DNA from: Thalassotalea sp.
Lineage (GTDB): Bacteria; Pseudomonadota; Gammaproteobacteria; Enterobacterales; Alteromonadaceae
DNA: 64,000 nt
Reading direction: 5' to 3'
NCBI GenBank assembly: GCA_029237915.1
Contig: JAQWHD010000025.1
Location: 1 to 64,000, forward strand
Shown: piece after piece, positions 1-64,000 of the stretch
How the letters are laid out: each line of letters opens with the position of its first letter
How positions within the stretch are numbered: position 1 is the stretch's first letter
The notes under the pieces: generated by a model
The model's database searches: none
What the model was told of the DNA's origin: nothing
The model's input: the letters and a program-made list of their open reading frames with translations, nothing else
Program-made: the position numbers and the translations under genes

Positions 1-27
1 TTGAAATGATTAATTAGGAGAAACTCC

Positions 28-255
28 ATGTCTCGTTTTTTTAGACGTCGTAAGTTCTGTCGCTTTAGCGCAGAAGGTGTAGCTGAGATCGATTACAAAG
101 ATATCGCTACATTAAAAAATTATATCACTGAAAGTGGTAAAATTGTTCCAAGCCGTATCACTGGTACCAGTGCTAAGTATCAACGTCAACTTGGTCGTGC
201 GATCAAGCGTGCTCGTTACTTATCGTTATTACCATACACTGATCTACACAAGTAA
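28..255 (+). CDS. rpsR: 30S ribosomal protein S18
   Basis: Small-subunit ribosomal protein that binds next to S6 in the 30S platform. The 75-residue product has the usual length, a basic N-terminus ([10 protein letters not shown]) and the family's C-terminal RNA-binding stretch with [17 protein letters not shown] at about residues 53-69. A good ribosome binding site (TAGGAG) lies 6 bases before the ATG. rplI follows after 17 bases, the normal rpsF-(priB)-rpsR-rplI operon order. The upstream genes are outside the window, and the first bases may be the tail of the preceding gene. Identification is secure. Confidence 0.98.
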
Positions 256-272
256 CCTAAGGGGCTATTATA

Positions 273-725
273 ATGCAAGTTATTCTTCTTGATAAAATTG
301 CCAAGTTAGGCGGCCTGGGCGATCAGGTATCTGTAAAATCTGGCTATGCACGTAACTACCTTTTACCGCAAGGTAAAGCAGTTATTGCATCTAAAGCTAA
401 TGTTGAACACTTTGAAGCACGTCGTGCAGAACTAGAAGCTAAATTAGCTGAAGTTCTAGCAACTGCTGAAGCTCGTGCTGCTAAATTAGTAGAACTAGCT
501 GAAGTGACTATCGCTTCTAAATCTGGTGATGAAGGTAAACTGTTCGGTTCTATCGGTACTAACGATATTGCTACAGCTATTACTGAAGCTGGTGTTGAAG
601 TTGCTAAAGCAGAAGTTCGTCTTCCTTTAGGTTCAATCCGTGAAATTGGTACTAGCGAAATCGTTATTCACCTTCACGCAGACGTAAATGCAACTATCAA
701 CGTTGTAGTTATCGCTGAAGCTTAA
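273..725 (+). CDS. rplI: 50S ribosomal protein L9
   Basis: Large-subunit ribosomal protein that binds 23S rRNA at the base of the L1 stalk. The product is 150 residues, the standard length. It has the N-terminal signature [19 protein letters not shown] and [13 protein letters not shown] (about residues 24-36), then an Ala/Glu-rich connecting helix and the C-terminal domain. It is the last gene of the operon with rpsR. A strong intrinsic terminator follows 45 bases later. Confidence 0.98.
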
Positions 726-769
726 TCGAAATTCTTCATCAAATATTATTTGATTTAAAATTTTGAAAT

Positions 770-798
770 AAAAAAGCACCGCTTGCGGTGCTTTTTTT
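770..798 (+). terminator. Intrinsic terminator after rplI
   Basis: A perfect 8-bp stem AGCACCGC/GCGGTGCT with a two-base TT apex is preceded by an A run and followed by seven Ts. It ends the rpsR-rplI transcript. Confidence 0.92.
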
Positions 799-814
799 AT
801 ACATGGATGTATTT

Positions 815-976
815 ATACCAACCGGCATAAATATCTACTCATTTTGACTGGTTAAAACGAATCACTACTGCGTTATAAAATTTTTAAGTAGAATAACTAC
901 TTATAAAATTTTATGCCTTGTATTTATCCGTTTTTCCTCACTCAAAGATAGACCACATACCTATGCCGATTGGTAT
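815..976. repeat. MITE-like palindromic element
   Basis: The 162-bp segment has near-perfect 15-bp terminal inverted repeats: ATACCAACCGGCATA at 815-829 and TATGCCGATTGGTAT at 962-976 (14 of 15 pair). A second inverted repeat sits at the centre (about 877-912, arms rich in AAAATTTT and AAGTAG/CTACTT). It has no coding capacity. It fills most of the 350-base gap between rplI and the convergent PLP-enzyme gene. The layout is that of a non-autonomous miniature element; no target-site duplication is obvious. Its family is not identified. Confidence 0.6.
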
Positions 977-1076
977 TGTTCCTTGGTTGGCAGGATAGCC
1001 AAAGGAAATGGTTTTATCTAAAATTTAGTAACGAGTTATAGCAATTTAATTAATCAACTTAATCAACTTAGTCTAA

Positions 1077-2018
1077 CTATGTGTTATCGGTTACTCCCTC
1101 TGGCACGGGCCAAAGGCTAGGGTCAATTAAACCGCGTTCAGCCATTCCTCCTAACCCTTGTATACCGCCGGTATGTAAAAGTACGATGGTTGAATCTTCA
1201 GAAAAATAGTTTTGAGCAATCAAATCGAGCAATGCCAAGATCATTTTTCCTGAGTACACTGGTTCAAAAGGAATACCTGTGCTGTTGATAAACTCTAGAA
1301 TGCGGTTGGCATCTGCAGTTTTATATTTGCCATAACCACCACAATGAAAGTCGTTGAGGATTTGCCAGTTATCAAATATGCCTTGATCTTTGCCCAACAG
1401 AGCATTAACTTCATCTGTTAAATAACCTTGCTGCTTTAAAACCGCAATGCCTAATATTTTATGCTTATTATTATCCGCTTTAATTAACCCCGCTAACGTA
1501 CCTCCGCTGCCGACAGGGGTAAGTAGGTAGTCATACTCAGCTTGCTCAGCTAACTCAGTTATAACGTCACCTACGCCTTCTAATGCTAAAGCATTACTAC
1601 CACCTTCAGGGACTATCATGGCATGAGGATATTGCTGTTGAAGATCTTTTAGGTAATTTGCATCGCTACGAAGCTTATAGGTTTTTCTATCGACAAACTT
1701 TAATTGCATGCCCCAGTGTCTGGCCCAGCTCAGGGTAAAGTTATTCTGGTATTCTTGTTCACCTCGAATAATACCAATACAGCTTAAATTGTTTACTTTA
1801 CATGCATAGGCTAAAGCATGGATATGATTTGAAAATGCACCGCCAAAACTAATTATAGTGTTTTTGTTTTCAGCTTTAGCCTGTAGTAAATTATGTTTGA
1901 GTTTACGCCATTTATTACCAGAGATAATTGGGTGAATAAGATCGTCACGTTTAATAAAGACCTTAAGCTTTTTTGTCTTAAAAGTTGGGTAGTCAATAGC
2001 AGATAATATACTTGTCAT
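1077..2018 (-). CDS. PLP-dependent D-cysteine desulfhydrase / ACC deaminase family protein
   Basis: Fold-type II pyridoxal-phosphate enzyme of the 1-aminocyclopropane-1-carboxylate deaminase/D-cysteine desulfhydrase family, 313 residues. The N-terminal motif SGNKWRKLK holds the presumed Schiff-base lysine (K36). ISFGGAFSNHIHALA (about 56-70) matches the substrate-binding SNH loop, and LTPVGSGGTLAGL matches the glycine-rich phosphate-binding loop. In related marine bacteria such genes are mostly annotated as ACC deaminase, but true ACC specificity cannot be read here and D-cysteine desulfuration is at least as likely. It is monocistronic, convergent with rplI and divergent from the prepilin gene. 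Confidence 0.85.
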   Translation of the reverse strand: MTSILSAIDYPTFKTKKLKVFIKRDDLIHPIISGNKWRKLKHNLLQAKAENKNTIISFGGAFSNHIHALAYACKVNNLSCIGIIRGEQEYQNNFTLSWARHWGMQLKFVDRKTYKLRSDANYLKDLQQQYPHAMIVPEGGSNALALEGVGDVITELAEQAEYDYLLTPVGSGGTLAGLIKADNNKHKILGIAVLKQQGYLTDEVNALLGKDQGIFDNWQILNDFHCGGYGKYKTADANRILEFINSTGIPFEPVYSGKMILALLDLIAQNYFSEDSTIVLLHTGGIQGLGGMAERGLIDPSLWPVPEGVTDNT

Positions 2019-2166
2019 AGCTGGTTATTTTTAAACTTAATAATTAACTGATTTTATGAGTGTATTATAAGTGTTAATTGCCAAAAATTAACCGCTTAGT
2101 GCAAAACAGTTTGATTTTCATGGGATCTCTATTACAGTTTGAAGCATAAAAACAGTTGAGAGTCAT

Positions 2167-2772
2167 ATGAGAAAGAGCACAATTGAAGGGTTTACTTTAA
2201 TAAAGTTAGTTGTCGTAGTGGCCTTGTTAGGTCTGTTAATTGTTACTTTAATACCAAGAGTTATCCATTTAACTGAGAAAGCACAACAAGTAAACATTGA
2301 AAGTACAGCAAATGATTTTGCTAATGCTATTTTGCTAGCTCAATCACAATGGATAGCTGAAGGTAGACCACATGATGGTACTCACAACCTTGTTGATTAC
2401 AATGGTCATGATTTGATCCTGACAGCAGAAGATAAACCTAATAAAGTACGCGCAGGATATCCAATTGCTTTGGCCCCTAATGATGACATATTATCGGTAA
2501 ATGACTGTGTAGATATCTGGAATAATATTTTACAACTGCCACCACGACTTACATCAAATATTGATGACTTAAATGGCCCCGACTCTGATAGTTATAAATA
2601 TTTTGTTTCTTTACAAGGTACTAGACCATCATACTTCTGCGTTTATTTTTTAAAAGAAACACTCAATAGAGTATCTGAAGTATATGCTACTCCGGTTGAT
2701 ATTAATGTAGGTCTAAATTTTACTTACCAACCCGCAATAGGCTCCGTGGAAATGACTATTAACAAACGTTAA
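2167..2772 (+). CDS. Orphan MSHA-type (MshB-like) prepilin with Lys at mature position 5
   Basis: Type IV pilin-like protein of 201 residues. A short basic leader (MRKSTIEG) precedes the prepilin peptidase site G8/F9, then FTLIKLVVVVALLGLLIVT, the membrane helix used for assembly. The following region (AQQVNIESTANDFANAILLAQSQW) resembles MSHA minor pilins such as MshB. A C-terminal Cys pair region (NDCVDIW and FCVYF) could form the D-loop disulphide. The residue normally Glu at mature position 5 is Lys here. The gene stands alone, with no secretion or pilus operon around it. The family is well supported; an exact role is not. Confidence 0.75.
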   Translation: MRKSTIEGFTLIKLVVVVALLGLLIVTLIPRVIHLTEKAQQVNIESTANDFANAILLAQSQWIAEGRPHDGTHNLVDYNGHDLILTAEDKPNKVRAGYPIALAPNDDILSVNDCVDIWNNILQLPPRLTSNIDDLNGPDSDSYKYFVSLQGTRPSYFCVYFLKETLNRVSEVYATPVDINVGLNFTYQPAIGSVEMTINKR

Positions 2773-4211
<1,439 letters not shown>

Positions 4212-4248
4212 TTTTTAACAGCCAGCGTAAGTTGGCTGAGCGAGAAAT

Positions 4249-5127
4249 ATGAAACCCATTTTTCTTGATGGATATTCCAGCCATAGGCGGATGATGTTAG
4301 CGCTTGTTTTATCAAGCGTTTTCATTTACTGCGACCATAAATTGGCAAGTTTTGAAGTCGCTCGTGGTTACTTACAATCACTTGTTAGTCCTCTACAATA
4401 CATTGCCAATAGTCCAAAGCAACTCATGGACTATGCCTCTGAAAATATTGTCTCTAGAAAACAATTAATGGCTGAAAACCAACGTTTTCAACAACAAGAA
4501 TTATTACTAAAAGAAAAGTTGTTACAGCTTGATATTCTAACTGAAGAAAATCAACGATTACGCCAGCTATTGGCATCACCAGTGCGCAGCGACTACAAAA
4601 AAATGGTGGCAGAAATACTTGCCGTGGACAGCGACCCTTATTCTCATCAAGTCGTTATTAACCGCGGTAATAATGATGGTTTATTTGAAGGTCAGCCGGT
4701 CATTGATGAAAATGGTGTGGTTGGTCAAATTTTACATGTTGGAGTTAATACTTCACGGGTCTTGCTTCTTAGTGATATTACCCATGCTATCCCATTAAGA
4801 GTGCATCGCAATGGTGTTCGAGTTATCGCTAAAGGGACGGGGAGTGTGACCAAGATGGAAGTCGAGAATATTCCTCATTCTACCGATATCAAGCAAGGTG
4901 ATTTATTAGTTACTTCAGGTTTAGGCGGTAAATTTCCTGAAGGCTACCCCGTTGCCGAAGTCACCTATGTATCAGATAATTCTAATCGTGAATTTGCACG
5001 AATTACGGTCAAACCTTTGGTAGAGTTAAACCGTTTACGCTATTTATTATTATTGTGGCCAAATGATGAAATAAGCGTAAGTGCAGATAAAAAGAAGGTT
5101 GAGGTGACAAATGAAAGCCAGAAGTAA
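4249..5127 (+). CDS. mreC: Rod-shape-determining protein MreC
   Basis: Bitopic inner-membrane protein that links MreB and the PBP2-RodA synthase in the periplasm. It is 292 residues. A short cytoplasmic N-terminus is followed by a membrane helix (about 14-30), a coiled coil (about 60-105, ENQRFQQQELLLKEKLLQL) and the paired beta-barrel domain with the family motif VINRGNNDGLFEGQPVID. The 3' end overlaps mreD by 17 bases, which suggests translational coupling. Confidence 0.97.
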   Translation: MKPIFLDGYSSHRRMMLALVLSSVFIYCDHKLASFEVARGYLQSLVSPLQYIANSPKQLMDYASENIVSRKQLMAENQRFQQQELLLKEKLLQLDILTEENQRLRQLLASPVRSDYKKMVAEILAVDSDPYSHQVVINRGNNDGLFEGQPVIDENGVVGQILHVGVNTSRVLLLSDITHAIPLRVHRNGVRVIAKGTGSVTKMEVENIPHSTDIKQGDLLVTSGLGGKFPEGYPVAEVTYVSDNSNREFARITVKPLVELNRLRYLLLLWPNDEISVSADKKKVEVTNESQK

Positions 5128-5593
5128 TAACTTTGTCATTTGGGTCACCGTAATAGTATCTTTGATGCTAACGATTATGCCGTTGCCAATAGGGTTTGAT
5201 GAGTTTCGTCCTAACTGGACCTTATTAGTCTTGATTTATTGGGTGCTCGCTCTACCAAACCGGGTAAATGTATTATTTGCTTGGTTAATTGGTTTTATTA
5301 TTGATGTGCTACTTGGCTCTGTTTTAGGAGTAAATGCATTCGCAACAGCATTAGTGGTGTATGTCACAGCGAATAATTTCCAAAAAATTCGTAATTTTTC
5401 ATTATTACAGCAATCATTGATTGTTGGTGTCTTTATTACCTTGTATCACTTATCTGTATTTTGGATACAGCGTTTTGTAATTGATGTCGATTTTTCAATA
5501 AGTTATTTAAAACCGGTATTGACTAGCATTCCTATGTGGCCTGTCGTTTTTTTATTATTGCGTAAAATTAGACGTCAATTTCAGGTACATTAA
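5111..5593 (+). CDS. mreD: Rod-shape-determining protein MreD
   Basis: Small polytopic inner-membrane partner of MreC, 160 residues, with about five hydrophobic helices. FIIDVLLGSVLGVNAFATAL in the middle is the typical MreD motif. The start lies inside mreC. The last codons (Gln-Val-His-stop) are part of a 108-bp unit that is duplicated downstream, so the end of mreD is immediately followed by a defective copy of the maf start. Confidence 0.96.
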   Translation: MKARSNNFVIWVTVIVSLMLTIMPLPIGFDEFRPNWTLLVLIYWVLALPNRVNVLFAWLIGFIIDVLLGSVLGVNAFATALVVYVTANNFQKIRNFSLLQQSLIVGVFITLYHLSVFWIQRFVIDVDFSISYLKPVLTSIPMWPVVFLLLRKIRRQFQVH

Positions 5594-5797
5594 AATATGC
5601 TCTATTTAGCGTCTAAATCACCAAGAAAAAAAGAACTACATGAGCAAATTCAAATAGAGTTTCGGTCGTTAGACGCCTCTATTAATAAGCAGGTACATTA
5701 AAGTATGCTCTATTTAGCATCTAAATCACCACGTAGAAAAGAATTGCTCGAGCAAATACAAGTAGAGTTTAGTTTGCTCAATGCCTCTATTAATGAA
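5582..5797 (+). repeat. 108-bp tandem duplication across the mreD-maf junction
   Basis: Two adjacent units, 5582-5689 and 5690-5797, each begin with CAGGTACATTAAA, carry an ATG 15 bases in, and encode the first 31 residues of Maf. By hand alignment 88 of 108 bases match without a gap. Unit 1 starts with the last codons of mreD and the mreD stop; unit 2 begins with a repeat of those codons. The likely origin is unequal recombination between the mreD tail (CAGGTACAT) and a similar stretch inside maf (CAAGTTAAT). Confidence 0.9.
5597..5701 (+). pseudogene. 34-codon truncated maf copy in front of maf
   Basis: An open frame starts 3 bases after the mreD stop, begins MLYLASKSPRKKELHEQIQI like true Maf, and ends at a stop copied from mreD (Gln-Val-His-stop). 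It ends 3 bases before the maf ATG, so spacing and upstream context are the same for both starts (AGG 11 bases before each ATG). At protein level about 23 of the first 31 residues equal Maf, with several conservative changes (K/R, I/V). It lacks all catalytic parts. It may be a decaying remnant, or a translated leader coupling mreD to maf. Confidence 0.8.
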
Positions 5798-6292
5798 CAA
5801 GTTAATGATGGTGAATCAGCGATTGATTTTGTCTGTCGTATGGCAGAAGAAAAGGCACAAGCAGGTTGGCAAAATCTTACCGATATAGATGCTGATACTT
5901 GGGTGTTAGGGTCGGATACAGTCGTGGTATGTGAGGGTCAAATCTTAGGTAAGCCAAGAGAATTTGCTCATAGCCGAGAAATGCTGCAGCTATTATCAGG
6001 TAATCAACACCAAGTTATAACGGCAATTTCCTTGCTACAAGAAAATACTATCTATACTGAATATGTAGAAACAAATGTTTATTTTAGAGATATTTCAGAT
6101 AGTGAAATATCGGCCTACTGGCAATCTAACGAGCCACAAGATAAAGCTGGCAGTTATGGTATTCAAGGTGTTGGTGGTAAGTTTGTGAAACGTATCGAAG
6201 GCAGCTATTCTGCGGTTGTAGGGCTGCCATTATATGAAACAGAACAATTGCTCATGAAAGCAAATATTAACTTTAATAAAGGAATTCAATGA
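5705..6292 (+). CDS. maf: Maf-family nucleoside triphosphate pyrophosphatase (YhdE type)
   Basis: House-cleaning pyrophosphatase that hydrolyses dTTP/UTP and modified nucleotides to monophosphates. It is 195 residues, the usual length. The N-terminal substrate loop SKSPRRKELL (6-15), the central SDTVVVCEGQILGKP with the catalytic Asp, and DKAGSYGIQGVGGKFVKRIE with the late conserved loop are all present. The position between mreD and rng matches yhdE of E. coli. The stop overlaps the rng start (ATGA). The first 93 bases of the frame are duplicated upstream. Confidence 0.96.
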   Translation: MLYLASKSPRRKELLEQIQVEFSLLNASINEQVNDGESAIDFVCRMAEEKAQAGWQNLTDIDADTWVLGSDTVVVCEGQILGKPREFAHSREMLQLLSGNQHQVITAISLLQENTIYTEYVETNVYFRDISDSEISAYWQSNEPQDKAGSYGIQGVGGKFVKRIEGSYSAVVGLPLYETEQLLMKANINFNKGIQ

Positions 6293-7752
6293 GCGGCGAA
6301 CTACTCATCAATGTAACTCCAAGCGAAACGCGAGTTGCTTTAATTGAAAATGGCAATCTACAAGAAGTCCATATAGAACGAAATGCCAAGCGTGGTATTG
6401 TCGGTAATATCTATTTGGGTAAAATCATTAGAGTGTTACCCGGTATGCAAGCGGCCTTTGTTGATATTAATTTAGACAAGGCAGCCTTCTTACATGCTTC
6501 TGATATACGTACTAAGTTAATAACAAATCAAGAAACTAGTGATAATGAAGTGCCTGATATAAGAACCTTAGTGCATGAAGGTCAGCATGTCATGGTACAG
6601 GTAGTTAAAGATCCGTTAGGTACTAAAGGAGCTCGTTTAACTACTGATATAACTATGGCGTCACGTTACTTAGTCATGATGCCAAACTCGAACCATACTG
6701 GCATATCACAGCGAATTGAAGGTGAGAAAGAACGTCAACGCTTGAAGAAGATAGTTAGCCCATATTGTGATGACGAGAGTGGTTTTATCGTTCGCACGGC
6801 TGCTGAAGGTGTTGGTGATGATGAGCTTTCTCACGATGCTCAATTTTTACGTCGAGTATGGAGCAAAGTTGCAGAGCGTAAACAACGTAAACAAACTAAC
6901 TTGCCACTCTACCAAGATCTATTCTTAGCTTGCCGTATTATTCGCGATTTTGTTGGTAGCGGTTTAGAGCGAATTCGAGTTGATTCAAGGTTAAGCTATG
7001 AAGAGCTAATTAAATTTACCGAAGAGTTTGTACCTGAACTTAGGCCTATTATTGAATATTATCCAGGTGAAAGACCTATTTTTGATTTGTTTTCAGTTGA
7101 GGCTGAAATCCAAAAAGCATTAAAACGCAAGGTCGAGTTAAAATCGGGTGGCTATCTTATAATTGACCAAACCGAAGCCATGACCACCATAGATATAAAT
7201 ACCGGTGCTTTTGTAGGTCATCGCAACCTAGAAGAAACAATATTTAATACCAATATTGAAGCGACTCAAGCTATTGCTAGGCAGCTACGCTTGCGTAATC
7301 TTGGTGGTATTATCATTGTCGACTTTATTGATATGACCAATAACGAACACAAAAAACGTGTGCTACACAGTCTCGATGTGGCGATGTGTAAAGACAAAGT
7401 TAAGTACAGTATTAGTAACTTTTCTGCGCTTGGTTTAGTTGAAATGACTCGTAAACGTACCAGAGAAAGTCTTGAACATATTCTATGTGGAGAATGCCCG
7501 GTATGTGATGGTCGCGGCAACTTAAAAACAGTTGAAACCGTATGTTTTGAAATATTAAGAGAAATTGTGCGAGTAAATCGTGCTTATGATTCGGATAAAT
7601 TTATCGTATACGCTTCTCCAAAAGTAAGTGAGTCTTTAATCGATGATGAATACCACCATTTAGCCGAACTAGAAGTTTTTATTGGTAAACAAATTAAAGT
7701 ACAAACAGAAACTATGTATAACCAAGAGCAATTTGATGTGGTAATGATGTAG
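6289..7752 (+). CDS. rng: Ribonuclease G
   Basis: Endoribonuclease of the RNase E/G family that matures the 16S rRNA 5' end and takes part in mRNA decay. It is 487 residues, the length of RNase G without the RNase E scaffold. An N-terminal S1-type RNA-binding segment (about 35-125) is followed by the DNase I-like catalytic domain with IDQTEAMTTIDINTG and IIIVDFIDM, which carry the metal-binding Asp residues. The zinc-link CGECPVCDGRG comes near residue 403. It overlaps maf by 4 bases and yhdP by 1 base. Confidence 0.98.
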   Translation: MSGELLINVTPSETRVALIENGNLQEVHIERNAKRGIVGNIYLGKIIRVLPGMQAAFVDINLDKAAFLHASDIRTKLITNQETSDNEVPDIRTLVHEGQHVMVQVVKDPLGTKGARLTTDITMASRYLVMMPNSNHTGISQRIEGEKERQRLKKIVSPYCDDESGFIVRTAAEGVGDDELSHDAQFLRRVWSKVAERKQRKQTNLPLYQDLFLACRIIRDFVGSGLERIRVDSRLSYEELIKFTEEFVPELRPIIEYYPGERPIFDLFSVEAEIQKALKRKVELKSGGYLIIDQTEAMTTIDINTGAFVGHRNLEETIFNTNIEATQAIARQLRLRNLGGIIIVDFIDMTNNEHKKRVLHSLDVAMCKDKVKYSISNFSALGLVEMTRKRTRESLEHILCGECPVCDGRGNLKTVETVCFEILREIVRVNRAYDSDKFIVYASPKVSESLIDDEYHHLAELEVFIGKQIKVQTETMYNQEQFDVVMM

Positions 7753-10700
7753 TGAAAACGTTTTGGGGACACGTTAATACTTGGCTAAACCGCCTTTATA
7801 AAACCTTAGCAATATTGTTGGTACTATTCGCAGTGCTTTTAAGTGCTGCGCGCATACTTTTACCTTTTGCTGATAATTATAAAGAAGACGTTGAAGCTTA
7901 CATCAATAGCGCCTATGAAGGTGATATTGAAATAGGTGAGTTGTCTGCTGGTTGGCGTAATTTCGGTCCCACTTTAGTTGTTAAAAATGTGGTGTTATCC
8001 AACTCATCATCATTAGATATTAATGTAAAAGAGGTAAACCTAGGGCTCGATTTTTGGGGTAGTGTGCAAGCACAACAAGTAAAAGCTAAGAATTTAACCT
8101 TAGTTGGCGCCTTGATCAGTGTAGATCAAAGCCAGCTTTCAACAGGTGAAGATCAACAATCTAATCAAACAGCCGAAGATTTAGATATGATCTCTGATTT
8201 GTTACTGCAACAAATCAAGCGTTTTTCGGTACTTGATAGTAAAATTATTATTCAAAATAGCCTTAAAAAACGCACATTCAATATTAGTAAAATGGCTTGG
8301 CATAATGAAGGTACCAGCCATAAGGGTATCGGAAAAATTGAAATAGATGGCCTATCTCAGGATACCGCAAAAGTAGTTGTTGATCTTAACGGCAGCGTAT
8401 TAAGTGATTTAAATGGGCAAATTTATATTGAAGGCAATAATATTGATTTAACCGGTTGGTTTGTTAAATTTTTAGGTGGTAAGCACGATAAAATCGGCTC
8501 CAATATTAATTTTCAAACATGGGGAAAAATTAATGAGGGAAGTTTAACCAATATTGAGCTTGTTCTTGGAGAAACCAACTTCTCATGGTTAAGCTTTGAA
8601 GAGCAGCATAAACTAACCATTCCAGAAGCGCATGTGAGTTTATATCGAGATGGTTTAACTTCTGACTTTTTTGCCCAATCGTCAAATATTGAAGTAGATT
8701 TTAATGGCCAGCCTTGGACCGAATTTTTTATTCAAACACAATATAGTGTCGATTCAACAGAGTCTTACGTTTCTAATATTTCACTTGATAACTTATGGCA
8801 ACTATACCCAATTCTTGAAGATAACTTTCCTACCTTAGCTGAGTTTTCAAAATTACATTTAAGCGGCGATTTAGCCAATATTCACTTTAAAAAAACCTCT
8901 GCAGGTATTCAAGCTAAAGTTGATTTAGATGATTTAGCGTGGCAATACGCAAACACCATTCCGGGTTTAAGCGGCTTAAACGGTGAAGTACTTTATGCCA
9001 ACAATAAAGTGCAAGTAAACGTTAATGCTCAAAATTCGGCATTAGATTTTAATCAGCACTTTTCAAGACCTATTCCATTCAATGATTTAAAAGCTACTAT
9101 CAATGCAACATGGGATGATAGCCAGTGGACTCTAGCAGTAAAAGACATTGGACTATCATCTGATGAATTAAACTTGCAAGGTTCCGTGCAATATTACCAA
9201 CCGAAAGATGACGCCGGTGAGTTAGGGATCTTTGCCTATCTTGACCGAGCTGATGCAGGCCAAGCGCAATATTACTTACCACTTTCAATTATGAGTGCTA
9301 GTTTGGTTGACTATCTAAATACAGCGATAAAATCGGGGCAAGGCAAGCAGGTTGCAGTACTCTTTAATGGGCCAGTCACAAACTTCCCATTTATAGACAA
9401 TAGCGGAATTTTCGTTGTTGATGCTGATCTTGAACAAGCTGAATATGAGTTTGTCGAAGGTTGGCCGGCAATTACAGGTGGTGATGTTAATTTAAATTTC
9501 ACTAATGATTCTATGTTGATCACTGGTAATGACGGTGACTTGAGTGGCTTGAATACCAAAGATGTAGAAGTTGGCATTGAGTCTTTAAGCGGCGAGTCGA
9601 TTTTAACTGTTCGAGCTCCGGTAACAGCGCAGGCCAGTGATATCCAAACACTTATGCAAACTAGCCCCATGGCAGATAGCGTTGGTAAAATACTGGAATT
9701 TATTGGTCCGCAAGGTTTAGTGAATGGTAGCTTTTCTTTAGATGTGCCACTTGCCAATACAGATAATACGGTTGCACAAGGTGTTATTGATTTAAATGAT
9801 AATCAAGTCTCTTTATCTGCTCCTGAAATGGAATTTAAGCAGGTAAGTGGGCAGTTAACGTTTGTAAATGAAAAAATTACCACCAAAGACTTAAACGTAA
9901 TTTGGCGTGGTTTACCATTGGCAATGAATGTGAATGGCTACCATGAAAATGACGGTTATAAGCTAGGCATAGACTTAGATGCTAAATGGCAACCTAATCA
10001 TTATCAAGGACAAATACCTGAATCTTTACAGTCATATGTAAGTGGTCAAATTGACTGGCAGGGAAAATTAGACATAAATGTGCCAGATGATGGCCCATTT
10101 AGTTATAAAGTTGCGATAAATTCTAACTTAGCTAATACTCAGCTTTCTCTACCCGAGCCATATGACAAAACCATAGGGACAAAAGTTAAACTTAATGCCA
10201 AGGTTAGTGGTGGAGAGGAAATCTCCATAATTGAAGCTCAGCTTGGAAATAATTTAAATTTCTATGGTAGTTTAAATCACCAACAAACTGCTTTTACTCG
10301 ATCGCACTTGGTCCTCGGTGATGAGGCCATGCTTTTACCTAGTGCCGGCTTTCATATAACCACAAATTTAAAGCATATAAACTATCAACAATGGCATGAG
10401 CTGGTCTTTAATATCGTAGATAGCATACCTGAGTCTGAGCAAGACTCTAGTGCCGCAACAAGTAAGCCGTTAATAGGTATACCTGAGCGTATCCGTGGTA
10501 GTTTATTTAGTGCCGACTTTTACGGCCAGCAACTTACCGATATTTCATTTAATTTACTTAACCGTACTAATTCATGGGTATTACAGCTTACTACTGACCA
10601 AGTTCGCAGTCGCTTTAAGTTTTACCATGACTTTAAAGTGCAAGGGCTGGAAGTTGATGCCGATTTTATCCACCTGATCGAATCGACTGCCAATGGTAAC

Positions 10701-11633
10701 GATACTGAGGAAGTAACATCCGCTGAGCAATTGGTTGAATCTACATTATTGCCTGATGATATCCCGCCAATTAAGTTTTATTGTAAAAGTTGTAAGTACA
10801 GTATGCTAGATTTTGGTGAAGTAAACTTTACCCTTGCTAGAAACGATGTAGCTAGTGTTGACCTTACGGAATTTAGTGCTAAGAGAAAAGGTAATGAAGT
10901 CAATTTTACAGGTTCTTGGCGCAAAGATAGTACCCAGAATAAAACATCACTTACCGGTATATTCAACACTAAAGACCTAGAAAAAGAAATTGAAGCCTTT
11001 GATTTGGAATCAGGTATTAAAGATAGTGGCTTAACAAGTCGCTATGAGTTGAACTGGCAAGGTGACCCACAACAATTTAACTTTGACTCATTAAATGGTT
11101 CATTAAACGTAAAACTTGATGATGGCTATCTTGCTGATGTTGATGATCAAGGTGCTCGTTTATTGTCTATATTTAGCTTCCAATCTTTAGTGAGAAAGCT
11201 CAGCTTAGATTTTAGAGATATCTTTTCTAATGGTATGTTTTACGAAGACATGAAAGGTGACTTCACCGTTGTTGACGGGGTGATATACACAGATAACGTT
11301 GTAGTTGATGCAACCGCGGGTAAGCTAAAGGTAAAAGGTAATACTAATTTAGTAAATAACCAATTAGATTATAAAATGTCCTTTGCACCTAAGGTTACTT
11401 CAAGTCTCCCTGTTATCGTGTCATGGATGGTTAATCCTGTGGTTGGCATTGCCGCATTGGTTGCAGATAAAGTCATTGAAAAAGCAGAAGTTATATCGGT
11501 AATAAACTTTGAATTAACAGGCACCGTTGAAGAGCCTAACTTTAAAGAAGTCGATCGTAAGAGTCGTGATATCAACGTTGGTAAGAGTAAACCTGATGCT
11601 GTGCCAACCCCTAATGAAAGCGGAGTTAAATAA
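7752..11633 (+). CDS. yhdP: YhdP, AsmA-like inter-membrane lipid transport protein
   Basis: Very large envelope protein of 1293 residues with one N-terminal membrane helix (about 18-38) and a long periplasmic part predicted to be beta-strand rich. The family is thought to form a hydrophobic groove that carries phospholipids to the outer membrane, alongside TamB and YdbH. The C-terminal AsmA-like region (about 1110-1260, GSLNVKLDDGYLADVDDQGA onward) is the most recognisable. The start is GTG, sharing its G with the rng stop TAG. The rng-yhdP-nit-tldD order supports the call. Confidence 0.92.
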   Translation: MKTFWGHVNTWLNRLYKTLAILLVLFAVLLSAARILLPFADNYKEDVEAYINSAYEGDIEIGELSAGWRNFGPTLVVKNVVLSNSSSLDINVKEVNLGLDFWGSVQAQQVKAKNLTLVGALISVDQSQLSTGEDQQSNQTAEDLDMISDLLLQQIKRFSVLDSKIIIQNSLKKRTFNISKMAWHNEGTSHKGIGKIEIDGLSQDTAKVVVDLNGSVLSDLNGQIYIEGNNIDLTGWFVKFLGGKHDKIGSNINFQTWGKINEGSLTNIELVLGETNFSWLSFEEQHKLTIPEAHVSLYRDGLTSDFFAQSSNIEVDFNGQPWTEFFIQTQYSVDSTESYVSNISLDNLWQLYPILEDNFPTLAEFSKLHLSGDLANIHFKKTSAGIQAKVDLDDLAWQYANTIPGLSGLNGEVLYANNKVQVNVNAQNSALDFNQHFSRPIPFNDLKATINATWDDSQWTLAVKDIGLSSDELNLQGSVQYYQPKDDAGELGIFAYLDRADAGQAQYYLPLSIMSASLVDYLNTAIKSGQGKQVAVLFNGPVTNFPFIDNSGIFVVDADLEQAEYEFVEGWPAITGGDVNLNFTNDSMLITGNDGDLSGLNTKDVEVGIESLSGESILTVRAPVTAQASDIQTLMQTSPMADSVGKILEFIGPQGLVNGSFSLDVPLANTDNTVAQGVIDLNDNQVSLSAPEMEFKQVSGQLTFVNEKITTKDLNVIWRGLPLAMNVNGYHENDGYKLGIDLDAKWQPNHYQGQIPESLQSYVSGQIDWQGKLDINVPDDGPFSYKVAINSNLANTQLSLPEPYDKTIGTKVKLNAKVSGGEEISIIEAQLGNNLNFYGSLNHQQTAFTRSHLVLGDEAMLLPSAGFHITTNLKHINYQQWHELVFNIVDSIPESEQDSSAATSKPLIGIPERIRGSLFSADFYGQQLTDISFNLLNRTNSWVLQLTTDQVRSRFKFYHDFKVQGLEVDADFIHLIESTANGNDTEEVTSAEQLVESTLLPDDIPPIKFYCKSCKYSMLDFGEVNFTLARNDVASVDLTEFSAKRKGNEVNFTGSWRKDSTQNKTSLTGIFNTKDLEKEIEAFDLESGIKDSGLTSRYELNWQGDPQQFNFDSLNGSLNVKLDDGYLADVDDQGARLLSIFSFQSLVRKLSLDFRDIFSNGMFYEDMKGDFTVVDGVIYTDNVVVDATAGKLKVKGNTNLVNNQLDYKMSFAPKVTSSLPVIVSWMVNPVVGIAALVADKVIEKAEVISVINFELTGTVEEPNFKEVDRKSRDINVGKSKPDAVPTPNESGVK

Positions 11634-12490
11634 TGCCTACCAATGTTAGCAAAGCTAGACTTAGTGCTATTCAAATGCACTCGGTCCCAGATGTAGATGA
11701 AAATTTACAAGCATTACGGTTAATCTTGATAAAGTTAGTGAGTGAGTTTGGCAATAACCAAGAGCACTTAGTAGTTTTACCTGAGGCATGTCTGTATTTT
11801 GGCGGTAAAGACAAAGCCCAATTGAGTTTTTGTGAAGATTTAGGGCAAGGCCATATGCAAGCAAGTCTTGCTCAATTGGCGAAAGATTTTTCCATCTATT
11901 TACTTGCTGGCACAATTCCCCTCAACAGTGACGAGGCAAATAAATTTACAGCCAGTAGTTTATTATTTAGTCCGCAAGGCGAATGCCTTAGTGATTATCA
12001 AAAGATTCATTTATTTGATGTTGATGTCGATGATAATGAAAAGTCCTATCGAGAATCTCTATTTACAACTCCGGGTGAAAAAGTGGTAATGACACAATTA
12101 TCAAGCATTAAGCTAGGTATGAGTGTATGTTATGACTTAAGGTTTCCTGAATTATTTAGATCGCTAAGAGTACTAGGAGCTAATGTGATCGCAGTACCTG
12201 CCGCCTTTACTAAAGTAACCGGCAATGCTCATTGGCAGCCTTTATTGCAGGCAAGAGCAATTGAAAATCAAGTGTATATGGTTGCAGCAGGGCAAGTTGG
12301 TACGCATAAAAATGGTAAACAAACTTATGGCCACTCAATGATAGTAAACCCTTGGGGTGAAATTGTAGCCATAAAAGAAGAAGGTACAGGTTATATCAGT
12401 ATTGAACTTGAGCCTGAGCTCATTAGTAAAGCAAGAGCTGATATTCCTGTACATACGCATAATCAATTTTCAGTAACATTGAATAAGTAA
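11633..12490 (+). CDS. Carbon-nitrogen hydrolase (Nit/omega-amidase type)
   Basis: Nitrilase-superfamily amidase of 285 residues. The catalytic triad can be placed: Glu51 ([10 protein letters not shown]), Lys124 (YQKIHLFD) and Cys166 ([10 protein letters not shown]). The C-terminal [16 protein letters not shown] motif is typical of the Nit1/Nit2 branch, which includes deaminated-glutathione amidase and omega-amidase. Substrate is not certain from sequence. The start overlaps the yhdP stop by 1 base, and tldD follows after 11 bases, so it is within the operon. Confidence 0.9.
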
Positions 12491-12501
12491 CGGTATCCAT
12501 A

Positions 12502-13941
12502 ATGAATCTTGTTGAACAAGAATTACTCTCAGCTTGCCAGTTAGGGCAAGAAGATTTAAAGCAAACTTTAGCTCATATTTGTCAGCGCAATATCGACTTT
12601 GCCGATTTATATTTTCAGTCATCTAGCCATGAATCATGGATGTTAGAAGATGGCATTGTTAAGGAAGGCTCATACAATATTGAACGTGGTGTTGGTGTTC
12701 GAGCTATCAGTGGCGAAAAAACCGGTTTTGCTTACTCTGATGATATAAATGCGCAAGCACTGATGCAGGCGGCTACAGCTGCAAGAGGCATAGTACAAGA
12801 CAATAAATCTCAAAGTGTTAAAGCGTTTAGTCGTCAAACAGATATTCAGCTATATACTGACGTCGATCCTTTATCGTCCTTAAACCAAGATCAAAAGATT
12901 AATTTATTACACGAAGTTGAGGCTCATGCCAGAGCACACGACTCGCGTGTTAAACAAGTGATTGTGAGCTTATCTGGTGTCTATGAAAAAATATTAGTAG
13001 CCGCTAGTGATGGCACATTTGCTACCGATATTCGCCCACTTGTACGTTTAAATTGTTCGGTGTTAGTTGAACAAGGTGGACGCCGTGAACGCGGTGGTTC
13101 AGGTGGTGGCGCACGAACTGGTTATAGTCATTTTTTCGAGGTTGAACATGGCAAAGCCCGTTACTGTAATTATGCCGAAGAAGCGGTAAGGCAAGCGCTT
13201 GTTAATCTAGATGCTATTGATGCACCTGCAGGTATGCTTCCTGTTGTATTAGGCTCAGGTTGGCCAGGAGTGTTATTGCATGAAGCGGTTGGTCACGGTT
13301 TAGAAGGTGACTTTAATCGTAAAGGCTCATCTGCTTTTTCGGGTAAAGTTGGCCAACAAGTTGCTTCCGAGCATTGTACTATTGTTGACGATGGTACTTT
13401 GGCGGATCGTCGAGGCTCTGTTGCTATTGACGATGAAGGTACTCCGGGACAATACAATGTACTTATCGAAAAAGGTATCCTTAAAGGTTACATGCAAGAT
13501 AAGCATAATGCTTCACTAATGGGCGTAAAACCAACAGGTAACGGTCGTCGCGAATCTTATGCCCATTTGCCTATGCCGCGTATGACCAATACTTATATGC
13601 TTGCTGGTGAACACGACCCTGTTGATATTATTAAATCGGTTAAAAAAGGTATTTATGCGCCGAATTTCGCTGGTGGTCAGGTCGATATTACTTCCGGTAA
13701 GTTTGTATTTAGCACTGCCGAAGCTTACTTAATTGAAGATGGTAAAATCACTTCACCGGTAAAAGGCGCCACATTAATTGGCAATGGACCTGAAGCGATG
13801 CAAAAAGTGAGTATGGTTGGTAATGACTTATCACTTGATAGTGGCGTTGGGGTTTGTGGTAAAGATGGCCAAAGTGTTCCGGTTGGTGTAGGTCAGCCTA
13901 CATTGAAAGTCGATGAAATGACAATTGGTGGTACTCAGTAG
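12502..13941 (+). CDS. tldD: Metalloprotease TldD
   Basis: Catalytic subunit of the TldD-TldE (PmbA) heterodimeric protease, which degrades unfolded peptides, processes modified peptides such as microcins, and affects gyrase-inhibitor sensitivity. It is 479 residues. The zinc motif [11 protein letters not shown] (HExxxH, residues 260-265) is intact, and the C-terminal [20 protein letters not shown] holds the conserved Cys region. It is the last gene of the mre-to-tldD run. Its partner pmbA lies 0.9 kb downstream beyond darP. Confidence 0.98.
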
Positions 13942-13969
13942 CTTATTCTATAATCACTAACTTCATATA

Positions 13970-14005
13970 ATTTATTTAACATAGAACAACTATGTCTAAA
14001 TAAAT
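13970..14005 (+). terminator. AT-rich hairpin after tldD
   Basis: Inverted repeat ATTTATTTAACATAG / CTATGTCTAAATAAAT with one bulged base and a 5-base loop, followed by TTTATTTG. It is a plausible weak intrinsic terminator for the tldD transcript; a stronger bidirectional hairpin lies at 14102-14134. Confidence 0.5.
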
Positions 14006-14101
14006 TTTATTTGTTATTGGACCTATAATATAGCCACTGAAGTGTGAATAGATTTAATGTAACTGGTATTCATAAGCTAGGAAATATAATAGCAAGTTTA
14101 C

Positions 14102-14134
14102 AAAAAAAGCAGAGTAATTATTACTCTGCTTTTT
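14102..14134. terminator. Bidirectional terminator between tldD and darP
   Basis: A perfect 10-bp stem AGCAGAGTAA/TTACTCTGCT with a 3-base loop, flanked by seven As on the left and four to five Ts on the right. It can stop the plus-strand tldD transcript and, read on the other strand, the darP transcript. Confidence 0.88.
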
Positions 14135-14168
14135 CAATAGTTCAGCTAATGAAACTTAACTCTCAGCC

Positions 14169-14708
14169 TTAAATTTCAAACGTTACATTTTCTTTTAAGT
14201 ACTTAAATAACTCTTTATAGCTTTTACCTGGTTTTTCAATTTTCACTTCTTTTGCCGCCTGGCGTACTAATTGACGAAAACGCTGGCGTTCAAAACCTTC
14301 ATATTCAGTTAATAGCTCTTCAATTTTATCATTACCTTTGGCAATCACTTCATTGCGTAACTCATCTAAAATCGTGATCTTATGTTTTTCATAAGAGTGC
14401 TTATTATTGATTTTATCTAAGCCAGACTTAATCGCTTCAATATCAACCTCAGCCAACAGCTTAGCTAAAAAACGGATATTACGGCTATAAGCGTCGTGTT
14501 TACCTTTGATTTTATCTGCCAAGCGTAGCGATGCTTCAATTTCTTCATTTAAAGGAAGTTTTGCTCTTTGCATTACTTTTAGCTCGGCAAGCTCCGACGC
14601 AAGTTGCTGAATTTCTTTAGCATCTTTTTTTAATTCCGCTCGACTTACATAGATGATTTCTTCATCTTCAATTGGTTCAACAGGTTTTTTGCGCATACTC
14701 TTCTGCAT
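14169..14708 (-). CDS. darP: Ribosome biogenesis factor DarP (YjgA)
   Basis: Late-stage 50S assembly factor of the DUF615/YjgA family that binds near the peptidyl-transferase centre of pre-50S particles. It is 179 residues, highly charged and helical, with the family's DEEIIYVSRAELKKDA N-terminal segment (about 15-30) and a C-terminal RQRFRQLVRQAAKE. It is transcribed divergently from pmbA, as yjgA and pmbA are in E. coli, with 149 bases between the two starts. Confidence 0.93.
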   Translation of the reverse strand: MQKSMRKKPVEPIEDEEIIYVSRAELKKDAKEIQQLASELAELKVMQRAKLPLNEEIEASLRLADKIKGKHDAYSRNIRFLAKLLAEVDIEAIKSGLDKINNKHSYEKHKITILDELRNEVIAKGNDKIEELLTEYEGFERQRFRQLVRQAAKEVKIEKPGKSYKELFKYLKENVTFEI

Positions 14709-14857
14709 TTTTAAATGATGTTACGTTAATTATACATCATTATAGATCTATTTTAATCCACTTATTCATGCTCTGTGATATGCTAACCATATTCTTAATT
14801 TTAACGCTTCACTTTAATGTTTTATTGTAAGTGAAGTCTGCTTCCTGAAAAGTAATT

Positions 14858-16201
14858 ATGGCCCAAATAGAATCAATTGATCACTCAATATCACAAGTTA
14901 AAGAACGCGTTGCTAAAGTTTTAGAACTTGCTACTAAACTCGGTGCTGATAGCGTCGAAGTCTCAATGAGTAAACAACAAGGCTTGAGTGTTTCTACTCG
15001 TCTTGGTGAAGTCGATACGGTGGAATTCACCAATGATGGAGCGTTAGGGTTAACCGTCTATAAAGAGGGGCGCAAGGGCTCAGCTTCAACAGCTGATTTA
15101 TCTGAGCAGGCTTTAGAGCAATCGGTACAGGCAGCAATTAACATTGCTAAGTACACCTCGGTTGATGAATTTTCAGGATTAGCAGATAAAGAGTTATTGG
15201 CATTTACCGCTAAGGATCTAGACTTATATCATCCCGCTAACATTTCAACAGAAAAAGCTATCGCCATTGCAACTGAAGCGGAAATGGCTGCATTAGAGTA
15301 TGATAAACGATTAACTAATTCTGACGGTGCTAATTTTGCAAGCTTTGAAGGTTTTAAGGTCTATGGTAATAGCCATGGACAATTGCTTGGTTATCCAAGC
15401 ACTCGCCATAGTTTAAGTTGTATGATGATCGCCTCCGAAGGCGATGATATGCAAAGGGATTATAGCTATGCTGTTACTCGTGATTATAATGACTTAAGCG
15501 CACCCAAAATCGTCGGAGTTGAATCAGCACAAGCCGCGATCAGCCGTCTTGATAGTAAGAAGCTTGCCACAGGTAAAGTACCTGTAATGTTCCGCGCAGA
15601 TATTGCCAATAGCTTATTTGGTCATTTTATAGCGGCGATCAGTGGCGGTAACTTATATCGTGATTCTTCATTTTTACTTAATTCTATCGGCAAAGAGGTC
15701 TTTTCCTCACATCTTAATATTTCAGAACGTCCTCATATACTTAAAGGGCTAGCTAGCTCATCATTTGATGGCGAAGGTGTTGCAACTCATGATCGTGAAA
15801 TTATTACTGATGGCGTTCTGCAATCATATTTATTAACCAGCTATTCTGCGCGTAAGATGGGGTTAACCACAACAGGTAATGCTGGTGGTATTCACAACTG
15901 GCAAATATCTGCTAATGGTGGTGATTTTGATGCTATGTTAAAAACACTTGGCACAGGTTTGTTAGTTACTGAGTTAATGGGCCAAGGCGTGAATATTGTT
16001 AATGGCGATTACTCTCGTGGTGCGGCTGGTTTTTGGGTCGAAAATGGTGAAATTCTATATCCGGTTGCAGAAATTACCATCGCAGGTAACTTAACTGATA
16101 TTTTTAAATCTGTTGTTGCTACTGGTGCCGATTATGATGAGCGTGGCAGTATTAGAACTGGCTCTATTATTATTGAAGAAATGCAGGTTTCAGGTCAGTA
16201 A
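14858..16201 (+). CDS. pmbA: Metalloprotease subunit PmbA (TldE)
   Basis: Non-catalytic partner of TldD in the TldD/E protease complex, 447 residues. It shares the PmbA/TldD fold (GLSVSTRLGEVDTVEFTNDG near the N-terminus, GNLTDIFKSVVATGAD near the C-terminus) but lacks the HExxxH zinc motif, as expected for TldE. The start is the ATG after GAAAAGTAATT; no strong ribosome binding site is seen. A terminator hairpin follows. Confidence 0.97.
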   Translation: MAQIESIDHSISQVKERVAKVLELATKLGADSVEVSMSKQQGLSVSTRLGEVDTVEFTNDGALGLTVYKEGRKGSASTADLSEQALEQSVQAAINIAKYTSVDEFSGLADKELLAFTAKDLDLYHPANISTEKAIAIATEAEMAALEYDKRLTNSDGANFASFEGFKVYGNSHGQLLGYPSTRHSLSCMMIASEGDDMQRDYSYAVTRDYNDLSAPKIVGVESAQAAISRLDSKKLATGKVPVMFRADIANSLFGHFIAAISGGNLYRDSSFLLNSIGKEVFSSHLNISERPHILKGLASSSFDGEGVATHDREIITDGVLQSYLLTSYSARKMGLTTTGNAGGIHNWQISANGGDFDAMLKTLGTGLLVTELMGQGVNIVNGDYSRGAAGFWVENGEILYPVAEITIAGNLTDIFKSVVATGADYDERGSIRTGSIIIEEMQVSGQ

Positions 16202-16215
16202 TACTATAAGAGAAA

Positions 16216-16258
16216 ATTAAACAAAAAATAGGAACTTAGGTTCCTATTTTTGTTTAAT
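16216..16258 (+). terminator. Terminator after pmbA
   Basis: A long imperfectly unique palindrome: ATTAAACAAAAA, then TAGGAAC, a TTAG loop, GTTCCTA and TTTTTGTTTAAT. The GC core followed by five Ts acts as an intrinsic terminator on the plus strand and also reads as one on the minus strand for mgtE. Confidence 0.88.
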
Positions 16259-16274
16259 GAAAGTGATAATCTAT

Positions 16275-16326
16275 TAATACACAGTTTACTGGAGAAGGTC
16301 CCATCCAAAAGCACGATGGGATGACG
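16275..16326 (-). repeat. REP-like palindromic element, copy A
   Basis: Read on the minus strand this starts CGTCATCCCATCGTGC and forms the stem TCCCATC/GATGGGA around a GTGCTTTTG loop, followed by a small CAGT-AA-ACTG hairpin. The first 30 bases match 27 of 30 with the elements at 47888 and 48198. The differing bases in the stem change together (C-G to T-A), so the hairpin is kept. It lies in the pmbA-mgtE convergent gap. Confidence 0.7.
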
Positions 16327-16365
16327 TGGTGTAAGTTAATTGCTATTTGTGACGGTACCCTTTTT

Positions 16366-17724
16366 CTAACCTAAAAGTAGTGTTGCTGTACCTAGGAAAG
16401 CAAATATACCAACTACATCGGTTACTGTGGTCAGTATTACACTACCAGCAAGAGCTGGGTCTATATTCATTTTCTTTAAAAATAGCGGTATGGTTACACC
16501 AGCAACACCGGCAGCCGTTAAATTCATTAGCATGGCAAAAGCAATTATTGCCCCTAGCATTAAATCTTGCTTCCATATGGCAACAATACCGGCGATAAAT
16601 ACCGCCCAAATCAAACCATTTAAAAAGCCGATGGCTAATTCTTTAGAAAGTATTGCTCTGGCGTTATTGTCCCCGATATGACCCAGTGCCATACCACGGA
16701 TAACCAGTGTTAATGTTTGCCCACCCGCAACACCGCCCATACTTGGAACTAGCGTGTTCAGTACTGCTAAAATTGCCATTTGCGCTAAAATATCTTCGAA
16801 GAAACTTGAAACCATTACTGCAGCTAACGCAGTAAATAAGTTAACACCTAACCAAATTGATCGTTGCTGGGTACTTTTTAAAACTGGGGCAAAAGTATCG
16901 GCATCGTCATCTAAACCCGCCATACTCATCATTGAGTGTTCTGCGTCTTCACGAATGACATCTATAACGTCATCAATGGTGATACGGCCAAGTAGGCGGC
17001 CATTGTTATCAATAACCGGTGCCGATAACCAATCGTGTCGTTCAAATAGCGTCGCAACCTCAGTTTCGTCCAGATCGGCAGGGATAGGTACAGTATCGTG
17101 AGCGGTTATTGATTCGATTGATTGTTCCGGAGCGGTAGTAATTAACTTAGCTAGGCTAACCGAGCCGACTAGTTTGTCATTACGAGATACGACATAGAGT
17201 GAATCGGTTGCTTCGGGTAGGTCACCTTTGAGGCGCAAATATCGTAATACGACATCTATGGTGACGTCTGCTCTTACTGTGATGGTATCTGTATTCATGA
17301 TACCACCAGCGGTATCTTCTTCATAAGATAGGGCTTGCTCTACGCGCTTCCTATCTTGAATGTCCATCGAGTTTAGTACTTCTTGATAGACAGAATCTGG
17401 CAATGTTCTTAAAACTTCGGCAAGATCATCAATATCCATGCCTTCGACAACAGCGGCAACCTTTTCGGGTTGCATATTTTTGAGGATACCTTTACGAACT
17501 TCTTCTGAAAGCTCTTCTAAGATCTCACCGTGTAGATCAGGATCGGTAAGTTGCCATAAAATATTTCTGCTACGAGCAGGGGAGGATTCTAGTAATAAAG
17601 CGATATCAAAGGCGGGCATATTCTGAAACATTTTTCGCACGTAAACAAACATACCACTTTGCAAAGCAGTATTAATTTCGAGTAAGCGTTTTTGACTTAT
17701 TTCTTGTTCAGATATATCCGGCAT
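16366..17724 (-). CDS. mgtE: Magnesium transporter MgtE
   Basis: Inner-membrane Mg2+ channel/transporter of 452 residues. It has the full MgtE layout: an N-terminal helical superhelix domain (about 1-125, ALLLESSPARSRNILWQL), two CBS domains (about 130-255, EEDTAGGIMNTDTI at the first) and five membrane helices (about 285-450). VPSMGGVAGGQTLTLVIRGMA is the pore motif. The N and CBS domains sense cytosolic Mg2+. I see no M-box-like leader in the 166 bases before it. It sits downstream of ptsO on the same strand. Confidence 0.97.
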   Translation of the reverse strand: MPDISEQEISQKRLLEINTALQSGMFVYVRKMFQNMPAFDIALLLESSPARSRNILWQLTDPDLHGEILEELSEEVRKGILKNMQPEKVAAVVEGMDIDDLAEVLRTLPDSVYQEVLNSMDIQDRKRVEQALSYEEDTAGGIMNTDTITVRADVTIDVVLRYLRLKGDLPEATDSLYVVSRNDKLVGSVSLAKLITTAPEQSIESITAHDTVPIPADLDETEVATLFERHDWLSAPVIDNNGRLLGRITIDDVIDVIREDAEHSMMSMAGLDDDADTFAPVLKSTQQRSIWLGVNLFTALAAVMVSSFFEDILAQMAILAVLNTLVPSMGGVAGGQTLTLVIRGMALGHIGDNNARAILSKELAIGFLNGLIWAVFIAGIVAIWKQDLMLGAIIAFAMLMNLTAAGVAGVTIPLFLKKMNIDPALAGSVILTTVTDVVGIFAFLGTATLLLG

Positions 17725-17890
17725 GTTCCACCTTGTGCCGTAACTTCAAAAGCAAGGTCCTGAAGCTAGTTTATTTTTAGACTTATGCTTATAAGTTTAT
17801 CGTAAGCTACTATTTTTATCAGCTTTTTTAAAATAAATTATCCAGATCAGAATAGTTGAAACAAGTCTCAATGACTCTGACCCCTGATGT

Positions 17891-18166
17891 TTATTCGCCT
17901 TCATCAAATTTATTTGAAAACAAGGCGCATATAGCTAACATTGCTTGCTCAGCTTCAGCACCCTCGGCAATAATTTTTACTTCTTTGCCTTGGCTACCTG
18001 TGAGTAACATTAATCCCATTATAGAGTCTGCCGTTGCGGACTTTTGATCTAGGGTTAGAGTGATTTTAGCTTGATAGTTTTGGCTGAGCTTAGCTAACTT
18101 AGTCGCGGCCCTAGCATGTAAGCCTAATTTATTCTCAATCAGTACCGTTTGCTCAGCGATCGCCAT
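17891..18166 (-). CDS. ptsO: Phosphocarrier protein NPr (nitrogen PTS HPr)
   Basis: HPr-like phosphocarrier of the nitrogen-related phosphotransferase chain (EI-Ntr to NPr to EIIA-Ntr). It is 91 residues. The phosphorylated histidine is H17 in NKLGLHARAATKL, and the GLMLLTGSQGKEV segment is the conserved regulatory-serine helix region. It has the serine region in the NPr form. The start overlaps the rapZ stop by 1 base. The first-step kinase ptsP is not in the window. Confidence 0.95.
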   Translation of the reverse strand: MAIAEQTVLIENKLGLHARAATKLAKLSQNYQAKITLTLDQKSATADSIMGLMLLTGSQGKEVKIIAEGAEAEQAMLAICALFSNKFDEGE

Positions 18167-19011
18167 TATTTAGATAACTCTCGGTGATGGATCTGAATAT
18201 CTTTACCTTCTTTAGTAAATTGTTGAGCTAAGGTTTCTGCTATATAAACACTGCGATGTTGACCGCCAGTACAACCTATAGCTATGGTTAAATAGGAGCG
18301 GTTATTACGCTCTAGATGAGGTAGCCAAGTCATCATAAAGCTATTGATTTGCCAGACAAATTTAGTAACCAACGGTTGATTCCCTAAAAAATCTTGTACC
18401 GGTTGATCTAAACCATTATAGGTTTTTAAGCCTTCTTCCCAAAAAGGGTTAGGCAGAAAACGAGCGTCAAATACGTAGTCGGCTTCAGTCGGTACGCCAT
18501 ATTTAAAACCAAAAGACTCTAACACAATAACCATAGAGCCAGTTTTACGCCCTAAGATACGCTCTCTAACGAGATCTGCTAATTGATGAGGTGTCAGTTG
18601 CGAGGTGTTAATATATAAGCTTGCTCTTGACGCAACGGGCTCAAGTAGTTTTTTCTCGAATGCTATCGCTTGGTCAAGAGCCATATTTTTTCTAACTAGA
18701 GGGTGTAATCGTCTAGTTTCACTAAAGCGGCGGATTAGTTCAGCATCATCAGCATCAAGATAAAGAACATTTAACTCCACAGATTCGGGTAGGTAATCGA
18801 GAATTTCTTTTACATCAGCTGCATCTTGTGGAAGGTTACGAACATCTAATGATACTGCGACATTCTCATATTCATTAATCACAGTATGAGTTAATGCCGG
18901 CAACAGGTTTACTGGAATGTTATCAACACAATAATAACCTAAATCTTCTAATACTCTTAAAGCGACTGATTTTCCAGAGCCTGAGCGTCCACTAACAATT
19001 AAAAGTTTCAT
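18166..19011 (-). CDS. rapZ: RNase adapter protein RapZ
   Basis: P-loop protein that, in enterobacteria, binds the small RNA GlmZ and hands it to RNase E, thereby tuning glucosamine-6-phosphate synthase. It is 281 residues. The Walker A loop is GRSGSGKS (8-15). The C-terminal RNA-binding domain carries IAIGCTGGQHRSVYIAETLA (about 242-261). Whether the GlmZ circuit exists in this lineage is not shown here. It lies between ptsN and ptsO, the conserved order. Confidence 0.97.
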   Translation of the reverse strand: MKLLIVSGRSGSGKSVALRVLEDLGYYCVDNIPVNLLPALTHTVINEYENVAVSLDVRNLPQDAADVKEILDYLPESVELNVLYLDADDAELIRRFSETRRLHPLVRKNMALDQAIAFEKKLLEPVASRASLYINTSQLTPHQLADLVRERILGRKTGSMVIVLESFGFKYGVPTEADYVFDARFLPNPFWEEGLKTYNGLDQPVQDFLGNQPLVTKFVWQINSFMMTWLPHLERNNRSYLTIAIGCTGGQHRSVYIAETLAQQFTKEGKDIQIHHRELSK

Positions 19012-19020
19012 ATATTCTTC

Positions 19021-19470
19021 TTATGGCTGAATGATTAAGTTATAAAGCTGCTGAGATGTTTGGCATTTACGAACTTTTTTACAGGTTTCTTTATCACTAA
19101 AAAATTTGGCAATATTAGCCAAAGTTTCGATGTGCTCCTGACAATTATCTGCAGGAACGAATATAGCAAAAAAGATATCCACTGGCTTATCGTCAATAGC
19201 GTCAAACACAATTGGCTTGTCGGTGGTAATAAAAACAGCAACTACAGCGTCGGTATTACTTAACCGGCCATGCGGTATCGCAATACCTTTACCAATTCCT
19301 GTGCTTGATAACTTTTCACGAGCCATTAAGCTTATTAATAATTCTTTTTCAGAGGTATTATTAATTTTACTCGCTGCTACAGCACTAATTTGTTCTAGTA
19401 TATTTTTTTTACTTTTCCCTGCTGCTGAACACACAGTGCAATCTAGGGTTAAAATTTGTTCTAAATTCAT
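19021..19470 (-). CDS. ptsN: Nitrogen regulatory EIIA protein PtsN
   Basis: EIIA-Ntr, the terminal phospho-acceptor of the nitrogen PTS and a regulator of K+ handling and sigma-54-linked traits in other bacteria. It is 149 residues of the PTS EIIA type 2 fold. The active-site histidine is H67 in GIGKGIAIPHGRL. It is 15 bases downstream of hpf and 9 bases upstream of rapZ. Confidence 0.96.
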   Translation of the reverse strand: MNLEQILTLDCTVCSAAGKSKKNILEQISAVAASKINNTSEKELLISLMAREKLSSTGIGKGIAIPHGRLSNTDAVVAVFITTDKPIVFDAIDDKPVDIFFAIFVPADNCQEHIETLANIAKFFSDKETCKKVRKCQTSQQLYNLIIQP

Positions 19471-19485
19471 AATTTATTATATTAG

Positions 19486-19773
19486 CTAATGGCTCGATAA
19501 TTTATCTTTATGCTTAATGACTTGACGGTCGAGTTTATCAATCAAGCCATCTATAGATGCATACATATCTTCACTATCTGCGGATGCAAAAATTTCACCA
19601 GCATTTACATGAAGAGTTGCTTCCGCAATTTGTTTTAATTTTTCTACTTTTAATACCACATATACATTATTTATATGGTCGAAATGTCGTTCTAGTTTTT
19701 GTAGTTTAGACTCTACATATGCACGCATAGGCGGTGTTACTTCAACATGATGACCAGATAGATTAATTTGCAT
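19486..19773 (-). CDS. hpf: Ribosome hibernation promoting factor (short HPF/YfiA family)
   Basis: Short-form hibernation factor of 95 residues that binds in the decoding channel of the 30S subunit in resting cells. The beta-alpha-beta fold shows MQINLSGHHVEVTPPMRAYV at the start and the basic helix KLQKLERHFDHI. There is no C-terminal dimerisation domain, as in gammaproteobacterial HPF. It sits directly downstream of rpoN, as in E. coli. Confidence 0.95.
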   Translation of the reverse strand: MQINLSGHHVEVTPPMRAYVESKLQKLERHFDHINNVYVVLKVEKLKQIAEATLHVNAGEIFASADSEDMYASIDGLIDKLDRQVIKHKDKLSSH

Positions 19774-19815
19774 AACGGTATCCTTTATTTACAAGTGAAA
19801 AATTAATATCAATAT

Positions 19816-21303
19816 TTATATAAGACTTTTACGTTGATTAGAAGGCGGGATCCCTAAAGATTCGCGATATTTCGCAACCGTTCTTCTTGCCACGTTAATT
19901 CCTTGCTCGGCTAATACATCAGCCATTTTACTGTCGCTTAATGGTTTGCTTGCAATCTCAGCATCGACTAATTTTTTAATTATAGCCCGTATCGCTGTAG
20001 AAGAGCATTCTCCCCCCGTTTCTGTACCAACATGACTAGAAAAGAAATATTTTAATTCGAATATTCCTCTTGGGGTATGCATGTATTTTTGCGTGGTAAC
20101 TCGAGATATCGTTGATTCATGCATTTCTACAGACTCAGCAATATCATTTAGTACCATAGGGCGCATTGCTTCGGGCCCATGTTCAAAAAAAGCGCTCTGC
20201 CTTTGTACGATACAATTGGAGACTTTCATTAAAGTATCATTACGACTTTCTAACGATTTTATAAACCACTTTGCTTCTTGTAAGTGAGAGCGCACAAATT
20301 GATTATCGGCGCTTGAACCACCTTGAGTCATACTTGCGTACTGCTGGTTTATACCTAGCTTTGGTGCAGTATCCGGATTTAATTCAACTACCCAGCGCCC
20401 ATTTTTTTTAAATACGCTGACATCTGGCACGATATATTGCTCATCACTGACTGTAATGGCATCACCAGGTCTAGGGTTTAAGCTGTGGATAAGTTGCATT
20501 ACTTCTTTAAGCTGTGGCTCTTTCAGTTTGGTTTTACGCATGATGGTTCTAAAATCACGGTTACCTAACAAGTCGATATGTTCACATACAACAATTTTAG
20601 CTTCTTCCACAAAAGGGGTATCGGCAGAAAATTGATCTAATTGAATACGTAAGCAGTCTGAAATTGATTGCGCACCAACACCAATCGGATCGAACATGTG
20701 GATACGTTTAAGTACGGCTTCCACTTCATCTAGTTCGATTTCTTCGTCGCCCATACTTTGCAATATATCGTCAACCGTCACGGTTAAATAGCCACTGTCA
20801 TCTATGGCGTCAATAATGGCTGTAGCAATGGCTCTATCATTATCTGAAAAAGGGGTTAGTTCCATTTGCCAGGTTAAATGGTCGTGAATAGATTCTGTTG
20901 TTTCGCCTTGATAAGAGTAATCATCATCAGGAGCTGACTTTATACCAGTATTCGATGTGCCAGCGCTAAAGCTTTCATCCCAAGTACTATCTACAGAGAG
21001 CTCTTCTGGAATGTCTTGCTGGCTTAATGCTTCGACCGTTGATATTTCATCTTGAGTAGGCGTTGAGTCTTCACTGCCATCGTTTGAGTTGCTTACTTGG
21101 TCTGCACTTTCTTTATCGAAATTATCAGTAATTTCGTCAGTAGGAGCCGACTCATCTACCTCTAATAAAGGATTACTATCAAGGGCTTCTTGAATTTCTT
21201 GCTGTAAATCTAACGTCGAAAGTTGCAACAGTTTTATTGCCTGTTGCAATTGTGGTGTCATCGTTAGATGTTGCCCCATACGGAGCTGAAGACTAGGTCT
21301 CAT
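19816..21303 (-). CDS. rpoN: RNA polymerase sigma-54 factor
   Basis: Alternative sigma factor that needs enhancer-binding activators. Region I starts [20 protein letters not shown], followed by an acidic, Ser/Thr-rich region II (about 50-140), the core-binding region, and the RpoN box [10 protein letters not shown] near the C-terminus. The frame is open 18 bases further upstream to a TTG. I chose the ATG at 21303 because it gives the canonical MxxSLQL start and 495 residues; the longer form would have 501. Confidence 0.97.
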
Positions 21304-21379
21304 TTTTTGCAGGTATTCCAATAATATTGTCAGGAAAAAGTAATGCGCCTGACCTTAACTTAAACACTCTTACTATATA

Positions 21380-22108
21380 CTATAGCGTGAATTTCTCACC
21401 TAGATATACATCTCTCACATGTTGATTGCTCAACACTTGATCTGAGTTACCTTCAGCGATTAATTCACCATGACTAACAATATAAGCATGCTCACATACA
21501 TCCAATGTTTCGCGCACGTTATGATCGGTAATTAATACCCCAATGCCACGATTCTTTAGCTGTAAAATAATTTTTTTTATGTCGCTCACTGATATAGGGT
21601 CAACACCAGCGAATGGTTCATCAAGAAGAATAAATTTTGGATCGGCAGCGAGTGCTCTCGCTATTTCCACACGGCGCCTTTCACCACCGGATAAGCTTTG
21701 CCCAGTGTTGTCGACGATATGACCAATATTGAACTCTTCTACTAAACTTTCAAGTTTTTCAAGGCGCTGCTCATCGTTAATATCTTTACGAATTTGCAAG
21801 ATCGCCATGATGTTTTCAAATACGGTTAACTTTCTAAATATGGAGGCTTCTTGTGGTAGATAGCCAATGCCCTGGCGGGCTCTTTCATGCATTGGCAGCA
21901 TAGTTAAATCTTGCTCATCAAGAGTAACTTTGCCGGCATCGCTTGGCACTAAGCCAACAATCATATAAAAAGAAGTCGTCTTACCTGCGCCATTTGGGCC
22001 AAGTAAGCCGACTACTTGCCCTGAGTTGACGGTCAAACTTACGTTTTTGACAACTTTTCGACCTTTATAGGCTTTGGCTAGGTTTTGTGCTTTTAAAGTG
22101 GCAGTCAT
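21380..22108 (-). CDS. lptB: LPS export ATP-binding protein LptB
   Basis: Cytoplasmic ATPase of the LptB2FGC extractor that drives lipopolysaccharide from the inner membrane into the Lpt bridge. It is 242 residues. The ABC motifs are all visible: Walker [10 protein letters not shown] (about 35-43), signature [15 protein letters not shown], Walker [13 protein letters not shown], and the switch histidine in LITDHNVRE. It is 2 bases downstream of lptA. Confidence 0.98.
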
Positions 22109-22110
22109 TG

Positions 22111-22761
22111 TTATTCTTGCTCTTTTTCAATTGCTGTTACTTTCTTTTCAATGTCAGCTTTTTCTTCACTAGGATCGCCAATCAGCTTACTTTCAATAAC
22201 ATCACTCGCCTGTTCTGTAGCCTGTTGTTTATCTTCAGCTTCTTTTTCGGCTTGAGTTTCAGCTTGTGCTTCAGGTTTAAGAATAGTGGTAACTGAGCCT
22301 GTGCTCTCCGCCGTTAGTTGTTCAGTTGAGATGTTATAAGTAATGATGTCACCAGTGACCATACTACCTTCTTGGCTGATTGATGCATTACCCTTGATAA
22401 TGATTGTATTTGTTGACGGCGAATAAGAAATTTCATTGGCCTGTAATTCAATTTTTTGGCCGTCATCTAAAATCTGACTAAATTTGGCCGGGCTGCCTTT
22501 GGCTAAATAAAATTTTCTTTCACTACCTGCTTCATTGGCAACTTGCACTAGGTCGGCTTCAATGGAAATGCTACCTTGGGTAATTTTTACATCTTCTAAA
22601 TAGCTGGCAACTTTATTTTTCAAATCACTAGATTGTTTTTTAGCGACAATTTTTATCTCTTGTTCAAAATCAGCTAATGCAGCAAACACCGAACTTGAGG
22701 ATAGTAGCGCTAAGCCTAATAATAATTTAGGAGTCATGTTTTTTAAATATTGTTTGTACAT
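22111..22761 (-). CDS. lptA: LPS transport periplasmic protein LptA
   Basis: Periplasmic bridge protein that polymerises to shuttle LPS between LptC and LptD. It is 216 residues with a signal peptide ending near VFA-ALADF and an OstA/LptA domain (about 33-165). The C-terminal 45 residues are an unusual Glu/Gln/Lys-rich tail ([18 protein letters not shown]) absent from E. coli LptA. The start is uncertain: ATG 22761 overlaps lptC by 35 bases, ATG 22737 ([12 protein letters not shown]) by 11; neither has a clear ribosome binding site. Confidence 0.93.
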
Positions 22762-23293
22762 GTTCGTTTAATGTCATTTCGGTTGTGTTTATGTCAACAT
22801 TCAGACCTGAACCATACATGGTAAAATCATTACCTTTTAATCGTATGGTTTGCTCTGATGTAATTATTTTATTTTTTAAATCGAGTATTATTTGTTTACC
22901 TTGGATCTCTGATATAAAGCTATTTTGATCGCTAGATACCAATAGCACTTGATCCGATAATGTTAACTGCTCGTTACCTACTAAAGTACCCTGATTTGCC
23001 GAAATATGCCAAGACGGTTTATCATCATCAGGATATATAGTGTACTTGGGTTTTTGGAAAAACGTTTGGTTTTTCTTGGAAAAATGACTCATACTTTCTG
23101 CAAATATGGTATGGGTTAACTTACCTTCGCTATCAAACTGACTAGAGCTTAATCGTTTAGCGATAAAATCTGGGGTATCTAAATCAATAACTTGTACCGC
23201 TATCGGAGCATTTGATTTTTGCCATTGCAAATATCCATAAATAGCCAAAGCTAACGCAAAGACTATTGTGGATAAGGTATGCAATCGACTCAT
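22727..23293 (-). CDS. lptC: LPS export protein LptC
   Basis: Inner-membrane-anchored component that receives LPS from LptB2FG and passes it to LptA. It is 188 residues: one N-terminal membrane helix (about 7-22, TIVFALALAIYGYLQW) and a periplasmic jellyroll (about 40-185). It overlaps kdsC by 4 bases upstream and lptA downstream. The kdsD-kdsC-lptC-lptA-lptB order is the conserved LPS locus. Confidence 0.93.
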   Translation of the reverse strand: MSRLHTLSTIVFALALAIYGYLQWQKSNAPIAVQVIDLDTPDFIAKRLSSSQFDSEGKLTHTIFAESMSHFSKKNQTFFQKPKYTIYPDDDKPSWHISANQGTLVGNEQLTLSDQVLLVSSDQNSFISEIQGKQIILDLKNKIITSEQTIRLKGNDFTMYGSGLNVDINTTEMTLNEHVQTIFKKHDS

Positions 23294-23862
23294 ATACTCG
23301 CCCCTGTGGCATTGTCTAATGTATCTTGGCTCATCATAATTAAATCAGTTAATTCTCGTACCGCGCCACAACCACCATTAAGAAAGGTAATATAGTCAGC
23401 CCCTTGACGTACTAATGGATGCGCATCTTGTACCGCCACACCTAAACCCACGTGTTGTATACAAGGTAGATCTGGTACATCATCACCTATATAGGCAATT
23501 TGTTCGGCATTAAGTTGCAATTTATTAGCAATATCTTGCAGAGCAGGAAGTTTGTCCTCTTGCCCTTGTACGATAAATTTAACCCCTAATGCGGTCATGC
23601 GTTTTTCAACAATATTTGACTTTCTGCCAGTGATCACTGCTACATCTACGCCATTTTGGCCTAAGGCTTTTATGCCAAAACCATCTTTGGTATTAAATGC
23701 TTTTAATTCTTCGCCGTCGTTGCCTAAATAAATTCTGCCATCGGAAAATACACCATCGATATCGCAAACTAACAGTTTTATGTTTTTGGCAGTATTGATA
23801 ACACGAGTATCGACTTGACCATATAAGGTCGATGTTAGAGTGCTCTCTAAATTAGTGGTCAA
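23290..23862 (-). CDS. kdsC: 3-deoxy-D-manno-octulosonate 8-phosphate phosphatase KdsC
   Basis: HAD-superfamily phosphatase that releases Kdo from Kdo-8-phosphate in lipid A-core synthesis. It is 190 residues with no cap domain (C0 type). Motif I is LLVCDIDGVFSDGRIY (nucleophile Asp in DxD), motif II is VAVITGRKS, and the late acidic motif is IAYIGDDVPDLP. One base separates it from kdsD. Confidence 0.97.
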   Translation of the reverse strand: MTTNLESTLTSTLYGQVDTRVINTAKNIKLLVCDIDGVFSDGRIYLGNDGEELKAFNTKDGFGIKALGQNGVDVAVITGRKSNIVEKRMTALGVKFIVQGQEDKLPALQDIANKLQLNAEQIAYIGDDVPDLPCIQHVGLGVAVQDAHPLVRQGADYITFLNGGCGAVRELTDLIMMSQDTLDNATGASI

Positions 23863-23863
23863 G

Positions 23864-24838
23864 TTATAACACTCCTGCTTTTAAAATATCATGCATGTTC
23901 ATTGCGCCAACCGGACGGTGATTTTCATCGACTATGATCAAGCCATTAATGCTTTTATCTTCCATTGATTTTAACGCTTCAGCGGCTAAGGTTTGCGCTT
24001 TGGCAACAACCGGGTTTTTAGTCATAACAGTTTTGATAGTATCTTTGTGCATATTAATTTCTTCATCAAGAATACGCCTTAAATCACCATCGGTAAACAA
24101 ACCGGTTAATTTTCCTTCAGCATCTACAATTGAAGTCATACCTAAACCTTGTCGCGACATCTCTACTAATGCTTCTTTGATAAGTGCCGTTTCAGCCACA
24201 ATCGGTAGGCGTTCGCCGGTATGCATAATATCTTCGAGGCGCAATAATAAACGTTTACCTAAACTTCCTCCTGGATGAGAAAGGGCAAAATCATCTGCAG
24301 TAAAGCCTTTGGCATTTAATAAAGCTACCGCGAGAGCATCGCCCATAACTAATGTAGCCGTTGTGCTTGATGTTGGTGCTAGTCCTAATGGACAAGCTTC
24401 TTGAGGTACATCGATACAGATATGTACATCCGATAGTTTTGCTAAGGTAGAGCTAGTATTGCCAGACATTGCAACTAAGCGCGCACCTATGCGTTTAATT
24501 ACCGGTAATATGGCTAATATTTCATTTGTTTCACCAGAGTTTGATATTGCTAAGACCACATCCTGAGCTGTAACCATACCTAAATCACCATGACTGGCTT
24601 CGCCTGGGTGCACAAAGAAAGCAGGTGTGCCAGTACTTGCTAGGGTGGCAGCTATTTTTCCACCTACGTGCCCTGATTTACCCATACCTATAACTATAAC
24701 TCTGCCAGTACATTCAAACATGTACTTACAAGCTAAAGCAAAGTGGTCATCAATGTAATTGATTAAATTAGCAACCGCTTGCTGTTCAATCTCAATTACA
24801 TTTATTGCGAGTTTTTTAAATTCATTTGCATTGGGCAT
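23864..24838 (-). CDS. kdsD: Arabinose 5-phosphate isomerase KdsD
   Basis: Converts ribulose 5-phosphate to arabinose 5-phosphate, the first committed step to Kdo. It is 324 residues: a SIS sugar-isomerase domain (about 35-180, GMGKSGHVGGKIAATLASTG and HPGEASHGDLGM) followed by two CBS domains (about 205-324). HPGGSLGKRLLLRLEDIMH joins the two. It lies between yrbG and kdsC, as in E. coli. Confidence 0.97.
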   Translation of the reverse strand: MPNANEFKKLAINVIEIEQQAVANLINYIDDHFALACKYMFECTGRVIVIGMGKSGHVGGKIAATLASTGTPAFFVHPGEASHGDLGMVTAQDVVLAISNSGETNEILAILPVIKRIGARLVAMSGNTSSTLAKLSDVHICIDVPQEACPLGLAPTSSTTATLVMGDALAVALLNAKGFTADDFALSHPGGSLGKRLLLRLEDIMHTGERLPIVAETALIKEALVEMSRQGLGMTSIVDAEGKLTGLFTDGDLRRILDEEINMHKDTIKTVMTKNPVVAKAQTLAAEALKSMEDKSINGLIIVDENHRPVGAMNMHDILKAGVL

Positions 24839-24850
24839 GTAAAAATCTCT

Positions 24851-25831
24851 TTATGCAGTCATTTGACTGAAAATTAAATATTGATAAGCAATAAAAGCAA
24901 TAAATAGTACTGCGCCTTTAAGGCGAGTTATCCTAAAACCTATTCTACGGCTAAAGCATAATAGTAAGAAAATAATTGTTAAGCCTAACATATAAGGAAT
25001 ATCACGACTGGCAACTTGGCTATCTACAGCACCTGGTGCTAGTAACCCTGGTATCGCCAAAACCGCTAATATATTAAATATATTAGAGCCGATAATATTA
25101 CCTATTGCTAGGTCATCTTCTTTTTTCACTAAGCTCATTATACTCGCGGCAAGCTCAGGTAAACTTGTACCTATTGCAATTATAGTCAAGCCAATCACTA
25201 AATCACTAATGCCAAACTCTTTAGCAATAAAAGTGGCGGAATCAACTAGAAAATGTGAACTTAAAGGTAATAATACCATGCCTACAATTAACCAAAATGT
25301 TGCAACAGCAGTTGCCACATTTTCAGGTATGTCAGCTTCTGCTTCTATTAACATAGGATCCGAAATGTTCGGATTTTTACTTTGCTTTAAGGTAATTAAT
25401 AGCAAACTAATAATAAACACGCCAAAAGCAATAATTAATACCAGCCCTTCAACGAAGGTTAAATTTAAATCATAGAGCATCCAGCTAGCAACTATGGTGA
25501 CCAGTAAAAGAAGTGGCATTTCGCGTTTTATTGTCGCGGATGAAACCATTAATGGTTTAAAAATAGCGGTTAAGCCTAAAACAAGGGCGATATTGGTGAT
25601 ATTTGAGCCAATGACATTACCTATTGCAGTATTAGGTGCGTCATTCATTGATGCCGTTGCCGCAACGAGCATTTCAGGTGCCGAAGAACCCATAGCAACG
25701 ATTGTGAGGCCAATGATAATTGGAGCAATGCCAAAGTTTCTTGCGATTGCAGCTGCGCCAAAGACAAATTTATCTGCGCTCCAAATTAAAGCTACAAGTG
25801 ACAAGATTAAAATTACAATTTCGATAAACAT
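24851..25831 (-). CDS. yrbG: Calcium/sodium antiporter YrbG-type
   Basis: Inner-membrane cation exchanger of the CaCA superfamily, 326 residues with about ten hydrophobic helices. The two inverted alpha repeats carry the ion-binding motifs AMGSSAPEMLVA (about 46-57) and AIGTSLPELAAS (about 218-229), and both have the matching GNVIGSN/GNIIGSN loops. Ca2+/Na+ specificity is inferred from the family. It is the first gene of the kds-lpt-rpoN run. Confidence 0.93.
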   Translation of the reverse strand: MFIEIVILILSLVALIWSADKFVFGAAAIARNFGIAPIIIGLTIVAMGSSAPEMLVAATASMNDAPNTAIGNVIGSNITNIALVLGLTAIFKPLMVSSATIKREMPLLLLVTIVASWMLYDLNLTFVEGLVLIIAFGVFIISLLLITLKQSKNPNISDPMLIEAEADIPENVATAVATFWLIVGMVLLPLSSHFLVDSATFIAKEFGISDLVIGLTIIAIGTSLPELAASIMSLVKKEDDLAIGNIIGSNIFNILAVLAIPGLLAPGAVDSQVASRDIPYMLGLTIIFLLLCFSRRIGFRITRLKGAVLFIAFIAYQYLIFSQMTA

Positions 25832-26233
25832 TTATGACCCTCAAAAGATATTCCTAAATTGTCGCCCTTAAACCACTAAATTAAAAGCCCTAAACTTATG
25901 TTTATTGAGAAAAACATAAAAGAATCATCAATTAATTAGCGGCTGAGCAATTTATCAGCAAATTTTCTTAACCAGCAACCTTTTTTATCTACTAATATTT
26001 TATGGTAATGATAGCTTGTAAAGTGTGTTTTTTTGTAATCAACGCGCTTGCTTAGACCTTTGTATTTAATGAATTAATTTTTAAAATGTAATTCTTAATT
26101 TTGCTTGGTTACATTTTTTAACTTAACTGTAACCAATTATTGCTGAATTATTATTTTGCCTGATTAAAATAAGCGCCAAATTGAACTTCTGTACTGATTT
26201 ATTAAGTACTGCAACTGTCTTACTGGAATATAA
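25832..26233. other. Divergent promoter region between yrbG and the Tsx-like gene
   Basis: 402 bases, very AT-rich, no gene seen. It must hold promoters for the yrbG-to-mgtE run (minus) and for the outer-membrane channel (plus). The most notable element is a 9-bp inverted repeat at 26105-26136, listed separately. Confidence 0.5.
26105..26136. promoter_or_regulatory. Candidate operator upstream of the Tsx-like gene
   Basis: Perfect inverted repeat TTGGTTACA - 14 bases - TGTAACCAA, centres 23 bp apart (about two helical turns), 98 bases before the ATG of the outer-membrane channel. The spacing suits a dimeric regulator; the regulator is unknown. A partial half site (TGTAA) lies just upstream at about 26087. 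Confidence 0.45.
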
Positions 26234-27013
26234 ATGCGTAACCTAATTCTTACTTTAATCTGCTCTTCTTTGTTGGTAACAACGAGTGCTCGAGCTGAAT
26301 ATTTATATGGCTTTGCCAATACTTACACTGACTACCTTTCTTGGACCAACGGTGACGAAGGTTGGACTGGTGGAGCTCAGGATGTTAGCGAAACTCGTGA
26401 TGACCATGTAACCTTAGGTATTGAAGCCGGTGCCGGTTTTTCATGGGGTGAAATGTACGGATTTTATGAACTTGAAAAACTCAATATGAGCTCTAACGAA
26501 CAATCTAATGCATTTAAACTAACGGCACATTATAAAGTCGCTGGAAATATAACCGCTTACGGAAGTGTTTATGATTACTCAGATTCTGGCTTTAGCGCAA
26601 TTGACGAACAAAATACAGTTGTAGGTATTGGTTATATCGGTTGGGCATCAGATGATTTCTGGTTTAAACCGTTCTTTGGCGCACACATGGTTAAATCTGG
26701 GCAGACAGCTGAAACCGGATATGATGATATCGATGGTCTAAATGGTGCAATTCTTGGTTGGAACTTAGGCTGGAACTTTAAAGTGGGTGAGCAAAAATTC
26801 ATGCTAACTAACTGGCATGAATTCGAGTTAAACCGTAATGATGAATACTCTCAATACCAATACGGTGAAACCGGTATTAATGGTGGAGCAGCTATTTGGT
26901 ACGATATTACAGATAGAATTTATACTGGTGTTCAGTACCGATACTTTAAAAACAAACTTGGTGTAGACGGTTATGGTGATGCCATCATCTTCAGAATTGG
27001 TATTCATTTATAA
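26234..27013 (+). CDS. Tsx/OmpK-like outer-membrane nucleoside channel
   Basis: Outer-membrane beta-barrel of 259 residues with a signal peptide (about 1-21, cleavage after ARA) and alternating aromatic strands ending in Leu rather than Phe (FRIGIHL). Features such as YLYGFANTYTDYLSW at the start and YTGVQYRYFKNKLGVDG near the end match the nucleoside-specific channel family (Tsx, OmpK). Exact substrate is inferred only. It is monocistronic, with a candidate operator upstream and a strong terminator downstream. Confidence 0.85.
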   Translation: MRNLILTLICSSLLVTTSARAEYLYGFANTYTDYLSWTNGDEGWTGGAQDVSETRDDHVTLGIEAGAGFSWGEMYGFYELEKLNMSSNEQSNAFKLTAHYKVAGNITAYGSVYDYSDSGFSAIDEQNTVVGIGYIGWASDDFWFKPFFGAHMVKSGQTAETGYDDIDGLNGAILGWNLGWNFKVGEQKFMLTNWHEFELNRNDEYSQYQYGETGINGGAAIWYDITDRIYTGVQYRYFKNKLGVDGYGDAIIFRIGIHL

Positions 27014-27079
27014 CTTATAAGATGTATCCTGCAAGGTTGAAAAAATTCACCTTAGCATCTTAATCTGCATCCATTTAAT

Positions 27080-27107
27080 AAACCGATAGTTCGCTATCGG
27101 TTTTTTT
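27080..27107 (+). terminator. Terminator after the Tsx-like gene
   Basis: Stem AACCGATAG/CTATCGGTT with a TTCG loop, followed by T residues to 27107. UUCG-capped stems of this kind are very stable intrinsic terminators. Confidence 0.92.
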
Positions 27108-27309
27108 ATGTCATAAATTAATTATTGTTTTTCTGAATAAAGTTGCAAATTTAGCCTATTCTTAGCAAAAGTTAGTTTCATAATTATCAAATTAGCTGTT
27201 ATATCTAATCATATACACAAAAACTTACTATTTTATAATGCAGTTAAATCTAGGGTCAGGTAAACTTTATTAATAATAACTATTAAATGATGTTTATTCT
27301 CAATACTTT

Positions 27310-28113
27310 ATGTCAGAAAATTTAGTCGAAATAAAAAATCTTACTTTTAACCGAGAAGAACGCTGTATCTATAATGGTATAAGTTTGTCTATACCCAAAG
27401 GTAAAGTAACAGCAATTATGGGACCAAGTGGGATTGGTAAAACAACTCTGCTTCGTCTTATGGGCGGTCAATTAAAACCACAGAGTGGCGAAATTTTATT
27501 TGCCGGTCATAACATTCCCGAATTATCCCGAAATGCGCTTTATGAGGTACGAAAGCGTATGAGCATGCTGTTTCAGTCAGGCGCACTATTTACCGATATG
27601 AGCGTCTATGAAAACGTTGCATTTCCTATACGTGAACACAGTAAGTTGCCGGAAAATATCATTGAAAAAATGGTGATGATGAAGCTTGAGGTGGTTGGTT
27701 TACGTGGTGCTATGCATTTAAAGCCAAGTGAATTATCCGGCGGGATGGCAAGGCGTGCGGCCCTGGCTCGTGCAATTGCTTTAGATCCTGAATTAATCAT
27801 GTACGATGAACCTTTTGCTGGTCAAGACCCTATTTCTATGGGGGTTATCGTGCGTTTAATACGTGACTTAAATGATGCTTTAGGATTAACTTCAGTTGTT
27901 GTTTCTCATGATGTACCTGAAGTGATGAGTATCGCGGATTATATTTATATTGTCGCCGAGCAAAAAATTATTGGCCAAGGTACTCCTGATGAAATCGTTA
28001 AACAAGATTCGGAATTAGTTCAGCAATTTATTAAAGGCGAGCATGATGGTCCGGTACCATTTCATTTTCCAGCTAAAGATTATCAAGCTGAGTTGTTAGG
28101 AGGGAAATCCTAG
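27310..28113 (+). CDS. mlaF: Mla phospholipid transport ATP-binding protein MlaF
   Basis: ATPase of the MlaFEDB complex that maintains outer-membrane lipid asymmetry by moving phospholipids across the periplasm. It is 267 residues. Walker [10 protein letters not shown] (about 38-46), signature [15 protein letters not shown], and Walker [14 protein letters not shown] are all present. The stop TAG shares its last base with the GTG start of mlaE. Confidence 0.97.
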
Positions 28114-28886
28114 TGCTAGATAAAATACAATGGTTAGGACGTACAGCCATTAATGTTATTGCTGGATTAGGACGAGCTGCATTCGTGTTAGGTTCAGCAA
28201 TTTCACATATTCCCAATGTCCGTAAAGGCTTACCTTTATTTATTCAACAAGTTTATTCTGTTGGTGTTTTATCACTTATCATCATAATGGTTTCAGGAAC
28301 GTTTATTGGTATGGTGCTCGCATTACAAGGGTATACTGTATTAGTTGACTATGGTGCGGAGGGCAGTTTAGGGCCTATGGTTGCACTTTCTTTACTTAGA
28401 GAATTAGGGCCTGTTGTTACCGCGTTATTATTTGCTGGGCGAGCTGGTTCAGCTCTAACCGCTGAAATTGGCTTGATGAAAGCAACAGAGCAGTTATCTA
28501 GTTTAGAAATGATGGCGGTAGATCCATTAAGACGCGTTATTGCCCCTAGATTCTGGGCAGGTTTTTTCAGTATGCCAATTTTAGCCGCTATCTTCTCTAT
28601 GCTGGGAATTATTGGTGCTCATTTGGTTGGGGTTGAATGGTTGGGCGTTGATCAAGGAACCTTCTGGTCAGTAATGCAATCAGATGTTGATATGCTAGAT
28701 ATTATCAAAGGTGGTATAAAGAGCTTGGTATTTGCCTTTGTGGTTACTTGGATTGCTGTTTATAAAGGTTATAACTGTATACCAACATCTGAAGGTATAA
28801 GTCGGGCGACAACTTCATCTGTAGTACAGGCTTCATTATTAGTATTAGGGCTAGATTTTATTCTAACGGCTCTAATGTTTACGTAA
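28113..28886 (+). CDS. mlaE: Mla phospholipid transport permease MlaE
   Basis: Inner-membrane permease of the Mla complex, 257 residues. It has the MlaE/YrbE family motifs [14 protein letters not shown] and [26 protein letters not shown]-type helices (split here at [20 protein letters not shown]). Start codon GTG follows AGGAGGG, an excellent ribosome binding site that fixes the start. mlaD follows after 88 bases. Confidence 0.97.
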
Positions 28887-28974
28887 TTTTAATTAATTTG
28901 AACTAAAATTAGATTTAGCAGGTCTTTATAACCTGTTAAACAAATACAAATAACATAAGTATTGGTGGTTTGAC

Positions 28975-29448
28975 ATGTTGTCGAAAAAAATAGAATTTAT
29001 GGTTGGGATTTTCGTTGCGCTAGGTATTGCAGCATTTCTTGGTTTGGCATTAAAAGTTGCAGATTCAGGCTTGCAAGGTAGCGGAGATACTTATCAACTT
29101 TATGCTAAGTTTGATAATATTGGTGGCTTAAAAGTACGCTCAGCAGTTAAAGTAGGCGGGGTTGTTGTTGGCCGTATATCTAACATTCACTTAGACAAAA
29201 GTCATTACACGCCTATTATTACTTTAGACATTTTTGTTGAGTATGATAATTTTTCAGAAACCTCATCATTATCAATTTTAACTGCAGGCTTATTAGGTGA
29301 ACAATACGTTGGCCTAGATCCTGGTTTTATGGATGAAGAATTAGGTATTGAAATTTTACAACCCGGAGATTTTATTGAAGATACTAAACCGGCAATTGTA
29401 CTTGAAGAGTTAATTGGCCAGTTCTTATTTAGCCAATCAGAAGATTAG
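28975..29448 (+). CDS. mlaD: Mla phospholipid-binding MCE protein MlaD
   Basis: Membrane-anchored MCE-domain protein forming the hexameric ring of the Mla complex. It is 157 residues: an N-terminal helix (about 7-26, FMVGIFVALGIAAFLGLAL) and one MCE domain (about 38-117) with NIGGLKVRSAVKVGGVVVG, the family signature. LTAGLLGEQYVGLDPG follows at about 102-117. Length agrees with single-MCE MlaD. Confidence 0.97.
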   Translation: MLSKKIEFMVGIFVALGIAAFLGLALKVADSGLQGSGDTYQLYAKFDNIGGLKVRSAVKVGGVVVGRISNIHLDKSHYTPIITLDIFVEYDNFSETSSLSILTAGLLGEQYVGLDPGFMDEELGIEILQPGDFIEDTKPAIVLEELIGQFLFSQSED

Positions 29449-29498
29449 CAATACAAGTTTGTAGATATAGTTTTGTCATTATTATGTTAGAGAAGTTT

Positions 29499-30191
29499 AT
29501 GCGAAAATTATTATTAAGTTTTATGTTAGCTTTTTCTTTTACTGCCTCGGCGAGCGAGGTCAGTAAAGAAAACCCTTATCAAATGATCGAAGAAGCGGCA
29601 AAAATAACCTTTGATCGTTTTGCCAGAGAAAAAGCTGAAATTAAAAAGAATCCCGAAATATTAAAAGTCATCGTTAAAGAAGAGCTGATGCCTTATGTTT
29701 CATATGAATATGCTGGATTAAAGGTACTAGGTAATTACCGCAAAGAAGCTTCAAGAGAAGACATTTTAGCGTTTCTTGAGGCATTTCAAAATTATTTAAT
29801 TACATCGTACGCGCAAGTTTTTACCTTGTATGAACAACAGGAAGTGATTTTTGAGCCCGCTAAACCAATTAATGCAGAAAAAATCTTATTGGTTGGCGTT
29901 GATATTCTTAATGGTGATGGACCTGCTATCAATATTAAGTTTAAAGTTCGTAAATTTGCTCGTAAAAATGACAAAGGAAAGGTTACCCATTACGATTGGC
30001 TTGCTTTTGATCTAGTTGCAGAAGGTATCAGTTTATTAGATGCCAAACAAAAAGAATTAAGAAGTATCTTAGCCCAAAATGGCGTTGTTAAAGTCACTGA
30101 AATGTTGAAAGAAAAAAGTGAACGTAAAATCGTTTTTAAAAATGATGAAGACATACAAGCGAAACTAAAAGAACAGGATACTGGTGAATAA
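29499..30191 (+). CDS. mlaC: Mla phospholipid-binding periplasmic protein MlaC
   Basis: Periplasmic shuttle that carries phospholipid between MlaA-OmpC and MlaFEDB. The signal peptide MRKLLLSFMLAFSFTASA is followed by the Tol-Tol-Ttg2 domain. I chose ATG 29499, because AGAGAAG lies just before it and it gives a normal signal peptide of 230 residues in all; an ATG 15 bases upstream at 29484 is possible but lacks a ribosome binding site. mlaB starts 2 bases after the stop. Confidence 0.94.
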   Translation: MRKLLLSFMLAFSFTASASEVSKENPYQMIEEAAKITFDRFAREKAEIKKNPEILKVIVKEELMPYVSYEYAGLKVLGNYRKEASREDILAFLEAFQNYLITSYAQVFTLYEQQEVIFEPAKPINAEKILLVGVDILNGDGPAINIKFKVRKFARKNDKGKVTHYDWLAFDLVAEGISLLDAKQKELRSILAQNGVVKVTEMLKEKSERKIVFKNDEDIQAKLKEQDTGE

Positions 30192-30193
30192 TT

Positions 30194-30499
30194 TTGGCAA
30201 ATAGTTTTGAGTTTAAAAATGTCAGCGCACAAAATTGGCAAATCGTAGGTGAATTAACTCGCCATACAATTTCTGGGTCACAAAAGAAATATTTTTCTGT
30301 GCTCGCTGCAAATACTTCTCAGTCGGTTGATTTAACCCACCTAACGAAAGTCGATACAGCGGGTTTAGCTTGGTTACTTACCTTAGTTGAATACGCTAAA
30401 TCAAAACAAATTGAATTAAGCTATTCACAAGCCCCCTCTGAATTGGTTAAACTTGCGCAATTAAGTCATGTCGACTCATTTTTGTCGATGACAACCTAA
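30194..30499 (+). CDS. mlaB: Mla STAS-domain protein MlaB
   Basis: Small cytoplasmic STAS protein that binds and stabilises MlaF. It is 101 residues; the STAS motif is VDLTHLTKVDTAGLAWLLTL (about 45-64), with the conserved Asp-Thr-Ala-Gly loop. The start is a TTG; no ATG is available in frame at the N-terminus. It ends 21 bases before ibaG. Confidence 0.93.
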   Translation: MANSFEFKNVSAQNWQIVGELTRHTISGSQKKYFSVLAANTSQSVDLTHLTKVDTAGLAWLLTLVEYAKSKQIELSYSQAPSELVKLAQLSHVDSFLSMTT

Positions 30500-30520
30500 C
30501 CTTAAAACTGGAGAAAAACT

Positions 30521-30778
30521 GTGGACGTATCTGAGATCGAAAACATTCTCAAACAAGCGTTAACTTTAGACGAATTACACGTAACTTTTGACGGCTCGCA
30601 ATGTACTATAAAAGCCGTAGCTGATATGTTTGCCGATCTAAGTCGCGTAAAAAGACAACAGTTAATTTATGCACCATTAGCAGAGGTAATTAACCAAGGG
30701 TTAATTCATGCTGTAACGATTAAAACATTCACTAATGCCCAATGGCAACGTGATAAAATGTTTAATCTTCCTTCATAA
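30521..30778 (+). CDS. ibaG: BolA-family iron-sulphur handling protein IbaG
   Basis: BolA-like protein of 85 residues, the yrbA/ibaG member that lies between mlaB and murA in gammaproteobacteria and works with monothiol glutaredoxin in Fe-S or iron handling. The helix-turn DMFADLSRVKRQQLIYAPLA and the following AVTIKTFT strand carry the BolA signature. The start is GTG preceded by GGAG at 7 bases. Confidence 0.93.
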   Translation: MDVSEIENILKQALTLDELHVTFDGSQCTIKAVADMFADLSRVKRQQLIYAPLAEVINQGLIHAVTIKTFTNAQWQRDKMFNLPS

Positions 30779-30792
30779 CAAATAATTAATAA

Positions 30793-32070
<1,278 letters not shown>

Positions 32071-32090
32071 TAGCCATCTTAAAATTTATA

Positions 32091-32124
32091 AAGGGGAATA
32101 TTAGTAATAATATTCCCCTTTTTT
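32091..32124 (+). terminator. Terminator after murA
   Basis: Stem AAGGGGAATATTA/TAATATTCCCCTT with a short GTAA apex and trailing Ts. It closes the mla-ibaG-murA operon and also reads as a hairpin for degS from the other side. Confidence 0.9.
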
Positions 32125-32160
32125 ATATCTACATTGGCACTTTTATTAATCTAATTACTA

Positions 32161-33219
32161 TCAGTTTATCTCGCCAATTTTAACATTTAATATTTTATGA
32201 CTGTTGTCTCTAATTAAGCTTAATTTCAGAACTGAGTTGGGTTTAGTCTCAGCAATAATATCTAGTGCTTGGTTAATACTGATAATATTAGTATTACCTA
32301 TTTGGTAAATTACATCACCCTTAACCAATCCAGCTAGGTCTGCTGGACCCTGAGGTGTTACCTCATCAATAACTATACCTTTTAGCTGTCGATTGTAGCG
32401 TTGGGAGCTAACACCTAGCCAACCTCTGGTAACACGGCCATTACTGATCAATTGCTGCATTACATTGGCTGCAAGCTTATAAGGAATAGCAAAAAAGATG
32501 CCTTGGATACTCTCTTTTTGATTTGAGCGGTTAAACTGGGCGGTAGAAATACCAACCAAATCGCCATTGCTATTGACTACAGCACCACCTGAATTACCAT
32601 CGTTAATCGCGGCATCCATTTGTAAAAACTCTCTATAGCTATTGCTACTTAAACCATTACGCCCAGTGGCACTAATAATCCCTTGGGTGATTGTTTGTCC
32701 AAGGTTTAATGGGTTACCTATGGCTAAAACCACATCGCCAACAAGCGGTGTTAAGCTATCATCGATAGGAATAACCGGTAAGTTTGCCGCATGTACCTTA
32801 AGTACAGCTAAATCTGTAAATTCATCGCTGCCAATCAGCTCGGCAGTTAACTCAGTGCTATCTTGCAGAATTACTGTGATTAAATCAGCATTCTGTACCA
32901 CGTGGTTGTTAGTGAGGATATAACCTCTTGCATCCATGATAACACCAGATCCTAATTTTACTCTTTGGATTGGACGACTTCGATATCTTGGATTGTTTTC
33001 AATACTTTCAGAATAAATATTAACTACGGATGGAGCTGCTTTAACCACTGCGTTTGCATAGGAAATGGGCTTTGCTTTGCTGTCTTGGTTAGCGAAAATA
33101 TTTAAAGATAGATTAGTACCTTCCCTCATTTCGGGAATAAGCAGTAATAATACCACCGCGACTAATAATCCATAGCTGGCGGCTTTTATTACATAAGACA
33201 AAAAAGGGATTAATTTCAC
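32161..33219 (-). CDS. degS: Membrane-anchored stress-sensing protease DegS
   Basis: Serine protease that starts the sigma-E envelope stress cascade by cutting RseA when its PDZ domain binds mis-assembled porins. It is 352 residues: an N-terminal membrane helix (about 10-30), a trypsin-like domain with His (LTNNHVV), Asp (DLAVLKV) and Ser (GNSGGAVV), and one PDZ domain (about 255-350). The single PDZ and uncleaved anchor distinguish it from DegQ next door. Confidence 0.96.
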   Translation of the reverse strand: MKLIPFLSYVIKAASYGLLVAVVLLLLIPEMREGTNLSLNIFANQDSKAKPISYANAVVKAAPSVVNIYSESIENNPRYRSRPIQRVKLGSGVIMDARGYILTNNHVVQNADLITVILQDSTELTAELIGSDEFTDLAVLKVHAANLPVIPIDDSLTPLVGDVVLAIGNPLNLGQTITQGIISATGRNGLSSNSYREFLQMDAAINDGNSGGAVVNSNGDLVGISTAQFNRSNQKESIQGIFFAIPYKLAANVMQQLISNGRVTRGWLGVSSQRYNRQLKGIVIDEVTPQGPADLAGLVKGDVIYQIGNTNIISINQALDIIAETKPNSVLKLSLIRDNSHKILNVKIGEIN

Positions 33220-33290
33220 GGCAATATTAGATTTGGTAATTATTTTTAAAGTAACTAAAGAGTAGCATTAAAAAGGCGATGTTTGTAGGA

Positions 33291-33318
33291 GTAAAGGCAA
33301 GCTTAAACTTGCCTTTAC
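33291..33318. terminator. Perfect palindrome between degQ and degS
   Basis: Arms GTAAAGGCAAG / CTTGCCTTTAC (11 bp, no mismatch) around a CTTAAA loop, 20 bases past the degQ stop. There is no long T tract on the minus strand, so it is a weak terminator or an RNA 3'-end stabiliser. Confidence 0.55.
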
Positions 33319-33337
33319 TATGAATAATAAATATTAA

Positions 33338-34693
33338 CTAGCGGATCATTAAATATAATTCACTATTACCGCGAATAACGTTTAGTGCCACAACGCCTTC
33401 TATACCTTCGAGAGCTGTTCTAAGCTCGGCTATATTATTCACTCTTTTGCGGTTCATTCCTGCGATTATATCGCCTTTTTTAAGCCCGGTAGAAGCGGCA
33501 GGGGAGTTACTATCAAGACTGTTAACATCAACACCATTGTTACTGTCGTTGTTAGCGAGCTCGGCGCCTTCTAACATAGGGTGTATGTTCGCTGCTGCAA
33601 TTTGGCTATCCGGAGCCGATTGTAGCTTAACGGTAACCGTCTTTTCGTCACCATCACGCAGTAAGGTAATTTTAACTTTTTTGCCTGCGCCAATAGAGCC
33701 GATTTTACCACGCAGGGCATTAAAGCTCTTAACCTTCTTGCCATTGACTGCAATAATGATATCTCCGGCTTTAATTCCAGCTAAATCTGCTGCTGAATCA
33801 GGAGATACTTGGCTAACAAAACCGCCTTGATTTGTTGTAAGATCCATCGCTTTTGCTAGTTCAGGGTTAATTGAGTTACCTGTAATACCAAGTACACCTC
33901 GACGAACTTCGCCGTATTCAATTATTTGATTGGTCAAGTTTTGCATCATGTTACTCGGAATTGCAAAGCCTATACCTACGTTGCCACCACTAGGGCCTAA
34001 TATAGCGGTATTAATACCGATTAACTCGCCTCGAAGGTTCACTAACGCACCGCCAGAGTTACCGCTGTTAATTGCGGCATCCGTTTGAATAAAGTCTTCT
34101 AAGTTTTCAATGTTTAAGCCACTTCGGCCTAACGCACTAACAATACCCGAAGTAACCGTTTGCCCTAAACCGAAAGGGCTGCCAATAGCAACGGCAAAAT
34201 CACCTACCCTTAAGTCATCTGAGTCTGCAATTTTTACCGCCGTTAAATCATCAGCTTTAATTTGTAGCAAGGCAATGTCACTCGCAGCATCAGTACCGAT
34301 CTTTTTAGCTTCGATTTGGCGACCGTCTTTTAAAGTCACTAGAATTTCATCGGCTTGGTCAATAACGTGGTTGTTGGTAACCACATAACCATTCTTTGCA
34401 TCAATAATAACGCCAGAGCCAAGTCCACGAAAAGGACGTTCTTGTGCTTGTTGTTGGCCGCGACGTTGACCAAAGAAAAATTTAAAAGCATCGGGCACTT
34501 GCTGTTTAACTTCGTGCGTACCTGCAACCGATATACTGACCACACCTGGGGTAGTGTATTCAAGCATAGGCGCTAGGCTTGGTAATGGCTCGCCATCTAA
34601 ATGCATAGGCAGCGCTGCAGTGGCTAATGTAGGGAAAAGAGATAAACTGCCTACGACTAAGGCAATAGCAGATAATGAAGAGAATTTTTGCAT
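33338..34693 (-). CDS. degQ: Periplasmic serine protease DegQ/DegP
   Basis: Periplasmic HtrA protease and chaperone for misfolded envelope proteins. It is 451 residues with a signal peptide (about 1-26), a trypsin-like domain with TNNHVID (His), DIALLQI (Asp) and GNSGGALVN (Ser), and two PDZ domains (about 255-345 and 370-450). The length and adjacent degS favour DegQ over DegP. A 32-base palindrome lies in its 5' flank. Confidence 0.95.
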   Translation of the reverse strand: MQKFSSLSAIALVVGSLSLFPTLATAALPMHLDGEPLPSLAPMLEYTTPGVVSISVAGTHEVKQQVPDAFKFFFGQRRGQQQAQERPFRGLGSGVIIDAKNGYVVTNNHVIDQADEILVTLKDGRQIEAKKIGTDAASDIALLQIKADDLTAVKIADSDDLRVGDFAVAIGSPFGLGQTVTSGIVSALGRSGLNIENLEDFIQTDAAINSGNSGGALVNLRGELIGINTAILGPSGGNVGIGFAIPSNMMQNLTNQIIEYGEVRRGVLGITGNSINPELAKAMDLTTNQGGFVSQVSPDSAADLAGIKAGDIIIAVNGKKVKSFNALRGKIGSIGAGKKVKITLLRDGDEKTVTVKLQSAPDSQIAAANIHPMLEGAELANNDSNNGVDVNSLDSNSPAASTGLKKGDIIAGMNRKRVNNIAELRTALEGIEGVVALNVIRGNSELYLMIR

Positions 34694-34723
34694 ATTGTTG
34701 AGACTCCAATTAGTTATATTAAT

Positions 34724-34755
34724 TCGCCTATAAGTTAAATATTAACTATAGGCGA
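34724..34755. promoter_or_regulatory. Palindrome upstream of degQ
   Basis: Arms TCGCCTATAAGTTAA and TTAACTATAGGCGA with one unpaired base, in the 164-base gap between zapG and degQ, 31 bases before the degQ ATG. No T run follows on the minus strand, so it is more likely part of the degQ 5' leader or an operator than a zapG terminator. Confidence 0.4.
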
Positions 34756-34857
34756 GATAACAATTATTCAAGAAGGTATCACTATTTAATAATTAGTATT
34801 TATACCTATGAACTTAAAGACTCAGGAAAAAAATAAAAGTTCCGAGATTCGTTATTT

Positions 34858-35310
34858 TTAACTAGGGCTATTTGTAACAACTTGTTTCGTATCATTAAAT
34901 AGTCCACTTGGATCAGACGAGTAATCTAACGGTGGCTCAGTAGCAAGTCCTTCATTGCGTTTACGCGAAGGTTTAACTTTCTTGGTATTTTCACGTAAGT
35001 TTGCTTCAGTATCGGCAGAGAAAAATGGCATAGCATTTGGTTTAGCTGTGGCAGTATTCAACAACTTAGTACTTTTTTCCATTTGTTGCATTGCAACTTT
35101 ACACGTTTCATTCATTTGCTCTAATAGTTGAGCTGAATTATCTAGGTGCAAAGCAACTTCTTGTTGATATTGTTCTAAAGAAGTTTTGCTTTCGCTTACT
35201 TCTTTTTCTAAACGTTGATAGTCTTGTTCAGATGCTGATAATTTTTTACTAACGAAAAATCCCGCGATAGCACCAACAACTGCGCCAGCTAACAGATAAA
35301 CTAGTTCCAT
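34858..35310 (-). CDS. zapG: Z-ring associated protein ZapG (YhcB)
   Basis: Single-pass inner-membrane protein of the DUF1043/YhcB family, linked to coordination of envelope growth and division. It is 150 residues: an N-terminal membrane helix with small residues (LLAGAVVGAIAGFFVS, about 6-21), a coiled coil (about 27-85), and a disordered C-terminus. It neighbours zapE and degQ as in other gammaproteobacteria. Confidence 0.9.
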   Translation of the reverse strand: MELVYLLAGAVVGAIAGFFVSKKLSASEQDYQRLEKEVSESKTSLEQYQQEVALHLDNSAQLLEQMNETCKVAMQQMEKSTKLLNTATAKPNAMPFFSADTEANLRENTKKVKPSRKRNEGLATEPPLDYSSDPSGLFNDTKQVVTNSPS

Positions 35311-35466
35311 AATTACAATCCTAAATAAATTTGAAAATGAAATATACCCAATTAAGGTACATGTTTATATAATAGCTCTGATTTTACATATACCCAAGCG
35401 TAACTTATGTATAAACATGTATTTTTTTCAAGGGCATAGCCTATAACTTGGTAATAACTGAAATTT

Positions 35467-36582
35467 ATGATCAAACTGACCCCATTACAAAAATATCAAG
35501 CTGACTTAACGCAAGATGGTTTTGTCTTTGATGCCGCCCAAGAGAACGCCGTAAAAAATTTACAGCGCTTATTTGATGACCTTCAAAATCAACCACTACC
35601 GGTAACTGGTTTTAAAAAAGTTCTAAAAGGTTGGGTTAAAACTTACGGTAAAAAAAATCCTAAGACTGTGCAAGGACTCTATTTTTGGGGAGGTGTAGGT
35701 CGCGGTAAAACTTATCTGGTAGATACATTTTATGATTGCTTGCCATTTGAAAATAAAATGCGCGTCCATTTTCATCGCTTTATGCACCGCGTCCATCAAG
35801 AATTAAAATTGTTAACGGGTGCTGCCGACCCTTTAAAAATTATTGCAAAAAAGTTTGCTGATGAAACCTGTATCATTTGTTTTGATGAATTTTTTGTTTC
35901 TGATATTACCGATGCAATGTTACTGGGTACCTTATTTGAAGAACTCTTTAGTCATAATGTCACCTTAGTTGCGACATCAAATATTATCCCTGATGATTTA
36001 TATCGTAATGGCCTACAAAGAGCTCGATTCCTGCCCGCGATTAACTTAATAAACAAACACTGCGATGTCGTTAATGTTGATAGCGGTATTGATTATCGCT
36101 TACGTACGCTTGAGCAAGCAGAAATATATCACTACCCACTTGATCAACAAGCCGATGCTAACCTATGTACTTACTTTAAGCAGTTATCGGTAGAGGCTGG
36201 AAAAACAAACGTTGATATTGAAATTAACAACCGGCAACTAAATACCATCGCCGTATCTGATGGCGTGGTTCATTTTGATTTTCATCAACTGTGTGAAACT
36301 GCCCGCAGCCAAGGCGATTATATGGAGATCAGCCGAGAATACCATAGTGTCCTTCTTGCCAATGTTAAGCAAATGGGCCGAGACACGGATGATAGTGCTC
36401 GCCGTTTCATTGCTATGGTTGATGAATTTTACGAACGCGGTGTGAAATTAATAATATCTGCTGAAGTTGCGATGGAACAACTCTACACGGATGGCGGATT
36501 AAATTTTGAATTTAAACGCTGCTTAAGTCGGTTACAAGAAATGCAATCTCATGATTATTTAGCCAGTGAACACTTGCCTTAA
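35467..36582 (+). CDS. zapE: Cell division ATPase ZapE
   Basis: AFG1-family AAA+ ATPase (YhcM) that affects Z-ring stability under stress. It is 371 residues. Walker A is WGGVGRGKTYLVD (about 76-88), Walker B is CIICFDEFFVSD (about 136-147), and the sensor region LVATSNIIPDDLYRNGLQR follows. It is transcribed away from zapG, with the rplM promoter downstream. Confidence 0.96.
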   Translation: MIKLTPLQKYQADLTQDGFVFDAAQENAVKNLQRLFDDLQNQPLPVTGFKKVLKGWVKTYGKKNPKTVQGLYFWGGVGRGKTYLVDTFYDCLPFENKMRVHFHRFMHRVHQELKLLTGAADPLKIIAKKFADETCIICFDEFFVSDITDAMLLGTLFEELFSHNVTLVATSNIIPDDLYRNGLQRARFLPAINLINKHCDVVNVDSGIDYRLRTLEQAEIYHYPLDQQADANLCTYFKQLSVEAGKTNVDIEINNRQLNTIAVSDGVVHFDFHQLCETARSQGDYMEISREYHSVLLANVKQMGRDTDDSARRFIAMVDEFYERGVKLIISAEVAMEQLYTDGGLNFEFKRCLSRLQEMQSHDYLASEHLP

Positions 36583-36680
36583 ACTGCAGTTTTTTAGCAA
36601 TTAATGGACTTTTTTTAAAATAAATGTAAAAAAACAGCGTTTGTGTGAAAAATATACGTGATCTTTTGTTTATTTATCTA

Positions 36681-36686
36681 TATAAT
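36681..36686 (+). promoter_or_regulatory. Likely rplM promoter -10 box
   Basis: A consensus TATAAT about 140 bases upstream of the rplM start, with no good -35 (GTGATC at 17 bp spacing). A start near 36693 would give a leader of about 130 bases that includes the hairpins at 36766-36788. Confidence 0.55.
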
Positions 36687-36765
36687 TCGCGGCTCCCAAC
36701 GTTACTACTGCTTGAAAAAGCATCAGGCTCGATACTCGAAGGGGTAATGCGTGGTCTAATTTAAA

Positions 36766-36788
36766 CCGATAATCGGATAACCGATTAT
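36766..36788 (+). promoter_or_regulatory. Leader hairpin before rplM (candidate L13 control site)
   Basis: ATAATCGG - ATAA - CCGATTAT forms a perfect 8-bp hairpin (36769-36788). The 5' part can instead fold on itself as CCGAT-A-ATCGG (36766-36776). The two folds exclude each other and sit 36 bases before the rplM ATG. Autogenous control of rplM-rpsI by ribosomal protein L13 is known in E. coli; its use of this structure is inference. Confidence 0.4.
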
Positions 36789-36824
36789 TAATTTATGTAA
36801 CTTTATTTAAAATGGGTTTCTTTA

Positions 36825-37253
36825 ATGAAAACTTTTACAGCTAAACCAGAAAGCGTACAACGCGAATGGTTTTTAGTGGACGCCGAAGATAAAACTTTAG
36901 GTCGTATCGCTACAGAGATTGCTTCTCGTTTACGTGGTAAGCATAAAGCAGAATACACTCCTAGTGTTGATACTGGTGATTACATCGTAGTTATCAATGC
37001 AGAGAAAGTACGTGTTACAGGTAACAAAGCGAAAGGTAAAATTTACTACTCGCATACTGAATACGTTGGTGGCCTTAAGCAAATTAGTTTCGAAAAACTA
37101 ATCGCTAAAGCTCCAGAGCGTGTTATTGAACTTGCCGTTAAAGGTATGTTACCAAAAGGCCCTCTAGGCCGTGACATGTTCCGTAAATTAAAAGTGTATG
37201 CTGGTGCTGAGCACAAACATACTGCACAACAACCTAAAGTTTTGGAGTTATAA
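36825..37253 (+). CDS. rplM: 50S ribosomal protein L13
   Basis: Early-assembly large-subunit protein, 142 residues, the standard length. [20 protein letters not shown] at the N-terminus and the [20 protein letters not shown] motif (about 107-126) are characteristic. rpsI starts 3 bases after its stop. Confidence 0.99.
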
Positions 37254-37256
37254 ACA

Positions 37257-37649
37257 ATGGCTGATAATCAATATTACGGTACTGGTCGTCGCAAGAGCTC
37301 AACTGCTCGTGTGTTTATGAAAGCTGGTAACGGTGCAATTACAATTAACAATCGTGAACTTGACGTTTACTTCACTCGTCCTACTGCTCGCATGGTTGTT
37401 CGCCAAGCACTTGAGTTAGTTGGTATGGTTGAAAAGTTTGATCTTAACATCACTGTAGTTGGTGGTGGTATTACTGGTCAATCTGGCGCAATCCGTCACG
37501 GTATCACTCGTGCATTAATGCAATTTGACGAAACTTTACGTTCTGATTTACGTACAGCTGGTTTCGTTACTCGTGATGCTCGTAAAGTTGAACGTAAGAA
37601 AGTTGGTTTACACAAAGCGCGTAAACGTCCACAATTCTCAAAACGTTAA
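37257..37649 (+). CDS. rpsI: 30S ribosomal protein S9
   Basis: Small-subunit head protein whose C-terminal tail reaches the P-site tRNA. It is 130 residues, beginning [15 protein letters not shown] and ending in the conserved RKRPQFSKR tail. It pairs with rplM as everywhere in bacteria; a terminator follows. Confidence 0.99.
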
Positions 37650-37668
37650 TTTTACATTACGTATGCAA

Positions 37669-37696
37669 AAACCGACCTTATGGTCGGTTTTTTTTT
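37669..37696 (+). terminator. Terminator after rpsI
   Basis: Stem ACCGACC/GGTCGGT with a short TTAT loop, followed by nine or more Ts. Strong intrinsic terminator. Confidence 0.95.
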
Positions 37697-37949
37697 GCTT
37701 ATAAAATGGCCGAACAATCAATCATCTACATTTCTGTTACATCTTTAGTCTAGAATATCGCCATAGAGTGAAATAAGCGCACTTCTTATAGGGATTTACC
37801 TTGTAAAAAAACGCCCATTTCATTATCATAAACAAAAATTTTTTAACTACATTTTGTCGAGTTTAATTACCAGTTGATTAAGTTTATGCAAAATTGTTTG
37901 TTAAAAACAAATCTAAAAATCAGTGTCTAGTAAATATTGGAGAATTGAA
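37697..37949. other. Promoter region of petABC
   Basis: AT-rich 253-base spacer without a gene. It must carry the pet promoter; I could not assign boxes with confidence. TTGGAGA at 37938-37943 is the ribosome binding site of petA and decides its start. Confidence 0.4.
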
Positions 37950-38540
37950 ATGAGCAATGCGCCCGTGAATAACGGCCGTCGACGCTTTCTAACCGCAGCT
38001 ACGTCAGTAGTTGGTGGTGTAGGCGTTGTTGGTGCAGCTGTGCCATTTATTGCTTCCTGGAACCCAAGTGCCAAAGCGAAAGCGGCCGGTGCACCAGTTG
38101 AAGTTAACATCAGCAAAATCGCTACCGGACAATTAATCCGTGCCGAATATCGTGGTAAGCCAGTTTATATTGTGCGCCGCGGCAAGGATATAATTGATGG
38201 TTTAAGTGGTCACGACGATTTATTACGTGATCCTGCTTCAGAAGAAGCGCAACAACCTAGCTATGCAACGAACCCTCATCGTTCAATTAACCCTGAGTAC
38301 TTAGTTGCTGAAGGTGTATGTACGCATTTAGGTTGTGCACCAACGTATCAGAAAGGTGATTTTGCTGAGCAAGTTGAAGGCGTAGATTACGGTTTCTTTT
38401 GTCCATGTCACGGTTCTAAATTTGATATGGCAGGTCGAGTATTTGCAGGCGTTCCAGCTCCGCTTAACTTAGTGGTTCCAGAGCATTCATTCCCATCTGA
38501 AGGTACCTTACTTATCGGTATCGGCCAAGGAGACGCATAA
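37950..38540 (+). CDS. petA: Ubiquinol-cytochrome c reductase Rieske iron-sulphur subunit
   Basis: Rieske 2Fe-2S protein of the cytochrome bc1 complex. It has a twin-arginine type N-terminus (NNGRRRFLTAATSVVGG), one membrane helix, and cluster-binding boxes CTHLGCAP and CPCHGSKFD (Cys-x-His and Cys-x-x-His pairs). I start at ATG 37950 because GGAGA lies 7 bases before it; the frame is open to an upstream GTG at 37923. The product is 196 residues. Its stop overlaps petB by 1 base. Confidence 0.97.
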   Translation: MSNAPVNNGRRRFLTAATSVVGGVGVVGAAVPFIASWNPSAKAKAAGAPVEVNISKIATGQLIRAEYRGKPVYIVRRGKDIIDGLSGHDDLLRDPASEEAQQPSYATNPHRSINPEYLVAEGVCTHLGCAPTYQKGDFAEQVEGVDYGFFCPCHGSKFDMAGRVFAGVPAPLNLVVPEHSFPSEGTLLIGIGQGDA

Positions 38541-39805
38541 TGTTTGCTAATTTAATGGCTTGGTTTGACGCACGTCTTCCTGTGACTGATGCTTGGAATA
38601 AGCATTTAGCTCAATACCCAGCACCAAAAAACTTTAACTTTTGGTACTTTTTTGGCTCTTTAGCCATGTTAGTACTCGTTAACCAAATCGTTACTGGTAT
38701 CTGGTTAACAATGAACTATGAACCATCTGGCGATGGCGCATTTGCTTCTGTAGAATACATTATGCGTGATGTTGATTACGGTTGGTTATTACGTTACATG
38801 CATTCAACGGGTGCTTCGGCATTCTTTATCGTTGTTTACTTACACATGTACCGTGGCCTAATGTACGGTTCATACCAAAAACCACGTGAATTACTGTGGA
38901 TTTTCGGTATGTTAATCTACTTAGTATTAATGGCTGAAGCTTTCATGGGCTACCTATTACCTTGGGGTAATATGAGTTTCTGGGGTGCACAGGTTATTAT
39001 TTCACTATTTGGTGCTATACCTGTAATTGGTGATGACTTAACTACTTGGATCCGTGGTGACTATGTTATCTCTGGTGCAACGTTAAATCGTTTCTTCGCA
39101 TTACACGTTATCGCTCTACCTTTAGTACTTGTTATCTTAGTGTTCTTACACATTTTAGCGCTTCATGAAGTTGGTTCTAACAACCCTGAAGGCACAAATA
39201 TTAAGAAGAAAAAAGGTAGCGTACCTGAAGAAGAGAAGAGTAAATTTACCTTCCACAAAGCTTATACTGATAAGTATGACATTGTTGATGCTATCCCGTT
39301 CCATCCTTATTATTCTGTAAAAGATATTATGGGTGTTGTTGGTTTCCTAATTTTATTCTGTTGGGTTATGTTCTTTGCACCAGAAGGTGGTGGTTACTTC
39401 CTTGAGGCGCCGAACTTTACTCCTGCAAATGGCTTGAAAACTCCAGAGCACATTGTGCCAGTTTGGTACTTCGGTCCTTTCTACACTATTTTACGTGTTA
39501 TTCCTGACAAATTATTAGGTATGTTAGGTATGTTCGCGGCAATTGGTATGTTATTCGCTTTACCATGGTTCGACCGTGGTACGGTTAAGTCATTCAAATT
39601 CCGTAGCAAATGGCATTTATTTAACTTAGTACAATTTACTATCTGTTTTATCGTATTAGGTGTATTAGGTACTATGCCAGCATCTGAACTTGCGAATTTA
39701 ATTGGTCGTATTGCGACTCTTGGTTATTTTGGTTTCTTCATTGCGCTTTGGTTCTACTCAAAAAATGAGCAAACTAAGCCGGTACCAGAAAGGGTGTCTA
39801 AATAA
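38540..39805 (+). CDS. petB: Cytochrome b of the bc1 complex
   Basis: Membrane core of the bc1 complex carrying hemes bL and bH and the quinone sites. It is 421 residues with the N- and C-terminal cytochrome b parts fused, as in proteobacteria. Heme-ligand helices are visible in MHSTGASAFFIVVYLHMYRG and FALHVIALPLVLVILVFLHI. A charged loop after about residue 210 (NIKKKKGSVPEEEKSK) separates the halves. The Qo motif appears as the PVWYFGPFY region (PEWY is the usual form, here PVWY). Confidence 0.97.
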   Translation: MFANLMAWFDARLPVTDAWNKHLAQYPAPKNFNFWYFFGSLAMLVLVNQIVTGIWLTMNYEPSGDGAFASVEYIMRDVDYGWLLRYMHSTGASAFFIVVYLHMYRGLMYGSYQKPRELLWIFGMLIYLVLMAEAFMGYLLPWGNMSFWGAQVIISLFGAIPVIGDDLTTWIRGDYVISGATLNRFFALHVIALPLVLVILVFLHILALHEVGSNNPEGTNIKKKKGSVPEEEKSKFTFHKAYTDKYDIVDAIPFHPYYSVKDIMGVVGFLILFCWVMFFAPEGGGYFLEAPNFTPANGLKTPEHIVPVWYFGPFYTILRVIPDKLLGMLGMFAAIGMLFALPWFDRGTVKSFKFRSKWHLFNLVQFTICFIVLGVLGTMPASELANLIGRIATLGYFGFFIALWFYSKNEQTKPVPERVSK

Positions 39806-40548
39806 TGAAAAAAATAATAATTGCTCTATTAACTTTAGTGCCTACATTAGTATTAGCGGCAGGTGGTGGTGCACCACTTGACCATGCTAATAATGATATT
39901 ACTGATAAAGAATCATTACGCAATGGTGCAGCAACCTACATGAACAATTGTTTAGGTTGTCATCAATTGCAATATCAACGATACAACCGTACCTTCACTG
40001 ATCTAGAAATCGATGAGAAAGAAGGTATTGAAACGCTAATGTTTACTGGTGAAAAAGTTGGTGATCACATCACTAACACTATGCCAGAAAAAGAAGCTGC
40101 AGCATTTTTTGGTGCTGCGCCGCCTGATTTAACACTTGTTACCCGTTTTAGAAGTAGCGATTGGTTATATACATATTTACGCTCTTTCTATGCTGACAGT
40201 GCACGCCCATTTGGCGTAAACAACGCAGTATTTAAAGATGTAGGTATGCCACATGTATTCCAACAGTTACAAGGTGTACAAGAGTTAACCGCTGACGCTA
40301 AAGCTATGTTACAATCAGACAAAGTTCGTCCACTTACTAGTGCAGACCTTGTTTTGACCCAACCTGGGGATTTAACACCTGCAGAGTATGATGTAGTCGT
40401 TCGCGATTTAGTTAACTTTTTAGAATATACCGGTGAGCCAAGCAAAGTTGAGCGTCATCGTTTAGGTTACTGGGTACTTGGTTTCCTAGTGATTCTATTT
40501 ATATTTAGTTATTTATTGAAGAAAGAATATTGGCGCGACGTTCACTAA
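39805..40548 (+). CDS. petC: Cytochrome c1 of the bc1 complex
   Basis: Periplasmic c-type cytochrome anchored by a C-terminal helix, 247 residues. Signal peptide about 1-18 (LVLAAGGG), heme attachment CLGCH (about 49-53), and a membrane helix near 222-240 (GYWVLGFLVILFIFSYLL). It completes the petABC operon. A long hairpin follows before sspA. Confidence 0.97.
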   Translation: MKKIIIALLTLVPTLVLAAGGGAPLDHANNDITDKESLRNGAATYMNNCLGCHQLQYQRYNRTFTDLEIDEKEGIETLMFTGEKVGDHITNTMPEKEAAAFFGAAPPDLTLVTRFRSSDWLYTYLRSFYADSARPFGVNNAVFKDVGMPHVFQQLQGVQELTADAKAMLQSDKVRPLTSADLVLTQPGDLTPAEYDVVVRDLVNFLEYTGEPSKVERHRLGYWVLGFLVILFIFSYLLKKEYWRDVH

Positions 40549-40568
40549 TATTTTTACAATAGTAAATT

Positions 40569-40610
40569 GGGGCTATACTAATTTTATTGAAATTAGTAGT
40601 TAGCCCCTTT
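40569..40610 (+). terminator. Hairpin between petC and sspA
   Basis: GGGGCTA and TAGCCCC close an extended stem that includes TACTAATTT/AAATTAGTA, followed by only three Ts. It is probably the pet terminator or an attenuator before sspA. Confidence 0.65.
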
Positions 40611-40665
40611 GTCGTACTTATAACAATGTAAGTACCACTTTTTAAGAGAAATCTTTGGAGGATAT

Positions 40666-41307
40666 ATGGCTGTAGCCGCCAACAAGCGTTCTGTAATGAC
40701 GTTGTTTTCATATGATGATGATTTATACTCACATCAAGCTCGTATTGTACTTGCAGAAAAAGGTGTAGGAGTTGACATCCATTTAGTTGAAATGGACAAC
40801 TTACCTGAAGATTTAATCGATTTAAATCCATACGGTACAGTACCAACGTTAATTGATCGTGAGTTAGCTTTATATGAAGCTAAGATCATTATGGAATACT
40901 TAGATGAGCGTTTTCCTCATCCACCATTAATGCCAGTTTATCCTGTTGCTCGTGGTCGTAGTCGTTTAATGATGCATCGCGTTGAAACTGACTGGTATAG
41001 CCTAGCGAAGATTATTCTTAACGGTAATTCAGCTGATGCTGAAAAAGCTCGTCAAGACTTACGCGAAAGCTTGTTAAGCATTGCACCAATCTTAAACGAA
41101 GCACCATACTTTATGAGTGAAGAGTTCAGCTTAGTTGACTGTTACTTAGCACCATTATTATGGCGTTTACCAGCTTTTGGTATTGAATTATCAGGCCAAG
41201 GCAGCAAAGAGCTTAAAATCTATATGCTACGTTTGTTCGATCGTGAATCATTTCAAGCTTCATTAACTGAAACTGAACGTGAATTACGCTTCGGTCGTCC
41301 AGCATAA
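40666..41307 (+). CDS. sspA: Stringent starvation protein A
   Basis: RNA-polymerase-associated protein with a glutathione-transferase fold, 213 residues. MTLFSYDDDLYSHQARIVLAEKG opens the thioredoxin-like half (split: SYDDDLYSHQARIVL), and the PHPPLMPVYPVARGRSR stretch is the conserved surface used by SspA for polymerase contact. It is followed 19 bases later by sspB. A strong GGAGG site precedes its ATG. Confidence 0.97.
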   Translation: MAVAANKRSVMTLFSYDDDLYSHQARIVLAEKGVGVDIHLVEMDNLPEDLIDLNPYGTVPTLIDRELALYEAKIIMEYLDERFPHPPLMPVYPVARGRSRLMMHRVETDWYSLAKIILNGNSADAEKARQDLRESLLSIAPILNEAPYFMSEEFSLVDCYLAPLLWRLPAFGIELSGQGSKELKIYMLRLFDRESFQASLTETERELRFGRPA

Positions 41308-41326
41308 TTTAAGCTATTATTAAATT

Positions 41327-41734
41327 ATGTCTGAACAAATGACGTCAAATAAGCCCTATTTAATTAGGGCTTTTTACGATTGGTTAGTAGATAACGAACT
41401 TACACCATATATCGCTGTTGATGCTGAGTATCCAAATGTTATGGTGCCAGTACAACATATTCAAGATGGTCAAATAGTCTTAAATATTGCGCCTGAATCA
41501 TTAGGCTCAATTTCTATGGCTGGTGACGTTATTGAATTTACTGCGCGCTTTGGCGGAAAGGTCGAACATCTATATGTACCTTATGAAGCTATAGCAGCTA
41601 TTTACGCTAAGGAAAACGGCGTTGGCTCATCATTTAGCGTTGAGTACCCTGAAATAGACGATATTGATGCACAAGAGACACAAGCCCCTAAGCCAGATAA
41701 AAAAGGCAAGCCTTCTTTATCAATCGTAAAATAA
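41327..41734 (+). CDS. sspB: ClpXP specificity-enhancing factor SspB
   Basis: Adaptor that delivers ssrA-tagged proteins to ClpXP. It is 135 residues: a folded substrate-binding domain (about 1-105, PYLIRAFYDWLVDNELTPYI near the start) and a flexible tail ending in KGKPSLSIVK, the ClpX-binding tail. It is in operon with sspA, followed by a terminator. Confidence 0.97.
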   Translation: MSEQMTSNKPYLIRAFYDWLVDNELTPYIAVDAEYPNVMVPVQHIQDGQIVLNIAPESLGSISMAGDVIEFTARFGGKVEHLYVPYEAIAAIYAKENGVGSSFSVEYPEIDDIDAQETQAPKPDKKGKPSLSIVK

Positions 41735-41758
41735 AATATTGATTTAATATCGATACAA

Positions 41759-41786
41759 AAAAACCAGTCATAGCGACTGGTTTTTT
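41759..41786 (+). terminator. Terminator after sspB
   Basis: AAACCAGTC - ATAGC - GACTGGTTT with a T run to 41786, a clean intrinsic terminator. Confidence 0.93.
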
Positions 41787-41838
41787 ATTGTCTAGCACAT
41801 TATCAAAGCTAGAAAGCTATGATGACAAAGACTAAGAG

Positions 41839-41870
41839 GATAAGATCCTGAATCAAGTTCAGGATGACGC
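41839..41870 (-). repeat. REP-like palindrome, copy D
   Basis: ATCCTGAA - TCAAG - TTCAGGAT (8-bp arms). Read on the minus strand it begins GCGTCATCC, the same head as the elements at 16275, 47888 and 48198, but with a different stem. It lies in the convergent gap between sspB and dolP. Confidence 0.55.
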
Positions 41871-41894
41871 ACTGCGTTCTGAAACTGTTCTAAA

Positions 41895-41926
41895 AGCTAG
41901 AAAACTAGATAGCTAGAAAACTAGAA
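41895..41926 (+). repeat. Two 16-bp tandem repeats
   Basis: AGCTAGAAAACTAGAT followed directly by AGCTAGAAAACTAGAA, then AATCTAG. A related AGCTAGAAAGCTA occurs near 41809. Each unit is itself partly palindromic (CTAG). No gene is nearby on this strand. Confidence 0.7.
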
Positions 41927-41955
41927 AATCTAGGTAATAAGTAAATAAGCCTGCT

Positions 41956-42522
41956 TTATTTTTTTATCTCAAAGGCTTTATATACTCTAGCCACACCATC
42001 TATATGACGAGCTATTTCAACGGCGATATTTGCGTCTTTATTACTAACTAAGCCCATTAAAAACACTTCAGAATCTTCCGAGATAACTTTGATAATCGAA
42101 CCATCAAGGCGCTCATCTGTTAGTAGGCTCGACTTTACTTTAGTCGTTAACCATGAATCGGTGGTTTTAGTGCCGGCTGTACTTAATTTGGCGATACGGA
42201 TCTGATTATGAATTTTTTTAACTCTTGGTATCGCAGCAATAATTTTATGCACCTTATCTTTATCGGCTGCGGTTTCAGCTTGCCCTACTAGAAGCACGGT
42301 GCTATTTAAGCTGATAACTTGTACATTAGTTGCCTTTGCTACTGCTTCATTTTCTGATATATCTCGCAGCCCTTGCACTTCAATTGTTTGATCATCTACT
42401 TGTACGTCGAAAGGCCTTGGATCATTTAGTGATGCAGCACCCGCACCAATACCGGCAATAACAACTACGGCACAACCTTGCAATAAGGTTAGGGAGAAGA
42501 GGGCGATGATTATCTTTTTCAT
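41956..42522 (-). CDS. dolP: BON-domain outer-membrane lipoprotein DolP
   Basis: Outer-membrane lipoprotein (formerly YraP) that supports envelope integrity and BAM function, placed near the division site. It is 188 residues with signal peptide and lipobox LLQGC (Cys16) followed by two BON domains (about 43-115 and 120-188). It is the last gene of the lpoA-yraN-diaA-dolP cluster. Confidence 0.94.
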   Translation of the reverse strand: MKKIIIALFSLTLLQGCAVVVIAGIGAGAASLNDPRPFDVQVDDQTIEVQGLRDISENEAVAKATNVQVISLNSTVLLVGQAETAADKDKVHKIIAAIPRVKKIHNQIRIAKLSTAGTKTTDSWLTTKVKSSLLTDERLDGSIIKVISEDSEVFLMGLVSNKDANIAVEIARHIDGVARVYKAFEIKK

Positions 42523-42565
42523 GGGTAATATAAGTTCTTTTATGGTTTTAAATGCTAAGTTGGCG

Positions 42566-43525
<960 letters not shown>

Positions 43526-43542
<17 letters not shown>

Positions 43543-45562
43543 GCTGAATTCGGCTAGAGCGGTATCTGCCCCAGTAAAAACTCCTGCTTATCACTCTGCT
43601 GTCATTCATTTGCAATACACCCGTTTCTCCTTGATGCTTTAGCAGCGGTAGGAGTTGCATTTTTTTAGCTTTAGCACTTAAATTCCAGCTATCAATACCC
43701 ATTGCATAAATGCGCTCCAGGGCACTGCTACGGTTTGGCCAAATCTGTTTTGCTTCAATAGAAAGTTCCTGGCTATTCTCTTTACCGGTTAATAACCATG
43801 GGATTTCGGTAAAGGTGAGGCCGGTTAGATCTCGCCTTGAATTTCGGTCAGTAGCATCACTATTGCTTCTTGAGCTAGCATAAATAGGGATGGTCTGTGC
43901 AAATGGACTGGTGTTAACATCTATGTATGGCTTTAATAACTTAGCTTGGTCTGGTGTACCAAATAAATAAATAAAATCGATATCTCGACGATTTCTAGAT
44001 TCTGCTTTTACGTTATTTTGCACCATGTTACGTAGTGCTTTAATACGTTCATCGGAAAGATTAACATCTAGGCCGCCTTTAACTGCTGATTGCATTTTCT
44101 TACCATTCGGATAATAAACAATCGTTGGCGTAAAACCTGTTTGCAAGTGCCATTGCTGTGCAAAAGAGTTAGCCATACGCTTACCTATGGCAGAGTTTTG
44201 ACTTAAAATTAAGCCTTGCTTAAAGCCTTTTTTGCTTAAAGAGAATGCCGCTTGCGTTGCTTCATCTTCAGGCAACATAGAAAATGCGTAGTGATGTTCA
44301 GCTAATATTCCATCTTCAGGTAAATTAAGCAGTAACGTTGGCCAATCATAATTTGTTATGACCGCGTTCATGTCAGAATGTAAATTCTCATTTTCAATGC
44401 CATTCATGCTGCTATTTAACGTATTATTTTGCTCAAGATCTAGGGTTTGGGTCTCAACCGTACTTATTTCGGTCGGTGTATCTTGAGTCGTTAAATACTC
44501 ATCTATTGTACTGTTTGTATAAGCTAAATATTGATCGACATGATTTTTAAGTAATGGACCGATAACAAAATCCGGTTGTAAACCATTGAGCTTAGCTATG
44601 ATTTCAACCATAGGCTTTGAGTTGGTGTCGATAAATGTTATTTGTTGCGATTGATTATTACCATATGCAGCTAAAATACCTGCTTGTAGTGTTTTACCCA
44701 ATATCGCTTCGCGCCCGGACAGAGGGATCAAAACACTTACTTTACTGATGATGACTTGGTTATTCGCAGCTAAACTTTTGTTTTTATAATCGTCGACTAA
44801 AAAATTTGCTGGGTGTTCAGGGTATGCCACATTCCATTGACTTAGGTTATCAGCAAGAGCTACTTCATCAGTACCATGAGTGCTTATGGTGTTTGTAAGT
44901 GCTAACCAACCATCTAGGTCAAATGCTTGGCGTTTGTTCAAGTGAGCTAATTGCCATGGCTTTAATTTAGCAAATATTGAATTTAAATAATCAATTTCAG
45001 TAATGTCAGTTGTCGGGTATTGTTGATAGTAATTTAAATAACTAATTATACCTTCAACAAGTAAGCCTCGTTGAACATTGATTTGTGCGGTTAGCCTTAA
45101 CTGCCTTTGTGATGGAATGTCACGTTTTACCATAGCAAGTTTTGTTTGTGCTATATCGGCAAAACCTAATTCATATAAACCTTGCGCTAGGTTTAGTTCA
45201 TTAAAGTTTTTCTGCGATCGCGTTAACGGCAGTTTACTTAGTTGATGACTAATGTATAAAGATTTTTCTAACTGTTGCTCTTTTAGATAAAGCGCAGAAG
45301 CTTGTAGTAAAAGAATTGTCGCTTGTTCTGTATTCTCTTGTTTAGCTTTATCAACCATTTGATCTGGTGTTAATTCACTGTCTTCAATAATCTCAATTTC
45401 AGCAGTGTCAGCAGTTTCAGCTTCTAAATTGGCTGTAGCTGCAGGTGTGGTTTCGCTCACAGTTGTACCACAACTCTGTAGTAATAGAAGGCCACTTAAA
45501 ACAAAGATGAGTGGTGTTTTGATGATTGAATTTTTTATTTTTATCAAGGCTAATTGGTCCAA
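43526..45562 (-). CDS. lpoA: Penicillin-binding protein activator LpoA
   Basis: Outer-membrane lipoprotein that activates PBP1A across the periplasm. It is 678 residues: signal peptide with lipobox LLLLQSC (Cys about 31), an N-terminal TPR-like helical domain (about 65-260), and a C-terminal periplasmic-binding-protein-like domain (about 275-665) with KVSVLIPLSGREAILGKTLQ. A low-complexity insertion (about 360-400) splits it. The start is a TTG without a clear ribosome binding site; no ATG lies before the signal peptide. Confidence 0.93.
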
Positions 45563-45603
45563 GAAAGTAATTAATAGTATTATAGCAAGCTAAAATACAT
45601 TTA

Positions 45604-45733
45604 ATACCAAGTTAACTTAATTAATAATGGTATAAGAGATATAATGGTTATAGTAAACTGCCTGCTCGCCTTAGGGCAAGGGCTAGATTGTAACTTACTG
45701 ATGTAAGACTGATTTAATTAACTAAATTGGCAT
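45604..45733. repeat. Degenerate MITE-like inverted repeat
   Basis: Left arm ATACCAAGTTAACTTAATTAA (first 20 bases given by position 45604-45624) and right arm TTAATTAACTAAATTGGCAT (45714-45733) pair with about 17 matches and one gap. The ATACCAA...TTGGYAT ends resemble those of the element at 815-976. It fills the lpoA-rsmI divergent gap. Confidence 0.4.
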
Positions 45734-45757
45734 AAGCTCTATTCTTCGATATTAATA

Positions 45758-46621
45758 ATGGTAATTAAAATGACGCAAACCGTAATCGCTCCTAGTACTC
45801 TTTATATCGTAGCTACGCCTATTGGTAATTTAATGGACATCAGCCAAAGAGCTATTGAGGTTCTTAGCCAAGTCGATTTGATTTGTTGCGAGGATACAAG
45901 ACACACTGGTCGTTTGCTATCAGCTTATAGCATTAAAAATAAAACCATGTCATTACATGACCATAATGAGCGCCAACGCCAAGATCAAATTGCTAGTATG
46001 CTAGCTGAAGGAAAAAGCATTGCTTTAGTTTCTGATGCCGGTACGCCACTTATTTCTGATCCTGGTTTTCATATTGTTAAGCATTTAAGAAGTTTAAATT
46101 TAACTGTCACTCCTATTCCTGGGGCATGTGCAGCCATATCGGCATTATCTGTTGCAGGCTTGCCAACGGATCGATTTACCTTTGAAGGTTTTTTACCCTC
46201 TAAATCAGGCTCTAGAAAAACTAAACTCGCCGAGCTAGAGCATGAAACTCGTACCATGGTTTTTTATGATGCCCCTCGCCGTGCAATAGATACAGTGCAA
46301 GATATTAATGATGTCTTAGGTGGCGACAGACAAATTGTTATCGCTAGAGAGTTAACTAAAACATTTGAAACGGTACATGCCGATACTGCGGAAAATTTCC
46401 TTACCTGGTTAAATGAAGATGCAAATCAATTAAAAGGTGAAATGGTACTTATCATAGAAGGTGCCAAAGTCGATCCTAATGCAATTTCTCCAGCAGCAAT
46501 AGCTACCTTAAAGCTATTAATTACCGAGATGAAACCGAAAAAAGCTTGCGCAATTGCGGCTGAAATTCATGGTGTTAAAAAGAATGCGTTATACCAAGTT
46601 GCTTTAGATCTAAACCTTTAA
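45758..46621 (+). CDS. rsmI: 16S rRNA 2'-O-ribose C1402 methyltransferase
   Basis: Tetrapyrrole-methylase-fold enzyme that methylates C1402 of 16S rRNA with SAM. It is 287 residues. TPIGNLMDISQRAIEVL, CCEDTRHTGRLL and SDAGTPLISDPG are the family motifs, and PGACAAISALSVAGLPTDRF is the SAM-pocket segment. ATG 45770 (MTQTVIAP) is a possible alternative start. It faces lpoA, the usual arrangement. Confidence 0.96.
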   Translation: MVIKMTQTVIAPSTLYIVATPIGNLMDISQRAIEVLSQVDLICCEDTRHTGRLLSAYSIKNKTMSLHDHNERQRQDQIASMLAEGKSIALVSDAGTPLISDPGFHIVKHLRSLNLTVTPIPGACAAISALSVAGLPTDRFTFEGFLPSKSGSRKTKLAELEHETRTMVFYDAPRRAIDTVQDINDVLGGDRQIVIARELTKTFETVHADTAENFLTWLNEDANQLKGEMVLIIEGAKVDPNAISPAAIATLKLLITEMKPKKACAIAAEIHGVKKNALYQVALDLNL

Positions 46622-46624
46622 GCT

Positions 46625-47284
46625 TTAGGTTTCTAAAGCAAATGGTTTTATCTCATAGTTAGCAATATCTTTGCCAATATCCACTGTTTTAATAAAGCTA
46701 GGGCGAGCTTTTAGCCTATTTAAATAAGCCAAGGTTTGTGGTTTGTAATGCAAGGATAAGCCTAAAAGCTCACCTAAATACAAAGCATAGCCCACCGCAA
46801 TATCTGCGATAGTAAATTTATTTGCAGATAAATAATCATGCTCAGTCAAATGTGTATTCAAGCGTTTAAGGCGAGCTAGAAACCACAAGGCGTAATCATT
46901 ACTTACTTGGCTATTTTGTCTATCTTGAGCTTCAAATTGTGAATACCTTAAAACAAGAGTCTGCGGAAAAGTAAGTGTTGCATCACTTTGAAATAGCCAA
47001 TTTAAAAAGTTACCGTATTCAGGGTTAGTAACGGGTACAGATAAATCATCTTGCTGATAATGCTGAGCCAAATACAGCAACATTGCACTAGATTCAGTTA
47101 ACTTAGTTTCACCATCTTCTAAATAAGGTACTGTACCTAAGTGGTTTAATTCAATAAATGACTTTTCTAAAAAGCGCGGTGGAAAGGGCATTGAATGCAC
47201 TTTATAATCAAGTTGCATCTCCTCTAGTGCCCAAAGTACTCGCAGTGAACGCGAGTTATGACAATGCCATAATTTAATGGTCAA
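46625..47284 (-). CDS. Glutathione S-transferase family protein
   Basis: 219-residue GST with an N-terminal thioredoxin-like domain (about 1-78, LWHCHNSRSLRVLWALEEM and GTVPYLEDGETKLTESSAML) and a C-terminal helical domain (about 85-215, with FTIADIAVGYALYLGEL). The serine in the NSRS loop may be the catalytic residue. The substrate is unknown. It is convergent with rsmI (3-base gap). Confidence 0.88.
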   Translation of the reverse strand: MTIKLWHCHNSRSLRVLWALEEMQLDYKVHSMPFPPRFLEKSFIELNHLGTVPYLEDGETKLTESSAMLLYLAQHYQQDDLSVPVTNPEYGNFLNWLFQSDATLTFPQTLVLRYSQFEAQDRQNSQVSNDYALWFLARLKRLNTHLTEHDYLSANKFTIADIAVGYALYLGELLGLSLHYKPQTLAYLNRLKARPSFIKTVDIGKDIANYEIKPFALET

Positions 47285-47383
47285 TTTACTCTCTCCTTTT
47301 GACTAACTAACGGCTAGATTAATGTAATTATTGTAAACCATCTATGGTTTTATTAGATAAAATGAAATCTGCTCACAATTAAT

Positions 47384-47413
47384 TTTACTCTGACCCCATT
47401 GATCGGTTAGAAT
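47384..47413 (+). promoter_or_regulatory. rnpB promoter
   Basis: TTTACT (-35, 47384-47389), 18-bp spacer, TAGAAT (-10, 47408-47413), with transcription expected at about 47420, exactly where the RNase P RNA P1 helix begins. Confidence 0.7.
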
Positions 47414-47419
47414 GCGCCC

Positions 47420-47816
47420 GAGTTGGCCAGACAATCGCTGCTTAATCGTTGTATCTGATGCGCAAGTTGAAGATAGACAGATTGAGGGGAGGAAAGTCCG
47501 GGCTCCATTGAGCAGGGTGCCAGGTAACACCTGGGCGGCGCAAGCCGACGACAAGTGCAGCAGAGAGAAGACCGCCGATGGTTATTCTTCGGAATTTCAC
47601 AGGTAAGGCTGAAAGGGTGCGGTAAGAGCGCACCGGGCGGCTGGTAACAGTTCGCAGCAGGGTAAACTCCACCCGGAGCAAGACCAAATAGGGTTCCATT
47701 AGGCGTGGCTCGCGTTGGAACCGGGTAGGTTGCTTGAGCTATGGAGCGATCCATAGCCTAGACGAATGATTGTCGCCTCGCAAGAGGTAACAGAACCCGG
47801 CTTATACGGCCAACTC
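47420..47816 (+). ncRNA. rnpB: RNase P RNA (bacterial type A)
   Basis: Catalytic RNA that removes 5' leaders of tRNA precursors. About 397 bases. The universally conserved pieces are present in order: GAGGAAAGTCCGGGCTCC, GTGCCAGGTAAC, GCCGATGG, GAAAGGGTGCGGTAAGAG, CACCCGGAGCAAG and CCAAATAGGG, then GAACCCGGCTTA. P1 pairs GAGTTGGCC (5' end) with GGCCAACTC (3' end). The stem at about 47736-47758 (CTATGG/CCATAG) and the small GCAA-capped stem CCTC/GAGG near 47776-47787 lie in the 3' half. The gene is between rsmI/GST and the dcw side, a common place in Alteromonadales. Confidence 0.98.
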
Positions 47817-47826
47817 ATCAAATAAT

Positions 47827-47862
47827 AAACCCCAGCTAATTAACGTTAGCTGGGGTTTTTCT
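47827..47862 (+). terminator. Terminator of rnpB
   Basis: AACCCCAGCTAA - TTAACG - TTAGCTGGGGTT, followed by Ts. A complete stem; the duplicate downstream carries one mismatch in it. Confidence 0.93.
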
Positions 47863-47887
47863 TTACCATAACTTTGAAAATAATAAT

Positions 47888-47939
47888 CGTCATTCCATCA
47901 TGCTTTTGGATGGAACCTCATGCAGTTTACACTGCATTA
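47888..47939 (+). repeat. REP-like palindromic element, copy B
   Basis: CGTCATTCCATCATGC start, stem TTCCATC/GATGGAA, then a TGCAGT-TTAC-ACTGCA hairpin at 47921-47936. The right end of the rnpB duplication (47925) falls inside this second hairpin. Confidence 0.7.
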
Positions 47940-47946
47940 GAAAAAT

Positions 47947-48235
47947 AACATTTCACAGCAGGGGTGCTAACATACTGGCCACCCGGAGCAAGACCAAATA
48001 GGGTTCCGTACGGCGTGGCTCGCGTTGGAACCGGGTAGGTTGCTTGAGCATGTGAGCGATTGCATGCCTAGACGAATGATTGTCGCTTCTTCGGAAGTAA
48101 CAGAACCCGGCTTATACGGCCAACTCAACAAATAATAAACCCCAGCTAATTAACGTTAACTGGGGTTTTTCTTTACCATAACTTTGAAAATAATAACCGT
48201 CATTCCATCATGCTTTTGGATGGAACCTCATGCAG
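47947..48235 (+). pseudogene. Duplicated 3' half of rnpB with its terminator
   Basis: A 257-bp ungapped copy of 47669-47925 lies at 47979-48235 (offset 310), and weaker similarity (AACA-TTC-CAGCAGGG) extends left to 47947 across a short insertion. It holds the last ~148 bases of rnpB, the terminator and REP copy C. It lacks the 5' half, hence P1, P2 and the core strands, so it cannot be RNase P RNA alone. Differences cluster in two stems and keep pairing: CTATGG/CCATAG becomes GCATG/CATGC, and CCTC-GCAA-GAGG becomes CTTC-TTCG-GAAG. No promoter is evident. Confidence 0.88.
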
Positions 48236-48245
48236 CGTGCTGTGG
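48198..48245 (+). repeat. REP-like palindromic element, copy C
   Basis: The first 38 bases equal copy B; after TGCAG the sequence differs and forms CAGC-GT-GCTG instead. It marks the right end of the rnpB duplication. Confidence 0.65.
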
Positions 48246-48416
48246 ATCTAAATACTTAATGTGGAACTTTTTTGTTTTTAAGAAAGCCTAAAAGCAAAAA
48301 AAATATACGGTTAACATTAAATTCGATAACTATTATATGCAAAATCCCTTTTACTTTATCAAAAAATAGTTAAATATAAGTTATTAAAAATAATAACTAT
48401 TCGAAATGGAGTTCTT

Positions 48417-50384
48417 TTGCAGTACCTAACCTCTTATTTAATTACCTTTTTTACTTTTTGCTTTTTATATACCTCACAAGTAAATGCTAATACCACAACC
48501 GCGCCGAACCTTCCGGTTGAGTCTTTCTTTAAATATACAGAAATTAGTGGATTAGAGCTTTCGCCTACAGGTGAATATTTAGCAGCAAAAGTGAAAGTAG
48601 GAGAATCAAAGCGCTTAGCTATTATGGAAACTAAAACCAATAAAATGCTTTCGGTTACAGGTTTTGATGAACAATCTGATGTTGGAAGTATAAGTTGGGT
48701 CTCTGACGATAGAGTTATTGTGAGTATGATTGACCGTGTTGGGCCATTAGACAAGCCCCGAGCTACCGGATTTCTATTTGCAGTAAATGTTGATGGTAGT
48801 AAAAAAAGTCAGCTTATTCCCACTCCTGCTAGGCCAGGAAAAGCGGTAGGACGTAGAGCGACTTCACAGCTAGTTGATATGCTTCCTGATGATCCTAAAT
48901 ATGTATTAATGTTTGTAGCGGATAGTTCTTACACCACTATTTATAAAATGAATGTGTTTAGTGGTCGTAAAACTGAATATGCTAAGAGTAATGAAGCTGG
49001 AGCTACCATTCAAACGGACCATAATAACGTAATCCGTTTTTACATCGATAACGATTACGACTTAGATGATGATATATATACTCGGAAACTCTACTATCGA
49101 GATAGCGATGAAGATGATTGGCAGCTACATCGTACAATTGTTGATAAAAAGGCTAGAAAATTGGGTTACTCAGCATTTGAATTAATCAGTTTCACTACAG
49201 ACAATAAACGCGTTTTTATTGAAACAGATGATGCCATAGAAGAATATGACCCTATAACTAAAAAATATAAAACATTAGTCGCTTTTAACGACGATGCGGA
49301 TGTTATAGGCAACATTTACTCTACCGACTTTAATCGGAAAGAATTAATCGGCGTTAAAAGAATGCCAGGGAATATTGAAACAACTTATTTTGGTGATAAT
49401 CCAGATATTGCACTTCGTAAAAGTTTTTCAGCAGCATTTCCGGGTAAAGAGGTTTCTTTGTCGGGGAAGACGAAAGACGGTAGCTTAATGCTGATATATG
49501 TTTACAGCGATAAAATCGCTGGCGAGTATTATCTTTTTGATGCTAAAGCTCGTTCGTTATCATTTCTATTGAGTACTGCGCCGCAGAGAAATGAAAAACA
49601 GCTTGCCGAGATGAAGCCATTTAGTTTTATTGCTCGAGACGGTTTAGAAATCCGTGGTTACTTAACTCTACCCAAAGGAAAGTCTAAAAACTTGCCATTA
49701 GTGCAAGTAGTTCATGGCGGTCCATATGGAGTTACCGATGATTGGAGATATAATGATGAGGCACAGTTTTTTGCCAACCAGGGCTATGCGGTTATTCAAG
49801 TAAATTATCGTGGTTCTGGTGGTCGAGGTAATCGTTTTCAATTTGATCATTACCTAAAAATGGGTAAAGAAATGCAAGATGATTTAACAGATGCTGTGCA
49901 TTGGGCGATTGACGAGGGTATAGCAAATAAAGATAAAGTATGCATTTACGGGGCTAGTTATGGAGGTTATGCGGCGTTAATGGGAGTCGTTAAAGAGCCG
50001 GACCTATATAAATGTGCAGTGCCGTATGTTGGTGTTTATGATATTGCTATTCAAAAAGATCACAGCGATACACGATTAACTGAGGGCGGAAGAAAGTTCT
50101 TAAAAGAGGCTTGGAATGCTTATGATGAAGAATTTGTTAAAGAGCGCTCGCCTATTTATCATCTAGATAAGCTTAAAGCTGCATTATTTTTTGTGCATGG
50201 TGGTATGGATAAACGTGTTCCAATAGAACAGTATGAAGCGGTAACTAAAAAGCTAGATGAAATGGGTTATCGCTATGAGTCTTTAGTAGAGCCGGATGAA
50301 GCTCATGGTTTTGCCAATGAAGAAAACCGTTTTAAATTATACAAACGAATTGCCAAATTCCTCGATAAACACATTGGCGACTAA
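48417..50384 (+). CDS. S9 family prolyl oligopeptidase-like peptidase, exported
   Basis: Secreted serine peptidase of 655 residues: signal peptide (about 1-24, ending SQVNA), a beta-propeller-like region (about 35-390) and an alpha/beta-hydrolase domain (about 400-655). The catalytic triad is Ser514 (GASYGG), Asp598 (GGMDKRVP) and His630 (EAHGF). The family is dipeptidyl/acylaminoacyl peptidase. Start is TTG 48417, supported by GGAG at 5 bases; an ATG at 48406 is out of frame and opens only a 7-codon peptide. Confidence 0.92.
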   Translation: MQYLTSYLITFFTFCFLYTSQVNANTTTAPNLPVESFFKYTEISGLELSPTGEYLAAKVKVGESKRLAIMETKTNKMLSVTGFDEQSDVGSISWVSDDRVIVSMIDRVGPLDKPRATGFLFAVNVDGSKKSQLIPTPARPGKAVGRRATSQLVDMLPDDPKYVLMFVADSSYTTIYKMNVFSGRKTEYAKSNEAGATIQTDHNNVIRFYIDNDYDLDDDIYTRKLYYRDSDEDDWQLHRTIVDKKARKLGYSAFELISFTTDNKRVFIETDDAIEEYDPITKKYKTLVAFNDDADVIGNIYSTDFNRKELIGVKRMPGNIETTYFGDNPDIALRKSFSAAFPGKEVSLSGKTKDGSLMLIYVYSDKIAGEYYLFDAKARSLSFLLSTAPQRNEKQLAEMKPFSFIARDGLEIRGYLTLPKGKSKNLPLVQVVHGGPYGVTDDWRYNDEAQFFANQGYAVIQVNYRGSGGRGNRFQFDHYLKMGKEMQDDLTDAVHWAIDEGIANKDKVCIYGASYGGYAALMGVVKEPDLYKCAVPYVGVYDIAIQKDHSDTRLTEGGRKFLKEAWNAYDEEFVKERSPIYHLDKLKAALFFVHGGMDKRVPIEQYEAVTKKLDEMGYRYESLVEPDEAHGFANEENRFKLYKRIAKFLDKHIGD

Positions 50385-50415
50385 CTTGAGCATAAGTAAC
50401 GTTGCTTAGTTAATT

Positions 50416-50446
50416 AAAAGCCTACATAACTCACTGTAGGCTTTTC
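50416..50446. terminator. Bidirectional terminator between S9 peptidase and malic enzyme
   Basis: AAAAGCCTACA - TAACTCAC - TGTAGGCTTTT, an 11-bp perfect stem with A and T flanks, serving the two convergent genes. Confidence 0.88.
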
Positions 50447-50456
50447 TATTTTACGG

Positions 50457-51770
50457 CTATAAAAACTCATTTTTTTGTTTAATAGCTGCGTTATACACCG
50501 CTTGTGCAACTTTATTATGAGCTTCTTTATTAAGTGACGCTGGTACTAACGCCCCGTCTCTGGCTAAATTTGATAATGTTTCAGATACGGCAATTTTCAT
50601 TTGATGAGTAATTTCTATTACTCCTGCATCTAACGTTCCGCGAAATAGGCCTGGGAAAGCCAGCATGTTATTTACCACCTTGCCACAAGTTGCAAAAAGA
50701 GCACCATTTTCTAACGCTAGGCTTGGTTCAATTTCAGGATCAGGATTGGTTAATGCCATAATGATTTGACCTTCACGCACCATCTCAGGCTTTATTAAAC
50801 CCTTCACACCTGTAGTTGCTACAACCACATCAGCAGTTGCCATAACCTCATCAAGAGTCATTGGCGTGCCACCTAATGAACGTAACTTTTTCTGTGCTTC
50901 GTCACTTAAATCACAACCAACAACTTGTTGTACCCCATACTCTGAAAGCAAGTTACAGATGCCCATGCCTGCAGCGCCTAAACCAATTTGACCAAATATT
51001 TTTTCTTTTAAATCGACACCTGATTGTTTGGTCGCCGATAACAAAGCGGCTAATACCACCATAGCAGTGCCATGTTGATCATCGTGGAATACGGGTTTGT
51101 TGACTCGTTTTATTAATTCTTCTTCAATAGTAAAACACTCAGGAGCTTTAATATCTTCAAGTAAAATTGCCCCAAAAGATGGTGAGATAGCCTCAACAAT
51201 TTCAATTATCTTTAATGGATCTTTTTCTTTTAATAAAATAGGTACACCAGATAAGCCTACAATCTCTGCGAGTATTGCGGCTTTGCCTTCCATAACTGGC
51301 AAGCCAGCTTCAGGCCCTATATCGCCTAAGCCTAAGATCGCGGTGCCATTGGTGACAATAGCAACGGTGTTTTGAATATTAGTAAATTCTTTTATTTTTT
51401 CAGGATTCTGCTGTATTGCCTGACACACTCGGGCTACACCGGGGGTATAGACATCACGGAGGATTTCCAAAGAATCGATAGCGACCCTTGATACGGTTTG
51501 AATTTTACCTTGTTTATGGCGGTTAAATACTCGATCAGATTTACCAGTAATACAGGTTTCTGGTAATTGATTTATTTGCGCAAATAAATCATCAATACTG
51601 AGAGAATCATCATATTCAACGGTGACTTCCCAAACTGTGTCTTTATCGAGGCGTCTCACTGCATTTAAGCCTTCAACGGTAGCACCAAAACTGCCGATGA
51701 CGCCTAATACCTTAGCCATGTAACCTGGTTTATGGGGAGCTTCTACTAGTAATATTTCTACAATGCGCAT
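50457..51770 (-). CDS. Malic enzyme with N-terminal ACT domain
   Basis: Oxidative decarboxylation of malate to pyruvate, 437 residues. An ACT-like regulatory domain (about 1-75, LLVEAPHKPGYMAKVLGVIG) precedes the malic N-domain (VYTPGVARVCQAI; VTNGTAILGLGDIGPEAGLPV) and the NAD-binding domain (QIGLGAAGMGICNLL). The ACT domain suggests control by a small ligand, possibly an amino acid. NAD versus NADP use is not certain. GAGG lies before the ATG. Confidence 0.92.
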   Translation of the reverse strand: MRIVEILLVEAPHKPGYMAKVLGVIGSFGATVEGLNAVRRLDKDTVWEVTVEYDDSLSIDDLFAQINQLPETCITGKSDRVFNRHKQGKIQTVSRVAIDSLEILRDVYTPGVARVCQAIQQNPEKIKEFTNIQNTVAIVTNGTAILGLGDIGPEAGLPVMEGKAAILAEIVGLSGVPILLKEKDPLKIIEIVEAISPSFGAILLEDIKAPECFTIEEELIKRVNKPVFHDDQHGTAMVVLAALLSATKQSGVDLKEKIFGQIGLGAAGMGICNLLSEYGVQQVVGCDLSDEAQKKLRSLGGTPMTLDEVMATADVVVATTGVKGLIKPEMVREGQIIMALTNPDPEIEPSLALENGALFATCGKVVNNMLAFPGLFRGTLDAGVIEITHQMKIAVSETLSNLARDGALVPASLNKEAHNKVAQAVYNAAIKQKNEFL

Positions 51771-51865
51771 TCTAGCCTCGATGTTAATAAATTGTAATTT
51801 TATAGGTTAACAGGTTCGACCAGATGTTGTAAGTAGACTAAAGGCTAAATAGGACTATTTTTTGT

Positions 51866-51895
51866 AAAAAAAAATGCTCTAACTAGAGCATTTTT
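51866..51895 (-). terminator. Terminator of the hybrid histidine kinase gene
   Basis: On the minus strand: AAAAATGCTCT - AGTT - AGAGCATTTTTTTTT, about 20 bases past the stop. Confidence 0.92.
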
Positions 51896-51916
51896 ATTAA
51901 GTACTGAATTGATGAA

Positions 51917-54900
51917 TTAAACTAACTTTTCCTGAACTAATGCTATCGCTGCATCATAATCATAATTTTCAATCGCATTTTGTAAGCTAATAAACCATTT
52001 TCGGCCGCCACTAGCTTTTAAGCTTTGCTCGTTAGCAACAAGGTAGTCAGTCGTTTGTGTATCATAATCTTCAAGCATAGGCAGTAATGTCGCTAATATT
52101 TCCGCTATATCAACATCACTGACACTAGTATTGTGGCTCGTTACTTGTTGTTTTAATTCTTCCAGCATGGAGGTTAATTCAGTTATTACTTTTTCTAAAC
52201 TATTTTCAACTTCGAGTAAGCATGGGGTAGAGATATTACTATTTTGCGCTTGCACTTCAAGTAAGCCGGCTGAGTTTTGTAAATCTAGGGCGCCTATGTT
52301 TCCTGCCAGTCCTTTTAACGTGTGAGCTAAACGAGTACTAAGCTCTGTATCTTTACTTGCCATGGCATGATTGAATTGTTCAATAAAGTCTTTATGACCA
52401 TGGACGAACTTTGATAATAGTTTCACATAAAGCTGTTTATCGCCCATGGTTCGCTTTAAACCATCTTCAATATCAACAGTATTTAATTGCTCGGGTAAAT
52501 TAATGTCACTTTGTAAATCTTTAGTGATAATTGAGCCATCATTATTTACTTCTATTGCGATCCATTTTGCCATCGTTTGGAACATCAGAGCGACATTGAT
52601 AGGTTTAGGAATATGATCATTCATACCACAAGCTAATGCCTTTTCTCTATCTCCAGACATAGCGTTTGCTGTCATGGCGATAATTGGTAGCTTATCAAAT
52701 TCAGGCATTTCTCGAAGGTGTCGTGTAGCTGTATAACCATCCATTACTGGCATTTGGCAATCCATCAAAACACCATCAAATTTCTGTTGTTTTAATAGGT
52801 CGATAGCTTCTTGACCATTATTCGCAATAGTACATTCTATGCCATTATTGTTAAGTAAGCCTTGGATCAATTCTTGGTTAACTTCATTATCTTCCACAGC
52901 AAGAATATTTGCTCCTTGTAATAAAGCTATCGAGTCTTTAGATTTATTTTGTCGTGAACCTTGCTCAATAGAATGCTCATGCCTACGTCCCATAGCATCC
53001 ATAATCGCATCATTCAACGATGATGCTGTAACAGGCTTAGTCAATACTCTATCAACGTTTAAGTCGCCTAACTGTAATTTCAATTCTTCTTTACCAAATG
53101 CGGTAACCATGAATATTTTAGGCGGGCTTTGTAAGTTTAATTTATTTTCAATAATGGTAATGGCTTCAATACCGTCCATTGTTGGCATTTGCCAATCCAT
53201 TAATACTAATTGATAAGGCTTAGCTACATCCGCATCTCGTAACAATACTAAGCCTTCAGAGGCTGAAGCTACCGAGGTTACTTCATAACCTAATGTTTGT
53301 AACATTTTTGAGAAAATTTCTCGGGCATGGGTGTTATCGTCAACCACTAAAATTCTTTGCAGCTCTGAAACCGGGGCTAATAATTTTTGTTTACTTTCTT
53401 CTTGTCTCGTCAAAGTTATAGTAAATGAGAAAGTTGAGCCTTTGCCTAATTCACTTTCGAGTTCAATTTGCCCACCCATCAAATTAACTAACTTCTTCGA
53501 TATAGCTAAACCTAAACCTGTACCACCATGTTTACGTGTGGTTGAAGCATCGGCTTGGGTAAATGGTTGAAATAGCTTGTCTTGTTGCACTTGTGTCATA
53601 CCAATACCGGTATCGGTTATGGCAAATTTCAACTCAATATAGTCTGAGTTAATGAATTTACTAGTAATGCTGAGGATCACCTCACCTTCAGTGGTAAACT
53701 TAACTGCGTTATTGGCTAGATTAATCAATACTTGGGTTAAGCGCAGCGGATCACCAATTAAATCCATTGGTAATTCAGGCTCGATATCAAATAATAATTC
53801 AAGCTGCTTTTCTTCAGCTTTAATACTCACAAAGTTAACTAAGTTATCTAAAGCATCGCCTAAATTAAATTCGATGGTTTCAACGTCTAATTTTCCAGCC
53901 TCTATTTTAGAGAAATCTAGAATGTCGTTAATAATACCTAATAGCGATTCTGCTGAGCGATGTACTTTATCGACATAGTTACGTTGCTTTCTGTCTAAAT
54001 CAGTTTCTAAGGCTAGATGCGACATACCGATAATGGCATTCATAGGAGTACGAATTTCATGCGACATATTGCCTAAAAAGTCCGATTTTGCTTTGTTGGC
54101 ATCTTCTGCTGCTTTTTGTGCTTTAGCGTAATCAAGCTCTAATTGCTTGCGTTCGGTAATATCAATATGAACACCCGAGATACGAACAGCTCGTTTATTT
54201 TCATCGTATTCTGTTACTCGGCCAATATCTAAAATCCAGTTATAACCACCTTGGAAATTTTTAAATCGAATTTCCTGCTTAAATTCAGATATACGTCCTT
54301 CAATACAATCTTTCATATGTAATTGTGCTGGCTCTCTGTCATCAGGGTGAGCGAGTTGATTAAATACATCAGCACTATTATCAACAGTAAACCATTCATC
54401 TTGAGCGTTGCTATTATCAACTTGTTTATAACCTAATATATTAGAGCTAACCGAATTGATTCTAGCGACTTTATCATACGGGTAAAGTTCCCATAGACCA
54501 ATACGAGCACCGAATGTTGCTGCATCGAGACGCTCTTGGCTTTCTTTAATGAGTTTTTCTTGCTCAGCTCTTTCGGTAATATCGCGAAGTACACCAATAT
54601 AAACAACCTGGTTGTCTAATACGGTTTCTCGTACAGATAACTCTAGTGGAAATAATTCACCAGTTTTTCTTTTACCTTGTACGTTAGCTGTCGAGCCTAC
54701 TACTTTTGATTTATTACCCGGGTGGTAATTACTTAAAATGTCGTCATGTCTTTGAGAAATCTCATCTGGTTGAATAATCTTAATATTTTCGCCAATCATT
54801 TCATGACTTGAATAGCCAAATATTTTTTCTGCGGCAGGGCTAAAGTTTTGAACTATGCCTTTTTGATCAATTACTACTATGCCATCGGCAACACTATCTA

Positions 54901-57004
54901 AAATAGTGCGAAACCTATTCTCACTCTCTAATAACTCGTTTTGTAAGTTTATTTGGTCGGTAATATCAACCATTACACCATCGAAGTAGACTTTCTCATT
55001 GGCTTTATCTTCAAGAGCTTTTGCTTTTAATTGCACTATTTTTTTATCATCATTTCGATCGGTTAACTTAAGCTCTAATAAAAATGATTTTTCATCCGAA
55101 ATTGATTTTTGTACCAGTACATCTAAGCGTTTCTTATCGCTATGATTGATGAAGTTTTCAATTTGTTGGCTTGCTTGCTCGCCCATAAAATCAGTAGCAG
55201 GGTAGCCAGTAATTTCTTCTATTTTTTCACTAATAAAGATTAAGTTAGACTTCTGTTTCGTTGCCTTATTAATCTCGGTTTCAAAACGAAATACAGCGCC
55301 AGGAATATTATCTACCATGGAGCGAAATTGAATTTCATTTTTTGATAGTAGCTCTAATGCTTCTTCTCGCTCGGTAACATCGACCATAGAAATACGTATT
55401 TCTTGGTTATCAGCGGCAGGTATTACAGACGTTGAAACCGTAAGAACTCGACCATCCTTATGGAGTACATTGATGAGTACATCTTTTTGGCTGATACCGG
55501 AGAACGCCTGCTTAAATAGTCTATGACCGGCTTTATCTAAATCACAATGTTTATCTTCACACCTAGGAAGTAACTCCCCCCAGTGTAGGTACTCAAACTC
55601 GTCTCTGTCTCTTCCTGTAAGCTGGGCAAAAACGTTGTTATGTTTATTGAATTTACCCGAACTAAGTAAAGTAGCATGTGCTACAGGTGAGTTTTCATAA
55701 AGATCCCAAAGCCTACTTTCTCTGTCGGATAATTTTTGAGTTCGCTCTTTTACTCTTTTTTCAAGTTCTATATTTGAACGGCTCAAGCGGTTGTTCATTC
55801 TTTTTAATATGTTTAAAGCCGCATTACCCATTAATCCTGTTAAAATAACGATCGAGATCAATACCGCGCTTATGGTGAATCTAAGTTCTTGATAACCTTT
55901 TTGTACTTCAGCAATATCTATTTCTGAAATAATGCCAAAGCCTAATTCATCACTCCACAGCCACGCACCCAAAACTTGATGACCTCGATAATCCAGATAG
56001 CCTTGAGCATTTGAGCTATTATTTTTTGCTAAAACTTGTTTTACGCTAGTGGTAAATGATTGCTTATTGTTATTTGTAACTAATGGATTGTCACTAGTTA
56101 ACTGGTGACCAGGATCGAGTAATTTAATATTTAAAATACTCGACTCGCCATCAGCCAATAAACCTATGTCAGCTAGCTCATGTTCAAAACGGCTAGGCGA
56201 GATCATTTCACCTTGCGCATTTACAAAGTAGGTTTCACCAGAGACGCCAACACGGGCACTTCTGGCAAAGTTATAAAACTCTTTAAAAGGATCTACTCGA
56301 ATGGTCATCGCGGCAATAACATTACCTTGTTGATCGAATATTGGGCCCGCTATAAACATTGTCGTATTATGAGCGCCTAAGCCTTTTTGTACTTCATGTA
56401 ATGATATATCTGATTTGATTGGTGGTATTAAAACAGTGTCACCTTTAAATACACGAGCTAATAAATTAGGTCGTTGTAAATGAATGATATTAGTTTCACC
56501 TAAGTTGCTATCTCGCAGAGAAGCATAATTTATATGATCTTCAGAAATAATAAAAAAGCCGATGTTTTTATATTCTTCAGGTAGTTCTTGATGGTGTTTT
56601 CTAAGCTCTGCTAAGGGATAGCTTCTCGTTAATTGCTTAGTGGGAATGGCTAATAGTCGCTCAGTTAATGTTTGTATTTTAAGATCTGTTGTTAATGAAT
56701 TTAATAGCGATTTACGATCATCAAGCCATACTTGCAGTGAAGATTCAGTCGAATCGGCGACAGCTTGTAGTGATGCTACAGCTTGAATGTTGATTTGTTG
56801 CTTTATTTTGTCTAAACCGTAACTGACGATAAATAAAACAATGATTGCAAAAATGGCAAGCGCACCAGTAATCAGCTGCCTTGAACGCTTATTATTGAGC
56901 AGGTCTACTGCTTCTTTGTTTGCTTGATTTCTAAGTTTCTTAACTACAAAAACTAAACCAACAATAAGTAATACAACTAGAGCAATTAAAGATTCGTTAT
57001 TCAT
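51917..57004 (-). CDS. Giant hybrid sensor histidine kinase (dCache-4xPAS-HisKA-HATPase-2xREC-Hpt)
   Basis: 1695-residue membrane phosphorelay protein. Two N-terminal hydrophobic segments (about 5-22 and 43-62) and a membrane segment near 365-390 bracket a dCache-like periplasmic sensor (about 70-360). Four PAS-type segments follow (about 425-935). The kinase phospho-His is H982 ([15 protein letters not shown]). Receiver Asp residues are D1270 and D1415, and the Hpt histidine is H1561 ([13 protein letters not shown]). All phosphorelay residues are intact. No response regulator gene or output domain is adjacent. Start: the frame is open to 57106, but that ATG lies in the pgi terminator, so I use ATG 57004; neither has a good ribosome binding site. 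Confidence 0.93.
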
Positions 57005-57075
57005 ACAAATAATCAAAGAGTTATTAATGTATTCATAATAGCAGTAACTAAAATGTAAATGATATATGAAAAACA

Positions 57076-57107
57076 AAAAAGCACAGTATAAACTGTGCTT
57101 TTTCAAC
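57076..57107 (-). terminator. Terminator of pgi
   Basis: On the minus strand AAAAAGCACAGTTTATACTGTGCTTTTTT, an 8-9 bp stem and T run located 45-75 bases past the pgi stop. Confidence 0.9.
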
Positions 57108-57149
57108 TCAAAATTGTGCTTTTGAATTCAAAACTAACCGCAGAGCTTA

Positions 57150-58799
57150 TTATTTAGTAGCTTTAGTGGCTTTATAATAGTTAATTAAGTTTTGCGTAGA
57201 ACTATCATGCTGAGCATCACTCGAATCAGACTTAAGCTCGGCATAAATATTATTTGCTAAGCCTTTACCCAATTCTACGCCCCACTGATCAAAAGAACAT
57301 ATTTGTAATAAAATCCCTTGGGTGAATATTTTATGTTCATACAAAGCGATCAAGCTACCGATAGAACGAGGTTCAATTTGGTCCATCAAAATAGTATTGG
57401 TTGGACGATTACCTTTGTGGACTTTATGCGGTGCAACTTTATCAATATATTCTTGATTTCGTCCTTTAGCTTTTAAGTCGGCACGAACTTGCTGTTCATT
57501 AACGCCGCCCATTAACGCCTCGGTTTGCGCAAAAAAGTTAGCCATTAACGTATCATGGTGGCCCATAACCGGAGTTACAGACTCTACCGAACCAATAAAG
57601 TCAGCAGGAACAACATTATTGCTTTGATGCAAATATTGATAAAATGCGTGTTGGCCATTAATCCCTATTTCGCCCCAAATTGAAGGAACTGTAGGGTAGT
57701 CAACTTCATCACCTTGCCAATTTACTGATTTACCATTACTTTCCATTTCGGCTTGTTGCAGGTAGGCGGTCAGTTTATGTAAAGGTTGATCATAAGGTAA
57801 TATAGCTTGTGATTGAGAGCCTAAAAAGGTGCAATTCCACAAACTTAATAGTGCCATAATTACCGGCGCATTCTTCTCAAGCGGTGCAGTTTTAAAGTGT
57901 TGGTCTACTTCGTAGGCACCTTCAAGTAGTTCAATAAATTTCTCATAACCTAAGTCTAAAGCAATAGGTAAGCCAATCGCAGACCATAATGAAAAACGCC
58001 CACCGACCCAGTCCCACATATCAAAGATATTTTCTTCTTCAATGCCAAAACTACAAGCAGTTTCTTTGTTTGAAGAAACCGCGACAAAATGTTTACCGAT
58101 AGCTTTTTCATCAAAGGCTGAAGTTACTAACCATTTCATCGCTGTTTGCGCATTGGTCATGGTTTCTGTGGTAGTGAAGGTTTTACTGGAAATAATAAAT
58201 AATGTATTTTCAGGATCTAGAGGTCTTAAAATGTCAGCAATTTGGGTACCATCAACGTTTGAAACATAATGTACTCTAACGCTTTGGTCACTATAGTGCT
58301 TTAATGCTTCCGTCACCATCTGCGGACCTAAATTAGAACCACCTACGCCAATATTCACTACATCTTTAATACGCTTTCCTGAATAACCTTTCCAAGTACC
58401 CGTTCTAATGCGCTCGCTGAAGTCTTTGATTTGAGCAAGGGCCGCCTGAATTTTCTCGGTAAGGTTTTCGCCTTCAACTATTAAAGGACTATTGGAACGA
58501 TCTCGCAGAGCCACATGCAACACGCTACGATCTTCAGTGGTATTAATACGCTCACCACTAAACATTTTTTCGCGCCACTGTTCTAATTCACAATCACGAG
58601 CAAGAGTAAAAAGCTTTTGCATCGTATCGCTTGTGATTAGGTTTTTTGAGTAATCAAATAAAAACGATTCTGAATTTAAAGAAAACTCATTAAAACGGTT
58701 TGCATCTTTACTAAACAAGTCTTTCATGTGCTGAGTCTTCATCTCAACAGCATGTTGTTGCAATGCTTGCCAACTTGGTAGTGAAGTTCTGGAGGTCAT
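57150..58799 (-). CDS. pgi: Glucose-6-phosphate isomerase
   Basis: Interconverts glucose 6-phosphate and fructose 6-phosphate. It is 549 residues, the length of the large bacterial/eukaryotic form. NIGVGGSNLGPQMVTEAL and ISSKTFTTTETMTNA are the phosphosugar loops, and DQWGVELGKGLANNI is the C-terminal signature. It lies 9 bases downstream of tkt, so both are cotranscribed. Confidence 0.98.
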   Translation of the reverse strand: MTSRTSLPSWQALQQHAVEMKTQHMKDLFSKDANRFNEFSLNSESFLFDYSKNLITSDTMQKLFTLARDCELEQWREKMFSGERINTTEDRSVLHVALRDRSNSPLIVEGENLTEKIQAALAQIKDFSERIRTGTWKGYSGKRIKDVVNIGVGGSNLGPQMVTEALKHYSDQSVRVHYVSNVDGTQIADILRPLDPENTLFIISSKTFTTTETMTNAQTAMKWLVTSAFDEKAIGKHFVAVSSNKETACSFGIEEENIFDMWDWVGGRFSLWSAIGLPIALDLGYEKFIELLEGAYEVDQHFKTAPLEKNAPVIMALLSLWNCTFLGSQSQAILPYDQPLHKLTAYLQQAEMESNGKSVNWQGDEVDYPTVPSIWGEIGINGQHAFYQYLHQSNNVVPADFIGSVESVTPVMGHHDTLMANFFAQTEALMGGVNEQQVRADLKAKGRNQEYIDKVAPHKVHKGNRPTNTILMDQIEPRSIGSLIALYEHKIFTQGILLQICSFDQWGVELGKGLANNIYAELKSDSSDAQHDSSTQNLINYYKATKATK

Positions 58800-58808
58800 T
58801 TAAATATC

Positions 58809-60815
58809 CTATTTATTAATTAATGCTAATGTAGTTTCGACAACGTTTTCAGTAGTAAAACCAAAATGCTCTAATAAGACATTGCCTGGCGCAGATTCAC
58901 CGAAGGTTTCCATACCAATAACGCTGCCTTTACGGCCAACGTACTTGTACCAGAAGTCTTTATGAGCTGCTTCAACTGCAACAATGTTATCTACAGAGCT
59001 TGGTAATACTGATTCTTGATATGCGTCATCTTGTGCATCAAACAAGTTAGTACTTGGCATAGAAACAACACGGATCTTATGTCCTGCTGCAGTTAGCTGA
59101 TTAGCCGCTGCAATGGTAATGCTCATCTCTGAACCGGTTGCGATTAAAATTGCATCTGGTGTGCCAGTACAATCTTGCAAGATGTAACCACCTTTGCCGA
59201 TATTTTCAACTTGCTCAGCACTGCGCACTTGATGAGTTAGACCTTGACGAGAGAACACTAATGCCGAAGGTGCATCTTGGTTCATGATTGCCGCTTTCCA
59301 AGCAACAGCACTTTCCGTTGCATCACATGGGCGCCATGTCGTTAAGTTTGGTGTTAAACGTAAGTTCGGCACTTGCTCTACTGGTTGATGGGTAGGACCA
59401 TCTTCACCTTGACCAATTGAGTCATGGGTGTAAACGAAAATATTTTGAATGCCCATAAGCGCTGACATACGTACTGCGTTACGAGCGTATTCCATAAACA
59501 TTAAGAAAGTCGCGCCGTAGTTAATAAAGCCATCATGTAATGAGATACCATTCATAATGCCGCTCATACCAAATTCACGAACACCGTAAAATAAGTAGTT
59601 TCCTGATGCATCATCAGCACTAATGCCTTTTGAACCAGACCATAACGTTAAGTTAGAACCGGCTAAATCGGCAGAACCACCTAATAACTCAGGTAATAAT
59701 GGCGCAAATGCTTCAATTGAATTTTGTGATGCTTTACGTGAAGCAATGTTAGCCATGCTCGCTTGTGATGCGTAAATAAACTCATCGGCTTTTGCTGCGA
59801 AATCATTAGGTAAATCTTTGCTAATAACGCGGCGTTCAAACTCGCTCGCTAATTCAGGATGAGCATTTTTATACTCAACAAATGCAGCTTCCCATTGTGA
59901 TTGGCGGTCAACACCTTGTTGTTTCTTATCCCAACCAGCGTAAACTTCATCAGGAACAACGAAAGATTCCTTTTCTTCCCAGTTTAAAAATTCACGAACC
60001 GCGGCAACTTCGTCATGACCAAGAGGGGCACCATGACAATCATGACTACCAGACTTGTTCGGTGAACCATAGCCAATCACTGTTTTACAACAGATCATCG
60101 TCGGCTTGCCGGTTTCAGCTTGTGCTGCTTTAATTGCATTGCTAATCGCTACCGGGTCGTGACCATCTACGTCACTGATTACATGCCAGCCATATGCTTC
60201 GAAACGAGCAGGGGTGTTGTCAGTAAACCAGCCTTCAACTTCACCATCAATTGAAATACCGTTGTCGTCCCAAAATGCAACAAGTTTACCTAAGCCTAAA
60301 GTGCCAGCTAATGAACAAGCTTCGTGCGAGATACCTTCCATTAAACAACCGTCACCTAGGAAACAGTAGGTAAAGTGATCAACAATATCGTGACCAGGTT
60401 TGTTAAACTGTGCAGCCAATGTCTTTTCAGCAATAGCCATACCAACAGCATTAGATATACCTGCGCCTAATGGACCCGTCGTTGTTTCAACACCTGGAGT
60501 GTAGCCATACTCTGGATGACCAGGGGTTTTAGAATGTAATTGGCGGAAATTCTTAATTTCTTCAATAGGTAATTCATAACCTGAAAGGTGAAGTAATGAA
60601 TAAACAAGCATAGAACCATGACCATTAGATAAAATAAAACGGTCGCGATCAGGCCAGTTAGGGTTTTCTGGATTGTGTTTTAAAAAGTCATTCCACAATA
60701 CTTCGGCGATATCCGCCATGCCCATAGGTGCGCCCGGATGGCCTGAATTTGCTTGCTGTACAGCATCCATAGATAACACTCTAATGGCGTTAGCTAATTG
60801 TTTACGTGAAGTCAT
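58809..60815 (-). CDS. tkt: Transketolase
   Basis: Thiamine-diphosphate enzyme of the non-oxidative pentose phosphate pathway, 668 residues. The TPP motif is [20 protein letters not shown] (about 154-173), the second domain holds [17 protein letters not shown], and [19 protein letters not shown] is the family signature. Together with pgi it links glycolysis and the pentose phosphate cycle. Confidence 0.98.
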
Positions 60816-61097
60816 TATGATTACTACCTGCAGTTTATGTTTTAATTACCCCTATTATTGTTTGTTCTGGCTCTTAAAACAACAAGCTTATGAGAGGTTT
60901 TTGATATTTGTTATTACATCTTTGAAATTAATCGTAAGCACAGTGTTATACAAACTTAAAATTACCCCTAACGGTTAGGTAAGTGCTAAATATATTAATA
61001 TCGAAATGTAAATCCGTTTCGACTCAATTGAGTTTACAGCGAGGGTTTAAATCGCTAGCATTAATTAATATTTTAAATTAATAAGAATTAATATTGT
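60816..61097. other. Divergent region between tkt and the sugar transporter
   Basis: 282 bases with no gene. It must contain both promoters and includes the perfect 12-bp palindrome ACTCAATTGAGT at 61022-61033 (listed separately). TACCCCT recurs at about 60847 and 60963. Confidence 0.5.
61022..61033. promoter_or_regulatory. 12-bp palindrome upstream of the sugar transporter
   Basis: Perfect palindrome ACTCAATTGAGT, 64 bases before the transporter ATG, flanked by TGTAAA on the left (about 61006) and TTTACA on the right (61032-61037). It is a candidate operator; the regulator is unknown. Confidence 0.4.
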
Positions 61098-62639
61098 ATG
61101 AGTAAGTTAAGCTCCAGTTTATATATAGCTTTAATCGTTTCTTTTGGCGGTTTTGTATTTGGTTTTGATGCCTCTGTGATCTCTGGTGTTGTAAGCTTTG
61201 TATCCGTTGAATTTAACTTAACTGATTGGCAACAGGGTTTTGTTGTTAGCTCACCTACCCTAGGGGCGGTTATTGCCTCATCAATTGCGGGTACTGTCAG
61301 TGATAAAGTCGGCCGTAAAAAAGTACTACTGGTTATCGCGTTTTTATATCTTGCCTCTGCAATTTTTTCTACGTTCGCTACAAGTTATGAGATGTTAGTT
61401 ACCGCTAGATTTCTAGGTGGTATGGCATTCGCATCGTTAATCTTAGCACCTGTTTATATTGCCGAAATATCTCCTGCAAAACAGCGTGGTAGAATGATTT
61501 CAATTAACCAATTTAATATTGTTATCGGTTTATCAGCCGCCTATTTCACCAATTATTACTTAATTAACTTGATGCAAAGCGATGCTGCGTGGGTTGTGAG
61601 TTTAAACTTGCAAGAAAATATTTGGCGTTGGATGCTTGGCTTAGAAATCTTACCGGCATTATTATTCTTTGTTGGCCTTATGTTTATTCCTGAAAGCCCT
61701 AGGTATTTAGTAATGAAGGGTAGAGAACAAGAAGCCAAAGCAATACTCACCAGATTGCATGGTGTTAAGCTGATGGAAAAAGAGTTAGCCCAAATTGAAC
61801 AGACCAAACAAGTTAAGACCCCTAATTTATTGGCAAGCTTTAAAGAATTATTTTCTAAAAAAATGCGCTTAGTTATGGCTATTGGTGTAACTGTTGCGGT
61901 TTTTCAACAAATCACTGGCGTAAATGCTATTTACTTTTATGCGCCAAGTATTTTTGAGCAGAGTGGTGTTGGAACAAATGCAGCGTTTGCACAAGCTGTT
62001 TGGGTTGGTTTAACCAACGTAGTATTTACTATTATCGCTATGCTATTAATCGATAAAGTTGGCCGTAAGCCTCTACTCAATATTGGTCTAATTGGTATTG
62101 CCTTAAGCATGATGCTTTGCTTTATTGGCTTTAATAATGCTACTTACAAGCTTAACTCTGATGCTATTCAAACCATTAATATCGAGCAACTGAAATCTAT
62201 CGAAAATATTGAGTTTGATGATGATTTAGAGTTTAAGCAAGCTGTTATTGATGTTATTGGTAAGCAAGAATTTAAAAAGCATGAAGCGCAATTAATTCAA
62301 TCATCAATTAATATTGAACCTGCCTTTGTACTGCTTGGTATTTTAGGTTTTGTTGCTTCATTTGCGGTATCTCTTGGTCCGGTTATGTGGGTATTATTGG
62401 CTGAAATATTCCCGAACCACTTACGTGGTATTGCCATTTCATTTGTTGGCGTTATAAATTCGGCAATCAGTTTTAGTATTCAATTGATCTTTCCGTGGCA
62501 GTTATCCAACTTAGGCACAGCAATGACATTCCTACTCTATGGCTTATTTGCCATCGCAGGCTTTATCGTGATTTCCTGGTTATTACCGGAAACCAAAGGC
62601 AAAACCTTAGAACAAATAGAGCAAGACTTAGCTTCTTAA
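61098..62639 (+). CDS. Sugar porter family MFS transporter
   Basis: Proton-sugar symporter type protein, 513 residues with twelve membrane helices. Family motifs: SDKVGRKKVLL (loop 2-3), PESPRYLVMKGREQEA (before the central loop), FQQITGVNAIYFYAP (helix 7), DKVGRKPLL (loop 8-9, Gly322), and the C-terminal PETKGKTLEQIE. About 58 extra, mostly polar residues (346-404) lie between helices 9 and 10, where XylE/GalP relatives have a short loop. Substrate is unknown. Confidence 0.93.
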   Translation: MSKLSSSLYIALIVSFGGFVFGFDASVISGVVSFVSVEFNLTDWQQGFVVSSPTLGAVIASSIAGTVSDKVGRKKVLLVIAFLYLASAIFSTFATSYEMLVTARFLGGMAFASLILAPVYIAEISPAKQRGRMISINQFNIVIGLSAAYFTNYYLINLMQSDAAWVVSLNLQENIWRWMLGLEILPALLFFVGLMFIPESPRYLVMKGREQEAKAILTRLHGVKLMEKELAQIEQTKQVKTPNLLASFKELFSKKMRLVMAIGVTVAVFQQITGVNAIYFYAPSIFEQSGVGTNAAFAQAVWVGLTNVVFTIIAMLLIDKVGRKPLLNIGLIGIALSMMLCFIGFNNATYKLNSDAIQTINIEQLKSIENIEFDDDLEFKQAVIDVIGKQEFKKHEAQLIQSSINIEPAFVLLGILGFVASFAVSLGPVMWVLLAEIFPNHLRGIAISFVGVINSAISFSIQLIFPWQLSNLGTAMTFLLYGLFAIAGFIVISWLLPETKGKTLEQIEQDLAS

Positions 62640-62714
62640 AATAGTTACTCCAATAGATGAGGCTGTATTAGCTGTGGAGTAATGAATTCATTAGTTGATG
62701 AAAACTAGATAATT

Positions 62715-62742
62715 AGTCTGTGCCGATTGGTGCAGACTTTTT
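62715..62742 (+). terminator. Terminator after the sugar transporter
   Basis: AGTCTGTGCC - GATT - GGTGCAGACT (10 bp with two wobble pairs) then TTTTT. A second inverted repeat TTACTCCA/TGGAGTAA lies just upstream at 62645-62682. Confidence 0.85.
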
Positions 62743-62955
62743 CATTTTAAAGGTATACATAAATGGATATAAATCCCATTTATGTCACCTGTTGTCACAA
62801 TTGAACTTCATTTCATCGACAATTGATCACCATTAACATTATTTTTTTGGGTTAAAGTAGCCCCTGTATCCCACAAACCTCCACATTATAAACAACTTAG
62901 CGCTATCCCTTATTTATTATAGCAATTGTCGCTTATTTTAATCCCCTAACTTTAC
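62743..62955. other. Upstream part of the mraZ regulatory region
   Basis: 213 bases with no gene. Short direct repeats of TGTCAC (near 62784-62799) and CAATTG (62797-62826 area) are present; no regulator can be named. Confidence 0.35.
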
Positions 62956-62985
62956 TTGACAAGGGTTGACTATTATCACTAAACT
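62956..62985 (+). promoter_or_regulatory. mraZ (Pmra) promoter
   Basis: TTGACA (-35, 62956-62961), 18-bp spacer, TAAACT (-10, 62980-62985). A second TTGACT at 62966 is an alternative -35. Transcription would start close to the first MraZ box. Confidence 0.6.
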
Positions 62986-62993
62986 GTACCTAA

Positions 62994-63028
62994 GTGGGAA
63001 AAAGTGGAGAATTGTGGGGGGAAGTGGT
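62994..63028 (+). promoter_or_regulatory. MraZ operator: four GTGG boxes at 10-bp spacing
   Basis: GTGGG (62994), GTGGA (63004), GTGGG (63014) and GTGGT (63024) follow each other with exactly 10-bp period. MraZ is known to bind such direct repeats downstream of its own promoter and repress the dcw cluster; four in-phase boxes fit a ring-shaped MraZ multimer. Confidence 0.8.
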
Positions 63029-63078
63029 GTTGCTTAAAAAATAAGCAACTGTAAAACCTCAAACAAAACAATAAAAAT

Positions 63079-63537
63079 ATGTTCTTAGGCACCAATAAAG
63101 TTACTTTAGACAGTAAAAACAGAATTACGATACCAACCAAGTATCGCGATGACCTGTTCACTGATTTTGAGGGCAAAATGGTGTGTACTATTGATGTACA
63201 AAATGCATGTTTATTACTTTACCCTGCGGCTGCATGGGAAAAAATAAAAGCTAGGATCAGTAGTCTATCAGACTTTAATAAGGCTGAGCGTACAATAAAA
63301 CGAATATTACTTGGTAATGCGCATGCCTGTGAGCTAGATAAAAATGGTCGAATATTAATGACGCCAAGCTTACGTGAACATGCAAATTTAGGTAAAAATG
63401 TTGTACTAGTTGGATTAGATAATAAATTTGAAATTTGGGATGAATCAGCTTGGCAGTTAGAACAAGCGACTGGTTTAGAACAACTTCAGTCTGGTGAACT
63501 TGAGTTCCCTGAACGATTACAAGAGCTTTCAATATAA
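63079..63537 (+). CDS. mraZ: Transcriptional regulator MraZ
   Basis: AbrB-like DNA-binding protein, first gene of the division and cell-wall cluster, 152 residues. Two SpoVT/AbrB half domains are seen: [17 protein letters not shown] (about 10-26) and [17 protein letters not shown] (about 86-102), each with the DxxxR fold signature. It overlaps rsmH by 1 base. Confidence 0.97.
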
Positions 63538-64000
63538 TGGCAACAGAATTTTCACATATCTCGGTACTCTTACAAGAGTCCGTGGATGCTCTAGACATAA
63601 AACCAGACGGCACTTATATCGACTGCACATTTGGTCGAGGCGGTCATTCTGGGTTGATATTAAAAACCTTGGGTGATAATGGTCGTTTAATCGCGATCGA
63701 CAGGGATCCGACAGCAATAGAGTCTGCGCTTAGATTTGCTGACGACCCTCGCTTTTCTATTGTTCATAACGGCTTTGCTGAACTTACTAATATTGCAATC
63801 GATTTAGACGTTACTGATAAAGTTGACGGTATTCTACTCGACCTTGGTATTTCTTCTCCGCAAATTGATGATGCGAGTCGTGGTTTTAGCTTTATGCGTG
63901 ACGGCCCTTTAGATATGCGTATGGATACTAGTAAAGGGCAAACTGCAGCACAGTGGATTAACACTGCTGATGTTGAAGACATTACTTGGGTATTAAGAAC
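63537..64000 (+). CDS. rsmH: 16S rRNA N4-C1402 methyltransferase RsmH (partial, runs off the window)
   Basis: SAM-dependent enzyme that methylates the base of C1402 of 16S rRNA, the same nucleotide that RsmI (45758-46621) methylates on the ribose. Only the first 154 codons are in the window. [25 protein letters not shown] (SAM motif I) and [15 protein letters not shown] are present; [14 protein letters not shown] matches the family. The ATG overlaps the mraZ stop TAA. Confidence 0.97.

Follow-up and report, generated by a model that had tools for sequence, protein, structure and literature searches.

A partial copy of the RNase P RNA gene downstream of rnpB in Thalassotalea sp., probably an eroding duplicate with hairpins of other rnpB alleles

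Tandem repeats that begin within the RNase P RNA gene occur in Escherichia coli K-12 MG1655, where 113-bp units, present in 3.5 copies with 96% matches, lie behind rnpB and cover the last 23 nt of the gene; an older E. coli literature reportedly deals with these 113-bp repeats. Repeated genes are also known to undergo concerted evolution by gene conversion, and integrative elements restore the 3' end of the RNA gene that serves as their attachment site, as they do at tRNA and tmRNA genes. Titles and available passages of the open-licence literature contained no description of copies such as the one reported here or of gene conversion in bacterial rnpB, and the available passages of PMC2996960, PMC3053259, PMC8776855 and PMC2516327 had no bearing on such copies.

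In the window, by which we mean the whole 64,000-nt stretch of Thalassotalea sp. DNA analyzed here, rnpB is followed by head-to-tail repeats that, as in E. coli K-12, start in the 3' end of the gene and continue downstream. The unit measures 257 bp instead of 113 bp and, unlike that of E. coli, takes in several complete stems within its 148 nt of rnpB and has hairpin alleles that differ from those of the gene. As in concerted evolution, in several genomes the gene and its copy resemble each other in flanks and stems, which differ between species, but here the pattern is patchy, some segments being homogenized and others matching the rnpB of other species, and it is from this pattern that we infer the process. 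The arrangement at rnpB of one relative (G013) is like that left by integrative elements, whereas the window's genome has no integrase of that type and the leader of its copy is not an island end. Such an arrangement is known in kind; what is new about it is the half-gene length together with the alleles stored. The features of the locus are as follows, with helices (P1, P7/P8, P15 to P19 and others) named according to the usual RNase P scheme.

47419..47821, + strand: rnpB, RNase P RNA class A, full length (RF00010, 314.9 bits)
47827..47858, + strand: rnpB terminator (repeat comparison, terminator scan)
47888..47925, no strand: REP-like element behind rnpB (many similar stretches in own genome; limits by eye)
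47954..47978, + strand: leader of the copy, probably derived from P7/P8; GGGTG at 47962-47966 can pair with CACCC at 47980-47984 (sequence)
47979..48126, + strand: incomplete copy of the 3' half of rnpB, from P15 through the 3' strand of P1 (RF00010, repeat, alignment)
48002..48030, + strand: P16/P17 block of the copy, 3 differences from 47692-47720 (repeat comparison)
48049..48066, + strand: P18 of the copy, 9 differences from 47739-47756, matches G007 rnpB (allele comparison)
48086..48097, + strand: P19 of the copy, 6 differences from 47776-47787, matches G003 and G004 rnpB (allele comparison)
48137..48168, + strand: terminator of the copy, one unpaired change (repeat comparison)
48198..48235, no strand: REP-like element ending the repeat (repeat, own-genome matches; limits by eye)

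The direct repeat (47669-47925 versus 47979-48235) aligned over 257 nt without gaps, at a spacing of 310 and with 92% identity, and each unit consists of 148 nt of rnpB, the terminator, a spacer and the REP-like element, which bears out the repeat given in a preliminary description of the locus. That description had the right extent for the repeat but not for the copy, which begins about 25 nt earlier with the leader (47954-47978) outside the ungapped repeat. When the own genome was searched with the repeat, nearly all of the 44 matches were to the REP part. The two units differ at 21 of the 257 positions, and the differences are strongly clustered, with 18 in the 59 nt of three rnpB hairpin blocks and only 3 in the other 198 nt (Fisher p 2.5e-10). 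The P16/P17 block has three differences in 29 nt (CCATTAGG in rnpB, CCGTACGG in the copy), the P18 block nine in 18 nt, with six outer pairs intact in the versions of both gene and copy, and the P19 block six in 12 nt, with four outer pairs intact in both and a loop of either GCAA or TTCG. The preliminary description had correctly placed differences in two stems, here P18 and P19, and seen that both stay paired, but it did not list the P16/P17 block; it had also reported an unpaired change in the copy's terminator, which we find as G at 47849 in rnpB and A at 48159 in the copy. Comparing the non-hairpin rnpB part of the repeat (0 differences in 89 nt) with the terminator, spacer and REP-like element (3 in 109) gave no significant sign of purifying selection on the copy (p 0.25).

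Each of the hairpin versions carried by the copy was found in the rnpB of some relative. Its P18, CATGTGAGCGATTGCATG, is that of G007 (Thalassotalea sp. ND16A, Colwelliaceae), its P19, CTTCTTCGGAAG, is that of both G003 and G004, and CCGTACGG is present in G004, G008, G010, G011 and G014. The earlier proposal of a divergent donor allele, to be checked by looking for the second stem versions in related rnpB genes, is largely supported, both the P18 and the P19 version having been found; none of 16 rnpB genes (that of G012 being cut off there) combined all three versions. Over 148 nt, the copy differs at 8 positions from rnpB of G004 and at 18 from its own, and every one of its letters is present at its column in at least one of 15 rnpB genes, own included and G012 left out. 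The second copy of G010 behaves similarly, with 4/158 differences to G006 rnpB versus 21/158 to its own. Nearest to their own rnpB are the copies of G004 (6/148), G005 (18/124) and G009 (17/123), the first copy of G010 (1/148) and that of G015, the last yet distant (54/180). The G007 copy is distant from all rnpB genes (best 17/65), and that of G012, whose own rnpB was outside the comparison set, differs at 5/54 from rnpB of four other genomes. Letters private to a copy number 0 in G000, 4 in G004, 1 and 3 in the two G010 copies and 3 in G012, and 16, 16, 17 and 32 in G005, G007, G009 and G015, respectively. Among the rnpB genes of the genus (L039-L055), combinations of P3, P12, P17, P18 and P19 across species depart from the species tree, and the P12 stretch of G000, the window's genome, equals that of G003.

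We compared 21 flanks of 70 nt each, taken behind the P1 strand. The two flanks of the window are 0.96 alike, and likeness within genomes was 0.86 in G005, 0.84 in G009, 1.00 and 0.86 in G010 and 0.74 in G015, while in G004 the flank of the own copy was not among the best four matches. Between genomes, the best value was 0.74, except for the G004 copy versus G003 rnpB (0.87). Judged by these alignments, the units of the window share a recent flank and have hairpins as unlike as those of different species, and near-identical flanks together with species-level differences in P16 to P19 imply that either the gene's unit or the copy's is a mosaic. A tract spanning at least 47698-47786, or its partner, must then have a separate history. 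As to the direction of exchange, a tree of rsmI and the malic enzyme gene, the latter in the tree for only 10 of the 15 genomes, joined G000 with G013 at a support of 1.00, but the 5' part of the window's rnpB is nearest to that of G003 (11/252, versus 25/252 for G013) and its 3' half is nearest to that of G010 (7/148, versus 15/148 for G013). This suggests that the window's rnpB itself acquired foreign stretches, in which case the earlier state may be the one kept in the copy. Part of these rnpB distances could also come from the rapid change of hairpins.

Second rnpB pieces were sought with BLAST and by inspection of the regions in a genus set of 15 genomes that includes G000. They were present in 10 of the other 14 genomes, being tandem or truncated in eight and located beside integrated islands in two. 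Copies with leader and 3' end occur in G000, G004 and G010; G004 and G010, each a single contig, have the locus arranged like that of the window. Erosion is seen elsewhere, with only the 5' part of the copy left in G007 and G012 (in the latter at a contig start, its linkage to rnpB not being shown by the contig) and only the 3' part left in G005 and G009. Behind rnpB, G001 (L039) and G014 (L054) have just short tail-and-terminator tandem repeats, spaced by about 120 bp in G001, in a layout resembling that of E. coli K-12. The second 3' half lies on another contig in G011 and at the far end of the island in G013. In G002, G003, G006 and G008, no copy was detected by BLAST or by eye within about 1 kb, the inspected stretch of G002 containing a short GCGGTGGCTCGCGT stretch. 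G015, which belongs to another genus, has a long, decayed copy. An RF00010 search of 97 genomes, run with strict filters by which weak pieces may be lost, gave second matches in G000, G004, G010 (two), G011, G013 and G015. As to carriage by phages or plasmids, one exact pattern found no stretch in viral contigs, and rnpB-like DNA at 60-80% identity was present in 3 phage-collection and 20 plasmid-collection records, many of them chromosome-sized. Two plasmid-collection records, NZ_CP109732.1 (90,865 bp) and NZ_CP035936.1 (177,151 bp), from Enterobacter and Acinetobacter, respectively, contain rnpB-like 3' sequence.

The copy does not amount to a complete RNase P core, the 5' strands of P1 to P4 and the specificity domain being absent from its sequence and its RF00010 alignment. 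The second RF00010 match of the window (47906-48127) scored 89.2 bits against a gathering score of 100, so that the copy stays under the family threshold, and we excluded the model-aligned 5' end before about 47954, which looks forced by the full-length model. Upstream of the repeat, the copy reads CAGCAGGGGTGCTAACATACTGG and then CCACCC where rnpB has CAGCAGGGTAAACTCCACCC, and this leader restores a GGGTG/CACCC helix in the copy. Similar leaders precede the copies of G004, G007, G010 (two), G012 and G015. The part of the leader behind GCAGGG aligns to P7/P8 of rnpB, with a shuffle p of 0.0095 in the window and of 0.019, 0.027, 0.029, 0.075 and 0.12 in five other genomes, whereas comparison with the whole rnpB 5' part was at chance (p 0.23 in the window, 0.23-0.89 across genomes). 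We rejected a wholly new hairpin on the basis of the P7/P8 alignment, which is significant only when the comparison is confined there; the leader probably derives from P7/P8. Reading the deletion from the leader, the copy would be a piece of rnpB lacking the 5' arm, with the specificity domain deleted. A leader pattern matched 4 of 395 family genomes (G000, G004, G007 and G015); the leaders of G010 and G012 escape this pattern and came to light by other means. In a wider collection of genome contigs, it matched 83 stretches (L089-L171), two of which, L160 and L170, have the rnpB 3' half; these are records of G015 and G007 and not extra genomes. The other 81, by title from unrelated taxa, were taken as chance.

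Two relatives have islands at rnpB. In G013 (C35:77724-103492; L052, L053, L172, L173), a gene for a 457-aa tyrosine integrase (PF00589) lies directly behind rnpB, and about 25 kb separate rnpB from a second 3' half that matches it at all 148 nt. The G013 rnpB appears to be the attachment site of an integrative element that carries its own 3' half. In G011, a shortened related integrase frame (C75:1157-1792; L049, L225; 74% over 211 residues) is next to rnpB, and a separate contig (C48:81192-81335; L050) carries a 3' half that differs at 5/149 positions. The island ends of G011 and G013 have common motifs by eye.

These observations bear on several readings of the copy. It could be the scar of an integrative element whose attachment site was the 3' half of rnpB and whose later loss left the displaced 3' half behind, as the integrase gene and distant second 3' half of G013, sister of the window's species, and the related arrangement in G011 would allow. 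The shared leader, however, is missing from the two island ends, where the sequence is a different one, the ends of the G013 and G011 elements were not seen by eye at the copy, and the integrase was detected at E 1e-60 in 3 of 295 family genomes (G013, G011 and the distant G279) and not in that of the window, making such a scar quite improbable. A plain recent tandem duplication followed by drift, or an assembly artefact, might be suspected from the mere 3/109 differences in terminator, spacer and REP-like element and from a draft genome of 71 contigs; yet the hairpin clustering excludes evenly spread drift and G004 and G010, each a single contig, show similar arrangements, and we consider this the most improbable of the readings. 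Alternatively, the copy might be an independent small RNA that descends from RNase P RNA and is maintained by selection, for instance as a decoy or assembly regulator, with the leader hairpin substituting for the lost partner of CACCC. The leader helix before the copies of G000, G004, G007, G010 (two), G012 and G015 and the intact stems of the window's copy are in line with this, as is the fold of 47954-48172 (z -2.0; 4 of 200 shuffles were equally stable), a stability to which the terminator hairpin contributes. On the other hand, the minimum-energy fold differs from the RNase P arrangement, promoter-like sites are at chance (4 found versus 2.5 expected), four genomes have truncated copies and four have none that we found, and stems are broken in several long copies (P16 with 4/6 paired in the G004 copy and the second G010 copy; P18 with 4/6 and P16 with 5/6 in G015). 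Of the two terminators, a scan of the + strand listed only the one of rnpB. We regard a selected small RNA as unlikely.

In our view the copy is likely to be a partial duplicate of rnpB that is old and eroding and has been patched by gene conversion or allele exchange, a separate working RNA not being evidenced. The marks of such exchange, namely, clustered differences, variants present in other working alleles and alike flanks, were all found; that the process was gene conversion or allele replacement, and that the copy lacks function, is what we infer. First, part of rnpB would long ago have been duplicated in tandem, the duplicate lacking the 5' arm and having lost the specificity domain, and short-tract recombination, either between gene and copy or with rnpB alleles of related species, would later have repeatedly overwritten parts of both. 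The copy would in this way keep hairpins that are, or at some time were, functional in a genuine rnpB, and its stems would be paired because they come from working alleles and not because of RNA-level selection on the copy. The preliminary description had set recombination bounded by the REP element against simple duplication. Such a boundary is unneeded, as the copies of G004, G007, G010 and G015 start 20-50 nt behind a terminator with no REP between by eye, and the two processes would be successive rather than exclusive. Counted against overwriting are the lack of any one rnpB gene with all three hairpin versions, the unlike flanks of G004 and the value of 0.74 in G015, by which homogenization is not general, and the fact that rnpB hairpins change fast between species anyway; counted against a relic are the mostly paired stems of the full-length copies and the fold z of -2.0, which a working RNA would give too. 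Going beyond an overwritten duplicate, the downstream copies could act as silent cassettes that store old or foreign hairpins and return them to rnpB by gene conversion; reshuffling of the rnpB 3' half in the genus would then be similar to that of surface proteins by silent gene cassettes, a role that we hold to be rather unlikely.

The repeat is real, mostly explained and of moderate evolutionary interest. Paired stems in a partial copy of an RNA gene are by themselves no proof of function, since overwriting by working alleles yields the same pattern. The copies hold hairpin versions missing from the adjoining gene and are thus a natural record of change in an essential single-copy ribozyme. 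If they return hairpins to rnpB, it would become possible to test a route by which an essential catalytic RNA diversifies.
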